Shown here one piece after another: positions 1 to 64,000 of a stretch of 64,000 nt of DNA. The translations under genes were made by a program, and so were the position numbers. The DNA lies in contig NZ_CP108131.1 of the NCBI RefSeq assembly GCF_036203305.1, forward strand, positions 7,378,001 to 7,442,000. The letters are read 5' to 3'. Numbering within the stretch: the stretch's first letter is position 1; every line of letters begins with the position of its first letter. The notes under the pieces were generated by a model. It was given only the letters and a program-made list of their open reading frames with translations. It was not told where the DNA came from and made no database searches. The DNA comes from Streptomyces sp. NBC_00190. Lineage in GTDB: Bacteria; Actinomycetota; Actinomycetes; Streptomycetales; Streptomycetaceae.

Positions 1-107
1 AGAGGAACAGGTAGTGCACGCACATGGGAACAGCCTACTGCGGTGCGAACCGTCTCGTCTTGTTGATTTCCACAGGAGGAGAGCCGGGGGAGAAGGGGAG
101 CCGGAGC

Positions 108-1313
108 ATGCGGCGTGCGTACGTCGCCGCGTACGCCGACCTCGCGAAGCGGTGCGAGCGCCGTGAGCCGGAGCTGCTGCGCCACATCTCGACCGCCGAC
201 ACCGCGCGCGATCTGGACCTGCTGCGCCGGGCGGCTGGGGAGGACCGGCTGCGCTACTGGGGCATCTCGTACGGAACCCTGCTCGGCGCGACGTACGCGA
301 ACCTGTTCCCCGACCGGGTCGGACGGCTCGTGGCCGACGGGAACGTCGACCCGCAGGCATGGGTGAACCGCGGCGCGGACGGCGAGCCCGAGCTGAACAC
401 CTTCCTGCGCCTCGGCTCGTACCTCGGCTCCGCCGACACCCTCGGTCAGTTCCTCGACCACTGCGGCCGCGCGACGGTGTCCCGGTGTGCGTTTTCCGCC
501 GGGAGCCCGGCGGCGACCCGGGCCAAGTACGACACCTTGCTGGAGCGCCTCGCCGGGCGGCCGGTCGGGAGCTGGACGTACGCGCGCGCGGTGAACGAGG
601 TGCGCAGCGGGCTCTACACGGTGCATCCGGGCTGGACGGGGACGGCCGGAACTCTGCAGTCGCTGTGGCAGGGACGGGTGCCGGCGGAGCCTCCGGCGCC
701 GGCCGGGCCCGCCCGCTATCCGGGGTTCGAGCAGTCGCTCGCGGTGCTGTGCGCCGAAAGCCCCAACCCCGCCTCGTCCGGGCACTATCCCGCGCTGGAG
801 GAGCGGGCCGTGAAGCAGGCCGGGGCGCTCGCCCGGTGGTGGGCCTGGGCCAACGAGCCCTGCACCGCGTGGCCGGCCCGGGCGGCCGCCCCGTACACGG
901 GCCCGTGGAACCGGACCACCGGGCATCCGGTGCTGGTGGTCAACGCGGTCTACGACCCGTCGACCCCTTGCCGGGCGGGGCAGGCGATGGTCACGGAACT
1001 CGCGGGGGCCCGGCTGCTGACGCTCGACGGCTACGGGCACACCGCGCTGGACAATCCGAGTGCCTGTGTGGAGCGGCACGTGGTCCGGTACGTCCTGACC
1101 GGGGCGCTACCGCCGGAGGGGGCGCGGTGCGGGCAGGACACCCCGCCGTTCGGGACCGGGCGGGAGCGGCCGGCGGGAGCCGCGCCGGACCGTGCGGGCA
1201 AGGCGGGCGGGTGGTGGTACGCCGCACCCTTCACGTCCTGGCCGCAGCGGCCGCTGGGTCTCTTCCCGGCTCGTCCCGGCTGGACCTCGGCCGTGGTGCC
1301 GGGCGGATCATAG
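108..1313 (+). pseudogene. N-terminally truncated S33-type alpha/beta hydrolase (tripeptidyl aminopeptidase-like)
   Basis: The reading frame matches the middle and C-terminal part of secreted Streptomyces tripeptidyl aminopeptidase-like hydrolases. The nucleophile elbow (GISYGT), the late acid region (VYDPSTP) and the catalytic His (GYGHT near the C-terminus) are all visible. Missing are the signal peptide, the N-terminal beta-sheet with its oxyanion HG motif and the first part of the hydrolase core, roughly 100 or more residues. The frame stays open upstream to an ATG at 24, but those 28 residues look unrelated. ATG 108, with a purine-rich stretch just upstream, is the more plausible start if the remnant is translated. 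A 5' deletion or rearrangement upstream is my inference; the window edge prevents seeing whether the missing half lies further left. Confidence 0.6.
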
Positions 1314-1456
1314 CCGGGCAGGGGTCGGTTTCCGCCGAATCCGTCATTCCGGGTGCAGAGCGGTGCACGCTCAGTAGCTTCTATCTGACAGACGGTCCTG
1401 CCCTGTTGGAACCGAGGGCCGGGCGTGAACAGAGAGCAGTGAGGGAGCGGACGGCG

Positions 1457-1831
1457 ATGGCGAATGTGGAAGTCTCGTTGAAGGAGACGATGACCTCGAT
1501 CGAGGGCGCGCTGGGTGTCGCGCTGGTGGACTACGCCAGCGGCATGGCCTTGGGTACCCTCGGCGGCGGGAAGGACCTCGATCTGACGGTCGCGGCGGCG
1601 GGCAACACCGATGTGATCCGGGCGAAGGTCCGCACCATGGAAATGCTGGGCATGAAGGACGAGATCGAGGATCTGCTGATCACGCTGGGCTCCCAGTACC
1701 ACCTGATCCGGCTGCTCAAGAGCCGCGGGAGCAATGGACTGTTCCTGTACGTGGTGCTGGACAAGAACAATTCCAACCTGGCCATGGCGCGTCACCAGCT
1801 CAAGCGCATCGAGTCGGCGCTGGAGTTGTAA
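1457..1831 (+). CDS. Roadblock/LC7-like small protein
   Basis: A 124-residue soluble protein with an alternating beta-alpha pattern and the opening 'ETMTSIEGALGVALVDYASGMALG', which resembles roadblock/LC7 proteins (small dimeric scaffolds often tied to GTPase or signalling modules in actinomycetes). The ATG is preceded by GAGGGAG at suitable spacing. There is no signal peptide or membrane segment. It stands alone, with no visible MglA/Rab-like GTPase or sensor kinase of the 'conservon' type next to it, so its partner is unknown. The family assignment rests on pattern recognition and could be wrong at the subfamily level. Confidence 0.55.
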   Translation: MANVEVSLKETMTSIEGALGVALVDYASGMALGTLGGGKDLDLTVAAAGNTDVIRAKVRTMEMLGMKDEIEDLLITLGSQYHLIRLLKSRGSNGLFLYVVLDKNNSNLAMARHQLKRIESALEL

Positions 1832-2013
1832 CGCCGCATCATCAGGGCCCACGCATGCCCACAAGTTGAAGCTTTCTTCAACTCGGCACATCCGAAATCG
1901 GTCAAGTTCGGGCATGCGTGGCCCCAACGGACGCGACGATGGACACCGAAGACCGGCCGACTCGATGCCCCCGCGGCCGCGGCCGCGGTCCAAGCAACGC
2001 AGCAGGAGTGTTC

Positions 2014-2403
2014 GTGGGAGTGCAAGTACCGCTGTACCAGGCCAAAGCCGAGTTCTTCCGGATGCTCGGACACCCGGTTCGCATCCGAGTCCTGGAGCTC
2101 CTGCAGCACGGACCCGTGCCCGTACGGGACTTGCTGGCGGAGATCGACATCGAGCCGTCCAACCTCTCCCAGCAGCTGGCGGTGCTGCGCCGCTCGGGGA
2201 TCGTCGTCTCCACCCGCGAGGGCGCCACGGTCAACTACGCCCTCGCCGGCGGCGACGTCGCAGACCTGCTGCGCGCTGCCCGGCGCATCCTGACCGAACT
2301 ACTGGCAGGGCAGAGCCAGCTCCTGGCCGAACTCCGGCAGGTGGAACCGAGCCCCGCAGAAAGGGGGGCGGAAACCGATACGGCCGCGCACCTGGGCCGC
2401 TGA
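2014..2403 (+). CDS. ArsR/SmtB-family transcriptional regulator
   Basis: A winged helix-turn-helix repressor. The core 'KAEFFRMLGHPVRIRVLELL' followed by 'IEPSNLSQQLAVLRRSGIV' and a wing ending in 'GATVNYAL' is typical of ArsR proteins. The start chosen is GTG 2014, with AGGAG at 2004-2008. An upstream in-frame GTG at 1918 would add a low-complexity Arg/Pro/Gly segment and lacks a ribosome site. No classic metal-binding CxC pair is seen in the recognition helix, so the signal is unlikely to be arsenite or cadmium through the usual site. No transporter follows directly. The C-terminus is an acidic/polar tail. Target and ligand cannot be told from here. Confidence 0.85.
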   Translation: MGVQVPLYQAKAEFFRMLGHPVRIRVLELLQHGPVPVRDLLAEIDIEPSNLSQQLAVLRRSGIVVSTREGATVNYALAGGDVADLLRAARRILTELLAGQSQLLAELRQVEPSPAERGAETDTAAHLGR

Positions 2404-2610
2404 ACCGCCGCGCATTGCGGCACCGCCAGTGCCGCAGTGGCTACGGTGCGTGGTGGTGCGCCTTGGCGACGAGGACCGTACGGCGGCACCCTGCCGCGGG
2501 CACCCGGTTCCCGGAGCGCGCGAAGCCTTCTGTCGGTGCGATGCTGGAAGAGAAGCGGAGGACCGGCAGCCGAGCTGTCCGGTCCGCCTCGTCAGCAAGG
2601 GAGGAACGAC
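2404..2610. other. Intergenic region between arsR-type gene and SHOCT gene
   Basis: About 200 bases without a supported gene. Short open frames here have no ribosome site and no recognisable family. It presumably carries the promoter for the SHOCT gene, but I cannot name -35/-10 elements with confidence. Confidence 0.4.
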
Positions 2611-2904
2611 GTGCCTGGTCTTCTTCGAGGAGTAGCGCGCACCGCCGTGGTGGCCGGTACGGCGACGGCGGTTTCCAACCGGGTCTCGCGGCGCCAGGGA
2701 GGCCGGTGGGCCCAGCAGGATGCTCAAGCCGAGCAGCAGTCCGCCGCACCCGCGCCTGCCCCCGCACCCGCTGCCGCGGCCCCGATGGCCGATGACATGA
2801 GCAGCAAGATCGATCAGCTCAAGGAACTCGGAGCACTGAAGGATCAAGGACTTCTGACCGAAGCGGAGTTCGCGGAGCAGAAGAAGAAGATCCTCGGCGC
2901 CTGA
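2611..2904 (+). CDS. SHOCT-domain small protein
   Basis: 97 residues starting at GTG 2611 behind a GGGAGG-type ribosome site (2599-2604). The N-terminal part is basic and small-residue-rich. A Gln/Ala/Pro-rich linker (AQAEQQ, APAPAPAP) leads into a C-terminal SHOCT motif: IDQLKELGALKDQGLLTEAEF and KKKILGA. SHOCT modules are short helical elements, common in Streptomyces, usually attached to other domains and thought to mediate oligomerisation or interactions. A second SHOCT protein lies at 5428-5847, and the DUF6325 gene often seen beside such proteins is the convergent neighbour. The 22-bp perfect hairpin just downstream ends transcription. Confidence 0.85.
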   Translation: MPGLLRGVARTAVVAGTATAVSNRVSRRQGGRWAQQDAQAEQQSAAPAPAPAPAAAAPMADDMSSKIDQLKELGALKDQGLLTEAEFAEQKKKILGA

Positions 2905-2937
2905 CCCTCCGGTCGTGCCGACCGGATCGCAGACCAC

Positions 2938-2984
2938 GACGTACGCCGGAGGCCGGGACAGCGTCCCGGCCTCCGGCGTACGTC
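2938..2984. terminator. Bidirectional hairpin terminator
   Basis: Perfect inverted repeat with 22-bp arms (2938-2959 and 2963-2984) and a 3-base loop, between the convergent SHOCT (+) and DUF6325 (-) genes. No T-run follows, as is usual in Streptomyces. Confidence 0.8.
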
Positions 2985-2997
2985 CGATGCCGCCCGG

Positions 2998-3468
2998 TCA
3001 TTCCGTGGCGGGCGGGCTGCCGTTCTCGGCGGCCTCCACCGCGTCGATGGAGGCCAGCAGGGCCTGCACGGGGATGCGGCCGCTCGCCACCAGCTGCGCG
3101 CCACTGCGCCGCAGGGCTACGGCGAAGGGCGCCGCCCAGCGGTTCTCGTACACCATGATGGCGGCCGCGTTGCCGGGCTGCAGGGCGTTGCCGGCCTCCT
3201 CCAGGTCGTCCTGGCCCAGCAGCTCGGACGATGCGCCGTCGAAGACGGACAGGCTGAGCGTCCCCTCACCGTCCCCGGCTTCCGAGAGCTCCATGGCGGT
3301 CACGGTTCCGTCGGCGTCCTTCCTCACGAAGCGCAGGTCGAGGAGGCGGATGATCCCCCTGTCCACGAGGTCGACCAGCAGAGGGAACGCCTCGCCCGTC
3401 ATCTTGTTTCCGGGGAACTCGACGACCACGTAGTCGACGGGGCCCATTTCTTCGATGTTGTCGCTCAT
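2998..3468 (-). CDS. DUF6325-family protein
   Basis: 156 residues with the family's opening 'MGPVDYVVVEFPGNKMTGE', then 'LVDLVDRGIIRLLDLRFVRKDADG', a central acidic stretch and 'GNAAAIMVYENRWAAPFAVALRRSGAQLVASGRIP'. The pattern matches small Streptomyces proteins annotated DUF6325 (related to DUF1269), of unknown function but often found in stress-type neighbourhoods with SHOCT proteins. Its ATG overlaps the stop of the GH15 gene (ATGA), so the two are translationally coupled and co-transcribed. No membrane segment or signal peptide is seen. The biochemical role is unknown. Confidence 0.8.
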   Translation of the reverse strand: MSDNIEEMGPVDYVVVEFPGNKMTGEAFPLLVDLVDRGIIRLLDLRFVRKDADGTVTAMELSEAGDGEGTLSLSVFDGASSELLGQDDLEEAGNALQPGNAAAIMVYENRWAAPFAVALRRSGAQLVASGRIPVQALLASIDAVEAAENGSPPATE

Positions 3469-5339
3469 GAGCGCTCCAAAGCGGTGTGTGCGGTCTGGTC
3501 GAGTGCGCTGTCGAGTGCGAGTGCCGCGGTGATGAGGGAGAGGTGGGTGAAGGCCTGCGGGAAGTTGCCGAGCTGCTCGCCGGTGAGGCCGACCTCCTCG
3601 GCGAAGAGCCCGACGTGGTTGGCGTAGGTGAGCATCTTGTCGAAGGCGTAGCGGGCCTGGTGGACGCGGCCGGCCCGGGCGAGGGCGTAGACGTACAGGA
3701 AGCTGCACAGGGAAAAGGTGCCCTCGGATCCCTGCAAGCCGTCGGGGGAGGCGGCGGGGTCGTAGCGGTAGACGAGGCTGTCGGAGACGAGTTCCCTGTC
3801 CATGGCGTCGAGGGTGGAGAGCCACCGCGGGTCCTTGGGGGCGATGAAACCGACGAGCGGCATCAGCAGCAGGGAGGCGTCCAGGACGGGGCTGCCGTAA
3901 TGCTGGACGAAGGCCTGGCGTTCCTCGCTCCAGCCGCGGGTCATGACCTGCTCCATGATCGCGTCGCGCGCCGCCGTCCAGCGGGGCAGGTCGCCCGGGC
4001 GGGAGTGGGCCATGGCCTGGCGGATGCCGAGGTCGAAGGCGACCCAGCACATGAGCCGGCTGTAGGTGAAGTCCTTCTGGCCGCCGCGGGTCTCCCAGAT
4101 CCCCTCGTCCGGGCGGTCCCACGTGTCGCAGAGCCAGTCCAGCAAGGAGGCGGAGCGCTGCCAGTCGTCGTAGCCGAGGACACCGCTGACCTGGCCGGTC
4201 TGGGCCAGGGCGAAGACGGCCTCGCCGTAGATGTCCATCTGCAGCTGGTCGGCCGCGCCGTTGCCCATACGTACAGGGGCGGATGCCTGCCAGCCTTCCA
4301 GGTGTTCGAGGACTTCTTCGGACAGGTGCGGGTCGCCGTCGACCCGGTACATGATCTGCAGGGGTTCGCCGTTGGGCGCGCCGCCGTCCCGCAGGCGGTC
4401 TTCGAGCCAGCCGCGGAAGGCGCCCGCTTCTTCGGTGAAGCCGAGATCGAGCATGGCGCGCACCGCGAGGGAGGCGTCACGGACCCAGGTGTAGCGGTAG
4501 TCCCAGTTGCGCTCGCCGCCCACCTGCTCGGGCAGCCCCATGGTCGCGGCGGCGATCGGCGCGCCCGTGGGCGCGTACGTCATGAGCTTGAGGGTGATCG
4601 CGGAGCGGTTGACCGTCTCCTGCCAGCGGCCGCGGTAGGTGCAGCGCCCGATCCAGTCGTGCCAGAAGCGGCACACGGCGTCGAACTCCTCCGTCATTCC
4701 GGCCACGCTCAGCGGCGGCGGGGCGGGGCTGTCGGCGCCGCAGACCGTCAGGACGACGGCAGCGCGTTCACCCTGGGCCAGGGTCACGGTCGCCCGTACG
4801 TCCACCTCGTCGGTCTCCAGGGCCACGGGGCCCAGGACCTGCAGGTGCGCGGTGATGCCGGGTCCGTCGAAGCGGGCGGTGGTGCCGTCGCACGTCAGGT
4901 CGTGCGGTGCCCGGCCGTAGTCGAAGCGCGGTCGGCACTCCAGCGTGAAGCGCACCGTCCCGCGCACCACGCGGAGGATCCGCACCACTTGGTGCCGGTC
5001 GGTGGCGGCCTGCGGTCCGTGGACGGGCATGAAGTCGACGACCTCGCCGACGCCTTCGTGGGTGAGGAAACGAGTGATGAGCACGGCGCTGTCGGCGAGG
5101 TAGAGCTGGCGGTTGATGACGTCGGCGTCGCTCGCGGGCTCGCCTTCGGAGGCGTCGGGCGCGTCCGCGGTGATCGCGAAGTATCCGCCGCGGCCGTGGT
5201 CGAGCAGGCCGGCGAAGACGCTGGGCGAGTCGAAGCGAGGCGAGCAGAACCAGTCGAGCACTCCCTCGGACGATACGAGGGCACAGGTCTGCAGGTCCCC
5301 GATCAGGCCGTGCTCGGCAATCGGCGGATACACGCGCAT
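3465..5339 (-). CDS. Glycoside hydrolase family 15 protein (glucoamylase/trehalase-like)
   Basis: A 624-residue cytoplasmic protein. Residues about 1-220 form the N-terminal beta-sandwich found in trehalase/glucoamylase-like GH15 enzymes (starting YPPIAEHGLIGDLQTCALV and IDWFCSPRFDSPSVF-like VLDWFCSPRFDSPSVF). The (alpha/alpha)6 catalytic domain follows, with the signature ERNWDYRYTWVRDAS and, near the end, the GSEGTFSLCSFLYVYAL segment that carries the catalytic base in this family. Likely substrates are alpha-glucosides such as trehalose or malto-oligosaccharides. The ATG at 5339 has GGAG upstream; extending to 5483 would add a Pro/Arg-rich segment without family support. The first gene of a two-gene unit with DUF6325. 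Confidence 0.9.
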   Translation of the reverse strand: MRVYPPIAEHGLIGDLQTCALVSSEGVLDWFCSPRFDSPSVFAGLLDHGRGGYFAITADAPDASEGEPASDADVINRQLYLADSAVLITRFLTHEGVGEVVDFMPVHGPQAATDRHQVVRILRVVRGTVRFTLECRPRFDYGRAPHDLTCDGTTARFDGPGITAHLQVLGPVALETDEVDVRATVTLAQGERAAVVLTVCGADSPAPPPLSVAGMTEEFDAVCRFWHDWIGRCTYRGRWQETVNRSAITLKLMTYAPTGAPIAAATMGLPEQVGGERNWDYRYTWVRDASLAVRAMLDLGFTEEAGAFRGWLEDRLRDGGAPNGEPLQIMYRVDGDPHLSEEVLEHLEGWQASAPVRMGNGAADQLQMDIYGEAVFALAQTGQVSGVLGYDDWQRSASLLDWLCDTWDRPDEGIWETRGGQKDFTYSRLMCWVAFDLGIRQAMAHSRPGDLPRWTAARDAIMEQVMTRGWSEERQAFVQHYGSPVLDASLLLMPLVGFIAPKDPRWLSTLDAMDRELVSDSLVYRYDPAASPDGLQGSEGTFSLCSFLYVYALARAGRVHQARYAFDKMLTYANHVGLFAEEVGLTGEQLGNFPQAFTHLSLITAALALDSALDQTAHTALERS

Positions 5340-5427
5340 CGTTTCTCCAGGGTGGGCGCTGTCGCCGCCCGGCCGGGCGGCGACAGGGATCGCGGCGGGC
5401 GATTGCCGTGGCAGGAAGGACCGGATC

Positions 5428-5847
5428 TCAGGTCGAGAGGACCTTGGCCTTGGCGGTCTCGTACTCGGCCGCCGTGATGTCACCGCGGTTCTTCAGCTCG
5501 GCCAGCTTGGACAGTTCCTCGGCGTGGCTGGTGGGCCCGGCGCTCTCGCGCACGTAGGAGCGGAAGGCCTGCTCCTGCTGCTGGGCCCGCTGCATCTCGC
5601 GTTCGCCCATGCCGCGCCCCCGGGCGATCAGATAGACGAAGACGCCCAGGAAGGGCACCAGGATGACGAAGACGGTCCATCCCGCCTTGCCCCAGCCGCT
5701 CAGGCCGTCGTCACGGAAGACGTCACCGATGACGCGGAAGAGCAGCATGAACCAGAGGATCCACAGGAAGAAGATCATCATGGTCCAGAACGCGTTCAGC
5801 AGGGGGTAGTCGTAGTCCGCTGCCAGATCGAGTACAGAGTCCCGCAT
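5428..5847 (-). CDS. PLDc_N/SHOCT membrane protein
   Basis: 139 residues. Two hydrophobic segments (about 18-42, FWTMMIFFLWILWFMLLFRV, and 54-75, GWTVFVILVPFLGVFVYLIA) have the layout of the PLDc N-terminal membrane domain. A charged Gln-rich helix and a C-terminal SHOCT motif (ELSKLAELKNRGDITAAEYETAKAKVL) follow. The pattern 'WFMLLFRVIGDVFRDD..SGWGKAGW' is common in Streptomyces stress-associated proteins. The predicted topology is two membrane spans with the SHOCT helix in the cytoplasm. It lies 88 bp upstream of the GH15 gene on the same strand, so readthrough co-expression is possible. Function unknown. Confidence 0.85.
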   Translation of the reverse strand: MRDSVLDLAADYDYPLLNAFWTMMIFFLWILWFMLLFRVIGDVFRDDGLSGWGKAGWTVFVILVPFLGVFVYLIARGRGMGEREMQRAQQQEQAFRSYVRESAGPTSHAEELSKLAELKNRGDITAAEYETAKAKVLST

Positions 5848-5933
5848 GGCCTGGTCTCCTGTCGCTTGTGACGGGCGGGCCGCCGCTGCCTCACCGGAGC
5901 CGGCGACGCCCCGCCTGGGGCTCGTTCACCGCG

Positions 5934-6767
5934 TCACGCGGGTATCGGGGCGAAGGGGTGCAGTGCGTCCGCCCCGGGCTGTACGAGGCCGTAGCTGCCC
6001 TCCGGGACCTCGTTCCAGGCGCCCGGCAGGTCGCCGAGGGGTTCGGACACGATGAGACGGGTCTCGTCGGAGACTTCCTGCAGGAAGGTCATATCGGGGT
6101 GGAGTTTGCGCAGCGATTCCACCTTGCTGCTGTAGAACAGCGACCGGGAAGTGCCCTGGGTGGAGTAGCGGAAGGCCCACACGGTTTCGCCGTTGGTCAC
6201 CGCGACCGTCATCTGGAGCGGGAACTCCACGCCGTGTTCGCGCCCGGCGCGCTCCACCACCCCGGCCATTCGGGCCACGGCGGTCGGCGGGTCCTGGTCC
6301 AGGCCGAAGGTGAGGGCCAGGTGGAACATCACCTCGGAGTCCGTCGTTCCCTCGATGTCGGTGAACTGGGCGGGGTCGACGAGCAGGCACAGATCCCGGC
6401 GCATGAGGTGGAAACCGGCGATGGAGCCGTTGTGCATGAACATCCAACGGCCGTGCCGGAAGGGGTGGCAGTTCGACCGCTGTACCGCTGTACCCGTCGA
6501 CGCCCGGATGTGGGCGAAGAACAGCGGGGAGCGGACATGATCCGCGATTTCCCGCAGGTTGGCGTTGTTCCACGCGGGGCCGACGTCTTTGAGGAGCGCC
6601 GGGGAACTGTCCTCTCCCGTGTACCAGCCGATGCCGAACCCGTCGCCGTTCGTCGTCTCCACACCCATCTTCGAGTGCAGGCTCTGGTCGATCAGCGAGT
6701 GGGTGGGTTTGTACAGGATGGTGTCGAGCAACATGGGTGTTCCCGAGTAGGCGAGCCATCGGCACAT
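5934..6767 (-). CDS. Class II glutamine amidotransferase (YafJ/EgtC-like)
   Basis: 277 residues beginning MCRWLAYSG, so Cys2 becomes the N-terminal nucleophile of an Ntn-type glutaminase after Met removal. Other family marks are NGDGFGIGWY, FFAHIRASTG, NCHPF and MFMHNGSIAGF, and a C-terminal RLIVSEPLGD segment. This is a stand-alone glutaminase domain like E. coli YafJ or mycobacterial EgtC; no ergothioneine genes are nearby, so an EgtC role is not supported. The partner or substrate is unknown; gamma-glutamyl amide hydrolysis is the likely chemistry. Confidence 0.88.
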   Translation of the reverse strand: MCRWLAYSGTPMLLDTILYKPTHSLIDQSLHSKMGVETTNGDGFGIGWYTGEDSSPALLKDVGPAWNNANLREIADHVRSPLFFAHIRASTGTAVQRSNCHPFRHGRWMFMHNGSIAGFHLMRRDLCLLVDPAQFTDIEGTTDSEVMFHLALTFGLDQDPPTAVARMAGVVERAGREHGVEFPLQMTVAVTNGETVWAFRYSTQGTSRSLFYSSKVESLRKLHPDMTFLQEVSDETRLIVSEPLGDLPGAWNEVPEGSYGLVQPGADALHPFAPIPA

Positions 6768-7188
6768 ACGCGATCACCTTGTTCCTACTGCACCGCGGGA
6801 CCACCACTGCGTTCCCGTCCGTGCTGCGGGCGGCGCCGTCTGCTACCGGGCGCCTTCATCCGGCCATCTCATTCTCGTCTCGCTCACCGTGTATCGCCAT
6901 CCGGGCCGGACACGGCCGCCCGGGGAACCGGCGCCCGCGAGGCGGGGCCTGCGGGGGGCCGCCGGGCACCGTGCTCCCGGCCGGGCCCCCTGGGCGATCA
7001 CGCTCAACTCACCGCGCCGGCGGGTGAAGTGGCTCGTCTTCGGATCCCGGCCTCGACCCACGTGCCGACGCCGCCGGTGCGGCCCCGGTGACCGGCGCGT
7101 CAGTGCGCGGCGGACGCTCGCGTACATCAGGACTCCGCCCTCCCGCGCGCTTCGGGTGGCGCGTGGGAGGGCGGTTCGGGCGGAAGAC
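6768..7188. other. Long intergenic region (about 420 bp)
   Basis: No gene supported. The right part holds a strong hairpin (7135-7174) that should terminate the small gene on its right; the left part presumably carries the promoter of the amidotransferase gene. Short open frames on either strand lack ribosome sites. Confidence 0.5.
7135..7174 (-). terminator. Hairpin terminator
   Basis: Arms 7135-7148 and 7161-7174 pair over 14 bp with one G-U wobble (the stem can extend by one pair). It lies just downstream of the minus-strand gene ending at 7189. Confidence 0.65.
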
Positions 7189-7404
7189 TCATTGGGCTCC
7201 GAGGGACGGTGGTGAGGCAAGGGCGCTCATGACCTGCCGCACCGCTTCCATACAGGCCGCGCAGTGCCTCTCCTCCCTGGTTTCCGGGTCGGGGGCCGGG
7301 CCGGGGACGACCTGGCCGCACAGGGCAACGTGCTGAGCTCTTGGGATGACGTGCCAGCCGAGGCCGGTGACGGTGCACGCGGGACCTATACGCATCTCGT
7401 ACAT
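7189..7404 (-). CDS. Small Cys/His-rich hypothetical protein
   Basis: A 71-residue protein starting at ATG 7404 behind a clear GAGGAGG ribosome site. It contains HVIPRAQHVALCGQVV and, 20 or so residues later, ERHCAACMEAVRQVM. The H...C...C-x2-C spacing looks like a possible zinc knuckle. I have a general impression of similar short Streptomyces proteins but do not recognise a named family. No signal peptide. A larger upstream start would run into an Arg/Pro-rich frame without support. Function unknown. Confidence 0.65.
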   Translation of the reverse strand: MYEMRIGPACTVTGLGWHVIPRAQHVALCGQVVPGPAPDPETREERHCAACMEAVRQVMSALASPPSLGAQ

Positions 7405-7550
7405 GGCTGCCTCCTCACGCCGGGGCGGGGCCGCTGGGCGTACTCCCAATAGGCCACCGCGCCGACCGGGGTGCGGGTTGTGAGCGGCCGTTCGGGTGAC
7501 GCGGCCCCGCCCGGGGGAGGGCCTCCCGGCTCTTCGGGCCCTGCGTGGGG

Positions 7551-7997
7551 TCAGGCCGTGGCGGCGTGGGAGGGATCGGTGTCGCTGCACAGCGCCCAGA
7601 TGATGAAGACGTCGACGGCGATCGAGATGATCGCCCAGAACGGCGTGTAGGGCAGCCACATGAAGTTGAGGACGATGCTGCAGGCGGCGAACGCCACACC
7701 CAGCGCCCGCGCCCAGCCCGCGAGCTTGAGGACGCCGATGCCGACGACGACGAGGATGATGCCGAGGATGAGGTGGATCCAGCCCCAGGCCGTCACGTCG
7801 AACTTGAAGACGTAGGCACCCAGGCGGGTGTAGACCTCGTCCTCGGCGATGCTGGTGATGCCCTTGATGATGGCCAGGGCGCCGTCCACCAGGAGCAGGA
7901 CGCCGGCGAACATGGTGCCTCCCGCCGCCCAGGCGCTACGGCTGTCGTGCTGCCCGCTGGGAAAGCGCGGAGAGGCGGGGGTCGAAGGCTGTGCCAT
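7551..7997 (-). CDS. DUF7144-type four-helix membrane protein
   Basis: 148 residues with four hydrophobic segments: AAGGTMFAGVLLLVDGALAII, the region WGWIHLILGIILVVVGIGVL, ARALGVAFAACSIVLNFMWL and FWAIISIAVDVFIIWALC. The motif 'GWIHLILGIILVVVGIGVL..GWARALGV..A..SIVLNFMWLPYTPFWAIISIAVDVFIIWAL' is typical of the small Streptomyces membrane proteins named DUF7144. ATG 7997 is preferred over 8012, because the AAGGAG ribosome site lies inside the first codons of the longer version. Role unknown. Confidence 0.85.
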   Translation of the reverse strand: MAQPSTPASPRFPSGQHDSRSAWAAGGTMFAGVLLLVDGALAIIKGITSIAEDEVYTRLGAYVFKFDVTAWGWIHLILGIILVVVGIGVLKLAGWARALGVAFAACSIVLNFMWLPYTPFWAIISIAVDVFIIWALCSDTDPSHAATA

Positions 7998-8063
7998 GAG
8001 GAGCTCCTTCATCGGACTGTGCGCCCGGAGGCGGGCGCCGCTATGAGGTGGGGGCGACCGGAA

Positions 8064-8090
8064 GGCCCGGCCGGACGGGCCGGCCGGGCC
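8064..8090 (-). terminator. Hairpin terminator
   Basis: An 11-bp perfect stem (8064-8074 with 8080-8090), loop of 5, directly after the stop of the early-set domain gene ending at 8115 on the minus strand. Confidence 0.6.
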
Positions 8091-8114
8091 GACGGGGACG
8101 GGCCGACCGGTCCG

Positions 8115-8390
8115 TCAGGTGCGCAGGCAGCTGTTGACTCCGTCGTGGGTGTCCGCGTTCTCGTCGTTGAACCAGTAGTCGCCGGCTGCCAGGTACCGGA
8201 AGGAGTGCTCGCTCTTGCCGGGCAGGGTGACCGTGACCGCCCGGGTGCCGTCGCTGCGGGCTTCGAGGGGGTGGGCGCCGGGCTGCCAGTCGTTGAAGTC
8301 GCCCACCACACTGACCGGCCCGGGCGGGGCGTCGGCGGGCAGGACGAAGGTGACCTCGGTACGGCCCTTGCGCGGCTTGCGCTCCAGCAT
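8115..8390 (-). CDS. Isoamylase early-set (glycogen-binding CBM48-like) small protein
   Basis: 91 residues: VTFVLPADAPPGPVSVVGDFNDWQPGAHPLE, then RAVTVTLPGKSEHSFRYLAAGDYWFNDENAD. This is the immunoglobulin-like early-set fold found N-terminal in glycogen branching enzymes and in AMPK beta subunits, where it binds alpha-glucans (VGDFNDW is the hallmark). Here it stands alone. ATG 8390 has GGAG about 10 bases upstream; earlier ATGs give an unrelated extension. Binding to glycogen or maltodextrin is inferred; the GH15 gene in the same cluster fits that theme. Confidence 0.85.
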   Translation of the reverse strand: MLERKPRKGRTEVTFVLPADAPPGPVSVVGDFNDWQPGAHPLEARSDGTRAVTVTLPGKSEHSFRYLAAGDYWFNDENADTHDGVNSCLRT

Positions 8391-8505
8391 GGGATCGACT
8401 CCAGACGTCGTGACGGGTTGGGATCGAGACCATCCTCGGTACGGGACGGTCGATCCGCATTCCGGCGCAGCCGCCGCATCACCCTTCTGGCCCATCGTGC
8501 TGCCG

Positions 8506-10650
8506 TTAGGGCAGGAGGGCCTGTTCGGTCCAGACCGTCTTTCCGTCGACCGTGTACCGGGTGCCCCACCTCCTGGCCAGCTGGGCCACGATGAACAAGC
8601 CGCGCCCGCCTTCGTCGACCGTGCGGGCGTGGCGCAGACGAGGGGTGGCGGTGCTCGCGTCGTGGACTTCGCAGGTGAGGGTGCGGTCCTTGATGAGGCG
8701 CAGGTGCAGGGGCGGAGTTCCGTAGCGCAGCGCGTTGGTGACCAGTTCGCTGACGATCAGTTCGGTGGTGGCGGCGGTGTCCTCGTCCACCTTCCAGTCC
8801 GCGAGCTTCCGGCGGGTGTGCCTGCGGGCGGCGGCGGCCTCGCCGAGTTCGTGGCCGAGGACCCAGGTGGCCGTGGCGTCGGCGGGGAACGCGTGGGTGC
8901 GGGCGAGCAGGAGGACCGCGTCCCCCGGGCTGCTGCCGCGGCGGGCGTAGAGCGCGTCGTCACACAGGTCCTGGAGCGTCCGGTGGGGCTGAGTGAGGAC
9001 ATCCCGGAGCAGGGCGCGGTCGCCCTCGTCGCCGTCGCCGTCGCGGTCCGTGGAGTGGAGGGAGGGGGTGTACAGGGCCAGGATGCTGCCGTCGGTGAGT
9101 TCGGCGGTGGTGGTGGCGAAGGGCGAACCCTCCGCGCTGCCCAGGGCGGGTCCGATGGTGATGTCCGCGGTTTCGATCGTTCCGTCGGCGTGGACGATCA
9201 CCGGCGGTGTGGGGTGACCGGCCGAGGCGAAGGTGCACGTGCGCGTGAGGGGGTCGTACACCGCGTAGACGCAGCTGGCGGAGAGCGGCTGCCGGTACAT
9301 GGGGTCACCGGTGGGCAGAGCGGCGCGTTCTCCCGCCAGGAAGGCGGCCGTGTCGTTGAGGCGCGCGAGGAGCTCGTCCGGATCCAGCTCCAGTGCCGCG
9401 AGAGCGTGGATCACGGTGCGCAGCTGTCCCATGGTGGTGGCGCACTGGATGCCGTGGCCGGTGACGTTGCCGAGGACCAGGGCCGTGCGGGCGCCGGACA
9501 GGGCGATCGTGTCGAACCAGCCTCCCCCGCCGTCGGTGCCGGGTACGTGGAGGTGCGCGGTCTCCAGGGTGCTCTGCGGGGAGGAGCGGCCGGCCAGCAG
9601 ATGGTGCTGGACCGTCGCGGCGATGGTGTGCTCGCGGGTGAAGCGCCGCGCGTTGTCGACGCACAGGGCGGTGTGGGCGGTCACGTCGCGTGCGAGGCCG
9701 ATGTCGCCCTGGTCGTACGGATCGGACGGTGCGGTGCGGTAGAGGCTCAACAGGCCCAGGGCCGTCCCGCGCCACGCCAGGGGGGCCACGAGCAGGGTGT
9801 GGGCTCCGGACGCGCGGATCGCGGCGGCTCTCGGCGGGTCGTTCCCGAGCCACAGGCTGTCCTCGCCCAGTGGCACGAGCCGGGGCATGAGATCGGCCAG
9901 GGTCTGGGTGAAGGGAGTGGGGGAGTGGAGGCTCCGGACGTCGCCCACCGGGTGCGCCTGAGCCCAGTCCAGGCCCTCGCGGGCGCGGAAGGCCGCACGG
10001 CGCAACGGCACGTCCTGGGCGAGCGGCCCGCTCGGGGGCTCCTCACCGCGCACCACCGCATCCACCACCTCGACGACGGCTACATCGGCGAACGCCGGCA
10101 CCAGGGTCTCCACCAGCTCCTGGCAGGTGGAGATCACATCGAGGGTCTTGCCCACGTTCTCCCGCACGCTGTCCCGCACGCGCAGCCGGGCCCGCGCCTC
10201 TTCCCGGTCCGTGACGTCGACCACCGCGAGGGCGGCCCCCAGGACCGTCCCCTCCGGGTCCTGCAGGCGGAACACCGAAACCGAGTACGTCCTCTCCCGG
10301 CCGTGATCGGCCGCGAGCCGGTAGCCCACCAGCCGATCGCGCACGGCCACCCCGCTGTCCAGCACGCCGCGGACCATCGTCTCCACTTCCTCGGGTGCGG
10401 AGAGGCTCGCGAACTCCGGTACGGAGAGATCGGCGAGCGCGTCGATGAAATGCCGCCCGAGGATCCGCTCGGCAGGCACGCCGTGCATGGCCCGGGTGGC
10501 GGTGTTGACCCGCACCACCCTCAGCTCCGTGTCCAGAACCTGCAGGCCCACCGGTGACTGGGTGAACAGGGCATCCAGCACCGCCGGCCCCAGGTCCTCC
10601 GGAACGCCCTGCGGCAGCCGCCGGAACGGATCATGGTGCGCCACAGCCAT
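8506..10650 (-). CDS. PAS-GAF-PP2C(SpoIIE)-HATPase regulator with degenerate phosphatase site
   Basis: 714 residues: PAS (about 25-160), GAF-like (about 170-330), SpoIIE/PP2C-type domain (about 345-560) and a C-terminal serine-kinase-type ATPase (about 590-714) with the N-box ELIVSELVTNALRYG and G1 box DEGGRGLFIV. Such proteins usually control anti-anti-sigma factors. The phosphatase motifs are broken: the usual GGDW is GGGW (Gly377), the usual GDVxGHG is GNVTGHG (Asn395), and YTDG is YTPS (Pro529). The last motif (usually DD) reads GDA. Loss of metal-binding Asp residues suggests a pseudophosphatase, while the kinase half looks intact. ATG 10650 follows an AGGAGGT site. Divergent from the GAPDH gene. 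Confidence 0.9.
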   Translation of the reverse strand: MAVAHHDPFRRLPQGVPEDLGPAVLDALFTQSPVGLQVLDTELRVVRVNTATRAMHGVPAERILGRHFIDALADLSVPEFASLSAPEEVETMVRGVLDSGVAVRDRLVGYRLAADHGRERTYSVSVFRLQDPEGTVLGAALAVVDVTDREEARARLRVRDSVRENVGKTLDVISTCQELVETLVPAFADVAVVEVVDAVVRGEEPPSGPLAQDVPLRRAAFRAREGLDWAQAHPVGDVRSLHSPTPFTQTLADLMPRLVPLGEDSLWLGNDPPRAAAIRASGAHTLLVAPLAWRGTALGLLSLYRTAPSDPYDQGDIGLARDVTAHTALCVDNARRFTREHTIAATVQHHLLAGRSSPQSTLETAHLHVPGTDGGGGWFDTIALSGARTALVLGNVTGHGIQCATTMGQLRTVIHALAALELDPDELLARLNDTAAFLAGERAALPTGDPMYRQPLSASCVYAVYDPLTRTCTFASAGHPTPPVIVHADGTIETADITIGPALGSAEGSPFATTTAELTDGSILALYTPSLHSTDRDGDGDEGDRALLRDVLTQPHRTLQDLCDDALYARRGSSPGDAVLLLARTHAFPADATATWVLGHELGEAAAARRHTRRKLADWKVDEDTAATTELIVSELVTNALRYGTPPLHLRLIKDRTLTCEVHDASTATPRLRHARTVDEGGRGLFIVAQLARRWGTRYTVDGKTVWTEQALLP

Positions 10651-10878
10651 CACCTCCTGTACCAGCCTGCCCGACGGAGCTGCCCGCGGCCGTCCGCGAT
10701 ACCGGGACGTACCTCGATCAGCCCCTTCTCCGACCTGGCTGGAGCCCTGGTGGAGTCCGAGCTGACCAGGGATTTCGTAGCGGAGGGGATCAGCGGGAGC
10801 GTGCGGGCGGCACCCCTTGAGTGGCCAGAGAAGCGGGGAGGTAGCATATGAGCGCCGCCTAGCTCGAAAGATAAACCT
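10651..10878. promoter_or_regulatory. Divergent promoter region with a four-codon mini-ORF
   Basis: The space between the PP2C gene (-) and gap (+). Near its right end, GGGGAGG (10835-10841) precedes ATG 10848 of a four-codon frame, MSAA, stopping at 10860-10862, 16 bases before the gap start. The gap GTG itself has only a weak purine patch (GAAAG), so coupling through the mini-ORF is possible. No promoter boxes are named. Confidence 0.4.
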
Positions 10879-12324
10879 GTGACTGTCAAAGACGACTCGT
10901 TCACCAACTGGAAGAACCGCGAGGAGATCGCGGAGTCGATGATCCCGATCATCGGGAAGCTGCACCGGGAGCGGGACGTAACGGTCCTGCTGCACAGCCG
11001 CTCCTTGGTGAACAAGTCGGTGGTCAGCATCCTCAAGACCCACCGGTTCGCCCGCCAGATAGCCGGCGAGGAGCTCTCGGTCACCGAGACCCTGCCGTTC
11101 CTGCAGGCGCTCACCACCCTCGATCTCGGCCCGTCCCAGATCGACATCGGCATGCTCGCCGCGACGTACAAGAGCGACGACCGTGGCCTGTCGGTGGAAG
11201 AGTTCACCGCCTCCGCCGTCGCCGGCGCCACCGGCGCCAACAAGATCGAGCGCGCCGCCGGCCGCGACGTGGTCCTCTACGGCTTCGGCCGCATCGGCCG
11301 CCTCGTCGCCCGCCTCCTCATCGAGAAGGCCGGCTCGGGCAACGGCCTGCGCCTGCGCGCCATCGTCGTCCGCGGCGGCGGCGAGGCGGACCTCGTCAAG
11401 CGCGCCTCGCTGCTGCGCCGCGACTCCATCCACGGCCAGTTCCAGGGCACCATCACCGTGGACGAGGCGACGAGCACGATCATCGCCAACGGCAACGCGA
11501 TCAAGGTGATCTACGCCAACGACCCGTCGGAGATCGACTACACGGCGTACGGCATCAACGACGCCATCCTCATCGACAACACCGGCAAGTGGCGCGACCG
11601 CGAGGGCCTCTCGCTGCACCTGCGTCCGGGCATCGACAAGGTCGTCCTGACCGCTCCGGGCAAGGGCGACGTCCCGAACATCGTGCACGGCGTCAACCAC
11701 GACACGATCAAGCCGGACGAGCAGATCCTGTCCTGCGCCTCCTGCACGACCAACGCGATCGTCCCGCCGCTGAAGGCCATGGACGACGAGTACGGCGTCC
11801 TGCGCGGCCACGTCGAGACCGTCCACTCGTTCACCAACGACCAGAACCTGCTGGACAACTACCACAAGGCCGACCGCCGCGGCCGCTCCGCGCCGCTGAA
11901 CATGGTCATCACCGAGACCGGCGCCGCCTCCGCCGTCGCCAAGGCGCTGCCCGACCTCAAGGCGCCCATCACCGGCAGCTCGATCCGCGTCCCCGTCCCG
12001 GACGTCTCGATCGCCATCCTCAGCCTGCGCCTGGGCCGCGAGACCACCCGCGAGGAGGTCCTCGACTACCTCCGCGACGTCTCGCTGCACTCGCCGCTGA
12101 AGCGCCAGATCGACTTCACGACCGCTCCCGACGCCGTCTCCATGGACTTCGTCGGCTCGCGCCACGCCTCGATCGTCGACGCCGGCGCCACCAAGGTCGA
12201 CGGCGACAACGCGATCCTCTACCTGTGGTACGACAACGAGTTCGGCTACTCGTGCCAGGTCATCCGCGTCGTCCAGCACGTCTCCGGGGTGGAGTACCCG
12301 ACCTACCCGGTTCCGCTGGTCTGA
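10879..12324 (+). CDS. gap: Glyceraldehyde-3-phosphate dehydrogenase, N-terminally extended type
   Basis: 481 residues, against about 335 for a normal GAPDH. The NAD-binding start VVLYGFGRIGRL occurs only at residue 131, so about 129 residues form an extra N-terminal helical region (from DDSFTNWKNREEIAESMIPIIGKL). The catalytic Cys289 lies in SCASCTTN; the C-terminus has the family's LYLWYDNEFGYSCQV. The reaction is NAD(P)-linked oxidation of glyceraldehyde 3-phosphate in glycolysis or gluconeogenesis; the extended type is known as a second GAPDH in some bacteria. GTG start with a weak ribosome site. A hairpin follows the stop. Cofactor preference and direction cannot be judged here. Confidence 0.92.
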   Translation: MTVKDDSFTNWKNREEIAESMIPIIGKLHRERDVTVLLHSRSLVNKSVVSILKTHRFARQIAGEELSVTETLPFLQALTTLDLGPSQIDIGMLAATYKSDDRGLSVEEFTASAVAGATGANKIERAAGRDVVLYGFGRIGRLVARLLIEKAGSGNGLRLRAIVVRGGGEADLVKRASLLRRDSIHGQFQGTITVDEATSTIIANGNAIKVIYANDPSEIDYTAYGINDAILIDNTGKWRDREGLSLHLRPGIDKVVLTAPGKGDVPNIVHGVNHDTIKPDEQILSCASCTTNAIVPPLKAMDDEYGVLRGHVETVHSFTNDQNLLDNYHKADRRGRSAPLNMVITETGAASAVAKALPDLKAPITGSSIRVPVPDVSIAILSLRLGRETTREEVLDYLRDVSLHSPLKRQIDFTTAPDAVSMDFVGSRHASIVDAGATKVDGDNAILYLWYDNEFGYSCQVIRVVQHVSGVEYPTYPVPLV

Positions 12325-12336
12325 TCCGCACAGCCG

Positions 12337-12371
12337 ACCGCCGACTGCCGCCCGGAGCGGCGGTCGGCGGT
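12337..12371 (+). terminator. Hairpin terminator of gap
   Basis: 15-bp stem (12337-12351 with 12357-12371, one G-U pair) and a 5-base loop, followed by a T-rich stretch (TTTGCTTTCT). Confidence 0.75.
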
Positions 12372-12390
12372 TTGCTTTCTGGCTGCGGAA

Positions 12391-12406
12391 TGTCATGAAC
12401 ATGACA
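12391..12406. promoter_or_regulatory. Inverted repeat TGTCATG-AA-CATGACA
   Basis: A perfect 7+2+7 repeat about 260 bases upstream of the subtilisin gene and after the gap terminator. Size and symmetry fit a dimeric repressor site. I cannot assign a regulator. Confidence 0.4.
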
Positions 12407-12666
12407 TCAATGAGGTGGGGTGTTCGCTAACGCATCGACAAGTGTCGTCCATGTGTGGGTAGTTCGAAGAGTGTGGCCATTGTGGGGGGCCGACGGGGAG
12501 GTCTCTTTGAGAAAGCTTGTTGAATAACGCTGACGGCCGGGGCGGCCTTGAATCAACTCCGTTAATCGGTCAGGGTTTCGATCTGACCCCGGGAGATCTT
12601 CCGGTCCGGAGGGGTCACGCAACACGCATTGACGCCCCACACGTCAACACGAGGAGCACTCTCTTC

Positions 12667-13881
12667 ATGTCAACTCGACTGCACGCACGCACCCGTTCGC
12701 GCGGCTTCCGGATCCTTGCAGTAGCCACGGGAGTCGCCACTGCAACCGGTGTCTGCATGCTCTTATCCCCCCTCGCCGGCGCGACCGCTCCGGCCGAGGG
12801 AACGGTGTACGGGCTCGGCGCACCTGGAGCGCTCAGCGGCAGCTACATCGTCATCCTCGACAAGAACGCGGACCAGCAGGCACTCGCCAAGAAGTACGGC
12901 GGCGAGCTGAAGCGCACCTACACGTCCGCCGTCAACGGCTTCTCCGCGTCCGGCCTTTCGGAGACCGGGGCCAAGCGGCTCGCCGCCGACCCGGCGGTGG
13001 GCAAGGTCGTCCAGAACAAGAAGTTCTCCATCAACAGCACCCAGGACAACCCCCCGTCCTGGGGCCTCGACCGCATCGACCAGAAGGAGACGGCGGGGGA
13101 CAAGAAGTACACGTACCCCGACGCGGGCGGCGACGGGGTCACCGCGTACGTCATCGACACCGGTGTGCGCATCACCCACAAGGACTTCGGCGGTCGCGCC
13201 CAGCACGGCTTCGACGCCGTGGACAACGACGACAGCGCCGACGACGGCAACGGGCACGGTACGCACGTCGCCGGGACCATCGCGGGCACCTCCCACGGGG
13301 TGGCCAAGAAGGCCAAGGTCGTCGCCGTCCGGGTGCTCGACGACAACGGGTCGGGCACCACCGAGCAGGTCGTGGCGGGCATCGACTGGGTGACGAAGCA
13401 TCACAGCGGGCCGTCGGTGGCCAACATGAGCCTCGGCGGGGGCGCCGACGAGGCGCTCGACGAGGCGGTGCGCCGGTCGATAGCCTCCGGCGTCACCTTC
13501 GCCGTCGCGGCGGGCAACGAGTCCTCCGATGCCGGACAGGGCTCTCCCTCGCGGGTCAAGGAGGCCGTCACGGTGGCCTCCAGCGCGGCCGACGACTCAC
13601 AGTCCTCGTTCTCCAACTTCGGCTCCGTCGTGGACCTCTACGCGCCGGGATCGGAGATCACCTCCGACTGGAACGACAGTGACACCGGTACGAAGACCAT
13701 CTCCGGCACCTCGATGGCGACCCCGCACGTGGTCGGGGCGGCAGCCCTCTACCTGGCCGGACACAAGGACGCGTCGCCCGCGCAGGTCGCACAGGCCCTG
13801 ACCGAGGGGGCGACCGCGGGGAAGATCAGCAACCCGAGCAGCGGAACCCCGAACAAGCTGCTGAAGGTGTCCGCGCAGTAG
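12667..13881 (+). CDS. Secreted subtilisin-like serine protease (S8 family)
   Basis: 404 residues: a signal peptide (hydrophobic about 16-40), an I9 propeptide (SYIVILDKNADQQALAKKYGG to about residue 123) and an S8 domain. The catalytic triad is Asp164 (VIDTG), His197 (HGTHVAG) and Ser349 (GTSMATP), with the oxyanion Asn284 (AAGNES). It is like Streptomyces extracellular subtilisins and aqualysin/proteinase K-type enzymes. Secretion and self-processing of the propeptide are expected. ATG 12667 follows GAGGAGC. It is monocistronic, flanked by hairpins. A role in extracellular protein breakdown is inferred from the family. Confidence 0.94.
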   Translation: MSTRLHARTRSRGFRILAVATGVATATGVCMLLSPLAGATAPAEGTVYGLGAPGALSGSYIVILDKNADQQALAKKYGGELKRTYTSAVNGFSASGLSETGAKRLAADPAVGKVVQNKKFSINSTQDNPPSWGLDRIDQKETAGDKKYTYPDAGGDGVTAYVIDTGVRITHKDFGGRAQHGFDAVDNDDSADDGNGHGTHVAGTIAGTSHGVAKKAKVVAVRVLDDNGSGTTEQVVAGIDWVTKHHSGPSVANMSLGGGADEALDEAVRRSIASGVTFAVAAGNESSDAGQGSPSRVKEAVTVASSAADDSQSSFSNFGSVVDLYAPGSEITSDWNDSDTGTKTISGTSMATPHVVGAAALYLAGHKDASPAQVAQALTEGATAGKISNPSSGTPNKLLKVSAQ

Positions 13882-13902
13882 GCGCAGCCGCCCGCAGGAA
13901 CA

Positions 13903-13942
13903 CCGAGGCCGTCGCACCCGAGGGGGGATGCGGCGGCCTCGG
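13903..13942. terminator. Bidirectional hairpin terminator
   Basis: 14-bp stem (13903-13916 with 13929-13942, one G-U pair) between the convergent subtilisin and ABC lipoprotein genes. Confidence 0.75.
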
Positions 13943-13965
13943 CGCGCGTCAGGGAGGGAAGCCCC

Positions 13966-14964
13966 TCAGCCCACCCACGGCTTCCAGACCGCCTCGTTGC
14001 GCTCCACCCACTTCTTCGCCGCCTGCTCCGGTGGCAGCTTCTCCTCGGCGATCATCAAGGCCACCTCGTTCTGTTCCTCGACGCTCCAGCGGAACTTCTT
14101 CAGGAACGCGGCGGCCTTCCCGCCCGACTCCGCGAAGCGCGTGTTGAGGTACTTCTGCAGCGGCGTGTGGGGATAGGCACAGGCCACCTTCTGCGGGTCG
14201 GCGTCGCAGCCCTCTTGGTACTCGGGCAGCTTCACCTCCGTCATGGGGACCCGTTCGAACAGCCACTGCGGCTTGTACCAGTAGGTGAGGAAGGGCTTGT
14301 GTTCCTTCGCGAACTGCCTGATCTGGGTGATCTGGGCGGCCTCGGAACCGGCGAAGACCACCTCGAAGTCCAGGTCCAGATTCTTCACCAGCGCCTTGTC
14401 GTTCGTGACGTACGACGGAGAGCCGTCAAGCAGCTGGCCCTTGCCGCGGCTCTCTGCGGTGCGCAGCTGGTCGGCGTACTTGTCGAGGTTCTTCCAGTCG
14501 GTGACGTCCGGATGCGCCTCGGCGAAGTACGTCGGGACGAACCAGCCGATGTGCCCGGTCACGCCCAGTTCGCCGCCCCGGGTGATGGTCTTCTTGTTCT
14601 CGACGTACCGCTTCTCCTGCTCGGGGTGGCCCCAGTCCTCCAGGATCGCGTCGACCCGGCCCTGGCTGAGCGCGTCCCACGCGGGGACCTCGTCCACCTG
14701 GACGGTGTCGACGCGGTAGCCCAGCTCGTGTTCGAGCAGGTAGGCGGCGACGGCGGTGTTCGCCTGGGCGCCGACCCAGGACTGGACGGACAGGGTGACG
14801 GTCTTCGCGCCCTGCGCGGCGGCGTACGGAGAGGCCTGGCGCGTCATGTCGGCCGCGCCGCAGCCGGTGAGCACGGCGAGGGCCGTGCCGGTGGCGATCG
14901 CGGCGGGGAGCACGGCGGCGGCCCGTCGGCCCCGGCGGCCGGGCGCATGGTGTCGGATCGGCAT
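13966..14964 (-). CDS. Glycine betaine/choline ABC transporter substrate-binding lipoprotein
   Basis: 332 residues: lipoprotein signal with lipobox LTGC (Cys35 region), then an OpuAC-type binding domain. The Trp-rich ligand cage is suggested by VQSWVGAQ, EDWGHPEQ, GHIGWFVPTYF and YWYKPQWLF. It binds quaternary amines outside the membrane and hands them to the fused permease. It starts one base after the permease stop, so it is the last gene of the betaine operon. The large domain and lengths are normal. The specific ligand (glycine betaine, proline betaine or choline) is not settled by sequence alone. Confidence 0.92.
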   Translation of the reverse strand: MPIRHHAPGRRGRRAAAVLPAAIATGTALAVLTGCGAADMTRQASPYAAAQGAKTVTLSVQSWVGAQANTAVAAYLLEHELGYRVDTVQVDEVPAWDALSQGRVDAILEDWGHPEQEKRYVENKKTITRGGELGVTGHIGWFVPTYFAEAHPDVTDWKNLDKYADQLRTAESRGKGQLLDGSPSYVTNDKALVKNLDLDFEVVFAGSEAAQITQIRQFAKEHKPFLTYWYKPQWLFERVPMTEVKLPEYQEGCDADPQKVACAYPHTPLQKYLNTRFAESGGKAAAFLKKFRWSVEEQNEVALMIAEEKLPPEQAAKKWVERNEAVWKPWVG

Positions 14965-14965
14965 G

Positions 14966-17038
14966 TCAGGCCTCCTTCGCGGGCTGGGTGACGCGGTCGA
15001 GCAGCAGGCCGAGGCAGACGATCGCGGCGCCGGCGACCAGGCCGGTGGCCAGGTCGCCCTGCGCGAGGCCGAGCACGACGTCGTAACCGAGCGCGCCGCC
15101 TCCGACCAGGCCGCCGATGATGACGACGGCGAGTACCAGAACCACAGCCTGGTTCACGGCCAGCAGCAACGCGGGCCGAGCCAGCGGCAGTTGGACCTGC
15201 CGCAGTTGCTGTGACCCGGTGGCGCCCAGCGAGCGGGCCGACTCCAGGGCCGCGGGGTTCACGTCGCGCAGTCCCTCGGTGGTGATGCGTACGACGGCGG
15301 GTAGCGCGTACACGACGGCGGCGGCCGCCGCCGGAGCGCGGCCCACGCCGAACAGGGCGACCACCGGGATGAGGTAGACGAACTGGGGCATGGTCTGGCA
15401 CACGTCGAGCACCGGGCGCAGCAGCCGCTGGGCGCGGGCGCTGCGGGCGGCGCCGATGCCGATGGTGAAGCCCAGGACGAGGGTGAGGGCGACGGCGGCC
15501 AGCACCTGGGAGAGCGTGTCGAGGGCGGGCTCCCACACGCCGAGGACGCCGATGGCGGCCAGGGCGAGTACGGCGGTCAGCGCGGAGCGCCAGGTGCCGA
15601 CGATCAGGCCCAGTACGGCGACCAGGAGCAGGAGCAGCCACCACGGCGCGGCCTGCAGTCCGGAGCGCAGCGGGTCGAGGATCCAGCTGGTGAAGCGGGC
15701 CGCCCAGTCGGCGGTGCCGCCGACGACGGGCACCCCGGAGTAGAGGTGGCCGGTCATCCAGGCGACCGCCCGGTTGACGGGCTCCGCGATCGGCACGGTC
15801 CACGCCCCGGGCCACAGGGAGCTGCCCGCCATCCGGCCCGCGACCGCCACGGCGACGGCCGCCAGGACGGTGAGCAGCCGTCCGTACCAACCCGAGAACA
15901 CCCTTCTCAGCAAGGGCTGTTCGGCGGGGGGCGCCGGTGGGACCGACAGGCGGGTGCCCGCCGCTTCGGTCGTACGGTCCAGGACCACGGCGAGCAGCAC
16001 GATGGGGACGCCGGCCGCGAGCGCGGCACCGACGTCCACCGAGGCGAGAGCCTGGTAGACACGGTCGCCGAGGCCGCCCGCACCGATCACGGAAGCGATG
16101 ACGGCCATCGACAGCGCCATCATGACCGTCTGGTTGACGCCGAGCAGCAGCTGCCGGTGGGCCAGCGGGAGCCGCGCGGTGAGCAGGCGCTGGCGCCCGG
16201 TCGCGCCGAGCGAGGCCGCTGCCTCCAGCACCCCGGCGTCGGCCTCGCGCAGGCCCAGGGCGGTGAGCCGGGCCATCGGCGGGGCCGCGTACACCACCGT
16301 GGCGAGCACGGCGGCCGGTACGCCGATGCCGAAGACCAGCACCATCGGCAGCAGATACGCGAAGGCGGGGAGCACCTGCATGGTGTCGAGGACCGGGCGC
16401 AGCGCGCGGTCGGCGCGCGGCGACAACCCGGCGGCGAGACCCAGCAGCGCGCCGACCGCGACGGAGGCGGCGACGGCCACGACCATCAGGGCCAGGGTCT
16501 GCATCGTGGGCACCCACATGCCGAGCAGGCCGCAGGCGGCGAAGGCGGCCACGCAGGTGACGGCGAGCCGGACGCCGGCCAGGCGCAGGGCGATCAGGCC
16601 CGCCAGGGCGGTGACGCCGGTCCAGCCCGCGGCGAGCAGGACGACGTACACCGCGCGGACGGACACCACCACGGCATTGCTGACGTGCCCGAAGAAGTAG
16701 AGGAAGAGCGGATGGCCGTCCCGGTTGTCGATGATCCAGTCCCCGGCCCGGCCGAGCGGCCCGGAGAGGTCGACGGCGAGGGCGGCCGGCCAGCTGCCGG
16801 CGCCCGGGAACGCCATCGCGAGCGGGAGCAGCACCGCGGCGAAGACGGCGAGGGGCAGGACCCTGCGGCCGGCGCGGCGGTGGAACAGCAGGGCCTTCAG
16901 GCGGCCGCCGGGCGACCCGGCGGCCGCGGACCGCGGGCGATCGGGCCGTCCGCCCGTGCCCGGCCGGGCCGTCCGTCCGGATCCTGCGGACCGGTCCCGC
17001 CCTCCGGGGTCCCGTACGGGTGTGGTGGTCGCGGTCAT
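14966..17038 (-). CDS. Fused double permease of a glycine betaine/choline ABC transporter
   Basis: 690 residues with two ProW-type permease domains in tandem. Each has the EAA loop: ASLGATGRQRL...LP near residue 290 and SLGATGSQQLRQVQLP near 610. About 12 or more membrane segments; the N-terminal 45 residues are Pro/Arg/Gly-rich and cytoplasmic. One polypeptide should thus replace the permease dimer. ATG 17038 is preceded by GGGAGGTGG. It follows the ATPase gene by 64 bp and precedes the binding protein by 1 bp. Unusual only in the fusion, which is known from actinomycete osmoprotectant transporters. Confidence 0.92.
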   Translation of the reverse strand: MTATTTPVRDPGGRDRSAGSGRTARPGTGGRPDRPRSAAAGSPGGRLKALLFHRRAGRRVLPLAVFAAVLLPLAMAFPGAGSWPAALAVDLSGPLGRAGDWIIDNRDGHPLFLYFFGHVSNAVVVSVRAVYVVLLAAGWTGVTALAGLIALRLAGVRLAVTCVAAFAACGLLGMWVPTMQTLALMVVAVAASVAVGALLGLAAGLSPRADRALRPVLDTMQVLPAFAYLLPMVLVFGIGVPAAVLATVVYAAPPMARLTALGLREADAGVLEAAASLGATGRQRLLTARLPLAHRQLLLGVNQTVMMALSMAVIASVIGAGGLGDRVYQALASVDVGAALAAGVPIVLLAVVLDRTTEAAGTRLSVPPAPPAEQPLLRRVFSGWYGRLLTVLAAVAVAVAGRMAGSSLWPGAWTVPIAEPVNRAVAWMTGHLYSGVPVVGGTADWAARFTSWILDPLRSGLQAAPWWLLLLLVAVLGLIVGTWRSALTAVLALAAIGVLGVWEPALDTLSQVLAAVALTLVLGFTIGIGAARSARAQRLLRPVLDVCQTMPQFVYLIPVVALFGVGRAPAAAAAVVYALPAVVRITTEGLRDVNPAALESARSLGATGSQQLRQVQLPLARPALLLAVNQAVVLVLAVVIIGGLVGGGALGYDVVLGLAQGDLATGLVAGAAIVCLGLLLDRVTQPAKEA

Positions 17039-17102
17039 CCACGCCACCTCCCTGTGACGGGGACGGTGCCTCGGACGGGGACGGCGCGGCGGGCACGGCG
17101 CG

Positions 17103-18236
17103 TCATGCCGCCACCCCCCGCCCGGTCGCGGCCGCCGGCAGCCCGGCCACCACGGCGAGCAGCCCCGCGTCGTCGACGACACCCAGGCACCGGCCGTCGT
17201 CGACGATCCGCGCCGGACCGCCGCTGCGGGCGACCGCCTCGATCGCTTCCGCCACCGTGGCGGCGGGGGTGAGCGCGGGTCCCTCGCCGGCCTCGTCGGC
17301 CGTCGCGGGGCGCATCGCGCTGCGTACGGTGAGCACCTGCTCGCGCGGCACGTCGCGGACGAAGTCCCGCACGTAGTCGTCGGCGGGCGAGCCCACGATC
17401 TCCTCGGGGGTGCCGAGCTGCACGATCCGCCCGTCGCGCATCAGCGCGATCCGGTCACCGAGGCGCAGCGCCTCGGACAGGTCGTGGGTGATGAAGACCA
17501 TCGTGCGGCCCTCCTCGTGGTGGAGCCGGGCCACCTCGTCCTGCATCTCGCGGCGGATCAGCGGATCGAGCGCGCTGAACGGTTCGTCGAACAGCAACAC
17601 TTCAGGATCGGCGGCCAGGGCGCGCGCGAGACCGACCCGCTGCTGCTGACCGCCGGACAGCTGGCCGGGACGGCGGTCCTCAAGGCCTTCGAGACCGACC
17701 TTGGTGATCATCTCGGCGGCCTTGGCGCGCCGGTCGGACCGGCTCACGCCCTGGATCTCCAGGCCGTAGGCAACGTTGTCGAGGACGGTGCGGTGCGGCA
17801 GCAGTCCGAAGTGCTGGAAGACCATGGCGGCGCGGTGGCGGCGCAGTTCGCGCAGCCGGGCCGGGTCCATGGCGAGGACGTCCTCGCCGTCGATGGCGAG
17901 GGACCCGGCCGTGGGCTCGATCAGCCGGGTCAGGCAGCGCACCAGGGTGGACTTGCCCGAGCCGGAGAGGCCCATGACGACGAAGACCTCCCCCTTGCGG
18001 ACGTCGAAGGTGACGTCACGGACGGCGGCGGTGCAGCCGGTCCGCTCCCGCAGTTCGGCGGCCGGCAGCGCGGCGTGCTCGGAGCCCGGCACGCGGGCCG
18101 CCTTGCGAGGCGGGCCGAAGACCTTCCACAGGCCCTGGATGGAGAACACGGGAGCGGCGTCGGCGTCGGGGCCGCCGTCCGCACCGGGGCTGCCGTCCGC
18201 GCCGGGAGCGGTGGAGCCGGTATGGACCGCGGTCAC
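17103..18236 (-). CDS. Glycine betaine ABC transporter ATP-binding protein (ProV-like)
   Basis: 377 residues: Walker [10 protein letters not shown]-loop [12 protein letters not shown], signature [15 protein letters not shown], Walker [12 protein letters not shown] and switch His ([14 protein letters not shown]). The signature is ProV/OpuA-like, and the C-terminal ~100 residues (after [11 protein letters not shown]) form a shortened CBS region, which in OpuA senses ionic strength. A Gly/Ala/Asp-rich N-terminal leader of about 30 residues is unusual. The GTG start overlaps the choline oxidase stop (GTGA), showing tight coupling. It energises uptake through the fused permease. Confidence 0.93.
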
Positions 18237-19804
18237 CGGACCTCACCGCCCAGGAGCTCGGCGGCCTTCTCGCCGACCATCAGCACTCCGATCATCGGGT
18301 TCACCGCGGGCATCGTCGGGAAGACGGAGGCGTCCGCGATGCGGATGCCGTCGAGGCCCCGCACCTTCAAGTCAGGTCCCACCACTGCCCGTTCGTCGTC
18401 GGCGGCGCCCATCTTGCAGGTGCCGGCCGGGTGGTAGACGGTGTGCGCCACCGAGCGGGCGTACGCGCTCAGCGCCTCGTCGTCGGTGATCTCGGGGCCC
18501 GGGCACACCTCGCGCCCCAGCCATCCGGCCAGCGGCTCGGCCGCGGCGATCTTCCGGGCCAGCTTGATGCCGTCCACCAGCGTCCGGGCGTCGTAGTCGT
18601 CCTCGTCCGTGAAGTAGCGGAAGTCGAGGGCGGGCTTGACCTCGGGGTCCGCGCTCGTGAGGTAGAGACGCCCGCGGCTGCGCGGCTTGGGGATGTTGGG
18701 AGTCAACGAGACGCCGTGCGCCGGACGTTCGTAGCCGAGGCGCTCCGGGTTGTCGGTGAACGGGATCTGGTAGAAGTGGAACATCAGGTCGGGCCCGGGG
18801 GAGTCCGGGTCGCGCCGGACGAACAGCCCCGCGTCGCTGTCCATCGCCGAGTTCTCGGGGATCGGACCGTCCGTCTCCCAGACGATCACGGACTCCGGGT
18901 GGTCGAGGAGGTTCTCGCCGACTCCCGGCAGGTCGTGGAGGACGGGAATGCCGAGTGCCTCCAGGTCCGCGGCGGGGCCTATGCCGGAGTGCAGCAGCAG
19001 GCGCGGGGTGTCCACGGCGCCCGCGCACACCAGCACCTCGCGACGGGCGCGGATCAACGATTCCGTGCCGTCCGCGGCACGGACGTGGACCCCGCGCGCC
19101 CGGGTGCCGTCCAGCTCCAGGCGGTACGCCCAGGTCTCCAGCAGGATGCGCAGGTTGGGCCGGTCGTCCATGACCGGGTGGAGGTAGGCGACCGAGGCCG
19201 ACGAGCGCTTGTTGTCCTCGGGGTGGTAGGCGAGGTCGAAGAATCCGACGCCCTCGTGGAAGGGCTTGCGGTTGAAGCCCTCGACGAGGGGCACTCCCAG
19301 CGCGCCCCGGGCCGCGTCCACGAAGTCGCGGGCGATGGCGTTGCGGTCCGCCTCGCCGACCGGAACGATGTTGTTGAGGAGCCGCTCGAAGTACGGGTCC
19401 ATGGCGGCCGCGTGCCAGCCCTCGGCGCCCGCCCGCGACCATTCGTCCCAGTCGGAGGGGAGCGGCTTGAACGCGATCAGGGTGTTGTGCGAGGAGCAGC
19501 CGCCCAGGACGCGTGCCCGGCTGTGCCGGATGTGCGAGTTGCCGCGCGGCTGCTCGGTGGTGGGGTAGTCGTAGTCGAGCTCACCGCCGAGCAGGCCCAT
19601 CCAGCGGCGCAGGGTGAGTACGTCGGGGCGGTCGACGTCGCTCGGTCCGCCCTCGATGACGGCGACGGTGACGTCGGGGTCCTCGGTCAGGCGGGAGGCG
19701 ATCACCGAGCCGGCGGTGCCGCCTCCGACGATGACGTAGTCGAATTCCCGGCCGTGGCCGTGGCCGTCGCCGTGGTTGTCGTGGTGCGTGGTGGTCGTGT
19801 TCAT
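18233..19804 (-). CDS. betA: GMC-family choline oxidase/dehydrogenase
   Basis: 523 residues: FAD Rossmann motif [21 protein letters not shown] signatures [17 protein letters not shown] and [16 protein letters not shown], and the C-terminal active site [13 protein letters not shown]...NPMIGVLM. It converts choline to betaine aldehyde (and possibly on to glycine betaine if it is an oxidase). An odd His-rich start, [12 protein letters not shown] (residues 7-18), looks like a natural metal-binding tag. It lies between the aldehyde dehydrogenase (16-bp gap) and the ATPase (4-bp overlap). Choline specificity is inferred from the operon; other alcohol substrates are possible. Confidence 0.9.
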
Positions 19805-19820
19805 GTCTCTCCTGCCCCCG

Positions 19821-21305
19821 TCAGCCCGCGAACCAGCGCACGGGGCGCGGAGCGAGGTTCTCGTACACGTGCTTGGTCTCCCGGTACTCGGCCAGGCCCG
19901 ACGGGCCGAGCTCGCGGCCGATGCCGGACTTCCCGAAGCCGCCCCACTCGGCCTGCGGCAGGTAGGGGTGGAAGTCGTTGATCCAGACGGTGCCGTGGCG
20001 CAGCCGGCCGGCCACCCGACGGGCGCGGTCCCGGTCCGCCGACCAGACGGCACCCGCGAGGCCGTACTCGGTGTCGTTGGCGAGCGCGACGGCCTGCTCC
20101 TCGGTGCGGAAGGTCTCCACGGTCAGGACCGGTCCGAAGACCTCCTCGCGCACGACGCGCATCTCGCGGTGGCAGCGGTCGAGGACGGTGGGCCGGTAGA
20201 AGTAGCCGGGGCCTTCCGGTCGTTCGCCCCCGGCGCGCAGTACGGCGCCCTCGGCGAGCGCGGAGGCGACGTAGGACTCGGTCCGCGCCAGCTGGGCGGC
20301 GGAGACCAGCGGGCCGCATTCGATGCCCGGATCGGTACCGCGGCCGATGCGGATCTTCTCGGCGCGGCGGGCGAGTTCGGCGACGAAGCGCTCGCGCAGG
20401 GACTCCTCGACGATCAGGCGTGAGCCGGCCGAGCACACCTGGCCGCTGTGCATGAAGGCGGCGTTGAGGGCCTGGTCGACGGCGGTGTCGAAGCCGTCTG
20501 CGGTGGCGCAGGCGTCGGCGAAGACGACATTGGGGTTCTTGCCCCCGAGTTCGAGGGCGACCTTCTTGACCGTGTCCGCGGCCGCGCGCATGACCTTCGT
20601 ACCGCTGGTCAGTCCGCCGGTGAAGGAGACCAGGTCGACGTCGGGATGGGCGGCGAGCCGGGCGCCGACCGGATCGCCCGCCCCCGTGACCAGATTGGCG
20701 ACTCCGGCGGGCAGGCCCGCCTCGGCCAGCAGCTCGATGAGGACCACCGTGGTCAGCGGGGTGAGCTCGCTCGGCTTGATCACGAAGGTGTTGCCCGCGG
20801 CCAGGGCCGGGGCGATCTTCCAGCTGGCCTGGAGCAAGGGGTAGTTCCACGGGGTGATCAGGGCGCACACCCCGACCGGCTCGTGCACGACGACGCTGTG
20901 GATGTCGGGGGATCCGGCGTCCACGACCCGGCCCGCGCTCTCCTCGGTGACGAGGTCGGCGAAGTAGCGGAAGGCGTCGCTGACGCAGTCCACGTCCGCG
21001 CGGCCCTCTTCGAGCGTCTTGCCCGCGTCCTGGCTCTCCAGGAGACCGATGCGCTCACGGTCGCGCTGGAGCAGGTCGGCCGTGCGGCGCAGCAGTGCCG
21101 CACGCTCCGCGACCGGGGTGCCCGGCCACTGCCCGCCGTCGAACGCGGCCCGTGCGGCGCCGACCGCCGCGTCGGTGTCGGCGGTGGCGCCCTCCGAGAC
21201 CACGGCGAGGACGGTGGCGTCCACGGGATCCAGGACTTCCCTGGTGGCTCCAGAGGCCGCGGACCGCCAAGTCCCGGCTGTGTAGATCGTCTTTTGCTCC
21301 GACAC
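19821..21305 (-). CDS. betB: Betaine aldehyde dehydrogenase
   Basis: 494 residues of the NAD(P)-dependent aldehyde dehydrogenase superfamily: cofactor motif TPWNYPLLQ, Rossmann SFTGGLTSGTKV, general base ELGGKNPNVVF, and nucleophile Cys in NAAFMHSGQVCSAGSR. The C-terminal GYGIG-like region reads GGFGKSGIGRELG and continues into EYRETKHVYENL, typical of BetB/GbsA. It oxidises betaine aldehyde to glycine betaine. The start is GTG 21305 with GGAGG about 12 bases upstream. First gene of the five-gene betaine operon; inverted repeats lie 100 bp upstream. Confidence 0.9.
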   Translation of the reverse strand: MSEQKTIYTAGTWRSAASGATREVLDPVDATVLAVVSEGATADTDAAVGAARAAFDGGQWPGTPVAERAALLRRTADLLQRDRERIGLLESQDAGKTLEEGRADVDCVSDAFRYFADLVTEESAGRVVDAGSPDIHSVVVHEPVGVCALITPWNYPLLQASWKIAPALAAGNTFVIKPSELTPLTTVVLIELLAEAGLPAGVANLVTGAGDPVGARLAAHPDVDLVSFTGGLTSGTKVMRAAADTVKKVALELGGKNPNVVFADACATADGFDTAVDQALNAAFMHSGQVCSAGSRLIVEESLRERFVAELARRAEKIRIGRGTDPGIECGPLVSAAQLARTESYVASALAEGAVLRAGGERPEGPGYFYRPTVLDRCHREMRVVREEVFGPVLTVETFRTEEQAVALANDTEYGLAGAVWSADRDRARRVAGRLRHGTVWINDFHPYLPQAEWGGFGKSGIGRELGPSGLAEYRETKHVYENLAPRPVRWFAG

Positions 21306-21402
21306 GACGCGCTGTACCTCCGGTTTCGCCACCGCGGCGAACCCGCGGCGATCTGGCAATCACCGCGCATGCCCCCCGACCCGGAAGTCATGTCCCATCC
21401 GC

Positions 21403-21424
21403 CACTTGAAGTGACTGGAGTCAC
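21403..21424. promoter_or_regulatory. Overlapping inverted repeats upstream of the betaine operon
   Basis: CACTT-G-AAGTG (21403-21413) is immediately joined to GTGACT-GG-AGTCAC (21411-21424). Both are symmetric and overlap, about 100 bp before the betB start. This looks like an operator for a dimeric regulator responsive to choline or osmolarity; the regulator is unknown. Confidence 0.45.
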
Positions 21425-21452
21425 GCGGACCCGTGGGCCGTGCCGGGTATGT

Positions 21453-21484
21453 CCGGGACCCCGGGACCCCGGGACCCCGGGACC
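21453..21484. repeat. Four tandem copies of CCGGGACC
   Basis: Four perfect 8-bp units in a row, followed by TCGGGG, right after the stop of the CLC gene (minus strand). Because the unit contains the self-complementary CCCGGG, the tract can fold on itself and may help end CLC transcription. Confidence 0.6.
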
Positions 21485-21492
21485 TCGGGGTC

Positions 21493-22770
21493 TCAGGATG
21501 ACTTCGCCATGCGCAGGCGCAGGCTGTCGTAGACCGGCGGGCTCCCCATCCGGTCCGCGGTCAGCGTCGCGGCGAAGCAGGCGGCGAGCAGCGGCACGAG
21601 CAGCGAGGTGGTCCCCGTCATCTCGACGACGAGCGTGATGCCCGTGACGGGCGCGCGGACGACCGCGGCGAACAACGCGGCCATGCCGACGATCGCGAAG
21701 GGCACGGCGCCGGAGCCGTCGCCCGGCAGCGCGAGGCCGTGCACGAGAGCCCCCCACAGGGCCCCCAGCGCCAGCAGGGGAGCGAACAGCCCGCCCGGGG
21801 TGCCGGCCGAGTAGCTGAGGGGGCCGGCCAGGAACCGCACCGCGAAATACCCCGCGAGTACGGAGCCCACGGGCATGTCGCCGCCCAGCAGGCGCCCGCT
21901 CAGCTCGTCCCCGCCGCCGGCCAGCAGCGGGTCGATGCCGAGCAGGAGGCCCACGACGGCCCCGATCAGAGCCGCCCGGGCCACCGGTCCGACCCGGGTG
22001 GCGCGATCGGCGAGGTCCAGGAACCCGACGATGAGCCGGCTGTAGGCCACACCCAGGACCGCGGTGGCCGCGCCGAACAGCAGGACGGCGGGCAGCAGCG
22101 CGAGCGGTGGGTCGGCCAAGGTGGCCGGGACCCGGAAGACGGGCCGGTCGCCCACGATGAGCTCGGAGCATCCGACGGCCGTGGCGGTCCCGATGAGCGT
22201 GAGGAGGACCACACGCGCCTCGACCGCCTTGGCCACTTCCTCACAGACGAACACCACCCCGCTGAGGGGCGCGGTGAAGGCCACCGCGAGGCCGGCGCCG
22301 GCGAGCGAGGTGTGCAGCACCGTGACGTCCCGCGGGCTCATCCTCGCGAGCCGCCCGGCCTCCGCCCCGATCGCCGCACCCATGTGCACCGTCGGGCCTT
22401 CCCGGCCGAGCACCAGGCCCGAGCCCATGGCGATCACGCCGCCCACGAACTTGGCCGGCAGGAGCCAGAGCAAGGGCCGTGGCTCCCGCTCGCCGCGCCA
22501 CACGGCCTCGACGTCCTGGATGCCGCTGCCGGCGGCCAGCGGGACCCGCCGGGCCAGCGCGCACGCGACGGTGGCGCCCGCCGCCGTGGTGAGGACCGGA
22601 ATCAGCCAGCCGGGCCCGGCGAGGCGCTCCGTGGCGCTCAGCAGTGAAACGTGCAGTTCCTGGACCCGTACGAGGCACCAGCGGAAGCTCGCGCCGACCA
22701 GTCCGACGAGGCAGCCCGCGACCGCCGCCACGAGGTAGGCGGCCGGCCCGCCACGGGGAGCACCGGGCAT
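21493..22770 (-). CDS. CLC-family chloride/proton antiporter
   Basis: A 425-residue membrane protein with the CLC motifs GSGIQDVE (81-88; usually GSGIP), GREGPTVH with the gating Glu124, and GTPGGLFAPLLALGAL. A Glu pair in FVCEEVAKAVE matches the internal proton-transfer Glu of antiporters such as E. coli ClcA, so exchange rather than passive channel activity is likely. It has about ten hydrophobic segments and no CBS domain. It lies upstream of, and in the same direction as, the betaine operon; chloride handling and osmoprotection may be linked, but a shared transcript is doubtful because of the repeat tract between them. Confidence 0.93.
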   Translation of the reverse strand: MPGAPRGGPAAYLVAAVAGCLVGLVGASFRWCLVRVQELHVSLLSATERLAGPGWLIPVLTTAAGATVACALARRVPLAAGSGIQDVEAVWRGEREPRPLLWLLPAKFVGGVIAMGSGLVLGREGPTVHMGAAIGAEAGRLARMSPRDVTVLHTSLAGAGLAVAFTAPLSGVVFVCEEVAKAVEARVVLLTLIGTATAVGCSELIVGDRPVFRVPATLADPPLALLPAVLLFGAATAVLGVAYSRLIVGFLDLADRATRVGPVARAALIGAVVGLLLGIDPLLAGGGDELSGRLLGGDMPVGSVLAGYFAVRFLAGPLSYSAGTPGGLFAPLLALGALWGALVHGLALPGDGSGAVPFAIVGMAALFAAVVRAPVTGITLVVEMTGTTSLLVPLLAACFAATLTADRMGSPPVYDSLRLRMAKSS

Positions 22771-22970
22771 GCACAGACCTCCGCCGAGCCGTGGTTCGCG
22801 TCGGTCAGAGCGTCACCCGCCGCCACCGGGCCTTTCCGGACGTCGGCGCAGCCGCGCCGAAACCGGCCCCGACTGGGCCAACGGCGACGGCGCGCGCCTC
22901 CCGGCGGTGTCCGTCGACGTCCCGCCGAGCGCCGGTCAGCTCCCGTTCGGCCTCCGAATGCCCTGACCGG
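22771..22970. other. Intergenic region
   Basis: 200 bp between the CHAT protease stop and the CLC start. Presumably the CLC promoter; no clear element or hairpin is named. Confidence 0.35.
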
Positions 22971-25900
22971 TCATCTCGACTCCCCTTCCTGGGGCGGAGC
23001 CAGGCCGGGGCCGAGCCAGACGTCCTCCACGGGGCGGCCGAGCAGGTACTCGGCGCCGTAGGGGTAGCGCTTGAAGGCCGCGGGCTGGTACATCGCGTGC
23101 TCGCCCTTCCTGGGCGGCGGCAGCGACGGGGCGTCCCGCAGGGCCTCGAACTCCGGGCGTACGGAGTCGGGGAGCATCCCGCGGTCGAGGTGGTGCGCCG
23201 CCAGCCGACGGACCAGGTGCCGTGCCAGCTCCCCGCTGTCCGTGTCCCGTTCGAAGAGCAGGGTGAGCCGGTAGTAGGTGTCGTTCCCGTCCGGGCCGTC
23301 CTGCTGGATCTCCACCACCATTTCGCAGTCGTTGAGGAAACTCTGCTTGGGCCGGAAGCCGACCGAGTTGGCCCACGGATAGCGGATGTGGCCCGCGAGT
23401 CTGAGGCCTTCGGCATCCGGCTCGTCGGCGACCAGCACCAGCCGGGCGTCGGTCACGTACAGGCTCAGCCCGAAGATCCGCCACTCGGTCTCCGAAGCCG
23501 AGCGGAAGTTGGCGAAGTCGAGCGTCTCCTTCGTCCACCACGCCCCGCGGACCGGAACGGGACCGTGTACCTCACCGTCGAACGAGGTGAACCTGATCCG
23601 GCCGTCCGGATGGAACCGGGTGTGCCGCACATCCGCCAACTCCTGCTCGTCCGGGCCGTGCCGGGCCATCATCATGAACGGCTCGTGCACGACGCGGGAG
23701 GGCGGCCGGGGCGGGACGGCCGGACCGCCCGGAGCGGCGGCCCGCGCGCTCACCGCAGGCCGCTCCGGCTCCCAAGGCTTCTCGGACCGCCGGCGCCGCC
23801 GGGAATCCGGACGGGCCGGGGGAGCGGCGGCCGGTTTCCTGCCCGGTCCCTCGCCGAGTCCCACGTACGCGTAGGCGAGGAAGGCCAGCGGGAACGAGCC
23901 GCGGCCGTCGCGCCACCGCTGCAGCTCCGCGCGCTGCACGGCGCGCAGCGCCGCCGCGGGTTCGACATGGTGGCGCAGGGCCTCGACGAGGCCGAGGTCG
24001 ATCCGCTGCGCGGTCGGGGAGTCCAGGAGTTTGAACAGGGTGCAGTACACGTGCTCGGCGCCGCCGTGGACGACCGCGGCGCCCAGCCCGAGCCACTCGG
24101 GTACGTCCAGCAGGGACGGGGCGTACCCGCTGTCCGGCTGCCCGTACACACCGAGGCTCGCGCAGGCGGCGAGCAGCACGCGGCGGGGCATCCGGTAGAG
24201 GGGCGCCCCCGCGTCATCGGTCCGGTACAGGTCGTGCAGCCCCAGGGGGCCGTCGCAGAACTGGAAGCCGGAGCCGCCGGGATCGCTCCGGGTGGGGCCG
24301 GCCACGTGGCCCGCGAGGTAGAGGACGGCCTCGTCCGTGCCCTCCCGGGCGAGGAGCGAGGCGAATTCGGCCTTGCTCAGGGGGCCGACGACCACCTCGC
24401 TGTCCTCGGGGACGGTGGCCACGGCGCTGCGCAGCTTCTGGTCGGGATGGTGTGGGGGCAGGTCCGGCCCCAGGACGGCCAGGGCCGCGGGCGCCTCGCC
24501 GCCCCTCGGGGCCGCCGCATCGTCCCGTGCGGGGGACGCGAGCGCAGCGTCCCGCACGGTGATCCGCCGCCGCTGCGACAACAGGGCGATCGACGGCAGG
24601 TAGGACACCTGCGCCGCGTCCAGGACCAGTCGTTGCGGCGTGAGCGTGAGCGCACAGACCGGTACGAGGGCCAGCGCGCCCGTGGGCGCCAGCACCAGCG
24701 GCACCGGCGCCGGGGCCGTGCGCAGGGCTTCGCGCAGCACCTCGGGGAGCATCGCGGCGCCGAGCCCGTCGAAGATCCGCGACCACACCTGACCCGCGGT
24801 CAGGGATTCTCCCGCCACCGGGTCGTCGGCGCCCACGAGCATCAGGGCGCTGCCCCGCAGCCGCTTCGCCTGCGAGGGCGCCCCCGGCAGCCGGACGGGC
24901 AGGTGCCGGACCAGGTCCTCGTAGGGACCGGCGAACTCCGCGTGCACGGTGCGCTGGGCGTGCCAGTCGCCCGACGGGCTGCGGACCGCGTGATAGATCC
25001 ACTCTCCGACCCGTGCGTAACTCCAGTACCACCCGCCCGGAAACATCGTCTCGATCTCGCCGTCGAGATCGACGGCCGCGGGCTCCTCACCGCCGACCCA
25101 GGAGGCGCGGCGCACCAGGATGGTCCGGTCGGTCAGCAGCGGGTCGGAGGACTGCGGATCCGGCGGCGCAGCCTTCCCGCCCGCGCCACCGGGGCCGGGG
25201 CCGAGCGCGGGCGGCAGGCCCGTGCTGGAGACCAGCGCGTCGAGCACCGCGCGCAGACGGCTGCCCCGTTCGTCCGACTCGACGGGCACGGACTGTGCGC
25301 GGATGATCTCCAGCAGCTCGCCGACCAGGGCCGGATCGGCCGCCGCGAGGTCCAGCGCGAGGGCGTAGGTGGAGGCGTGGGAGGCGACCCAGCGCGCCCG
25401 CCACTGGGTGGTGGGCAGCTGGTAGCGGACGCGCTGGACGGCGCCCAGGCTCTCCAGGGCGTTGCCCAGCGCTTCCTCGTGCATCCCGACGGCCCGCTGG
25501 ATGCGGGCGAGCGCGGCGTAGGCCTGGGACTCCAGCAGCGGCATCCGCGACCGGCTCAGGTGGCGCAGCACGTTGTCCATGAGCCCGGCGGCGTAGACGT
25601 AGCGCTCGTGCCGTCCGTCCTCGTCGACGCGGTCGGTCTCGGGATGGTCCTGCGGGTTCTCGATGATGTCCAGGTAGAGGGTGACCAGCAGCAGCACCTG
25701 CGCCGCGTGGTCCCCGACGGAGGCGCCCAGATCGGCCAGGCCGTCCTTCTGCTCGTACTGGCCCATCAGCTGTTCCACCACGCCGACCGTGTTGCCCGCG
25801 TCGTGCATCAGGCGCAGCACCAGCAGCTCCGTCCGGGCCAGCACGGCCAGGTTCCCGGCGCGCATCGCCGCGTGGCGGGTGCGGCACATGAGCCGGAGGC

Positions 25901-26939
25901 CTTCGACGCACCGGACGGAGTCCCGCGGGTCCGCGGTCAGGGCCTCGGTCATGCGCAGTTCGGCCTCGGCGGCCCAGTAACGGGCCCGGCGGCCCTGCCC
26001 CAGCAACTGGACGGCCTCCCGCCAGCGCGCTTCCGCGGCCGCGGGCTGACCCGCGGCCAGCAGGACGTCCCCGGCCTGCAGCGCGCACCAGCCGCGGATC
26101 CCGGGCGGCGCGGCCGCCGCGAGGGCGCGGGCTTCCTCCGACAGCACCATGGCCGACTGGAATTCGAGCCGGGCGACGGCGGCCAGGGCCCGGCACTGCA
26201 CGAGGACCGGCCCGACCCGGTCCGGCAGCGGTTCGCCGCCGTCTCCGAGGAACCACTCGGTCCGGGCCCGGTCGTCATGGGTCGCCTTGTCCACGGCGAG
26301 GACCACACGGGCCGCCGTACTGTCCCACATGGCGCGCAGCAGGAAGAACCGGCCCAGGAACCGTACGGGGCTGTCGGCGGGTGCCTGGGACGTGATGCCG
26401 AGCCGCAGCATCGACAGCGACAGCCGCACGAGGGCGACGAGCGCGGCGGCGGGCAGGGCGGCGATCAGCAGGGCAGGGCCGGTCCAGGCGGCCCAGAGGA
26501 GGACGCCGGCGAGTGAAGCGCCGGCCAGGGGCCTGCGCCAGCCGGTCAGGGCCCACGCCGTCACCGGGAAACAGACCGCGGCCCAGCCGGGAGCGGACAG
26601 CAGCAGACACGCCGTCACCGTCAGCGCCACGACGGCCGAGCGGACCGCGAGGACCTTCCACCACAGGGTGCGTTCGAGAGCGGCGAACAGATCGCACTCG
26701 TACAGCCCGATGCGGGTCCTCCCCGACCGGCCGGCCCGGGCCAGCCACCAGGACACGGCGAAACGGGGGAGCAGCCCGAGCAGGGTCCATGGACGGAGCC
26801 CCTTCGAGAACAGCCCCGACAGGGGGATCGCGTCCTCGATGATCGCTTCGTCGTGGTCGAGCCGGTTGCGCTGCGCGAGCCAGTCGCGCAGCCCGTCCTC
26901 GGCGTCCGGGCCGAACGGATCGAAAACCGAGATGTTCAC
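22971..26939 (-). CDS. Membrane-anchored TPR-CHAT caspase-like protease with possible PH/GRAM-like C-terminus
   Basis: 1322 residues starting at GTG 26939, which overlaps the upstream stop (GTGA). Residues 98-133 and 139-175 are hydrophobic and should form two to four membrane spans. About 225-620 is helical and TPR-like (ALAAVARLEFQSAMVLSEEARAL, AEARWREAVQLLGQG, LESQAYAALARIQRAVGM). The CHAT domain covers about 690-1000 with catalytic His878 (LYLAGHVAG) and Cys926 (VLLAACASLG), the CHAT/separase dyad. After an Arg/Pro-rich linker, about 1090-1250 (IFGLSLYVTDARLVLVADEPD, IRYPWANSVGF, YRLTLLFERD) resembles a PH/GRAM fold, which I infer only. It probably acts at the membrane on a partner encoded upstream. 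Third gene of the operon. Confidence 0.85.
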   Translation of the reverse strand: MNISVFDPFGPDAEDGLRDWLAQRNRLDHDEAIIEDAIPLSGLFSKGLRPWTLLGLLPRFAVSWWLARAGRSGRTRIGLYECDLFAALERTLWWKVLAVRSAVVALTVTACLLLSAPGWAAVCFPVTAWALTGWRRPLAGASLAGVLLWAAWTGPALLIAALPAAALVALVRLSLSMLRLGITSQAPADSPVRFLGRFFLLRAMWDSTAARVVLAVDKATHDDRARTEWFLGDGGEPLPDRVGPVLVQCRALAAVARLEFQSAMVLSEEARALAAAAPPGIRGWCALQAGDVLLAAGQPAAAEARWREAVQLLGQGRRARYWAAEAELRMTEALTADPRDSVRCVEGLRLMCRTRHAAMRAGNLAVLARTELLVLRLMHDAGNTVGVVEQLMGQYEQKDGLADLGASVGDHAAQVLLLVTLYLDIIENPQDHPETDRVDEDGRHERYVYAAGLMDNVLRHLSRSRMPLLESQAYAALARIQRAVGMHEEALGNALESLGAVQRVRYQLPTTQWRARWVASHASTYALALDLAAADPALVGELLEIIRAQSVPVESDERGSRLRAVLDALVSSTGLPPALGPGPGGAGGKAAPPDPQSSDPLLTDRTILVRRASWVGGEEPAAVDLDGEIETMFPGGWYWSYARVGEWIYHAVRSPSGDWHAQRTVHAEFAGPYEDLVRHLPVRLPGAPSQAKRLRGSALMLVGADDPVAGESLTAGQVWSRIFDGLGAAMLPEVLREALRTAPAPVPLVLAPTGALALVPVCALTLTPQRLVLDAAQVSYLPSIALLSQRRRITVRDAALASPARDDAAAPRGGEAPAALAVLGPDLPPHHPDQKLRSAVATVPEDSEVVVGPLSKAEFASLLAREGTDEAVLYLAGHVAGPTRSDPGGSGFQFCDGPLGLHDLYRTDDAGAPLYRMPRRVLLAACASLGVYGQPDSGYAPSLLDVPEWLGLGAAVVHGGAEHVYCTLFKLLDSPTAQRIDLGLVEALRHHVEPAAALRAVQRAELQRWRDGRGSFPLAFLAYAYVGLGEGPGRKPAAAPPARPDSRRRRRSEKPWEPERPAVSARAAAPGGPAVPPRPPSRVVHEPFMMMARHGPDEQELADVRHTRFHPDGRIRFTSFDGEVHGPVPVRGAWWTKETLDFANFRSASETEWRIFGLSLYVTDARLVLVADEPDAEGLRLAGHIRYPWANSVGFRPKQSFLNDCEMVVEIQQDGPDGNDTYYRLTLLFERDTDSGELARHLVRRLAAHHLDRGMLPDSVRPEFEALRDAPSLPPPRKGEHAMYQPAAFKRYPYGAEYLLGRPVEDVWLGPGLAPPQEGESR

Positions 26940-28009
26940 TCCGGCGCCAGCTTCCCCGTCAATTTCAGCGTCCGGTAGAAGGTGGCCGCCCGGCGGTCCT
27001 CCCGGCGGTCGGCCCTGATGTCCTTCTCGGTGAGAGCCGGATCGGCCATGTCGCTCTTGACCAGGAGCAGCAGGAGCCGGCCGTCGAGCAGGTCGAACAC
27101 CCGGTTCGCCAGGGCGAGCAGGGCCAGCCACCAGGGGATGCCGAGAACCGCCGTCGCCACGAGGAGGGCGAGGTCGACGGCCAGCCGGGCCCCGGGCGAG
27201 AGGTACTGCCGCCGGGCCAGCTGGCTCGCGAGCCAGAGCGCGGACCAGGCAGTCACCGTGAGGGTGGCCCAGGCCGTGGCGGCCAGCGTGCACAGGATCA
27301 CCAACTGGGCCCAGAGCCGCACCCGGACGTGCAGACGGATGAGATGGGCCTGCACCCGTGAGCTGATGTGTGCGACTCCGCTGTTCTCGGACCGCATGCC
27401 GATGCTCCGCGCCGTCCGCTTGCCCCGCCGCCGCTCCCGGGTCTCGAAGGAGTACGCCGCGGGGCGGTCCGGGCGGCCGGGCGAAAGGATCGGCCCCCGG
27501 TCGGACGGCTGCCGGTCCAGGGCGCAGACCCGGTGGCGTTCCGTCATGGCGCTGCGCAGCACGGCCCGTTCGGTCAGCCCCGTCCCGCGGAGGAACCGGC
27601 GTACGTCCTCGTCGTCCGCGCGGGCCTCCAGGCAGACGAGCAGGAGATGGGCGGTGTCGGCGGAGCCGTCCCCGGTCCGCCCCGTCCAGTACGCCAGCCT
27701 GCCGAGCGCGGCCGACGCGGCGGGGGAAAGGGGCACCACCCGGGTCCGGCCGTTCATGCCGGCCTCCGCGGCGGCGACCGCGTCGGTCGCCTCCTCGGTG
27801 AGGAAGTGGTGCGCGGCCAGGGACTTCATCACGAGCCGGGACCGCGAGGAGGGATCGCCCGAGCTCATCGACGCGTGCAGCAGGTGCATGGGTCCGACCG
27901 GTTCCCCCTCGCCGTCGGCCAGGGCCTGCGCGACCTCGACGCACCTGGTCAGAGCGGGAGTCCGGCGGGCGGAGGGTGATGCGCCACCCCGGGGCGGCTG
28001 CGCGGTCAT
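26936..28009 (-). CDS. Clp-N-like domain membrane protein
   Basis: 357 residues. The first 160 contain two repeats like the Clp R/N domain: ALTRCVEVAQALADGEGEPVGPMHLLHA and LSPAASAALGRLAYWTGRTGDGSADTAHLLLVCLEA. A basic linker and two strong hydrophobic stretches follow (about 232-262 and 282-310), then a charged tail rich in Arg/Asp. No ATPase module is present. Clp-N domains recognise peptides or adaptors, so this could be a membrane receptor or sensor feeding the CHAT protease. It overlaps both neighbours (ATGA with the upstream gene, GTGA with the CHAT gene). Function unknown; the Clp-N match is by pattern. Confidence 0.65.
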   Translation of the reverse strand: MTAQPPRGGASPSARRTPALTRCVEVAQALADGEGEPVGPMHLLHASMSSGDPSSRSRLVMKSLAAHHFLTEEATDAVAAAEAGMNGRTRVVPLSPAASAALGRLAYWTGRTGDGSADTAHLLLVCLEARADDEDVRRFLRGTGLTERAVLRSAMTERHRVCALDRQPSDRGPILSPGRPDRPAAYSFETRERRRGKRTARSIGMRSENSGVAHISSRVQAHLIRLHVRVRLWAQLVILCTLAATAWATLTVTAWSALWLASQLARRQYLSPGARLAVDLALLVATAVLGIPWWLALLALANRVFDLLDGRLLLLLVKSDMADPALTEKDIRADRREDRRAATFYRTLKLTGKLAPE

Positions 28010-28827
28010 GGGGCGGTTCGGTCTTCGAGCGGGCCGGACTGCGCGGGGACGCAGTCGGTCCAGCTGACGGGCGCGAGCTCCAGTTCCACGGGCTCGTCGG
28101 ACCCTCCATGGAGGCCTGCCTCGTCCTCGTATTCCTCCTCGTCGTCGTCCTCGTCGGAACGGAAGACCAGTTCCGGCGGGCCCACCAGCCTCCTGCGCAG
28201 CTGTACGGCCTGGAACAGCGGGGTGGCGCCGTCCGGGGCGAGCACGCTGGCAGCGATCCCGGACTTGGCGGTGACCGAGTAGTTCCCGATGGCGCCGGCG
28301 ACCGCCAGTGGTCCGCCCAGACTGCCCGCGCGAACCCGGAGGTTCATCTGGGCGCCGTGCTGCTCGGAGACGAGGATGGCGGTGGGGCCGGTGCGCACGA
28401 CCTCGGTCACGACGACGTACTCGGTGCGCCACGTCTTGTTCGCGTACCGCTCGCGAAGCGCCTCCTGGAGTGCGAGCAGGTTCCCGATGGTCTCCTGTAC
28501 GCAGCCCGATGCCTGGAAGAGCGTGGCTCCGCCCCGGTCGAAGGTGATGGACAGGTTGGTCATGACATCGGCCGCGGGGTCGTCCACGCGGGTGCCGGCG
28601 GTCACCGCGACACAGTCGGCCGAGGAGTAGTCGAGATCGACGGTCTTGCTCTCGGCGCCCCTGGTGAACGGGATGCCCAGTTCGTCGAGCGTGGTGACCT
28701 TTCTGAACCTGTGCTGCGAGATGAGGCCGACATCGCCCAGCGCGAGGGGGGTGGAGGGGAGCCAGCAGGCGAGGTACTTGTACTTCTTGTGCAGCTCACG
28801 CGTGTACCGGTCGGGGATGGAACTCAT
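28006..28827 (-). CDS. Putative gasdermin-like pore-forming protein (first gene of CHAT operon)
   Basis: 273 residues, no signal peptide. It has a Cys near the N-terminus (Cys21, YLACWLPS), then LALGDVGLI, a long beta-rich body, a helical segment (LALQEALRERY) and YVVVTEVVRTG...ILVSE..GAQMNLRV, ending in ATPLFQAVQLRRRL. This order, with the strand pattern before 'PLxFxAVQL', recalls bacterial gasdermins, which sit beside caspase-like or other proteases and are cleaved to release a pore-forming core. The last ~50 residues form a very acidic tail (DEDDDEEEYEDE, 224-235) that could be the inhibitory, cleavable part. All this is inference from memory of the family; no search was run. Stop overlaps the next ATG. 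Confidence 0.4.
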   Translation of the reverse strand: MSSIPDRYTRELHKKYKYLACWLPSTPLALGDVGLISQHRFRKVTTLDELGIPFTRGAESKTVDLDYSSADCVAVTAGTRVDDPAADVMTNLSITFDRGGATLFQASGCVQETIGNLLALQEALRERYANKTWRTEYVVVTEVVRTGPTAILVSEQHGAQMNLRVRAGSLGGPLAVAGAIGNYSVTAKSGIAASVLAPDGATPLFQAVQLRRRLVGPPELVFRSDEDDDEEEYEDEAGLHGGSDEPVELELAPVSWTDCVPAQSGPLEDRTAP

Positions 28828-29170
28828 GTCTGGCCTGGCCTCTCGCGCCGAATACTCCGTGAAACGAAGGGAGTTGGGACTCGGCCATCAGGCTAGGGGG
28901 AGTGGGGCGGCCTTGTCCTGCGATACGGGACGGGGGCGCTGCCCGAACGTGCGGGCGAACCCGGGCGGACAGCCGGGGCTGCCGTGCAGGGTCTGGGCCG
29001 TGGAGGGGTGCGGTACGGCCGATCAGAGGGGGGAAGGGCACTCCTTCGAGGGAACCGGGCGGCCGCAGCCAGTCGGTGGGGCACTCGGCTGCCGAAGAAA
29101 CTGTGTCGGCCCCAGCCGGGGCCGTGCGGCACCGCGGTGCCGCTGGCAGTTGCGAGGAGATGTACACGTG
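28828..29170. other. Divergent intergenic region (343 bp)
   Basis: It separates the CHAT operon (-) and chaplin gene (+) and must hold both promoters. It is G+C-rich with no gene supported; GAGGAG at 29154-29159 is the chaplin ribosome site. I see no clear operator. Confidence 0.5.
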
Positions 29171-29407
29171 ATGCGTGTGTGGAAGAGTGCGGGCCTTGCC
29201 CTGGCGGTCGGTCTGGCGGTCCTCGGCGGTGCGTCCTCGGCCTCGGCGGACGCCGAGGCTCACGGGATCGCGGCGGGCTCGCCCGGTGTCCTGTCGGGCA
29301 ACCTGATCCAGATCCCGATTCACATCCCGATCAACGTCTGCGGTAACAGCGTGAACGTGATCGGTGCGCTGAACCCGGCCGGTGGCAACGTCTGCGTCAA
29401 CACCTGA
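29171..29407 (+). CDS. Short chaplin
   Basis: 78 residues: a Sec signal peptide (SAGLALAVGLAVLGGASSASA) and one chaplin domain (GIAAGSPGVLSGNLIQIPIHIPINVCGNSVNVIGALNPAGG, with Cys57 and Cys75). Short chaplins are secreted amphipathic proteins that self-assemble into amyloid-like sheaths on aerial hyphae, making them hydrophobic. The two Cys allow the usual disulfide. There is no sortase motif, so it is the short class (ChpD-H type). An in-frame GTG lies just before at 29168. This gene is strong evidence for a streptomycete source. Confidence 0.95.
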   Translation: MRVWKSAGLALAVGLAVLGGASSASADAEAHGIAAGSPGVLSGNLIQIPIHIPINVCGNSVNVIGALNPAGGNVCVNT

Positions 29408-29423
29408 GGTTCCTGATCCCCAC

Positions 29424-29496
29424 TCGTCCCGTCCCGGCGCTCGCTGCCGGGGCGGGACGAGGTCGTATGCGGACGCGGCCCCGGCCGCGTCCGCAT
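29424..29496. terminator. Two tandem hairpins between convergent genes
   Basis: First hairpin arms 29424-29438 and 29446-29460 (15 bp, one G-U). Second is perfect: 29467-29480 with 29483-29496 (14 bp, 2-base loop). They separate the chaplin gene (+) from the NlpC/P60 gene (-). Confidence 0.8.
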
Positions 29497-29507
29497 CCCT
29501 CACGAGG

Positions 29508-30014
29508 TCAAGAGGCCCGCCCGTACCGGACGTTCCCGCTCCAGATCCGTTCGAGCCGTACGCGGGTGCCCGGGCGGGGGGCGTGCCAGATCTTGTCGTC
29601 GCCGGCGTAAATGCCCACGTGTTCCATGGTCGAGCCTCTGGGGAAGAACACCAGATCGCCGGGCGTGCGGTTCCGCCGGGAAATGTGCGAGGTTTCCTCG
29701 TACTGCTGGTCCGCGGTGCGCGGAAGTTGTCTGCCCGCTTTCTTGAAGGAATAGAGCGTCAGGCCCGAACAGTCGAACCGTTTGGGTCCTGTGGCGCCGC
29801 GGGCATAAGGTGCGCCTTCCTTGGAAGCGGCCACGGCCAATGCCGTGACCCCGTACGGCGCGGCCGCGTCGGCGGGCGAGGCGGGGCCGGCCGAGGCGCC
29901 GACGGTCAGCAGGAAGAGGAGCAGAAAAGCCCGGGGTAGAGGGAATCTTGCGGCGCGGCGAACAGGGTGCTGAGCCTGTCGGGCCTTACGGGAGCCGGTC
30001 CTTGAGACGGACAT
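29508..30014 (-). CDS. Secreted NlpC/P60 cell-wall peptidase
   Basis: 168 residues: a basic N-terminus, a hydrophobic signal segment (about 27-50) and an NlpC/P60 domain with catalytic Cys82 (RFDCSGLT), His132 (EHVGIY) and the third polar residue His144 (KIWHAPRPG). It should cleave peptidoglycan stem peptides between D-Glu and diaminopimelate. There is no SH3b or LysM wall-binding module. ATG 30014 has a perfect GGAGGT site; longer versions lack support. Divergent from the hydrolase at 30342 across an A+T-richer stretch. Confidence 0.92.
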   Translation of the reverse strand: MSVSRTGSRKARQAQHPVRRAARFPLPRAFLLLFLLTVGASAGPASPADAAAPYGVTALAVAASKEGAPYARGATGPKRFDCSGLTLYSFKKAGRQLPRTADQQYEETSHISRRNRTPGDLVFFPRGSTMEHVGIYAGDDKIWHAPRPGTRVRLERIWSGNVRYGRAS

Positions 30015-30341
30015 CGAGTTACCTCCGCGTTCGGGTGTGGGGGACGGTCGGTCGAATACGTCGAAGTCCTGCTTTCGGTGACCTAGGTCCTGGCGGCGAC
30101 GGCCGACCAGTTTTCTCCGATGCCGCCCGCAATTCACTTTCGACATGGGTTGAGTTGTATCGGTTCTGCAACAAATCCGCGAATTTATGGCAAACATATC
30201 CGACTGGCGTGTCCGACGTGCAATTCAGGGCCGGGTAGTTCGCGTGGTGCGGTTGACCGGGCCCGGCGGACGTCGCCAGACTCGATTGCCCGTGACCTCC
30301 GGCATCCGGACCGGGCGACCACCTCACGAGCAGGGGACGTT
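30015..30341. promoter_or_regulatory. Divergent promoter region with A+T-rich stretch
   Basis: 327 bp. The part around 30131-30202 is only about 42% G+C by hand count, far below the rest of the window, and includes AATTTATGGCAAACATAT. Likely holds the promoters of the NlpC/P60 and hydrolase genes. A 10-bp palindrome GACCTAGGTC lies at 30080-30089. I looked for the c-di-AMP (ydaO) riboswitch often found before such genes and did not find it. Confidence 0.45.
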
Positions 30342-31106
30342 GTGACTGGACAGGTAATTCCGCACGAGGTGCAGGGCAGCGGCTCCCGGCACGCGCTCGT
30401 GCTCCACAACTGGTTCGGCGACCGGTCGAGCTTCGACCCGATGCGCGAGTACCTGGACGGCGACGCGTTCGGCTACGCCTTCCTGGACTGCCGGGGATAC
30501 GGGGAGGCCATCGACACCGAGGGAGCCTTCACCATGGAGGAGGTGGCCGCGGACGCCCTCGCCGTGGCCGACCACCTGGGCTGGGACACCTTCTCCGTCA
30601 TCGGCCACTCCATGGGCGCCAAGGCGGCCCAACTGATGCTGCTGGACGCCCCGGCGCGCGTCCGCTCGATCGTCGCCGTCTCGCCCGTGCCCGCGTCCGG
30701 CTTCCCGCTCGAAGGGGAAGCGTGGGAGCTGTTCGCCGGTGCGGCGAAGAACCCCGGCAACCGCAGGGCGATCATCGACAACACCACCGGCGGAAAGCGC
30801 GACGACGCCTGGCTGGACGCCATGGTGAGCCGCTCGGTGGGGAACTCGTCGGCGACGGCCTTCCGCGCGTACCTGGACTCCTGGTCCCGTGACGACTTCC
30901 ACGAGCACGTGAAGGACCACCCCGTCCCCGTCCTCCTCGTCGCCGGTGTGAACGACCCGGCGCTGGGACCCGAGGCCATGCGGGCCACCTGGCTGCGGTG
31001 GTACCCCAATGCCGAGCTCGAAGTGCTCCCGGACGCGGGCCACTACGCGCCTGAGGAGAGCCCCGAGGCCCTCGCCGCGCTCGTGGAGGGGTTCCTCGGC
31101 CGCTGA
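30342..31106 (+). CDS. Alpha/beta hydrolase
   Basis: 254 residues: oxyanion region LHNWFGD, nucleophile elbow GHSMG, acid Asp (VAGVNDPALG) and catalytic His (AGHYAPEE). A typical soluble lipase/haloperoxidase-like hydrolase, probably an esterase; the substrate is unknown. It starts at GTG 30342 with a GGGGAC patch upstream. There is no signal peptide. It is transcribed alone and ends at a perfect hairpin shared with lysA. Confidence 0.88.
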   Translation: MTGQVIPHEVQGSGSRHALVLHNWFGDRSSFDPMREYLDGDAFGYAFLDCRGYGEAIDTEGAFTMEEVAADALAVADHLGWDTFSVIGHSMGAKAAQLMLLDAPARVRSIVAVSPVPASGFPLEGEAWELFAGAAKNPGNRRAIIDNTTGGKRDDAWLDAMVSRSVGNSSATAFRAYLDSWSRDDFHEHVKDHPVPVLLVAGVNDPALGPEAMRATWLRWYPNAELEVLPDAGHYAPEESPEALAALVEGFLGR

Positions 31107-31177
31107 GGGCCGTGGGCGAGGGATCCGCGGGGCCGAGCGGGACCGAGTCCGGTGCGCGCACCTCCGTACGTCCGTGC

Positions 31178-31210
31178 GTCCGCGGCGGGATCACGGATCC
31201 CGCCGCGGAC
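31178..31210. terminator. Bidirectional hairpin terminator
   Basis: Perfect 15-bp stem (31178-31192 with 31196-31210), 3-base loop, between the convergent hydrolase and lysA-type gene. Confidence 0.8.
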
Positions 31211-31216
31211 GCGGCC

Positions 31217-32551
31217 TCAGTCGCCGATGTCCCGACTGCGGAAGTCTTCCAGCGTCTCGCGCCGCACGAGGAGCCTGGCCGCGCCCTCGTGGACCGCGAT
31301 GACCGCCGGGCGGCCCACGAGGTTGTAGCCGGATGCCATCGACAGCTGGTAGGCGCCCGCCACCGGGACGGCGAGCAGATCGCCGGGGCGGATGTCGTCC
31401 GGCAGTTCGACGTCGGCGGCGAGGATGTCGCCCGCCTCGCAGTGCCGGCCGACGACGGTGGCCGTGCACGGCGCGGCCGTGGAGCCGCGGCCGATCAGGC
31501 GGGGCGCGTAGCGCACCCCGTACAGCGCGGGCCGCGGATTGTCGCTCATCCCGCCGTCGACGGCGACGAACACCCGCTCGCCGGTGTGCTTGACGGCGAG
31601 GACCCGGTACAGCGCGACCCCCGCCGGACCGGCCACGGCCCGCCCGGGCTCGATGACGAGCCGGGGAACGGTGAGTCCTGCGGCGGCGCAGCCCCGGGCG
31701 AGCTCGGTACGCAGCCTCCCGGCGAGCGCGGTGATGTCGAGGACGGGCTCGCCCGGCCGGTAGGCGATGCCGTGGCCGCCGCCCATGTCCAGCTCGGGCA
31801 GGCAGATCCCGTGCGTGTCGCGGATGCGCGCCATCAGCCCCACCATCCGCCGCAGGGCCACCAGGTAGGGCTTCACGTCGGTGATCTGCGAGCCGATGTG
31901 GCAGTGCAGGCCGGTCAGTTCGAGCCGCGGCTGGCCGAGGATCCGCTTGACGGCGTGCTGCGCGCCCCCGTCGGTGAGGGAGAGGCCGAACTTCTGGTCG
32001 TCCGTACCGGTGCGGATCTTGTCGTGGCCGCCGGCCGAGACCCCCGGTACGACCCGCACCATGACCTTCTGGCGCCCGTCGGGGCCGACGGCGGCCGCGA
32101 TCCTGGCGATCTCGGACGGACTGTCGATGACGATCCGCCCCACGCCGAGGCGCAGCGCCGCCTCCAGGTCACGGGGCGATTTGGCGTTGCCGTGCAGCAC
32201 GATGCGATCGGGCGGGAAGCCGGCGGTGACGGCGAGCTCCAGCTCCCCGGCCGAGCACACGTCCAGGCCCAGCCCTTCCTCCTGGACCCAGCGGACCATG
32301 GCGCGGGACAGGAACGCCTTGGCGGCGTACAGCACGTCGGCGTCGGGGAATGCGTCCCGATAGGTCCGGCAGCGCCCGCGTACCTCGCCTTCGTCCAGTA
32401 CGTAGGCCGGTGTGTCGAACCGGTCGGCGATCTCGGTGAGGGGGACTCCGCCGACGGCCAGGCCGCCGTGCGGGAGCGGGGTCGTGGACGCGGGCCAGAT
32501 GGACAGTTCGCCGGCACCGGCCGGCATCTCGGAGAGGACGGCGATGGTCAT
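31217..32551 (-). CDS. lysA: Diaminopimelate decarboxylase-type PLP enzyme
   Basis: 444 residues of fold type III PLP decarboxylases. The PLP Lys78 lies in LYAAKAF, then ELDMGGGHGIAY, VIEPGRAVAG, and the C-terminal half has DGGMSDNPRPALYG and the active-site Cys in HCEAGDIL, as in LysA. The reaction would be meso-diaminopimelate to L-lysine. As it lies 12 bp after a SAV_915-like gene, divergent from an iron-boxed siderophore importer, it may be a second LysA that feeds lysine into cadaverine for siderophore synthesis. That link is an inference. A role with another diamino acid is possible. Confidence 0.88.
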   Translation of the reverse strand: MTIAVLSEMPAGAGELSIWPASTTPLPHGGLAVGGVPLTEIADRFDTPAYVLDEGEVRGRCRTYRDAFPDADVLYAAKAFLSRAMVRWVQEEGLGLDVCSAGELELAVTAGFPPDRIVLHGNAKSPRDLEAALRLGVGRIVIDSPSEIARIAAAVGPDGRQKVMVRVVPGVSAGGHDKIRTGTDDQKFGLSLTDGGAQHAVKRILGQPRLELTGLHCHIGSQITDVKPYLVALRRMVGLMARIRDTHGICLPELDMGGGHGIAYRPGEPVLDITALAGRLRTELARGCAAAGLTVPRLVIEPGRAVAGPAGVALYRVLAVKHTGERVFVAVDGGMSDNPRPALYGVRYAPRLIGRGSTAAPCTATVVGRHCEAGDILAADVELPDDIRPGDLLAVPVAGAYQLSMASGYNLVGRPAVIAVHEGAARLLVRRETLEDFRSRDIGD

Positions 32552-32563
32552 GTGCGATCCCCT

Positions 32564-32953
32564 TCAGGCCGTCCTGGCCGTGGTCTCGGGTGCCGAAGGG
32601 ACCGGCGGGACCGGTGGGACCGGTGGGACCGGTACGCCGACCGGGACGGTGGCCGCCGCCGCGGCGACCGGGGGAGCGGTGAGGGCCGGGTCGACGGTCA
32701 GCAGGTGCACTCCGAGCGGTTCGGCCATCGCCCGGAGCGCGGCTTCCGAGAGCCGTATCCAGGGCTGCTCCGTGCCGAGCGCGGCGGCGAGCCGGTCCGG
32801 GCTCGTGAAGCCGACGGCGGTACGCGTTCCCAGCGGGGTGCGGAACAGCCGCACCACCAGGTGCGCTCCTACGGGCCGGGCGGGCACGTACAGCGGCCCG
32901 GCCGGGGTCCGTTCTTCAGGCTCGGGGTCGTCGTCGTACAGGAACAAACACAT
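32564..32953 (-). CDS. SAV_915-like small protein with Val-Pro-Pro repeats
   Basis: 129 residues. The body (HLVVRLFRTPLGTRTAVGFTSPDRLAAALG, WIRLSEAALRAMAEPLGVHLLTVDP) resembles the SAV_915/SseB-like small proteins common in Streptomyces, of unknown function. The C-terminus holds a Pro-Val tract (VPVPPVPPVPPVP) encoded by four tandem 9-bp units at 32598-32633. ATG 32953 follows GGGAGGG. It is the first gene of a two-gene unit with the lysA-type gene. Confidence 0.7.
   Translation of the reverse strand: MCLFLYDDDPEPEERTPAGPLYVPARPVGAHLVVRLFRTPLGTRTAVGFTSPDRLAAALGTEQPWIRLSEAALRAMAEPLGVHLLTVDPALTAPPVAAAAATVPVGVPVPPVPPVPPVPSAPETTARTA
32598..32633. repeat. Four tandem 9-bp units GGGACCGGY
   Basis: In-frame repeat coding the Val-Pro-Pro tract of the SAV_915-like protein. 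A whole number of codons per unit means copy number can change without a frameshift. Confidence 0.75.
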
Positions 32954-33267
32954 GGGGCCCTCCCTGAGGAACCACGAATGGCGACTGGTGCCCCGGGCGC
33001 GGGGAGGCGGTCCGGGACGCACCTCGAAGGTATCCCCGTATCCGCGCGCCGACGGCCACCCCGTAACGCGACCCATACGCCGACTGGCCGAGTCCTGACG
33101 CATCGTTGATGCCCGCGCAAGGGGGCGTGAGAGCGACGAGGGGGCGCGTGGTGGTGCGTGAGATCTCGACCTGATCACAAGGCGTCCGAGCCCGGACCAT
33201 TCCTTTTAGGTGTGCCTTACCTAAGTTGTATGGTGACGCGGTCGGATCGGCGATCGGGAGGCAAGTG
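32954..33267. promoter_or_regulatory. Divergent iron-regulated intergenic region
   Basis: 314 bp between the SAV_915-like gene (-) and the siderophore ABC importer (+). It contains one iron box near the importer side. No gene is supported inside. Confidence 0.6.
33206..33224. promoter_or_regulatory. Iron box (DmdR/IdeR site)
   Basis: TTAGGTGTGCCTTACCTAA matches the 19-bp DmdR1/IdeR consensus TTAGGTTAGGCTAACCTAA closely and lies 44 bp before the start of the siderophore importer. Iron-bound DmdR should repress the operon. Confidence 0.9.
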
Positions 33268-34113
33268 GTGTCCTTAGGTGACGTCCGTCTGGTGGCGGAC
33301 GATCTGGACGTCGGGCACGCGGGTCGCCCTGTCCTGAAACAGGTGAGCCTGACGCTGCGGGCCGGCGCGATCACCGTACTGGTAGGCCCCAACGGCTGCG
33401 GCAAGTCGACCCTTTTGCGCACGGTGGCCGGTCTCCTGCCGCCGATCGGCGGCGAAGTGCGCATCGACGGCGAACCCCTTCGCCGGCTCGCCCGGCGCAC
33501 GCTGTCCCAGCGCCTGGCGTTCCTCCCGCAGACCTCGCACGCTCCGGCCGGGGTGACGGTACGTGAGCTCGTACGCCACGGCCGGTACGCCCATCGCGGC
33601 GCGCTCGCCCGGCACACCGGCGAGGACACCGAATCCATCGAGTGGGCGCTCGACGTCACCGACGCGGCCCCGCTGATGGACCGCCGACTCGACGAACTGT
33701 CGGGCGGTGAGCGCCAACGGGCCTGGCTGGCCATGGTGCTGGCGCAGCGCGCGGGGGTCCTGCTGCTGGACGAGCCCACCACCTACCTCGACATGCGCCA
33801 CCAGTTCGAAGTGCTGGACGTGGTGCGGCGACTGGCCCGGGAACACGGCATCGCCTGCGGGGTGGTGCTGCACGACCTGATGCAGGCGGCGGCTTACGCG
33901 GACGAGGTGGTCGTCGTCGCGGACGGCGCGATCGCCGCGTCCGGGGCACCGCAGGACGTGCTGACCCCGGACGTCATCCACCAGGCCTTCGGCCTGCGGG
34001 TCGCCGTCGTCCGCGATCCGCGGACCGGATACCTCGCCTGCTTCCCGCAGCGCTCCGACGCAGATGCCGAAGCCGGCGCCGATTCCGGCGCCGAGCCCGC
34101 CGCCACGTCCTGA
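33268..34113 (+). CDS. Ferric-siderophore ABC transporter ATP-binding protein
   Basis: 281 residues: Walker A GPNGCGKS, signature LSGGERQRAWLAMVL, Walker B LLLDEPTTYLD, switch His in VLHDLMQAAAYAD. This is the FecE/FhuC class. GTG 33268, 6 bases after GGGAGG, is preferred (GTG 33265 also possible). A short Asp/Ala/Glu-rich tail follows. It is the first gene of a three-gene importer unit (ATPase, lipoprotein, fused permease) directly behind an iron box. Confidence 0.93.
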   Translation: MSLGDVRLVADDLDVGHAGRPVLKQVSLTLRAGAITVLVGPNGCGKSTLLRTVAGLLPPIGGEVRIDGEPLRRLARRTLSQRLAFLPQTSHAPAGVTVRELVRHGRYAHRGALARHTGEDTESIEWALDVTDAAPLMDRRLDELSGGERQRAWLAMVLAQRAGVLLLDEPTTYLDMRHQFEVLDVVRRLAREHGIACGVVLHDLMQAAAYADEVVVVADGAIAASGAPQDVLTPDVIHQAFGLRVAVVRDPRTGYLACFPQRSDADAEAGADSGAEPAATS

Positions 34114-34138
34114 ACCCGCACACAAGGAGAGTCCCACC

Positions 34139-35134
34139 ATGCAGAGGATCCTGCGCGCCCTCGCGACGAGCGGTACGGCCGCGGCGCTCATGCTGTCGGC
34201 CGCCGGCTGCGGTTCCGGTACGGCCGGTGACGCGGCGGGCGGCAAGCCCGCCGCGGACAAGCAGGCGATCGGCAAGATCACCGTCGACACGGCGCAGGGC
34301 CAGGTTGCCCTGGACAAGCCCGCGACGAAGGTGGTGACGCTGGAGTGGACGTACACCGAGGAACTCGTCGCCCTCGGCGTCACCCCGGTGGGCAACGCCG
34401 ACAACAAGGGCTACGGCACCTGGATCACCGCGAAGGGCGCCGGCCTCGCGGAATCCGTGACCGACGTCGGCAGCCGCAACGAGCCCAGCCTGGAGAAGAT
34501 CAGGGCGCTCCAGCCCGATCTCATCGTGATCGACGACGACCGGTCGAAGGCGAACCTCAAGGCCCTCCAGGGCATCGCCCCGGTCGTGTCGTTCAAGTAC
34601 ACGACCAAGCCCCAGCTCGACACGATGAAGAAGAACTTCACCGAACTGGCCAAGGCGTTGGGCAGGGAGGACAAGGCGGCCGAGGTCACCCGGCAGATCG
34701 ACACCAAGGCCGCCGACCTCAAGGGGCGGCTGGACAAGGCGGGCAAGGGCGGCCTCAAGTACGCCGCCGCGCAGGGCTTCACTGCCAACGGCACCGCCTC
34801 GATCCGGATGCTCACCGACGACGCCATCGCGCCCCAGGTGCTCAACCTCGCGGGGCTGAAGAACGGCTGGAAGGGCGAGCCCGACGCGTGGGGCATGACC
34901 ACCGTCGGCGTCGAGGGCCTGACCAAGGTCGAGCAGGGCGCGACCTTCCTGTACGTCGCCAGCCAGAAGGACAACCCGTTCACCGGCGACCTCGCGGGCA
35001 ACGCGGTCTGGAAGGGGCTGGAGTTCGTGAAGAACGACAAGGTCCTGTCGCTCGACCCCGGGACCTGGCTGTTCGGCGGCCCGCTGTCGGCGCTGCACAT
35101 CCTCGACGAGACCGGCAAGGCTCTGAAGGTCTGA
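34139..35134 (+). CDS. Ferric-siderophore-binding lipoprotein
   Basis: 331 residues with lipobox LSAAGC and a FepB/FhuD-type periplasmic-binding domain (KVVTLEWTYTEELVALGVTPVG, LQPDLIVID, ALGREDKAAEV). It captures the iron-siderophore complex at the cell surface. ATG 34139 follows AAGGAGA; the stop overlaps the next ATG (TGATG at 35132-35136). The pairing with the NIS cluster 4 kb away suggests its ligand is the locus's own hydroxamate siderophore. Confidence 0.93.
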   Translation: MQRILRALATSGTAAALMLSAAGCGSGTAGDAAGGKPAADKQAIGKITVDTAQGQVALDKPATKVVTLEWTYTEELVALGVTPVGNADNKGYGTWITAKGAGLAESVTDVGSRNEPSLEKIRALQPDLIVIDDDRSKANLKALQGIAPVVSFKYTTKPQLDTMKKNFTELAKALGREDKAAEVTRQIDTKAADLKGRLDKAGKGGLKYAAAQGFTANGTASIRMLTDDAIAPQVLNLAGLKNGWKGEPDAWGMTTVGVEGLTKVEQGATFLYVASQKDNPFTGDLAGNAVWKGLEFVKNDKVLSLDPGTWLFGGPLSALHILDETGKALKV

Positions 35135-37230
35135 TGACTTCCCCCGCCCGTCCGCTGCGCCCTGCCCGTCCGCTCGCCCCCGCAACCGCGCTCGGCCGCA
35201 GCCCGCGTGCCGTGCTCGTGGGTTGCGCGCTGGCGCTCGTCCTGTGCCTGGTCACCGTCGTCCACCTCGGTCTGGGGGCCTCCGGGGTGGGCATCGGCGA
35301 CATCGTGGACCTGCTCGCGGGCCACGGCGAGCCCCACACCCGCGACGTCCTGGTCGGCAGCCGCCTGCCGCGCACGCTGACCGGCCTGGTCGTCGGCGTC
35401 GCGCTCGGTGTCTCCGGGGTCCTCGTCCAGGGCGCGACCCGCAATCCGCTGGCCGCTCCCGACACCCTGGGCGTCAACGCCGGCGCCTACTTCGCCGTCG
35501 TGCTGGTGGCGTTCACCGGGGTGAGCCTGGGCCCGCTGCCTGCCGGAGGCGCCGCCTTCCTCGGCGGCCTCCTCGCGATCGCCCTCGTCTACCTGCTCAG
35601 CAGCAGGGGCGTGCTCACGCCGGGACGGGTCCTGCTCGCCGGGGCGACCGTCGCACTCGCCGGCACGGCGGCCGCCGAGTTCCTGCAGATGCTCGACCTC
35701 CAGGCGACCCGGGGACTGTTCTTCTGGGGCAACGGCACCCTGATGCAGTCCGGGCTCGCGCGGCCGCTGACGCTCGGCGCGGTCGTCGCCCTGGGCGCGT
35801 CGGCGGCGCCGCTGCTGGCGCGCCCGCTGGACCTGCTGGCGCTGGGCGACGAGACGGCCGAGGCGATGGGTGTACGCGTGGAGCGCATCCGTCCCGCCGC
35901 CTTCCTCATCGCGGTACTGCTGTCCGCCTCCGCGGTGTCGCTGGCCGGACCGATCGGCTTCGTCGGACTCATCGCGCCCGTCATGGTGCGGCAGTTGGGC
36001 ATCCGGAGGCACGCCCTGCTCATCCCGATGGCGGCGGTGCTGGCCGCCACGGTGCTCCTCGCGGCGGACGCGGCGGCGCAACTGGCCGTGCCGCCGTCCG
36101 CCGTCTACACCTCGGAGATCCCGGTCGGCGTGGTGACCGCGCTGATCGGAGGCCCGGTCTTCATGCTGCTCGCGCGCCGGGTGAGCACCGGCGACGCCGA
36201 CACCGGTGCCGCGGTCACGGTCTCGGGCGGCCGCCGAACCCCCGCCTACACCGTGGCGATCGGGAGCGGGATCCTCGCGCTGGGAGTCGCGATGGCGCTG
36301 TCCCTGCGGGTCGGCGACGTCGAGATCGGCTGGAGCGAGCTCGGCTCGGCGCTGGCCGGGTCCGCCGGGCAGGTCACCGAGGCCGTGGTCTCGTACCGGC
36401 TGCCGCGCATCCTGGTGGCCGCCCTGGCCGGCGCCTGCCTGGCCGTGGCGGGCGCGGCCGTGCAGGCGGTCGTACGCAACCCGCTCGCGGAGCCCGGGCT
36501 CGTCGGCGTGACCGGCGGGGCCTCCCTCGGCGCCGTCCTGGTCATCCTCGTCGTGCCCTCGGCGCCGACGGCCGCCCTGCCCGCCGCCGCGGGAATCGGC
36601 GGTGTGCTGATGCTCGCCCTCGTGCTCCTCGCGGCCCGGGGGAGCAGGGAGGGAGGACGCGCCGGTCTGGACCCGACCCGGGTGGTCCTGGTCGGGCTCG
36701 GCGCCGCCGCCACCTCGATGGCCCTGGTCAACATCATGGTCGTCGGCGCGCAGATGAACATCTCGGCCGCGCTCGGCTGGCTCGCCGGCAGTACGTACGC
36801 CCGTGACTTCACCGCCCTCGGCTGGCTCGCCCTGCCGGCGCTGGCCGCGATGCTGCTGGTGATCGCCGCGAGGCCGGTGAACCTGCTCGCCCTCGGCGAC
36901 GAACTGCCGCGCGCGCTGGGCCTGGACCTGGGGCGGGCCCGGCTGCTCGTGCTGGGCGCGGGCGCCGTACTGGCCTCCGGTACGGCCGCGGCGGTGGGCG
37001 CGGTGGGTTTCGTCGGGCTGGTCGCCCCGCACCTGGCCCGGCGCATCGTCGGCAACAGCACGGCGCGGATGGTGCCGATGGCGGCGGTCCTGGGAGCCGT
37101 CCTGGTCGTCTCCTCGGACGCGCTCGGCCGCTGGCTGCTCGCGCCGACCGAGATTCCCGTGGGCATCGTCACCGCGCTGGTGGGTGCCCCGTACCTGGTG
37201 TGGCTGCTGCGCCGGAGTCAGGAGGTCTGA
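35134..37230 (+). CDS. Fused double FecCD-type siderophore permease
   Basis: 698 residues made of two complete FecCD domains: SRLPRTLTGLVVGVALGVSG...RNPLAAPDTLGV and YRLPRILVAALAGACLAVAG...RNPLAEPGLVGV. About 18-20 membrane helices in all. Both halves keep the coupling GFVGLI/VAP motifs (GPIGFVGLIAP and GAVGFVGLVAP). Similar to fused FhuB-type permeases. Its end overlaps the convergent MFS gene by 13 bp. Confidence 0.94.
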   Translation: MTSPARPLRPARPLAPATALGRSPRAVLVGCALALVLCLVTVVHLGLGASGVGIGDIVDLLAGHGEPHTRDVLVGSRLPRTLTGLVVGVALGVSGVLVQGATRNPLAAPDTLGVNAGAYFAVVLVAFTGVSLGPLPAGGAAFLGGLLAIALVYLLSSRGVLTPGRVLLAGATVALAGTAAAEFLQMLDLQATRGLFFWGNGTLMQSGLARPLTLGAVVALGASAAPLLARPLDLLALGDETAEAMGVRVERIRPAAFLIAVLLSASAVSLAGPIGFVGLIAPVMVRQLGIRRHALLIPMAAVLAATVLLAADAAAQLAVPPSAVYTSEIPVGVVTALIGGPVFMLLARRVSTGDADTGAAVTVSGGRRTPAYTVAIGSGILALGVAMALSLRVGDVEIGWSELGSALAGSAGQVTEAVVSYRLPRILVAALAGACLAVAGAAVQAVVRNPLAEPGLVGVTGGASLGAVLVILVVPSAPTAALPAAAGIGGVLMLALVLLAARGSREGGRAGLDPTRVVLVGLGAAATSMALVNIMVVGAQMNISAALGWLAGSTYARDFTALGWLALPALAAMLLVIAARPVNLLALGDELPRALGLDLGRARLLVLGAGAVLASGTAAAVGAVGFVGLVAPHLARRIVGNSTARMVPMAAVLGAVLVVSSDALGRWLLAPTEIPVGIVTALVGAPYLVWLLRRSQEV

Positions 37231-38756
37231 GTCACCGAGGACGAGCGGCGCCCGGGGGAGCCGAGGCCGCACGCCTCGGTCCTGAGCGTGCGCGCCGCGA
37301 GCACGCCGAGCACGCAGACGAGGGCGGAGGCCAGGCAGACGGCGGTGAAGGCGCCGGAGAAGGCCGACCGGGCGATCGGCCGGAGGGCGGGTTCGAGCAG
37401 TTCGAACCGCCCGGTCTCCACGGCCGCCCGTGCCGGTACGAGGCCGTCGGCACCGGCCGTCGGCCCGGACCCGTGGCCGGTCCCCAGCCCGGACTCCAAG
37501 CGGGCCGAGAACAGCGCCCCGAAGACGGCGACACCGGCCGCGGTGCCGAGCGGGTAGCAGGCGTTCGTCAGCCCGGAGGCCATCCCGGCCCGATCGGCGG
37601 GCACCGCGCCGACGGCCACCCCCATCAGCGGCGGGAAGATGACCGCCCCGCCGGCGCCGAGCAGCACCAGTCCCCAGGCCGTGGCGGCCGGCCCGGCGTC
37701 CGCCCCCGCGGCGGCGGCGAGTGCGAGCAGGCCCAGCGCCTGGAGGGCGAAGCCGGCGGCGACGAGCTGTCCGGGAGCGAAGGCCGTCTGCAGCCGTGCG
37801 ACGAACAGGCCCGCCACCAGCAGGCTGCCCGTCAGCGGCAGCAGGTACAGGCCGACTTCGAACGCGGACAGGGCATGGGCGCTCCGCAGCCAGAGCGTGG
37901 TGAAGGCGAGTACGCCCAGACTCGACATCCGGGCGAGGAATCCCAGTACGGCCGCCCCGGAGAAGGCGCGGATCCGCAGCAGTGCCATGTCGATCAGCCC
38001 GTCGCCACCGCGCTGGCTGGCGACCAGGGCCCCGGCGAGCACGATTCCGGCCGCGGCGGAGCCGAGTACCTGCGGCGCCGTCCAGCCCGCCTGCGGGCCG
38101 GTGACCAGCGGATAGTGCAGCGCCAGGAGCGCGGCCACACCGAGGGCCGCGCCCACCGGATCCAGGCGTCGGCGCGTCTGGTGCGGTGCGGCGGACTCCG
38201 GCATACGGGCCAGCGCGCCCGCCACGACCAGGACCCCGATCGGGACGTTGACGAGGAAGATCCACCGCCACCCGAGCGTCTGCACGAACAGACCGCCGAC
38301 CACCGGCCCCAGCGCCCCCGCGGCGGAGGCGACGGCCGCGAACGCGGCGATCGCGCGCTGGCGGCGGACGCCTTCGTACGCCGCCGCCAGCAGGGCGAGC
38401 GTGGGCGCGAACACCAGGGCGCCGCCCAGGCCTTGGGCCGCCCGGGCGGCGATGAGCGTGCCGGTGCCGGGCGCCAGTCCGCATCCGGCCGAGGCGAGGG
38501 TGAACAGAGCCATCCCGGCGGCGAACACGGTCCGTCGCCCCACGCGGTCGGAGAGCGCCCCCGCGGTGAGCAGCAGGGCTCCGAAGGCCAGCGAGTACGC
38601 CGACACCGTCCACTGCACCCGGCCGAGCCCGGCATCCAGGTCCCGGGCGATGTCCGAGAGGGCGACGTTCACGACGGTCACGTCCAGGGTCATGACCACG
38701 CCACCGGCGCTGACCAGGGCGAATGTCCATCGGGGAGTGTGACGGCAGGAAGGCAC
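37218..38756 (-). CDS. DHA2-type MFS exporter
   Basis: 512 residues with about 14 membrane segments. Family motifs are LDVTVVNVALSDIARDL (the DHA2 'motif D1') and GALSDRVGRRTVFAAG (motif A). Like EmrB/QacA drug pumps. It starts at GTG 38756 right beside an iron box and divergent from the siderophore biosynthetic operon, so siderophore export is the likely job. It overlaps the importer permease tail to tail. Confidence 0.9.
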   Translation of the reverse strand: MPSCRHTPRWTFALVSAGGVVMTLDVTVVNVALSDIARDLDAGLGRVQWTVSAYSLAFGALLLTAGALSDRVGRRTVFAAGMALFTLASAGCGLAPGTGTLIAARAAQGLGGALVFAPTLALLAAAYEGVRRQRAIAAFAAVASAAGALGPVVGGLFVQTLGWRWIFLVNVPIGVLVVAGALARMPESAAPHQTRRRLDPVGAALGVAALLALHYPLVTGPQAGWTAPQVLGSAAAGIVLAGALVASQRGGDGLIDMALLRIRAFSGAAVLGFLARMSSLGVLAFTTLWLRSAHALSAFEVGLYLLPLTGSLLVAGLFVARLQTAFAPGQLVAAGFALQALGLLALAAAAGADAGPAATAWGLVLLGAGGAVIFPPLMGVAVGAVPADRAGMASGLTNACYPLGTAAGVAVFGALFSARLESGLGTGHGSGPTAGADGLVPARAAVETGRFELLEPALRPIARSAFSGAFTAVCLASALVCVLGVLAARTLRTEACGLGSPGRRSSSVTQTS

Positions 38757-38796
38757 CGCTGATCACCTCGAAGAAGGATCCTGAAGAAGAGGGTGG

Positions 38797-38815
38797 TTTG
38801 GTTAGCCTAACCTAA
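38797..38815. promoter_or_regulatory. Iron box on the MFS side
   Basis: TTTGGTTAGCCTAACCTAA: nine-base arms around a central C with one mismatch to perfect symmetry, 41 bp from the MFS start. Confidence 0.9.
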
Positions 38816-38871
38816 TCAATTCGCTGACGGTACGTCATGCGCGCTGGATGGCCGGAAGTTGGGCTTGTTGG

Positions 38872-38890
38872 TTAGGTGAGGCTTACCTAA
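38872..38890. promoter_or_regulatory. Iron box before the biosynthetic operon
   Basis: TTAGGTGAGGCTTACCTAA, a near-consensus iron box, 64 bp before the first NIS synthetase gene. Confidence 0.92.
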
Positions 38891-38953
38891 TCTAGCCCCT
38901 GTCTGGGTCTCCCTCACCCGGGCGAGCCGATTCAGCGACCACGGAGCCCTTTG

Positions 38954-40765
38954 ATGCCCATCCCCCCCGACCATCCCGTACCCGCCCTCGCCGAAGTGGC
39001 CCCCGAGGCCTGGCGGGAGGCCAACCGCCGGCTCCTCGCCAAGGCGCTGGGCGAGTGGTGTTTCGAGGACATGCTCAAGGCCCAGGAGACCGGAGACGGC
39101 GGCTACCGCGTCGATCTCGACAGCGGTACGACCTACGCTTTCAGCGCCGCGCCCGGTGCGTTCGGGTGGCTGCGGGTCGACGCGGGCTCCATCACCCGCA
39201 CCGCCACCAGCATGCTCGGCAACGCGGTGGCCGAACCGGCCTGGGACGCCCTGCAGTTCCTTCTCGAAGCGGCATCGACCCTCGGCAGCGACGCCTCGAC
39301 GATCGCCACCTACTTCACCGAGCTGTCCGCCACGCTCGCGGTCGACGCCGCGCGCATCACGCACGGCGGCGAGACCGTGGCCGAGCTGCGAGCCCTCGGC
39401 CACACCGAGCTGGAGTGCCGGATGACGGGGCACAACCTCCTCGTCGCGAACAAGGGCCGCATCGGCTTCTCGGCCACCGACGTACGGGAATACGCCCCCG
39501 AGTCGGCCCGCCCGCTCAGGCTCCGCTGGCTGGCCGTACACCGCGGTCTCGCCGAGTTCCGCGGCACCTCGGAGCTGTCCGAGCAGGAGATCCTGGCCCG
39601 TGAGCTGGACGAGGAGACCCGGACCCGCTTCACCGCGGTCCTGGAGGCGGCGGGAGTCGATCCGCAGGGCTACGTGTGGATGCCCGTGCACCCCTGGCAG
39701 TGGGATCACGCCGTCCAGATCCTGCACGCGGCCGACGTGGCGCAGCGCCGCGTCATACCGCTGGGCGACACCACGGACGCGTACCTGCCGGGCCAGTCCA
39801 TCCGCACCATGGCCAACGCCACCAGCCCCGACCGGTACGACGTCAAACTTCCGCTGAAGATCCTCAACACCCTCGTCTGGCGCGGCATCCCGCCGCACTG
39901 CACCATGGGCGCCCCCGTCGTCACCCAGTGGCTGCGCGGACTCGTGGAGCGCGACGCGTTCCTCAGCCGTGAGTGCCGGACCGTCTTCCTCGGCGAGGTC
40001 GCCTCCGTCACCGTCCGCCACCCCTACCTGTCCACGCTCCAGGACGCGCCCTACCAGCACCTGGAGACCCTGGGCTGCATCTGGCGGGACTCGGTCACCG
40101 CCCGCAAGGACCCGGACGAGAAGGTCCGCACCTTCTCCTCGCTGCTCCACGTCGACCACACCGGCGACGCGTTCGTGGCCGAACTCGTCCGCGCCTCCGG
40201 CCTCGAACCGCAGGAATGGCTGCGCCGGCTCTTCGACACGCTGCTCGTCCCGATCCTGCACGTGCTCTACCGGTACGGAGTCACCTTCAACCCGCACGGC
40301 CAGAACACGCTCATCGGCTACGACGCGAACGACGTCCCGGCCCGCCTCTACCTGAAGGACTTCGTCGACGACGTGTGCGTGTCCTTCACCGACGTGCCCG
40401 AGCGCGGACCGGAGCCGGACGGCCACGACCACGTCCTGCCCCGCAAGCACCCCTCCGTCATCAAGCAGCACGTCATGGACCAGGTCTTCGTCGGCCACTT
40501 CCGCTACCTCGCCCCGCTCTGCGCCGAACAGCTCGGCGTACCGGAGAAGACGTTCTGGCGCATGGTCCGCCGGACGATCCTCGACTTCCAGCGCCGCTTC
40601 CCCGAACTGGCCGACAGGTTCGCCGAGTACGACCTGCTCACCCCGCAGATCCCCCGGTACGGGCTCAACCGCGACCGGATCGTGGTCACCCGGTACGGCG
40701 ACCGCGCCCTGCGCCACGCGCTGTACCCGAACGGCACGCACCCCAACCCGCTGGCAGAAGCCTGA
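38954..40765 (+). CDS. NIS siderophore synthetase (IucA/IucC family, DesD-like)
   Basis: 603 residues: MPVHPWQWDH, the IRTMANATSPDRYDVKLPLKILNT segment (nucleotide and carboxylate site), VTFNPHGQNTLIGY, and the C-terminal ferric-transporter-like FhuF-related helix region. The N-terminal part (VAPEAWREANRRLLAKALGEW, SITRTATS) is close to type C synthetases such as DesD and RhbC/IucC. It would condense an N-acyl-N-hydroxy-diamine with a carboxylate using ATP. Iron-regulated; the first gene of the five-gene operon, with a 12-bp gap to the next. Confidence 0.93.
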   Translation: MPIPPDHPVPALAEVAPEAWREANRRLLAKALGEWCFEDMLKAQETGDGGYRVDLDSGTTYAFSAAPGAFGWLRVDAGSITRTATSMLGNAVAEPAWDALQFLLEAASTLGSDASTIATYFTELSATLAVDAARITHGGETVAELRALGHTELECRMTGHNLLVANKGRIGFSATDVREYAPESARPLRLRWLAVHRGLAEFRGTSELSEQEILARELDEETRTRFTAVLEAAGVDPQGYVWMPVHPWQWDHAVQILHAADVAQRRVIPLGDTTDAYLPGQSIRTMANATSPDRYDVKLPLKILNTLVWRGIPPHCTMGAPVVTQWLRGLVERDAFLSRECRTVFLGEVASVTVRHPYLSTLQDAPYQHLETLGCIWRDSVTARKDPDEKVRTFSSLLHVDHTGDAFVAELVRASGLEPQEWLRRLFDTLLVPILHVLYRYGVTFNPHGQNTLIGYDANDVPARLYLKDFVDDVCVSFTDVPERGPEPDGHDHVLPRKHPSVIKQHVMDQVFVGHFRYLAPLCAEQLGVPEKTFWRMVRRTILDFQRRFPELADRFAEYDLLTPQIPRYGLNRDRIVVTRYGDRALRHALYPNGTHPNPLAEA

Positions 40766-40777
40766 GGAGGCCAGGGC

Positions 40778-42331
40778 GTGATACCGCTCACCGAGGCACC
40801 ACCCGCGCCGTTCGCCCTCCCGCCCTCCTACCCGCGCTCCCTGCTCGCCGGGTCCCGTGAGGGTCTGGCCGGGGTCTCCGCCGCGCTGGCAGACGCGGTC
40901 GGCACCGTGCGCGAAGCCCGCCGTCCCACGGGACCGGTACCGGCCGGCAGGCCCCGCGACGTCCTCGCGGCGGCGGCCGGGACACTGGGACCGGCCCGGC
41001 TCCCCGCCGAGGGGCTCGGCGCCGAAGCCGCGCTCAGGCTGCTGGCCACCGTGCTGGTCGAGCACGGCATCGATCTGGCCCACCCCCGCGCCGCGGCCCA
41101 CCTGCAGCCGCCCCCGCTGGCGGTCGCCGTCGCCGCGGACACCCTGGCGAGCGCGGCCAACGCCTCCCTGGACACGTACGATTCCGGCCCGTCGGCCCTC
41201 GCCGTCGAGCGCTGGCTCATCGGCGTACTGACCGGCCTCGCCGGACTGGGGGAGCGGGCCGACGGCGTCCTCACCCCGGGCGGCTCGCTGTCCAACCTGC
41301 TGGGCCTGCTGCTGGCCAGGGACGCCGCCGCCCTCCGGCTCGGTGTCGACGTCCGGGAGGACGGGGTGGCCGCCCTCCCCGGACCGGTCGTGTTCTGCTC
41401 GGAACTCGCCCACTTCTCGGTTCAACGGGCCTGCGCCGCCCTCGGGCTGGGCGAGCGGGCCGTGCACCTCGTACCCACCGACGAGCGCCGGCGGATGCGG
41501 CCGGCGGCGCTGGCCGCCGCCCTGGACGGACTCGGCCCCGGCCGGACGCCGCTCGCCGTCGTCGCGACCGCCGGCACCACGGACTTCGGCTCCGTGGACC
41601 CGCTCCCGGAGCTCGCCGAGATCGCCGCGGGACACGGCACATGGATGCACGTGGACGCCGCGTACGGATTCGGCGCCCTGTTCTCCGAGCGGCTGGCCGG
41701 CCGCCTGGCCGGACTGGAACTGGCCGACTCCATCACCCTCGACCTGCACAAGACCGGCTGGCAGCCCGCCGCCACCAGCGCTCTGCTCGTGTCCGAAACG
41801 ACCGCCTTCACCGCCCTCGACCGGGAGGTCGCCTACCTCAACCCGGCCGACGACTCCGACGCAGGTTACGACGGCCTGCTCGGCCGCAGCCTGCAGACCA
41901 CCCGGCGGGCCGACGCCGTGAAGGCCGCCGCCACCCTGCTGGCGTACGGCCGCACCGGAATGGGCCGGATGGTCGACGTCTGCCACGGCCTCGCCCGGCA
42001 CGCCGAGCGCCGCATCATCGCCGAACCGGAACTCGAACTGGTCTCGCCCGCCGAACTGACCACCGTGGTCTTCCGCTACCGGGGCGCCGGCAGCCCCGGC
42101 GCCGCCGACCGCCTCAACGGCGACCTGCGCAGACGGCTCCTGGAAACGGGCAGCGCCCTGATCGGGCGCACCGAGGTCCGCGCCGCCGGACCGGGCTCCC
42201 CGGCGCGGGTGTGCCTGAAGTTCACCCTGCTCAACCCCACGGCCACCGTGGACGACATCGACGGCCTCGTGGACATCGTCCTCGACGCCGGCCGCACCTG
42301 TGAACGACTCGTAGAGGAGAGCGCCGCATGA
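40778..42331 (+). CDS. PLP-dependent group II decarboxylase (siderophore diamine formation)
   Basis: 517 residues; fold type I amino acid decarboxylase. TPGGSLSNLLGLLLARD, VVATAGTTDFGSVDP, HVDAAYGFGALFSE and the PLP-lysine motif DLHKTGWQP are present. It resembles RhbB/DesA-type enzymes, which make diaminopropane (from diaminobutyrate) or cadaverine (from lysine). No diaminobutyrate aminotransferase (RhbA) is seen, and a LysA-type gene is nearby, so lysine-to-cadaverine is favoured. GTG start after TGAGGAGG; the stop overlaps the next ATG. Confidence 0.9.
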   Translation: MIPLTEAPPAPFALPPSYPRSLLAGSREGLAGVSAALADAVGTVREARRPTGPVPAGRPRDVLAAAAGTLGPARLPAEGLGAEAALRLLATVLVEHGIDLAHPRAAAHLQPPPLAVAVAADTLASAANASLDTYDSGPSALAVERWLIGVLTGLAGLGERADGVLTPGGSLSNLLGLLLARDAAALRLGVDVREDGVAALPGPVVFCSELAHFSVQRACAALGLGERAVHLVPTDERRRMRPAALAAALDGLGPGRTPLAVVATAGTTDFGSVDPLPELAEIAAGHGTWMHVDAAYGFGALFSERLAGRLAGLELADSITLDLHKTGWQPAATSALLVSETTAFTALDREVAYLNPADDSDAGYDGLLGRSLQTTRRADAVKAAATLLAYGRTGMGRMVDVCHGLARHAERRIIAEPELELVSPAELTTVVFRYRGAGSPGAADRLNGDLRRRLLETGSALIGRTEVRAAGPGSPARVCLKFTLLNPTATVDDIDGLVDIVLDAGRTCERLVEESAA

Positions 42332-44145
42332 GCACCACCGCCGCGGCTTCCACCCCTGTCCCCGCTCCCGCTGCCCCCGCACCGGTCGCACCTGCCGATC
42401 CGTTGCACGGCCCCGACGCCCGTGGCGCGGCCGAACACGCTCACATCGAGGCCCTGTTGCGCTGCTGGCTGCTGGAGACCGGAACACCGGTCACCGCCGG
42501 CCCGCTGCGGATCGAGCTCCCCGCCTCCGGACTGGCACTCGTCACCGAGGTGACCCACCGCTCGCCGACCGGCTGGCACCGCTTCGCCCCCGTCCGTCTG
42601 GAGGGACCCGGCGGCCCGCTCGGCGCGAGCGCCGATCCCGTCACCGCCGTCGCACTGCTCTCCACCGAGGCGGCCGTACGCGGCGCGGCCCGCCCCGGCG
42701 GCGTCCCGGCCGGCGAGGTCGCCGACCTGGTGGAACGCACCGCCGAGTCCGTACGCCGCGTCGCGTCCTTCCTCTCCGACCGGCGTGCGCACCCGCAGCC
42801 GCCCGCCGGGACCGACGGCTTCCTCGACTCCGAACAAGCCCTGTTGCTGGGCCACTTGAACCACCCCGCGCCGAAGAGCCGCGACGGCATCTCGGACAAC
42901 GACGCGGCCGCCTTCTCGCCCGAGCTGCGCGGCTCCTTCCGGCTCCACTGGTTCGCCGCCGACGAGTCGGTGGTCTCGCACGACGCGGTGGACAAGGCCC
43001 CCTCCCTGGGCGGACAGGACACCGTCGCCCTCCTCGCCGACCTCGCCGGCCGCCGCCTGGACGACGGCCGTGTCCTGGTTCCCGCACACCCGTGGCAGGC
43101 CCGCGACCTGCTGCACCGCCCGCGCACCGCCGCCCTGATCGCCTCCGGCGCACTCGAACCGCTCGGCGAACTGGGCCCCGAGTGGTGGCCGACCTCCAGC
43201 GTGCGCACCGTGTACCGGCCGGACACCGACGTGATGCTCAAGCTCTCGCTCGGCCTGCGCCTGACCAATTCCCGCCGCGAGTCCACCCGTACGGAGCTGC
43301 GCCGCGGCCTGGAGATCAACCGGCTCCTCGACGCCGGGTACGCGGACGGCACCTTCCACGCCCACCCCGGCTTCGCCATCACACGGGACCCCGCCTGGCT
43401 CGCGGTGGACGAGCCGGGGCGCCCGGACGGGCCCGAGGTGACCGGCCTCGACGTCGCTGTACGCGAAGTGCCCCGCGGCATCGCCGACCTGCGCTGCCTC
43501 GTGGGCCTGGTCGCACCCCGGCCGGGTCTGGGCCGCAGCAGGCTGGGGGAGCTGGTGTCCGGCCTCGGCCCCGGCGCCGCCGAGCAGTGGACCGCCGACT
43601 ACACCGACCAGGTGCTGGTCCCCATGCTGCACCTGTACGCCGCCACCGGGATCGGCCTGGAGGCCCATCAGCAGAACACCCTCGTCCGGCTGGACGGCCG
43701 GGGCCGGGTGACCGGCGGCACGTTCCGCGACAACCAGGGCTACTACCTGGCCGCCTCGTACCTGCCCGGTCTGCTCGGGCGGCTCGGCGCGGCCTCCTCC
43801 ACCCTGGCCGTGGTCGACGACGCCCTCGTCGACGACCGGCTGTCGTACTACCTGCTGCGCAACCAGGCCCTGTCGGTCATCGGCTGCCTCGCCGTCGACG
43901 GCCTCGGCGACGAGCGCGAGCTGCTCGCCGTACTCGCCGGCCGGCTGCGCGCCGCACTGCCCGCCCTGGTTGCGGCCGGACCCGACGGCGACCGCCTCGC
44001 CCGCCGCTGGCTGGAGGCCGACACCCTGCCCTGCAAGGGCAACCTGCTCACCCGGCTGCACGGAATCGACGAGGTCCTCGCCCCCCTCGACGCCCAGTCG
44101 GTGTACCTCGACGCCCCCAACCCCCTCCAGGAGGCCACGGCATGA
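42328..44145 (+). CDS. Second NIS siderophore synthetase (IucA-like)
   Basis: 605 residues: an Ala/Pro-rich start, then LLGHLNHPAPKSRDGIS, VPAHPWQARDL, MLKLSLGLRLTNSRRE and GLEAHQQNTLVRL. The pattern is nearer to IucA/RhbF type A enzymes that use citrate as first acceptor. Together with the other synthetase, one should add the first and the other the second hydroxamate arm to citrate. It overlaps both neighbours by ATGA. Confidence 0.93.
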   Translation: MSTTAAASTPVPAPAAPAPVAPADPLHGPDARGAAEHAHIEALLRCWLLETGTPVTAGPLRIELPASGLALVTEVTHRSPTGWHRFAPVRLEGPGGPLGASADPVTAVALLSTEAAVRGAARPGGVPAGEVADLVERTAESVRRVASFLSDRRAHPQPPAGTDGFLDSEQALLLGHLNHPAPKSRDGISDNDAAAFSPELRGSFRLHWFAADESVVSHDAVDKAPSLGGQDTVALLADLAGRRLDDGRVLVPAHPWQARDLLHRPRTAALIASGALEPLGELGPEWWPTSSVRTVYRPDTDVMLKLSLGLRLTNSRRESTRTELRRGLEINRLLDAGYADGTFHAHPGFAITRDPAWLAVDEPGRPDGPEVTGLDVAVREVPRGIADLRCLVGLVAPRPGLGRSRLGELVSGLGPGAAEQWTADYTDQVLVPMLHLYAATGIGLEAHQQNTLVRLDGRGRVTGGTFRDNQGYYLAASYLPGLLGRLGAASSTLAVVDDALVDDRLSYYLLRNQALSVIGCLAVDGLGDERELLAVLAGRLRAALPALVAAGPDGDRLARRWLEADTLPCKGNLLTRLHGIDEVLAPLDAQSVYLDAPNPLQEATA

Positions 44146-44756
44146 CCTCGGCGCAGCCGTTACACCAGGACGAGGACCAGCCCGGCGCCGTCGGATCCGC
44201 CGTCCCCGGCCCGCCGCTCCCGCGCCTGGACGGCCCCTGGTCGGCACGGGTCGCGCAGGCCCGGGGAGCCGATGCGGACCTCGTGCACGGCTGGATGCGG
44301 TCACCGCACATCGACGCCTTCTGGCACCAGGCATGGCCCCGCGAGCGCTGGGTGCGCGAGCTTGCGGGGCACCTCGCCGGCGACGCCGTTCTCCCCGTCC
44401 TGATCGGCCGGGACGGCCGGCCGTTCGCGTACATCGAGATCTACCGGGTGGCGCGGGACCGCCTCGCCGGCCACTACCCGCACCTGCCCCACGACCTGGG
44501 CCTGCACATCGCCATCGGCGAGGCGAGCCGCACCGGCCAGGGCCTCGGCCGGGCCCTGCTGCGCGCGCTCGCCGAGGGCCTGCTCACCGCCGACCCCGCG
44601 TGCACGCGGGTGGTCGCCGAGCCGGACGTGACCAACGCCCCCTCGCTGAAGGCGTTCGCCGCCGCCGGTTTCCGCCACGCCGGGGAGGTCACTTTCCCTG
44701 ACAAGACCGCCGCGCTGCTCGTGCACCCGCGCCGGGAGGAGGACATGCCCCGATGA
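44142..44756 (+). CDS. GNAT N-acyltransferase (hydroxamate formation)
   Basis: 204 residues; IucB/RhbD-type GNAT. Features: DLVHGWMRSPHIDAFWHQAWP, FAYIEIYRVARDRLAGHY, HIAIGEASRTGQGLGRALLRALAEGL, RVVAEPDVTNAPSLKAFAAAGF. It acylates the N-hydroxy-diamine, with acetyl-CoA as the usual donor in this family. The start overlaps the NIS2 stop (CATGA) and the end overlaps the hydroxylase start. Confidence 0.9.
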   Translation: MTSAQPLHQDEDQPGAVGSAVPGPPLPRLDGPWSARVAQARGADADLVHGWMRSPHIDAFWHQAWPRERWVRELAGHLAGDAVLPVLIGRDGRPFAYIEIYRVARDRLAGHYPHLPHDLGLHIAIGEASRTGQGLGRALLRALAEGLLTADPACTRVVAEPDVTNAPSLKAFAAAGFRHAGEVTFPDKTAALLVHPRREEDMPR

Positions 44757-46093
44757 GCGAACCCACCAGCGAGCACGACGTGGTGGCCGTCGGCTGCGGC
44801 CCCTTCAACCTGGGGCTCGCCGCTCTCGCCTCGACGGTGGACGGCCTGGACCTGGTCGTACTGGAGGAGCAGCCCGAGCTCACCTGGCACCGGGGGATGA
44901 TGTTCGCCGACGCCTCGATGCAGGTGAACTTCCTGGCCGACCTCGTCACCCTCGTCGCACCCGGCCATCCCCTGTCGTTCCTCACCTACCTCCACGACAT
45001 GGACCGGCTCTACACCTTCACGGTGCGCGAGAACTTCTTCCCCTCCCGTCGTGAGTACGAGGACTACCTGCGCTGGGCGGCGGCGAAACTCTCCTCGGTG
45101 CGCTTCTCGCACCGCGCCGTGGAGGTCCACTGGGACGCCGCCGCCGAAACCTTCACCGTGCACGCCGTGCGCGGCGACGGCACACGCCTGCGGATGCTCG
45201 CCCGCAACCTTGTCCTGGGCATCGGCACGGCCCCGTACGTGCCGGACGCCCTCGCCGGCCTGCCGCCCTCACGACTGCTGCACACCGCCGACTACCTGTA
45301 CCGGGCGTCCGACGTGGACGGTGCCGCGAAGGTCACGGTGATCGGCTCGGGCCAGTCGGGGGCCGAGGTCACGGCCGCCCTGCTGGGGCGCAACCTCGCG
45401 GGCGGACCGGCGGTGAGCTGGCTGACGCGCACCTCCTCGTTCGCCCCGCTGGACTACACCAAGATGGTCCTGGAGATGACCACCCCCGCGTACATGGAGT
45501 ACTTCCACTCTTTGCCCGAGGAGGTACGGGACCGGCTGACCCGGGAGCAATGGCAGTTCTACAAGGGGATCTCCACCGACACCCTGGAGGAGATCCACGA
45601 ACTGCTCTACCGCCGCCAGCTGGAGCACGGACTGGCCGAGGCGGAGCTGCGCTTCGGCATCACGGTGGAGTCGGCGGCCACGGATCCGGCGGGGCGGGCG
45701 GTGCTGACCTGCCGGCACCGCGACACGGGCCTGCTCTTCGAGCACACCACCGACCTCGTGGTGGCCGCCACCGGCTACCGGGGCCGCCCGCCCGCGTTCC
45801 TGAAACCGGTCGAGGACCTGTTGCTACGGGACGGACGCGGGCGCCACCGGGTACGCCTGGACCATTCCGTCGAGCTGGCGGAAGGGGTGACCGGCCGCGT
45901 CTTCGTGGCGAACGCCGAGACCCACAGCCACGGTGTCTCCTCGCCCAATCTGGACATCGGCGCGGTGCGCAACGCCACGATCCTGAACGCGGTCACGGGC
46001 CGGGAGGTCTACCGGCTGCCGAAGCGGAGCGCGTTCACGACGTTCGAGGCCCCGCGACGGACGCTCCGGGCAGGGCCGGACGCGGTGCGCTGA
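44753..46093 (+). CDS. Lysine/diamine N-hydroxylase (IucD/DesB-like flavoprotein)
   Basis: 446 residues: FAD motif VAVGCGPFNLGLAALA, MQVNFLADLVTLVAPG, NADPH motif VIGSGQSGAEVTAALL, and late ATGYRGRPP and NAETHSHGVSSPNL. It N-hydroxylates a terminal amine of lysine, cadaverine or diaminopropane as the step before acylation. Last gene of the operon, coupled to the acyltransferase by overlap. A perfect 19-bp hairpin follows. Confidence 0.93.
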   Translation: MSEPTSEHDVVAVGCGPFNLGLAALASTVDGLDLVVLEEQPELTWHRGMMFADASMQVNFLADLVTLVAPGHPLSFLTYLHDMDRLYTFTVRENFFPSRREYEDYLRWAAAKLSSVRFSHRAVEVHWDAAAETFTVHAVRGDGTRLRMLARNLVLGIGTAPYVPDALAGLPPSRLLHTADYLYRASDVDGAAKVTVIGSGQSGAEVTAALLGRNLAGGPAVSWLTRTSSFAPLDYTKMVLEMTTPAYMEYFHSLPEEVRDRLTREQWQFYKGISTDTLEEIHELLYRRQLEHGLAEAELRFGITVESAATDPAGRAVLTCRHRDTGLLFEHTTDLVVAATGYRGRPPAFLKPVEDLLLRDGRGRHRVRLDHSVELAEGVTGRVFVANAETHSHGVSSPNLDIGAVRNATILNAVTGREVYRLPKRSAFTTFEAPRRTLRAGPDAVR

Positions 46094-46112
46094 ACGCGCC
46101 CGGAGCGGGTGC

Positions 46113-46155
46113 GGCCACCGCCCCGGACGTCGACGTGACGTCCGGGGCGGTGGCC
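46113..46155. terminator. Bidirectional hairpin terminator
   Basis: Perfect 19-bp stem (46113-46131 with 46137-46155), 5-base loop, between the siderophore operon and the convergent M4 protease. Confidence 0.85.
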
Positions 46156-46165
46156 GAGGTGTGCG

Positions 46166-47749
46166 CTACTTGACGTTGACGGCCTTCCAGGCGGCCGCCA
46201 CCTGCTGGTACTCGGCGCCGGTCGAGCCGTACAGGTCGGCCGTCGCCTGCAGGGTCGCGGTCCGCGCCCCCGCGTAGTCGGTGGTGGACGTCATGTAGGT
46301 CGAGAGCGCCTTGTACCAGATCTTGTAGGCCTTGGTCCGGCCGATGCCGGTGACCGTCGAGCCGTCGTACGTGGGCGAGTCGTAGGAGACGCCGTTGATC
46401 GTCTTCGCGCCGCTGCCCTCGGACAGCAGGTAGAAGAAGTGGTTCGCGACGCCCGAGGAGTTGTGCACGTCGAGCCGGCCCACGGACTTGGACCAGTAGT
46501 CGGCCGAGGCGCCGTCCTTGCTGGGCTTGTCCATGTAACGCAGCGGGCTGCCGTTGCCGCGGATGTCGATCTTCTCGCCGATGAGGTAGTCGCCGACGTC
46601 GCTGGAGTTGTTGGCGAAGAACTCCACCGAGGTGCCGAAGATGTCGCTGGTGGCCTCGTTGAGACCGCCCGACTCGCGGCTGTAGTTCAGCTTCGCGGTG
46701 GAGGCGGTCAGGCCGTGGCTCATCTCGTGGCCCGCGACGTCCAGGGAGGTGAGCGGCTTCTGGTTGGCGGCGCCGTCGCCGTAGGTCATGCAGAAGCAGC
46801 TGTCGTCCCAGAAGGCGTTGACGTAGGCGTTGCCGTAGTGGACGCGGGAGTAGGCGGCCTTGCCGTCGCCGGCGATGCCGTTGCGGCCGAACTCGGACTT
46901 GTAGAAGTCCCAGGTCACGGCAGCGCCGTAATGGGCGTCGACCGCGGCGGTCTGACGGTTCGACACCAGCCCGTCGCCCCACTTGTCGTCGGCGTCGGTG
47001 AAGAGGCTTCCGGTGCCGCTGGTGCCGCCGTTCAGGTCGTAGGTCTTGTGGCCGCCGCGGCCGCCGTCGGTCAGGTCGTAGGCCGACCCGTTCGGCGTGG
47101 AGCCGACCGTGACGCTGCCGGAGTACTGGCTCGTGCCGGTGCCGGTGTCGATGGCCTCGTACGAGTACAGCTCGGCGCCGGTGGCGGCGTCCGTGATCAC
47201 GTGGCGCTCGCTGGGCGTGCCGTCGGGCTGGGTGCCCGTGACGACGGCCTCGTAGGCGAAGACCGGCTTGCCGCTCGCGGCCCAGACGACCTGACGGGCG
47301 CCGGCGGGCGCGGCCTTCAGGGAGGTGCGGGCGGCGGCCGGGGCTATTCGGGCCTCGATGCCCTTGGTGGTCTTGCGGCTGCCGTCCTTCTTCTGGTGGA
47401 CCACCAGATCGCCGCCGAGGACCGGCAGTCCGGTGTAGGTGCGCTCGTAGCGCGTGTGCACCGTACCGTCGGCGTCCTTGATCACATCACGGGCCACGAG
47501 GCCCTCGTCGTCGGCCAGGCCGATGGCCCGCGCGGTGTCGGCCGCCGTGCTCTGGGCCGCGGTGATCGCCTGGGCGCGTGCGCCGGAGGTCAGGGCGAGC
47601 GAGGTCGCTCCCGCCTCGCGCTCGGCCGACGCGTTGGCCGAGCCGCTCTGGACGGAGATCGCGACCATGGCCGCCGAGGCGACGACGGCGGCGGCGCGCA
47701 GCGCTCGGGTGCGGCTGCGGGAGGTGCGGGATGAGGACGTGGGGGTCAC
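46166..47749 (-). CDS. Secreted M4 (thermolysin-like) metalloprotease
   Basis: 527 residues: signal peptide, FTP/PepSY propeptide (about 55-205) and an M4 domain. Zinc site His341-Glu342-x-x-His345 (VAGHEMSHGLT) and Glu365 (GGLNEATSD); the catalytic His region follows at DVHNSSGVANHFFYLL. Start GTG 47749 with AAGGAG upstream. A typical Streptomyces neutral protease; secreted and self-processed. It stands next to a second gluzincin with a different fold class. Confidence 0.94.
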   Translation of the reverse strand: MTPTSSSRTSRSRTRALRAAAVVASAAMVAISVQSGSANASAEREAGATSLALTSGARAQAITAAQSTAADTARAIGLADDEGLVARDVIKDADGTVHTRYERTYTGLPVLGGDLVVHQKKDGSRKTTKGIEARIAPAAARTSLKAAPAGARQVVWAASGKPVFAYEAVVTGTQPDGTPSERHVITDAATGAELYSYEAIDTGTGTSQYSGSVTVGSTPNGSAYDLTDGGRGGHKTYDLNGGTSGTGSLFTDADDKWGDGLVSNRQTAAVDAHYGAAVTWDFYKSEFGRNGIAGDGKAAYSRVHYGNAYVNAFWDDSCFCMTYGDGAANQKPLTSLDVAGHEMSHGLTASTAKLNYSRESGGLNEATSDIFGTSVEFFANNSSDVGDYLIGEKIDIRGNGSPLRYMDKPSKDGASADYWSKSVGRLDVHNSSGVANHFFYLLSEGSGAKTINGVSYDSPTYDGSTVTGIGRTKAYKIWYKALSTYMTSTTDYAGARTATLQATADLYGSTGAEYQQVAAAWKAVNVK

Positions 47750-47945
47750 TCGTACTCCTTCAAATGCCGTGGGGGGCTAGGCGGTTGAGATTGCCAGGAA
47801 GGAGCGTGTAGATGACAGGTATGCAGCAAGGATTTGACCATTTGTTGTCCGAAGACAGGTGATCGATGTTCGCTCAGCGACCGAAAATGGCACATTCCGT
47901 TTCCCCGGACGCGGTGGTGAACCGCGCCCGGGAAGCGGCCGGCTG

Positions 47946-49001
47946 CTACTGGATGCCGGGGATCTGACGGGCCTTGAACGCGGCGCGCACGGCGTCGGCG
48001 GCGCTCTTGCCGTACATGCGCTCGGCGGTGGCGATCGTCGTCAGCGCCGCGTCCTGGAAGGAGGTGCCCGGCGCGAAGCCGAACTGCGCGTTGACGATGA
48101 CGCGGTCGGCCGTCCGGGCGCCCAGGGCGCCGCGGATGTCGAAGAGCGCGCGGGACCAGATCTCGCCGTCCGCGTGCACCTCACCCTCGAGGTCGCCGTA
48201 GACCTTGTTCCCGTCGACGCGGCGCAGGCAGTGCGGGGCGGCGCTGTAGGCGATCGAGTCCCAGTCCGCGACGCAGGCCAGGTCCGCCCGCTGCGGCCAG
48301 CCGTAGGCGGCGGCCGCGTGCGACCCGACCGCCACGGCCAGGTAGTCGCCGAAGGCCTCGCCTATCGCACCGGCTTCGGGGGAGGTGCCGAAGCCGGGTA
48401 CCTGCGCCTCGTGCACCGCGTGGCCGTACTCGTGGACGATGACCTCGGCGTCCTCGGCGTCGTCGACCCCGCCCTTGCCGAAGCGGATCTCGTTCTTCTT
48501 GTCGGTGAAGAAGGAGTTGTCGGACCCCCACTGGTTGATGCGGACCGGCTGGGCCCGGTCGTTGGCCCCGGGCAGCTCTGTCCCGAAGCCCAGCGACTGC
48601 AGGTACTCCTGCGCCTCGTTGACCCAGAAATAGGCCATGACCTGCTCGAACTGGTCGTCGCTGCGGTTGTAGCCGCCGACGTCGGCGAGGTTGGCCGAGG
48701 CGCCGGTGTCCGATCTGACGTACGCCCACTTCCCCGACAGCCGGCCGCTGCCGTCGAGGCCCCGCAGGGCGGCCGTGGTGTAGGCCGAGGCGGGCACGGC
48801 CCCGGCGGAGTCCTTGGCGTCGACGAGGGTCTGGTCCCCCGAGGACTGGACGGGGTTGACCATGAAGATGCGGGCCTGGGGGAGCGGCGCGGCAGCGGAG
48901 TTCCCGGACGCCGAGGCCGGTCCGGCCAGGGTAGTCAGGGTGGCCAGCGCCAGGGTGGCGGTGGCCGCGGCGGTGAGGCCGCGGGGTGTGCGGCGAGGCA
49001 T
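47946..49001 (-). CDS. Secreted gluzincin metallopeptidase (fungalysin/M4-like)
   Basis: 351 residues: signal peptide ending near Ala-Ser-Ala, then a domain with the HExxH site His190-Glu191-Tyr-Gly-His194 (VIVHEYGHAVHE) and Glu215 (AIGEAFGDYLA), 20 residues on. The motif HEYGHAVH...GEAFGDY is closer to fungalysin-like M36 enzymes than to M4. It lacks the long propeptide. ATG 49001 is chosen because the AGGAGG site abuts the alternative ATG 49007. Likely an extracellular protease or peptidase. Confidence 0.88.
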   Translation of the reverse strand: MPRRTPRGLTAAATATLALATLTTLAGPASASGNSAAAPLPQARIFMVNPVQSSGDQTLVDAKDSAGAVPASAYTTAALRGLDGSGRLSGKWAYVRSDTGASANLADVGGYNRSDDQFEQVMAYFWVNEAQEYLQSLGFGTELPGANDRAQPVRINQWGSDNSFFTDKKNEIRFGKGGVDDAEDAEVIVHEYGHAVHEAQVPGFGTSPEAGAIGEAFGDYLAVAVGSHAAAAYGWPQRADLACVADWDSIAYSAAPHCLRRVDGNKVYGDLEGEVHADGEIWSRALFDIRGALGARTADRVIVNAQFGFAPGTSFQDAALTTIATAERMYGKSAADAVRAAFKARQIPGIQ

Positions 49002-49158
49002 GGACATCCTCCTGTGACGGGATGTGGTGCTGGTGAGGGCGTGATCCTCGCGCACCCCGGCCCCCTGCGCCAGGCCCATCTACCGGGCAGTTCGCCACCA
49101 GTCCGCCCCTATCCGGTCACACCTGATTCCCCCGATCGGCACCGCACCCGCCGCGCCC

Positions 49159-50268
49159 TCACTCGGCGGAGAGGCGGCCGCTGAGCCACTCCAGGCTCGG
49201 CGGGATCTCCCGTCCCCAGGTGATGAAGTTGTGCCCGCCGTGGTCGAGGGTGATCGACGAGACGCGCGCGGGCGCCTTCACCTTCTCGACGAACTTCTGC
49301 GTCGGCTGGTAGTTCTCCTCGCCCTGCAGGGACGTGGCGACCAGGAAGGAGGAGTTGCCCTGCGGCAGATGGTCCAGGCTCCACAGCAGGTCGGCCCGCT
49401 TCTCCTCGTCCTTGTTGCCGTGGAAGAGGTCTCCGGAGTCCTTGTCCAGCTCGGGCTTGTAGTCCGCCGACAGGCCCACACCGGCCGCATAGCTCTCCGG
49501 ATGCTCCAGTGCGACCTTCAGCGCGCAGTAGCCGCCGGTGGAATCGCCCATGATGCCCCAGCCGCGGGGTGAGGGGGTGATCCGGTAGGTACCGGACAGC
49601 GCCTGCGGCAGGTCGGTGCCGAAGAAGGTCTCGCTGGCCGGTCCGCCCGGGACGTCCACGCACTGGGTGTTGCGCGTCGGCTCGACGGTGGGCCGCATCA
49701 TGACGAGGATCATCGGCTGCATCTTCTTCTGCTTGGCCTGCGTCCACGCGGTCTTCGGGTACGGGAGCTTCTCCAGCAGGTTCTCCGTCATCCCGGGGAA
49801 GCCGGTCAGTACGACGGTGGCGGGGAAGGTCCGCTTCTCGTTGCCCTTCTGGAAGTACTCCGGCGGCAGGTACACGTAGGCGGGATTGGCTGCCTTGGAC
49901 AGCCGGCCCTGCACCATGACCTTCTCGATCTCACCGCTCAACTGGGGTGCCCCGCTGCCGGGGACCTTCGGCCGCTGCCTGCCGAGGACCTTCACGACCG
50001 AATCGCCCGAGTCCTGGGCGATGAGCGCCGGCGCGCTCTTGCGGCCCAGCAGCTCGCTCCACGATCCGTAGAGCAGGAAGGTCCGGTTCGCGGTCAGGCC
50101 GACCGAGGCGAGCAGCAGCGCCTGCACGGTGAGGATCAGCCCGATCCGGCCCAGGACCGCCCGCCCGCTCCGCCGCGCCAGGCGCGGCCACAGCCACACG
50201 GTGGCGGCGAACATCAGTGCCGTGCAGAGCACGGCGGAGACAAGGAGCGTGGTACTGGTCAGACTCAT
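49159..50268 (-). CDS. Membrane-anchored esterase (esterase D/mycolyltransferase-like fold)
   Basis: 369 residues: two hydrophobic helices at the N-terminus (about 5-28 and 40-60), then an alpha/beta domain with YVYLPPEYFQ, nucleophile Ser in GIMGDSTGGYCALK, and catalytic His (DHGGHNFITW). This is the PF00756 'putative esterase' family, which includes antigen 85 mycolyltransferases; in Streptomyces the substrate is unknown. The catalytic part should face outside. No operon partners. Confidence 0.85.
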   Translation of the reverse strand: MSLTSTTLLVSAVLCTALMFAATVWLWPRLARRSGRAVLGRIGLILTVQALLLASVGLTANRTFLLYGSWSELLGRKSAPALIAQDSGDSVVKVLGRQRPKVPGSGAPQLSGEIEKVMVQGRLSKAANPAYVYLPPEYFQKGNEKRTFPATVVLTGFPGMTENLLEKLPYPKTAWTQAKQKKMQPMILVMMRPTVEPTRNTQCVDVPGGPASETFFGTDLPQALSGTYRITPSPRGWGIMGDSTGGYCALKVALEHPESYAAGVGLSADYKPELDKDSGDLFHGNKDEEKRADLLWSLDHLPQGNSSFLVATSLQGEENYQPTQKFVEKVKAPARVSSITLDHGGHNFITWGREIPPSLEWLSGRLSAE

Positions 50269-50451
50269 GGATCAGGATGACTCTCTGTCACGTTTCGGCC
50301 CGGGCGGCGTCGCCGGGCGGCACCGCTCTGGGGTGCACATCCGGGTAGAGCGCCCTTCAGTCTGATCCGTTGCCCGACGGACTGTTCGGATTTCGGACGT
50401 TCTTGCCCGTCGGGGCAGGGCCGGGAGAGAGCCGTATGGAGTCACGCCGGG

Positions 50452-50499
50452 GTCAGGACAGCCGTCAGGACAGATGTCAGGACAGGGGTCAGGACAGGG
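50452..50499. repeat. Four tandem 12-bp units GTCAGGACAGNN
   Basis: GTCAGGACAG recurs at 50452, 50464, 50476 and 50488, exactly 12 bases apart. The last unit contains the carbonic anhydrase stop codon (50489-50491, minus strand), and on that strand each unit carries TCCTGAC. Confidence 0.8.
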
Positions 50500-51232
50500 T
50501 GCGGACGCGCTGGTCGCGCAGTTCGTAGCGGGCGGCCACCACGGCCAGTTCGCCGGCTGCCACCTTTCCGGCGAGGTCCGGCTCGGCCGCGAGTCGGCGG
50601 CTGACGCGCCGTACGTGTGCGTTCACCGTGGCGTCCACACGGGCCTCGCCGTGCTGGCCGTGGTCGATGGACGGCCGTATCTGGTCGGCCAGGTACTGGA
50701 TGTGCGCGGGGAGCGGCTCACCGGTCTCGTCGGCGTGCACCGCCGCCGCCACGGCCCCGCACGACTGGTGGGCCAGTACGAGAACCAGCGGTATGCGCAG
50801 TTCGAGGACCCCGTACGCGATGCTTCCCAGCACCGCCTCGTCGAGCACCTCACCCGCGGAGCGTACGGTCAGCAGGTCGCCCAGCCCCTGGTCGAAGACC
50901 AGCTCCGGGGGAACCCTCGAATCGACGCAGCCGAGCACGATCGCGAAGGGGTGCTGTCCCTGGACGAGGCGGCGGCGCACGGCCGCGGACTCGTGCGGGT
51001 GCTCCTGGTCCCCGGTCCGCCAGCGCTCGTTTCCGGCCGCCAGCCTGCGCAGCGCCTGGGCGGGAGTGACCGGGCGGTCCGTGGTCTCCGGCTCCCGGGC
51101 GGCGGCGGAGGCGGGGAAGGCCGGACCGAGGGCCAGGCCCGCTCCGGCGGCCGCCGTACCGGCCACGGCGGTGCGCAGCAGGGTGCGGCGGCTGTGTGAG
51201 AAGGCTGCGGGTCTGCGCGTGTTCGAATCCAT
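50489..51232 (-). CDS. Tat-exported beta-class carbonic anhydrase
   Basis: 247 residues: twin-arginine signal (SRRTLLRTAVAG) and a beta carbonic anhydrase domain with zinc ligands Cys102 (GCVDSRVPPE), His155 and Cys158 (LAHQSCGAV); the Asp104/Arg106 dyad is present. It hydrates CO2 outside the membrane. The ATG 51232 lacks a strong ribosome site; ATG 51253 is a possible alternative. The stop lies in a 12-bp repeat tract. Confidence 0.92.
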   Translation of the reverse strand: MDSNTRRPAAFSHSRRTLLRTAVAGTAAAGAGLALGPAFPASAAAREPETTDRPVTPAQALRRLAAGNERWRTGDQEHPHESAAVRRRLVQGQHPFAIVLGCVDSRVPPELVFDQGLGDLLTVRSAGEVLDEAVLGSIAYGVLELRIPLVLVLAHQSCGAVAAAVHADETGEPLPAHIQYLADQIRPSIDHGQHGEARVDATVNAHVRRVSRRLAAEPDLAGKVAAGELAVVAARYELRDQRVRTLS

Positions 51233-51455
51233 GGCCGGACCGTAACCCGCCATATGCGGAAGGAAGTTGACGTGCCGGACGTAATGGCGTGATCCGCTCG
51301 GGAGCAGGCCGGATGGGATCGGGATGATCTCATCATGCGGGAACGGCACGGCACGGCCGGGGTTCGCCCGCGGTTCGCCCGCGCGTCGGCCGCGGCTCAG
51401 GCGCGGCTCGGCGGGCCGGTCGGGTGCGTCCGGAGCCTGGCCGTAGGATGAGCGC

Positions 51456-51869
51456 GTGATCCCCGCACCGCAGCCGACGCGTCGCCGCCCTGCCGGGCCC
51501 GGCCGCCTGCTGCTGGTGCTCGCGGTACTGGCCGGTGTGCTGGCCATGCACGGTCTGGGCACCGGCGGGATGACCGCCCGGGCGCACACCACCGCGTCCG
51601 GTGCCCACGCCACGGCGGCGACCCACGAAGGGTCCGGACATCAGGCGGGCGCGGACTGCTCGCACACCGCCGGCGGACAGGGGTTCGTGCATCACGCCGA
51701 CGCCACCTGCGCCGCCACCGGGATCGTCACGGCGTACGCGCCGCCCGCGCTCGTGGCCGCCCTCCAGGGCGCGTCCCCGGCCGGGGCACTCGCCACCCGC
51801 GCGCCGGATTCGGCCGAGAGCGGGCGCGCGCCGCCCGACCTGGCGGAACTGCAACTCCTGCGGATCTAG
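51456..51869 (+). CDS. DUF6153-family protein
   Basis: 137 residues: a basic start, one hydrophobic helix (RLLLVLAVLAGVLAMHGLG) and a His/Ala-rich exported part with HTTASGAHATAATHEGSGHQ and two Cys (DCSHT, ATCAATG). Matches small Streptomyces proteins named DUF6153, often found before DUF305 genes, as here. The His clusters suggest metal handling, which is only an inference. GTG start. Confidence 0.75.
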   Translation: MIPAPQPTRRRPAGPGRLLLVLAVLAGVLAMHGLGTGGMTARAHTTASGAHATAATHEGSGHQAGADCSHTAGGQGFVHHADATCAATGIVTAYAPPALVAALQGASPAGALATRAPDSAESGRAPPDLAELQLLRI

Positions 51870-51941
51870 AGCGGTCCGCACGGCACCCCCACGGGCCGTC
51901 GTGCTCCGCCATGTCCTCACGCACCCAGGAGTCGCATCACC

Positions 51942-52586
51942 ATGAGCAAGAACCGTTCCCCGTTCAGCCGTACCGCCTTCCGCCGCACCGCGGCGGTCGT
52001 GGCCGTCGGCGCCGCCTCGTTCGTCCTCGCCGCCTGCGGCGCGGGAGACGACGGCGCCGCCGCGCACCACGGTCAGGCCCCGAAGGCACCGTCGGCCTCC
52101 TCGTCCGCCGCACAGGGCGGACACAACGCCGCCGACGTCGCCTTCGCCAAGGGGATGATCCCCCACCACCGCCAGGCCGTGGAGATGGCGGACCTCGCCC
52201 CCTCCCGGGCCGAGTCGGCCGAGGTGAAGCAGCTCGCCGCGGAGATCAAGAAGGCCCAGGACCCGGAGATCAGGACCCTCTCCGGGTGGCTGGCCTCGTG
52301 GGGTGAGCAGGCCCCCGCCGAGGGCGCCATGGACCACTCCGCCCACGGCGCGGGCGGCGGGATGATGACCGCCGGGCAGCTGGCCGAGCTGGAGAAGTCC
52401 TCCGGGAAGGCGTTCGACACCGCCTTCATGGAACTCATGATCAAGCACCACGAGGGCGCGGTCGCGATGGCGAAGACGGAGCAGGGCCAGGGCACCTTCC
52501 CCGAGGCCAGGACGATGGCCGAGGCCATCATCACCTCGCAGACCGCCGAGATCGCCAGGATGAACGGCCTCCTCGGCAAGAACTGA
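51942..52586 (+). CDS. DUF305 lipoprotein
   Basis: 214 residues: lipoprotein signal with lipobox LAAC, then a ferritin-like DUF305 domain with duplicated FAKGMIPHHRQAVEMADLA and FMELMIKHHEGAVAMAKTE motifs and Met-rich loop (GGGMMTAG). Such proteins are surface-bound and in some bacteria linked to copper. It follows the DUF6153 gene by 72 bp in the same direction and is probably co-transcribed. Confidence 0.9.
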   Translation: MSKNRSPFSRTAFRRTAAVVAVGAASFVLAACGAGDDGAAAHHGQAPKAPSASSSAAQGGHNAADVAFAKGMIPHHRQAVEMADLAPSRAESAEVKQLAAEIKKAQDPEIRTLSGWLASWGEQAPAEGAMDHSAHGAGGGMMTAGQLAELEKSSGKAFDTAFMELMIKHHEGAVAMAKTEQGQGTFPEARTMAEAIITSQTAEIARMNGLLGKN

Positions 52587-52590
52587 GCCG

Positions 52591-52620
52591 GGACGCCCGA
52601 CGCCGTTCAGCCGGGCGTCC
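52591..52620 (+). terminator. Hairpin terminator
   Basis: Arms 52591-52599 and 52612-52620 pair perfectly over 9 bp, just after the DUF305 stop. A second short hairpin (52696-52715) follows. Confidence 0.55.
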
Positions 52621-52776
52621 GGGCCGTTCGCCGAGGCAGGTGAACGAGGCAGCGGAGCTGCTGTAGGTGAGGTCTGCCGCTCCAGGACATCCTCACCACA
52701 GCGGCTCCGCTGTGGGAACGAGCCGCCATGACGGGGACGGCCGCGCCAGGGCCCGCCGTGGCGATAGGTTGGACCC

Positions 52777-53637
52777 GTGATCGATTTCCTTGCTGACACC
52801 CCGGTCGCCGGCAGCCTGGACACCGTGTGGCACGCGGGCTGGCCGTCGCCCAAGCACGACCCCTTCCCCGAGATCCAGATCCACGCGTACACCGAGAACA
52901 CGGTGATCCTGCGCCAGAACAAGTCCGTGCACTACGAGGCACCCTTCCTCTTCCTCCTCTTCGGGAACGAGAGCGCGCTGCTCATCGACACCGGCGCCAC
53001 CTCCGACCCCGGCCACTTCCCGCTGCGCGCGACGGTCGACGCGCTGATCGAGGACTGGCTGGTGCGCAACCCCCGCGCGCAGTACGGGCTGACGGTCACC
53101 CACACCCACGGCCACGGCGACCACATCGCGGCCGACGGGCAGTTCACCGACAGGCCCGGCACCACGGTCGTCGGCCACGTCCTGGACGAGGTCACGGCCC
53201 ACTTCGGGCTCGAAGGCTGGCCGCACGGTACGGCCGAACTGGACCTGGGCGGGCGGATCCTCGACCTCGTCCCCGGCCCCGGCCACCACTCCGCGGCCGT
53301 GGTGTTCTACGACCGGCACACCGGCCTCCTGCTGACCGGCGACTCCCTCTACCCCGGGCGGCTCTACGTGCAAGACCGGGCCGCGTATGCCGAGACCGTG
53401 GACCGGCTCCTGGACTTCTGCGCGACCAGGCCGGTCACCCACGTCCTCGGCTGCCACATCGAGATGACCACCACGGCGGACACCGACTATCCCCGCGGCA
53501 CCACCTACCAGCCGGACGAGCCTCCGCTCCAGCTCACCGCGGCGCATCTGCGCACCCTGCGCCAGGCCCTCGCCGAGACCGCGGGACAGCCGGGCTCCCA
53601 CCCGTGCGGCGATTTCATCGTGGTGTACACCTCCTGA
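52777..53637 (+). CDS. MBL-fold metallo-hydrolase
   Basis: 286 residues with the metallo-beta-lactamase metal motif THTHGHGDHIAADG, later His (GPGHHSAAVVFY) and Asp (LLLTGDSLYPG) and final His (LGCHIEM). A general cytoplasmic hydrolase, glyoxalase II or lactonase type; the substrate is unknown. GTG start. It converges with the acyl-CoA synthetase gene, the two stops only about 25 bp apart. Confidence 0.9.
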   Translation: MIDFLADTPVAGSLDTVWHAGWPSPKHDPFPEIQIHAYTENTVILRQNKSVHYEAPFLFLLFGNESALLIDTGATSDPGHFPLRATVDALIEDWLVRNPRAQYGLTVTHTHGHGDHIAADGQFTDRPGTTVVGHVLDEVTAHFGLEGWPHGTAELDLGGRILDLVPGPGHHSAAVVFYDRHTGLLLTGDSLYPGRLYVQDRAAYAETVDRLLDFCATRPVTHVLGCHIEMTTTADTDYPRGTTYQPDEPPLQLTAAHLRTLRQALAETAGQPGSHPCGDFIVVYTS

Positions 53638-53662
53638 CCGACAGACAGGCCCTGGCCTCCTG

Positions 53663-55288
53663 TCACGGGCGGCCCAGCAGGCGGGCCGCCGTCTCGCGCA
53701 TCTCGATCTTGCGGATCTTCCCGGTGACCGTCATCGGGAACTCGTCCACGACGTGGACGTAGCGCGGGATCTTGAAGTGGGCGAGCCGGCCGTCGCAGTA
53801 CGCCCGTACCCCGGCGGCGGTCAGCGGCTCGGCGCCCTCGCGCATCCGGACCCAGGCCATCAGCTCCTCCCCGTACTTCGGGTCCGGTACGCCGATGACC
53901 TGGACGTCCAGGATGTCCGGGTGGGCGTGGAGGAACTCCTCGATCTCGCGCGGGTAGACGTTCTCCCCGCCGCGGATGACCATGTCCTTGATGCGGCCGG
54001 TGATGCTCAGGTAGCCGTCCTCGTCCATGACCGCCAGGTCGCCCGTGTGCATCCAGCGGGCCGCGTCGACGGCCTCGGCGGTGCGCTCCGGCTCGCCCCA
54101 GTAACCGAGCATCACCGAGTAGCCGCGGGTGCACAGCTCGCCCGGTTCCCCGCGCGGCACGGTCCGCCCGGACCCCGGATCGACGACCTTCACCTCCAGG
54201 TGCGGGCCGACCCGGCCCACGGTCGACACCCGGCGCTCGACGGAGTCGTCCGCGCGGGTCTGCGTCGACACGGGCGAGGTCTCCGTCATCCCGTAGCAGA
54301 TGGACACCTCGGCCATGCCCATCCGGTCGATGACCTCCTTCATCACCTCGACCGGACAGGGCGAGCCCGCCATGATGCCCGTCCGCAGGCTGGACAGGTC
54401 GTACGAAGCGAAGCCCGGGTCCGCGAGCTCGGCGATGAACATGGTGGGGACCCCGTACAGCGAGGTGCACGACTCCGCCGCGACCGCGGCCAGGGTCGCC
54501 GCCGGATCGAACGACGGCGCCGGGATCACCATGGCCGCGCCGTGGCTGGTGCACGCGAGGTTGCCCATCACCATGCCGAAGCAGTGGTAGAAGGGCACCG
54601 GGATGCAGACCCGGTCCTGCTCGGTGTAGTGGCACAACTCGCCGACGAAGAAGCCGTTGTTGAGGATGTTGTGGTGTGAGAGGGTCGCGCCCTTGGGGAA
54701 GCCCGTGGTCCCCGAGGTGTATTGAATGTTGATCGGGTCGTCCGGGCTGAGCGAGGCCTGTGCCCGGGCGAGGTCGGCGGGGTCGCCCCGGCGGCCGCGC
54801 TCCAGCAGGGAGGTCCAGCCGGGCCCCTCCAACAGGACCGTGAACTCCAGTTCCGGGCAGCGCGGCCGTACCTCCTCGATCATGCCCGCGTAGTCGGAGG
54901 TCTTGAAGCGTTCCGCCGCGACCAGCAGCCGGATCCCGGACTGCCGCAGGACGTACTCCAGTTCGTGGGAGCGGTAGGCGGGGTTCACGGTGACGAGCAC
55001 CGCCCCGATCCTGGCGGTGGCGTACTGGACCAGCGTCCACTCGGCGCGGTTCGGCGCCCAGATCCCGACCCGGTCCCCCTTGACGATGCCGAGGTCCAGC
55101 AGCCCGAGCGCGAGGGAGTCGACATCGGCGGCCAGCTCCGCGTACGTCCACCGGCGCCCGGCGGCCATGTCGATCAGGGCGTCGTGACCGGGGAACCGGC
55201 GGACGGTGCGGTCCAGGTTCTCGCCGATCGTGTCGCCCAGCAGCGGCACGTCACAGACACCGGACGCATAACTCGACGCGGAGGACAC
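53663..55288 (-). CDS. AMP-binding acyl-CoA synthetase
   Basis: 541 residues of the ANL superfamily: [18 protein letters not shown] (P-loop), [51 protein letters not shown] and the C-terminal Lys ([11 protein letters not shown]). Closest in pattern to medium-chain fatty acyl-CoA synthetases (FadD3/AcsA-like). It activates a carboxylic acid to its CoA thioester in the cytoplasm. GTG start after CAGGAG. Confidence 0.93.
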
Positions 55289-55351
55289 ACGTATCTCCTG
55301 GGTTCGGTGGCGGGGCGCGGTTCCCGGCGGGCCGGCGTCCTCTCATGATCC

Positions 55352-55393
55352 CCGCCGCCCGGTCCGCGGGCTACCCCCCGGACCGGGCGGCGG
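55352..55393 (-). terminator. Hairpin terminator
   Basis: Perfect 15-bp stem (55352-55366 with 55379-55393), 12-base loop, right after the stop of the serine hydrolase gene (minus strand). Confidence 0.7.
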
Positions 55394-55406
55394 TACTCGG
55401 GCACTC

Positions 55407-56728
<1,322 letters not shown>

Positions 56729-56910
56729 GTCCGACCTTATGGAAGATCGACAGCGGCATCCGCGACCGACGGCGTCGGCGAGGGGGCGGCACGGGCCGCC
56801 GGCGCCTGCGCCGCCGGGTCCGGCCGGGCGCCTCATCCCGACAGGAGGTCCGCCGGACGGGGAAGGGGCAGAATTGACGGGAAGCCGGGAAGCCCGAAAG
56901 GGGGCGTCTG

Positions 56911-58992
56911 GTGCCGACGGATCCGCCAGGGGGCGAGCGGTCTCCCGGCCTCCTGTGGTCGGAGCCGGGCACGCTGCTGGAGCACGTGGCCGTTGCGGTG
57001 TTCGGCCTCGACGACCAGGGCCGCGTCCGGTACTGGGGACCCGGCGCCGAAACCCTGTTCGGATACCCGCCGGAAGCCGTGCTGACCGCGTCGGCCGACG
57101 TCCTGTTCCCCGACCCGCCCGCGGGCCGTCCGGCCGCGGCCGCGCAGCTGGCGGAGCGCGCCCGGACCCTGGGTTACTGGCGGGTCCGCATGCCTGCCGC
57201 GCACCGTGACGGCACGGTCTTCGACTGCGGCTTCCGGGTCTTCCCCGTCACGGGCCCCGGCGGCGGTTCCGTGATCATGGGCCTGGCCAGCAAGGGCGCG
57301 GAACTCGACCGGGTGAAGACGAACCTGACCTTCCTCGACGCACTGTTCGAGACCTGCCCGATCGGCCTGGTCATGTTCGACGAACAGCTGCGGTACGTCC
57401 ACCTCAATCAGGCGCTGGCCGACATGGACGGCATGCCCATCACGGAGCACCTCGGCCGGCGGATGACGGAGATCATGCTCACGTCCGACGAGGGCGAGTT
57501 CGAGCGCACGCTACGGACCGTCGCCGAGCAGGGCCGCCCCGTGGTCGGGGCCCTGGTGGGCCTGCGCACACCGGGCCGCCCCGACCGCGACCAGGTCCGG
57601 TCCGTGAGCCTCTTCGCGCTCAGCGGGGCCGGCGACACGCGCCCCGGCGTGGGCGGGCTGCTGGTCGACGTCACCGACCGGGAGCAGGCCATTCTGGAGG
57701 CCACGGCGGCCCGCCAACGGCTCGCCCTGCTGGACCGGGCCGCGGGCCGGATCGGCACCACCCTGGACCTGAACGTCACCGCACGGGAACTGGTCGAGAC
57801 CGTCGTCCCGGAATTCTGTGACGGCTCCGTCGTGGAACTCGTGGAGTGGATGGACGAGGGGGAGGCCTTTGACCCGGAGCGGCCGCTGATCACCCGCCGC
57901 ATCGGAGCAGGGACCAGCCTGCCCCCGCCCGCCGACGAACTCGTCGGCGGGCTGCAACGCGTCACCTACCCGCCGGGTTCCGCCATCCACGACATCCTGC
58001 TGACCGGACGCCCGCTCTCGGTCCCCGTCAACGAGGAGTTCGTGACCCGGACCGTCGCCCACCAGGACCGCGCCGAGCTGCTGCGGGGCAGCGGGCTGGC
58101 CTGCATCCTGATCGCCCCGCTCGTCGCCAGGGGAACGGTGCAGGGCGTCACCATGTTCGGCAGGTCCGGTGCCCGCCCCGCCTTCACGGAGGAAGACCTC
58201 GCCCTTGCCTCCGAGCTGGCCTCCCGCGCCGCGCTGTGCCTGGACAACGCACGCCTCTACGGCCGGGTCCAGGACATCGCGCTCACCCTTCAGCGGGCCC
58301 TGCTCCCCGGCGCCACGGGGGCCGGACCGTATGTGCGCGTGGCCCACCGGTACCTGCCGGCCGGCCATGCCACGGAGGTGGGCGGTGACTGGTACGACGT
58401 GATCAGCCTGCCCGGAGACCGGGTGGCCCTCGTCGTCGGCGACGTGATGGGCCACGGGGTGGAGGCGGCCGCGGCCATGGGCCGGCTGCGCATCACCGCC
58501 AAGGCGCTGGCCCGGCACCACACCGATCCCGGCGCGCTGCTCGCCGAACTCGACAACTGCGCGCACGAAGCCGGGATCGAGCTGGCCACCTGCCTCTACC
58601 TCCTCTACGACCCGGCGACCGGGCGTGCCCGCATGGCCAACGCGGGCCATCCGCCGCTTCTGGTCCGCCGCCCGGACGGCACGGTCGACACGGTGGCCGC
58701 CGCCGCGGCCGTGCCGCTGGGAGTGGGCGGGATCCCGTTCACGACGACGGAGCTGGACCTTCCGGAGGGGGCCACCCTCGCCCTGTACACCGACGGCCTC
58801 ATCGAAGTCAGGGGCCGCGACATCGAAGCCGGCCTGGACGCCCTGCGCGACCAACTGCGCCGGGCCGAGGGCACGATGGAGGAGGCGGCCGACCGCATCC
58901 TCGCGAACCTGCTCCACGGCAGCCCCGTCGACGACACGGTCCTGGTCCTGGCCCAGGTCAGCCGTGCACCCGGCATGCCGCGAGGCGAGTGA
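56911..58992 (+). CDS. PAS-PAS-GAF-PP2C (SpoIIE-type) phosphatase
   Basis: 693 residues: two PAS domains (about 20-140 and 145-270), GAF (about 280-445) and a SpoIIE-type phosphatase (about 460-690) with intact metal motifs GGDWYDVI, VVGDVMGHG, YTDGLIEVR and VDDTVLVL. No ATPase domain follows, unlike the protein at 8506-10650. It would dephosphorylate an anti-anti-sigma factor (STAS protein); the sensory signal is unknown. GTG start. Confidence 0.92.
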   Translation: MPTDPPGGERSPGLLWSEPGTLLEHVAVAVFGLDDQGRVRYWGPGAETLFGYPPEAVLTASADVLFPDPPAGRPAAAAQLAERARTLGYWRVRMPAAHRDGTVFDCGFRVFPVTGPGGGSVIMGLASKGAELDRVKTNLTFLDALFETCPIGLVMFDEQLRYVHLNQALADMDGMPITEHLGRRMTEIMLTSDEGEFERTLRTVAEQGRPVVGALVGLRTPGRPDRDQVRSVSLFALSGAGDTRPGVGGLLVDVTDREQAILEATAARQRLALLDRAAGRIGTTLDLNVTARELVETVVPEFCDGSVVELVEWMDEGEAFDPERPLITRRIGAGTSLPPPADELVGGLQRVTYPPGSAIHDILLTGRPLSVPVNEEFVTRTVAHQDRAELLRGSGLACILIAPLVARGTVQGVTMFGRSGARPAFTEEDLALASELASRAALCLDNARLYGRVQDIALTLQRALLPGATGAGPYVRVAHRYLPAGHATEVGGDWYDVISLPGDRVALVVGDVMGHGVEAAAAMGRLRITAKALARHHTDPGALLAELDNCAHEAGIELATCLYLLYDPATGRARMANAGHPPLLVRRPDGTVDTVAAAAAVPLGVGGIPFTTTELDLPEGATLALYTDGLIEVRGRDIEAGLDALRDQLRRAEGTMEEAADRILANLLHGSPVDDTVLVLAQVSRAPGMPRGE

Positions 58993-59120
58993 GGCCGTCC
59001 CGGTGCCGGACGGCCCGTACGGACCTGCCGGCGGCGTGGGGAGGCTCCCTCGGGCCGTGCGAGGCTTGTCCCGGACACAGGACCGGCGCACAGCCGGGCA
59101 TACCGGAGGGGACCCGCACC

Positions 59121-59771
59121 ATGCACACGCCGAGCCGGCCGGAAGACCTCGAACCTCCGGAGCTGCTCTGGGCCAGGGCCGTGACCCTGGCCGTGATCGA
59201 CACCGCCTGTTCCGACCGGTCCGAGTACGCCGTCGACGACGACGGCGTGTGGTGCCACTCCACCGGCGCGGGCGGCTGGTGGCGCCTGACCCTGCTCGAC
59301 GGGGGCGCACGCGCGGTCTTCTGCGGCCAGGACCCGGACGGCAGCCACACCCATGTCGGCGGCGAGCAGATCGACTTCCTGGCGGGCGGCCCCGACTGGC
59401 TGCCGTGGGACCTGCTGCGCGACGACGCGGCCGGCAACCTCTTCGGCTTCGTCTACTGGTGGCAGGACGGCGCGTGGCACCGCATCCCCTACCCGGACGA
59501 GGTGCCGGAGGACGGGCTGGACGGCGCCGCGCCCTGGGCCGGCTCGCAGGAGGAGTTCCTCGGACTCGCCGTGGCCTCGTACGACGCCCCGTACGGGCGG
59601 GAGCGGATGCTGACCGAGGCCGCCCTGCGGTTCGCGGAGCGGGCGCGGGAGCGCAAGGCCGACGAGGCGGCCGTGGCGGCGCTGCTGGCGCCGGCCTTCG
59701 TCGAGGACCGTCCCGCGCCGCGCCTCGACGTGGCGCTCGCCCTCGCCGTGCGCGCGCGAGTCGTCGCGTAG
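59121..59771 (+). CDS. Hypothetical protein
   Basis: 216 residues, soluble, acidic and Trp-rich (GAGGWWRLTLLDGGAR, GGPDWLPWDLL, FGFVYWWQDGAWHRIPYPDEVPE), with a helical C-terminus rich in Ala/Arg (ALRFAERARERKADEAAVAALLAP). It looks like a conserved Streptomyces protein but I cannot place it with confidence in a named family. ATG 59121 follows GGAGGGG. It follows the PP2C gene by 128 bp and might be in the same transcript. Confidence 0.75.
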   Translation: MHTPSRPEDLEPPELLWARAVTLAVIDTACSDRSEYAVDDDGVWCHSTGAGGWWRLTLLDGGARAVFCGQDPDGSHTHVGGEQIDFLAGGPDWLPWDLLRDDAAGNLFGFVYWWQDGAWHRIPYPDEVPEDGLDGAAPWAGSQEEFLGLAVASYDAPYGRERMLTEAALRFAERARERKADEAAVAALLAPAFVEDRPAPRLDVALALAVRARVVA

Positions 59772-59785
59772 CGGCCGTTCGCAAC

Positions 59786-59828
59786 GGGACGGGCCCGCCG
59801 CACATGGTGTGCGAGACGGGCCCGTCCC
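59786..59828. terminator. Bidirectional hairpin terminator
   Basis: A 12-bp outer stem (59786-59797 with 59817-59828) encloses an inner CGCACA/TGTGCG hairpin, between the hypothetical gene (+) and the chitinase (-). Confidence 0.75.
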
Positions 59829-59834
59829 CCGCGG

Positions 59835-61316
59835 CTACTTGAACGCCGCGAACGCCTTGGTGAAGGCCAGCGGCTCCTGGAGGACGGAACTGCACGTGGC
59901 GTCCGCGTGGTTGACGGCCCCGGCCGCGCACTGCCGGTCCCGGGCCGAGGACCACATCGCCAGCCGGCCGATCCCCTTGGCCGCCGCGAAGTCGACGAGC
60001 TGCGAGGCGTCGGAGACGGTGAAGATCTCGGTCGCCACGTCGTTGACGCCGATCATCGGCGTGACGGCCACCGCCTTCCAGGCCGCCGCGTCGGAGAGCC
60101 CGAGCACACCCTTGATCTGGGCCTGGGTGGCCGTCGCGGCCTGGATCGCGTACTGCCCCATGTCCCCGCTGTACGCGGGCCCGTAGTCCATCGCCATGAC
60201 GTTGACGGCGTCGACCCGCACGCCGTTCTTCCGGGCGTCGGCCAGCAGTGCCACCCCCGGCTGGGTCAGCCCCTCGGGCATCACGGGCAGGGTGAATGCC
60301 ACGTCCAGGCCCGGGTGGGACTTCTGGAGCCGGGCGATGGCCTGGGCGCGGCGCGCGTTGGCCGCGGTGTCGGGCAGGGCGGCGCCCTCGATGTCGAAGT
60401 CGACCTTGGTGAGCCCGTACTGGTCGACGACCTTTCCGTAGGCGGCGGCCAGCTCGTCGACGGTGGCGCAGTTCAGCGCCAGTTCGTGCCCGGCGGCCCC
60501 GCCGAAGGACACGCGGACGTCGCCGCCCTTGGCCCGCAGCGCGCCGATCTGGCTCGCGACCTTGTCGCTCGCGAGGTCCGTGACACCGCCCCACAGGGGT
60601 GCGCAGCCGCCGCCGGAGGTGATGAACGCGAGGTGGAACTCCTTCACGCCGGTCCTGGTCGCGGTGTCGACCAGGTCGTACGCGGGGTACAGCGAGGTGT
60701 CCACGTACGGGGCGAAGCGCGCGCCGGGAGTGGCGGGGGAAGTCGCGGTGGGGGTGGGCGACGTCGTCCGGGTCGGCGTCGCGGTCGCGGTGGCCGTGGG
60801 CGCGGAGGTGGGTGCGGAGGTGGGTGCGGACGTGGGCCGGACGGTGGGCCGCCCGGTCGGACCGGCCGTCGCGCCCTGGTCCACCGAGCACTTCAGCCCG
60901 TTGATGCGGCAGCCGGTCGGGTCGCCCGGGGCGCCGGAGCCGCTGGTCACGAAGCCGACGGTGACGGAGGCTCCCGCCGCCAGCTGCCGGTTCCAGCTCG
61001 CGGGCTTCACGGTGACGTGCTGCCCGTCGACCGTGTGGACACCGTTCCACAGGGAGTCGACCTTCACCCCGGTCGGCAGGTCGAACTGGAGGGTCCAGTC
61101 CGACTGGGCCTGCCCGGTGTTGTTGGTGATGACGTACTGGCCGGTGTAACCGCCGCTCCAGGAGCTGGATTTCGTGTACACCGCTCCGACGGAACTCGCC
61201 TGTGCGGTACCGGTCAACGCGAAGGCCGCGCCGCCGATCACTGCCGCCGCCACGATCGCGCCCGTGACCTTCGCCGCCCGGCTCGTCGTACGCCGGTGCC
61301 CACTTGTCCTGCTCAT
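59835..61316 (-). CDS. Secreted chitinase, CBM2 + GH18
   Basis: 493 residues: signal peptide (to about 40), a CBM2 cellulose/chitin-binding module (about 41-145, with SWSGGYTGQYVITNNTG and SWNRQLAAGASVTVGF), a Thr/Pro/Ser/Ala linker of short repeats (about 155-200) and a GH18 domain with the DxxDxDxE-type site ending in Glu310 (VDFDIEG). The catalytic domain is a short, chitinase A/C-like barrel. It degrades chitin outside the cell. A 12-bp-armed inverted repeat lies upstream. Confidence 0.93.
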   Translation of the reverse strand: MSRTSGHRRTTSRAAKVTGAIVAAAVIGGAAFALTGTAQASSVGAVYTKSSSWSGGYTGQYVITNNTGQAQSDWTLQFDLPTGVKVDSLWNGVHTVDGQHVTVKPASWNRQLAAGASVTVGFVTSGSGAPGDPTGCRINGLKCSVDQGATAGPTGRPTVRPTSAPTSAPTSAPTATATATPTRTTSPTPTATSPATPGARFAPYVDTSLYPAYDLVDTATRTGVKEFHLAFITSGGGCAPLWGGVTDLASDKVASQIGALRAKGGDVRVSFGGAAGHELALNCATVDELAAAYGKVVDQYGLTKVDFDIEGAALPDTAANARRAQAIARLQKSHPGLDVAFTLPVMPEGLTQPGVALLADARKNGVRVDAVNVMAMDYGPAYSGDMGQYAIQAATATQAQIKGVLGLSDAAAWKAVAVTPMIGVNDVATEIFTVSDASQLVDFAAAKGIGRLAMWSSARDRQCAAGAVNHADATCSSVLQEPLAFTKAFAAFK

Positions 61317-61371
61317 CGCGTGCCTGCCTCTGTGTTACTGGGGAGTTGGGAGGACGAGTCAGCACGCTAGC

Positions 61372-61405
61372 CGCCCCGAAACGGACATCCGTTCGTTTCG
61401 GGGCG
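61372..61405. promoter_or_regulatory. Inverted repeat upstream of the chitinase gene
   Basis: 12-bp perfect arms (61372-61383 with 61394-61405) around a 10-base centre, 56 bp upstream of the chitinase start. It does not match the DasR site consensus (ACTGGTCTAGACCA), so it is either another operator or an RNA hairpin. Confidence 0.45.
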
Positions 61406-61485
61406 CCACCCGCGAAGCTTAGGTTCCAGTTAAGGCAGAGGAAAGAAGGGCCTCAGGAAGCGGGCCGCGGAGCTACGCTCCGGAG

Positions 61486-61851
61486 ATGGAGCGTGCAGAG
61501 GTTCTCAAGCGAGTCATCGGGATTCTCACGGAAGCCCAGGAGATCCGTCGGGCGGCGGAGGCCGGTGAGGACGACGACATCCATGAACGCGATGCCGGGG
61601 TCGTCACCAAGCTGCTGAACGAGATGCTGCCGTCCATCAGCGTCCCGGCCGAATCCTCTCCCCAACAGGTGGCCCGACTGGTCGCGGAGGCGCTCGGTCC
61701 CGCACTGCAGACCATGGTGGCCGGCTTCAGCCTCGCCTTCACCAGCCTCGCGATGGCGCACGACGGCGGCCGGACGGACCTCTCCGCGATCGACGTCCTG
61801 CAGCAGCTCGCGCTCGAAGTGGAGGCAGGGGTCTACGACGAGGACGCCTGA
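61486..61851 (+). CDS. Hypothetical small protein
   Basis: 121 residues, acidic and mostly helical (ERAEVLKRVIGILTEAQEIRRAAEAGEDDD, ARLVAEALGPALQTMVAGFSLAFTSLAMAHD). It has no membrane span or signal peptide. I do not recognise the family. ATG 61486 has GGAG nearby. Divergent from the chitinase gene and convergent with the VOC gene (20 bp between stops). Confidence 0.6.
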   Translation: MERAEVLKRVIGILTEAQEIRRAAEAGEDDDIHERDAGVVTKLLNEMLPSISVPAESSPQQVARLVAEALGPALQTMVAGFSLAFTSLAMAHDGGRTDLSAIDVLQQLALEVEAGVYDEDA

Positions 61852-61870
61852 GCCGCCGTCCGGCGAGGGT

Positions 61871-62248
61871 TCAGCCGTGGGTGGTGTCGATGACGCAGAA
61901 GCGGTTGCCCTCGGGGTCGGCCAGGACCACGAAGTCCGGGTCCTGCGGGTAGGAGTCCCAGTCGACGTGCCGGGCGCCCAGGGACACCAGGCGCGCGACC
62001 TCCGCCTCCTGCTCCGCCGCGTCCCCGGCGTACAGGTCGAGGTGGACGCGCGGATGGTCCTGTACGGGCGAGGTGCTGCGGCCGAGGGCCAGGCCGGGGC
62101 CCCGGCCGTCGGCGGGGACCAGGACGGTCCAGCCGGGGTCCACCTCGCCGCCCCGCGGGACGTAGCCGAGCGCCTGCGCCCAGAATGCCGCCGCCCGCCG
62201 GACGTCCGCGGCGCCCATGACGATCGTTCCGATGTTCAGCATGATCAT
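61871..62248 (-). CDS. VOC-family (glyoxalase-like) protein
   Basis: 125 residues with the VOC pattern: IGTIVMGAADVRRAAAFWAQALGYV, HPRVHLDLYAG and DPEGNRFCVIDT. Glyoxalase/bleomycin-resistance fold; the substrate is unknown. ATG 62242 or 62248 both possible; neither has a good ribosome site, so translation may depend on coupling to the PP2C gene 17 bp upstream. Confidence 0.85.
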   Translation of the reverse strand: MIMLNIGTIVMGAADVRRAAAFWAQALGYVPRGGEVDPGWTVLVPADGRGPGLALGRSTSPVQDHPRVHLDLYAGDAAEQEAEVARLVSLGARHVDWDSYPQDPDFVVLADPEGNRFCVIDTTHG

Positions 62249-62265
62249 ATTGTGGGGTACCGGAA

Positions 62266-63363
62266 CTAGGAGAGACGTTCGATCGCCACCATCGCCGCGT
62301 CGTCGCCGAGGGTGCTGCCGGCCGCGTGGGCGAGCAGGTCCTCGCACAGCCGGTCCAGGAGGGCACGGGGGTGCAGGCCGGACCAGGCGGCCGCGTGTTC
62401 CGTGAGGGGGTAGAACACGCCGGCCCGGTCGCGCGCCTCCAGGACCCCGTCCGTGTACAGGAGCAGGACGTCTCCCGCCACGAAGGCGAAGCTCTGCGCG
62501 GTGACCGAGGATTCCATCAGCCCGGCCAGGCCGAGCGGCGGAGCGGGCTGGGCCACGTCCAGCGGGACGGCCCGGCCGTCGCGCAGCAGCAGCGGCGGCG
62601 GATGGCCGCAGCTGACGAGGTGCAGCACGGGCTCCTCGTCGGGGATGTCCAGGACGGCCGCCGTGATGAAGCTTTCGCCCCGATCGCCGGAGTCGTCCAG
62701 GTCCGGGGAGACCGCCGCCTCCAGATAGGCCACCAGCCCCGGCAGACCGGCCTCCTGGTGGGCGGCCGCCCGGAAGGCGCCGAGGACGAGCGCGGCGTCC
62801 CCGACCGCACCCAGCCCCTTGCCCCGGACATCGCCGATGATCAGGCGCGTCCCGGAGGCCGTACGGGCGGCGGCGTACAGATCTCCGCCGATCTGGGCCT
62901 CGGCCGCCGCCGCCAGGTACACCGAGGCGACGCCCAGCGGGCCCATCCGATCGCGCAGCGGGCGCAGGACCACCTCCTGCGCGGTCTCGGCCACCGACCG
63001 CAGCTGGAGCAGTTCCTTCTCGTGCACCTCGCGCAGGTGGGCGAAGACCGTCACGAACACCGAGATCATGATCAGCGCGACGATCTGGAAGGTGTGGTTC
63101 AGATCGGTCAGGGTCGTGCGCGTCGCCGCCACCACCGTTTGGGCCAGTACGGCGACCAGCCCGACGAACCCCGTCATCCACGGCCCGGCGAACGAAGCGG
63201 TCACGGCCGGTGCGGCGACCAGGAAGGGACCGAGGTGGACATCGCGCGGAGCGAGGATGTCGACCACCGTGACCAGCGCGATCAACACGAACGGAACCGC
63301 CAGCTGCGCGTGGCGCACTGTCCGGGATCGCGGGTGGGGCACGTACGACAGCCGGAGATCCAT
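62266..63363 (-). CDS. Membrane-bound PP2C (SpoIIE-type) phosphatase
   Basis: 365 residues: about three membrane segments (about 24-115: AQLAVPFVLIALVTVVDIL, FLVAAPAVTASFAG..VGLVAVLAQTVVA, IVALIMISVFVTVFA), a helical stalk and a SpoIIE phosphatase with intact motifs GGDLYAAART, IIGDVRGKGLGAV, YTDGVLEAR and GDDAAMVAI. It would dephosphorylate a STAS-type partner at the membrane. ATG 63363 (AGGAGAG before it) is preferred; ATG 63378 is also possible. Confidence 0.9.
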   Translation of the reverse strand: MDLRLSYVPHPRSRTVRHAQLAVPFVLIALVTVVDILAPRDVHLGPFLVAAPAVTASFAGPWMTGFVGLVAVLAQTVVAATRTTLTDLNHTFQIVALIMISVFVTVFAHLREVHEKELLQLRSVAETAQEVVLRPLRDRMGPLGVASVYLAAAAEAQIGGDLYAAARTASGTRLIIGDVRGKGLGAVGDAALVLGAFRAAAHQEAGLPGLVAYLEAAVSPDLDDSGDRGESFITAAVLDIPDEEPVLHLVSCGHPPPLLLRDGRAVPLDVAQPAPPLGLAGLMESSVTAQSFAFVAGDVLLLYTDGVLEARDRAGVFYPLTEHAAAWSGLHPRALLDRLCEDLLAHAAGSTLGDDAAMVAIERLS

Positions 63364-63484
63364 CTCTCCTGCATACACCGCTGGGGGTTCCGTGTCTTCC
63401 AGCCCCGGCCGTCGCGGGCTTCCCTTCGCGACGCCGTCGCGCGGAACCGTCAGCCCGCGAACGCCCGTGGCCTGCCCGCCCCGG

Positions 63485-64000
63485 CTACGACCGGCGGCGG
63501 GGCTTGCCGCCCTTGCCGCCCTTGGGGCCGCCCGAACCGCCGCGGGCGCCCCTGCCGGCCGGCTTTCCGGATGCGGTCTTGCGCTGCGTGCCGCCGCTCC
63601 CGCCCGCGTCCGGACGCTTCGCCTTCGCCTTTGCCTTCGCCTTGGCCGTCGCCTTGTGCTGCTCCGCGGGCGCCTGGCGGCCCCGGGTGCTGTTGACGGT
63701 CCGCCCGCGGACGATCCCGATGAACTGCTCCACCAGATCCGTGGTCTCGTCCTGCGGCCACGACAGCGCGACGCGCGACTCGGGGGCGTCCGAGACCGGC
63801 CGGTACGTCAGGTCCTTGCGGTGGTGCAGGCGCGCGAGGGACTGCGGGACGACGAGCACGCCCACCCCCGCGGCCACCAGCTCGATGGCGTCCGCCGTCG
63901 TCGCGGGGCGCTCGATCGCGGGCCGTCCCGGCAGTCGCTCCCAGTCGAGGGTGTCGTCGAGCGGGTGCAGCACGATCTCCTCGGCCAGATCCGCCGTGGA
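63485..64000 (-). CDS. LysR-type regulator, C-terminal part, with Lys/Ala/Gly tail (partial)
   Basis: The gene enters from beyond the right edge; 172 codons are visible. The fold matches the second half of a LysR substrate-binding domain (TTADAIELVAAGVGVLVVPQSLARLHHRKDLTYRPVSDAPESRVALSW). The last 60 residues are an added basic tail (ATAKAKAKAKAK, then Gly/Lys/Arg-rich ending GGKPRRRS). Such histone-like tails on regulators are known in actinobacteria. The N-terminal DNA-binding domain is outside the window. Confidence 0.8.
   Translation of the reverse strand, partial: STADLAEEIVLHPLDDTLDWERLPGRPAIERPATTADAIELVAAGVGVLVVPQSLARLHHRKDLTYRPVSDAPESRVALSWPQDETTDLVEQFIGIVRGRTVNSTRGRQAPAEQHKATAKAKAKAKAKRPDAGGSGGTQRKTASGKPAGRGARGGSGGPKGGKGGKPRRRS

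Follow-up and report, generated by a model that had tools for sequence, protein, structure and literature searches.

In animals, gasdermins and caspases execute inflammatory cell death, and to our knowledge few gasdermin-type systems have so far been studied in bacteria. The described bacterial arrangement couples a gasdermin to a caspase-like protease of the C14 or CHAT type, and the available part of that report gives bacterial gasdermins (bGSDMs) a C-terminal peptide of about 20 residues and, in the majority of cases but not in all, a palmitoylated N-terminal cysteine (PMC9612521). As far as the accessible text of the following studies goes, a Lysobacter CARD-gasdermin system places a protease-activated gasdermin under a dedicated sensor in phage defence (PMC13236601), about 17% of fungal gasdermin/HET-Q2-like protease pairs carry a CHAT protease (PMC10989679), and gasdermin-like groups lacking annotation have been reported from a clustering of structures (PMC10584675). 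Here we describe a locus in a window of 64,000 nucleotides (the whole stretch of Streptomyces DNA that was analysed) whose three genes, A, B and C, probably encode a bacterial pyroptosis-type module.

Set against the available part of the bGSDM description, the locus is similar in that the A product is short, lacks a large C-terminal domain, is encoded beside a caspase-like gene and has a C-terminal peptide past a linker (PMC9612521). It is different from those systems in that the A protein (P0001) matches no bGSDM model and lacks an N-terminal cysteine, its family falls under the NCBIfam cut-off, the protease has a predicted membrane anchor, and the place of an NLR, FGE/C-type-lectin or CARD protein is taken by B, with its Clp-N domain and membrane spans (PMC9612521). 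With the Lysobacter system, as its accessible text presents it, the locus would share a protease-activated gasdermin under a dedicated sensor and a role in phage defence; unlike that system, the window proteins carry no Pfam CARD or NLR domain, and Clp-N would occupy the regulator position (PMC13236601). The two-gene logic of a gasdermin with a CHAT or subtilase protease is likewise that of the fungal pairs, although these are fungal and the text available to us mentions no Clp-N partner (PMC10989679). The structure-derived clusters, which may or may not include the A family, are comparable in that a gasdermin fold was found via structure alone, whereas the portion of that report at hand mentions neither gene neighbourhoods nor Clp-N (PMC10584675). 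Among the matches listed in an open-literature search by titles and abstract starts, we found no description of Streptomyces gasdermins or of a Clp-N/CHAT/gasdermin operon, and we therefore regard the layout as new. The pairing of a gasdermin with a caspase-like protease is already known; it is the combination of Clp-N with a membrane CHAT protein that is provisionally novel.

The three open reading frames of the locus follow one another in the same direction on the minus strand, to which all coordinates below refer. Gene A (28006..28827) encodes a divergent gasdermin of 273 residues, as judged from its predicted structure and a family profile match to PDB 7n50. It is followed by gene B (26936..28009), which encodes a 357-residue Clp-N domain membrane protein (P0002; profile comparison and hydropathy), and by gene C (22971..26939), which starts with GTG and encodes a 1322-residue CHAT (caspase-like) protein with a predicted membrane anchor (P0003; PF12770 and hydropathy). 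Four-base overlaps join the genes, ATGA between A and B and GTGA between B and C. All three genes were found at the places given in the initial annotation. A codon-usage gene caller also chose the minus strand and passed over a long antisense reading frame; its calls for A and C coincide with these coordinates, and its call for B starts later, at 27889. The A-B-C order recurs in three further loci (L006, L007 and L038), where B and C again overlap by four bases and A and B are separated by 26, 35 and 75 bases, respectively. The three genes adjoin one another in all four loci in which a full B was seen, and the lack of joint conservation that the initial annotation named as a refuting result did not appear.

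Several lines of evidence point to a divergent gasdermin as the most likely identity of the A product. Foldseek searches with the predicted structure of A returned only gasdermins at E<=1e-3, consistent with a gasdermin N-domain fold in the model; the TM-scores of the six rows are modest (0.34-0.47, with rmsd 10.6-17.4), and four of the five models of A are weak (pLDDT 54-60). A homologue with 22-24% identity (P0035) was modelled with a pLDDT of 90 and again matched only gasdermins or RCD-1, with TM-scores (0.27-0.47) not above those of A and with support that is not fully independent, given that ten of the rows in its alignment came from the branch of the window or from kin of that branch. 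In sequence comparisons, the best PDB match of a profile of 38 relatives was the gasdermin of Bradyrhizobium (7n50; E 0.0023), with the next match at 1.6; the profile was the fourth tried, the earlier three having given none, 0.4 and 0.16. The PADLOC bGSDM model matched six of the 38 family members at E<=10 (best 9.1e-4). NCBIfam NF051890 (prok_gasdermin), with a cut-off of 100 bits, matched three of the 38 at E<=1 (best E 0.062), and since the A family lies far under that cut-off we do not file it in the described bGSDM subfamily that the model represents. P0001 alone had zero family matches in Pfam, PADLOC and NCBIfam, and homology of A to a characterised gasdermin appears to be detectable by family profile only. 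The initial proposal of a gasdermin-like A is supported by the agreement of the predicted fold, the confident model of the distant homologue and the family profiles with known bacterial gasdermins, and no confident unrelated structure emerged for this small protein. Ankyrin chains of the PDB, which came close to the E of 7n50 with the narrower profiles A1 and A3 (E 0.0037 and 0.0041), were set aside as repeat-composition artefacts and were gone with the broader A6 and A8, and caspase-1 rows, the sole PDB rows for the Mesorhizobium protein alone (E >=0.81), were taken as chance.

The sequence anatomy of A is compatible with a protein held inactive by its own end. The predicted gasdermin-like pore-forming core (residues 1-223; 28159..28827) begins with a helix at residues 4-16 and continues mainly as beta strands in the DSSP assignment of the model, with a pairwise identity of 0.61 across 19 sequences (A and 18 homologues), the alignment used for all conservation values of A given here. 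Behind it lies a variable acidic linker (residues 224-245; 28093..28158), which we propose as the protease-cutting region. Pairwise identity falls to 0.32 with 28% gaps over residues 226-245, and pLDDT is below 50 over residues 227-245. The very acidic stretch that had been pointed out near the end of A is real, with 13 of the 24 residues at 224-247 being D or E and none K or R. The linker leads into a conserved C-terminal segment (residues 246-258; 28054..28092; pairwise identity 0.51, 2% gaps) with a predicted strand at 248-253, which we propose as an autoinhibitory plug, and the final residues 259-273 are again variable (0.23). Many of the more distant family members also finish with a short, branch-specific conserved motif, as assessed by eye. 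Such an order, variable first and then conserved, would be expected of an autoinhibitory C-terminal peptide preceded by a linker open to cleavage. The N-terminal cysteine ascribed to A in the initial annotation proved to be Cys21, which sits past the first predicted helix and is kept in 16 of the 19 sequences. With a cysteine within the first 15 residues in 0/19 of these sequences (and in 5/113 family proteins), the argument for a lipid site fails.

The C protein has the features of a CHAT caspase-like protease, as judged from its sequence. Its CHAT domain (residues 729-1008; 23916..24755) matches PF12770 at E 4.1e-17 and 63 bits against a cut-off of 24, in agreement with the genome search. 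The catalytic-type residues His878 (24306..24308) and Cys926 (24162..24164) are intact in all four C sequences compared (window, L006, L007 and L038), a statement that covers these four only, the regular expression having missed several CHAT neighbours. Predicted membrane segments at residues about 94-183 (26391..26660) were found in a Kyte-Doolittle scan of 4/4 C sequences, and a C-terminal domain at residues about 1085-1275 (23115..23687) is conserved in 4/4 with no Pfam match at E<=1. Of the earlier description of C as a membrane-TPR-CHAT protein, the CHAT domain, the His878/Cys926 dyad and the predicted membrane segments thus stood, and the TPR part found no Pfam support, with no TPR model matching C at E<=1; TPR models match some CHAT neighbours in related loci, every one below cut-off. 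A profile of C gave nothing at E<=0.01 in the PDB, and Pfam recognised neither CARD nor NLR in A, B or C.

The B protein is assigned to Clp-N by remote homology. Its residues 17-151 (27557..27961) form a putative double Clp-N domain, for which an hhalign comparison with four Clp N-domain sequences from the window's own genome gave a probability of 91% over 131 columns; all eight controls, five with shuffled columns and three with unrelated pieces, stayed under 1%. Clp-N structures also took the top two rows in the PDB (E 0.071 and 0.47, neither significant alone). Pfam PF02861 (Clp_N) had no match in P0002 or in the B proteins of L006 and L007 and reached E 0.0075, below cut-off, in that of L038, so that the term Clp-N-like, as applied here to B, refers to remote homology only. 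A Kyte-Doolittle scan predicted two membrane spans, at residues about 232-255 (27245..27316) and about 273-302 (27104..27193); two segments were also seen in L007 and L038, and only one in L006 was over threshold. The Clp-N-like, two-span protein of the initial annotation is therefore retained on the profile comparison with its controls and on the two hydropathy spans, short of the Pfam cut-off. A full B is present in 2/394 Streptomycetaceae genomes (that of the window and G247), in both with A and C. Two marginal partial matches from the same search (E 4.2e-4 and 5.5e-4) were dropped, and plasmids gave no match to B.

Linkage between the A family and CHAT proteins extends well beyond this locus. 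In Streptomycetaceae, a CHAT domain lies <=5 kb from 20 of 22 family places, against a chance expectation of about 0.5% per place and at most 1%, for which the binomial figure is 1.5e-38 with relatedness ignored. These places comprise 19 found with a 26-member profile and three from the P0001 search, and the 19 genomes concerned hold 77 CHAT matches. One further gasdermin, truncated, at L005/L013 in G094 was not counted, and the CHAT match at one of the 20 (G308) runs, as reported, through one TGA. At the two misses (L035 and L037), CHAT lies at 17.9 and 17.5 kb, and both retain a 417-424 aa partner related to the product of the gene that closes the type-2 operons described below. Outside the 22 places, L006 and L007 encode C orthologues with 62% identity, the annotated CHAT gene of an Embleya plasmid lies immediately upstream of a family member, and on a Mesorhizobium plasmid a family member lies 2.5 kb from an annotated CHAT gene and is flanked on its opposite side by a caspase C14-FGE protein.

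From these genes we propose how the module may work. At rest, the short conserved plug at the C-terminus of A, joined to the core by the variable acidic linker, would keep A inactive. C would be the membrane-anchored caspase-like CHAT protease, and B, through its double Clp-N domain and membrane spans, would serve C as a receptor or as a regulatory subunit. On infection or stress, a signal that may be an abnormal protein captured by Clp-N would activate C, which would then cleave A near residues 224-245. The freed core would oligomerise and perforate the cell membrane, so that the cell is killed or left leaking, and the benefit of such a module would most likely be phage defence.

Programmed death of the Streptomyces mycelium has long been reported, and an unlikely alternative is that a gasdermin module serves development or secretion instead of phage defence, its pores lysing or leaking mycelium during sporulation or releasing cytosolic products. 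Consistent with this, A adjoins genes for a chaplin (PF03777) and for an NlpC/P60 protein, and the closeness to defence genes raised in the initial annotation was not borne out, with none recognised among the ten neighbouring genes in a Pfam scan. A core developmental function would, however, be expected to be less patchy: the 26-member profile found at least 19 places in at least 16/394 Streptomycetaceae genomes, own genome included (lower bounds, as six candidates were scored per genome), and the P0001 search gave matches in 5/150 relatives including its own genome. The loci also occupy three different neighbourhoods (the window, L038, and one that L006 and L007 share, by eye), and relatives adjoin AAA/NACHT-like and caspase-FGE proteins, as in the bGSDM systems in the available part of their description (PMC9612521). 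A search of 50,697 phage records gave no match to A.

The remaining alternatives concern A itself. Given that no cut motif could be identified by eye in the variable linker, A might be gasdermin-shaped and yet activated without cutting, for instance by release from B or C, with CHAT having another target; cleavage-independent gasdermins exist in other lineages. We consider this improbable, since the family is linked to CHAT at 20/22 places and a cut site would need just such a variable linker ahead of a conserved plug. It is more improbable still that A resembles gasdermins only superficially and is instead some other beta protein, of the MACPF/CDC kind, that forms pores or binds lipids, or else a regulator that forms no pore, because gasdermins come top by fold in two models and top by family profile. 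A protease-activated gasdermin thus remains our preferred reading of A. The NCBIfam gasdermin model had 0 matches in 396 Actinomycetota genomes and 0/14 in controls, and has no bearing on absence.

The gasdermin of the window escapes the Pfam, NCBIfam and PADLOC models, belongs to a family tightly tied to caspase-like proteases and occurs in a multicellular host, and its Clp-N partner suggests a new mode of gating a caspase-like protease. It is tempting to speculate, though we hold this only tentatively, that abnormal or phage-made proteins are sensed by a Clp-N membrane receptor, much as a Clp unfoldase samples substrates with one end, that this receptor then activates a membrane-bound caspase-like protease to release the gasdermin, and that A represents a large unnamed gasdermin branch in Actinomycetota, Pseudomonadota and Gemmatimonadota with varied sensors (Clp-N, NACHT-like, C14-FGE). 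The type-2 relatives (L034, L036, L040, L041 and L012) bring together a gasdermin, a CHAT protein and a protein of ~1700 aa, the sole scanned copy of which (L034) matches AAA_22 above cut-off and NACHT below. At L008/L039 (same contig), L042 and L043, a single protein of 1347-1419 aa encoded beside A has membrane segments and a CHAT domain, and Pfam Clp_N matches its C-terminal part, above cut-off in L043 (E 2.8e-4) and below it in L042 (E 0.0046) and L008 (E 0.0043). The CHAT domain of L008 scored 41.8 bits in the genome search and gave none by hmmscan in the same gene. The C end of the fused proteins aligned with Clp-N at an hhalign probability of 51%, which is partial support, and a Clp-N domain at their N end was unsupported (3.7%). 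As separate genes at one locus and a single protein elsewhere, Clp-N and CHAT are suggested to function jointly. No alignment was obtained between the Clp-N half of B and either end of these large proteins (0.7% and 3.2%), which may therefore have an origin other than a B-C fusion. At Gemmatirosa L075 and Amycolatopsis L009, a Pfam scan that covered few of the neighbours recognised no CHAT. The CLC gene, used as an empty-site anchor, had distant copies only (28-38% identity) in 9 of 25 relatives, and the gene upstream at L075 has a weak transglutaminase-like match.

A conserved type-2 operon, in which a gasdermin homologue is combined with a CHAT protein of 548–712 aa and a large protein of 1659–1704 aa, was observed at loci L034, L036, L040, L041 and L012 in other genomes, and its layout is inflammasome-like. 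In the L034 copy of the large protein, the only one scanned, AAA_22 matched above the cut-off and NACHT below it. A fourth gene, encoding 403–436 aa, is present in L034, L036, L041 and L040 (where the locus end cuts it), whereas none was seen in L012. The product of this gene is related, at 42–45% identity, to a 417–424 aa partner in L035 and L037. At these two loci (L035, 9842–11095; L037, 7396–8670), the gasdermin homologues lack a near CHAT gene, the nearest lying ~18 kb away in both.

Gasdermin homologues are also found on plasmids. On a Gemmatirosa plasmid (L075, 8447–10744), the homologue directly follows a gene for a 507-aa protein, which matches a transglutaminase-like model weakly (DUF553, E 0.025) and whose start looks TIR-like by eye. 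This protein is possibly a different protease partner. On a Mesorhizobium plasmid (L076, 7379–8950), the homologue has a CHAT gene in its vicinity and also a gene for a caspase C14-FGE fusion protein, which resembles the FGE/C-type-lectin neighbours of described bGSDMs. Separately, at L013 (8560–8700), a truncated gasdermin start runs into unrelated sequence, and is probably a decayed copy.

In the window, the C-terminal domain (22971–23687) of the product of gene C, the CHAT protein, is kept in all four C sequences compared and has no Pfam match. A cluster of three CHAT domains spans <16 kb of the same genome (G000:C1:7136656-7152405), ~250 kb from the A-B-C operon. Divergent from gene A, the gasdermin candidate, lies a chaplin gene (29171–29407; PF03777) adjoining an NlpC/P60 gene, and a siderophore-type cluster occupies 38954–46093 (IucA/IucC, PLP decarboxylase, GNAT acetyltransferase and Lys/Orn monooxygenase).
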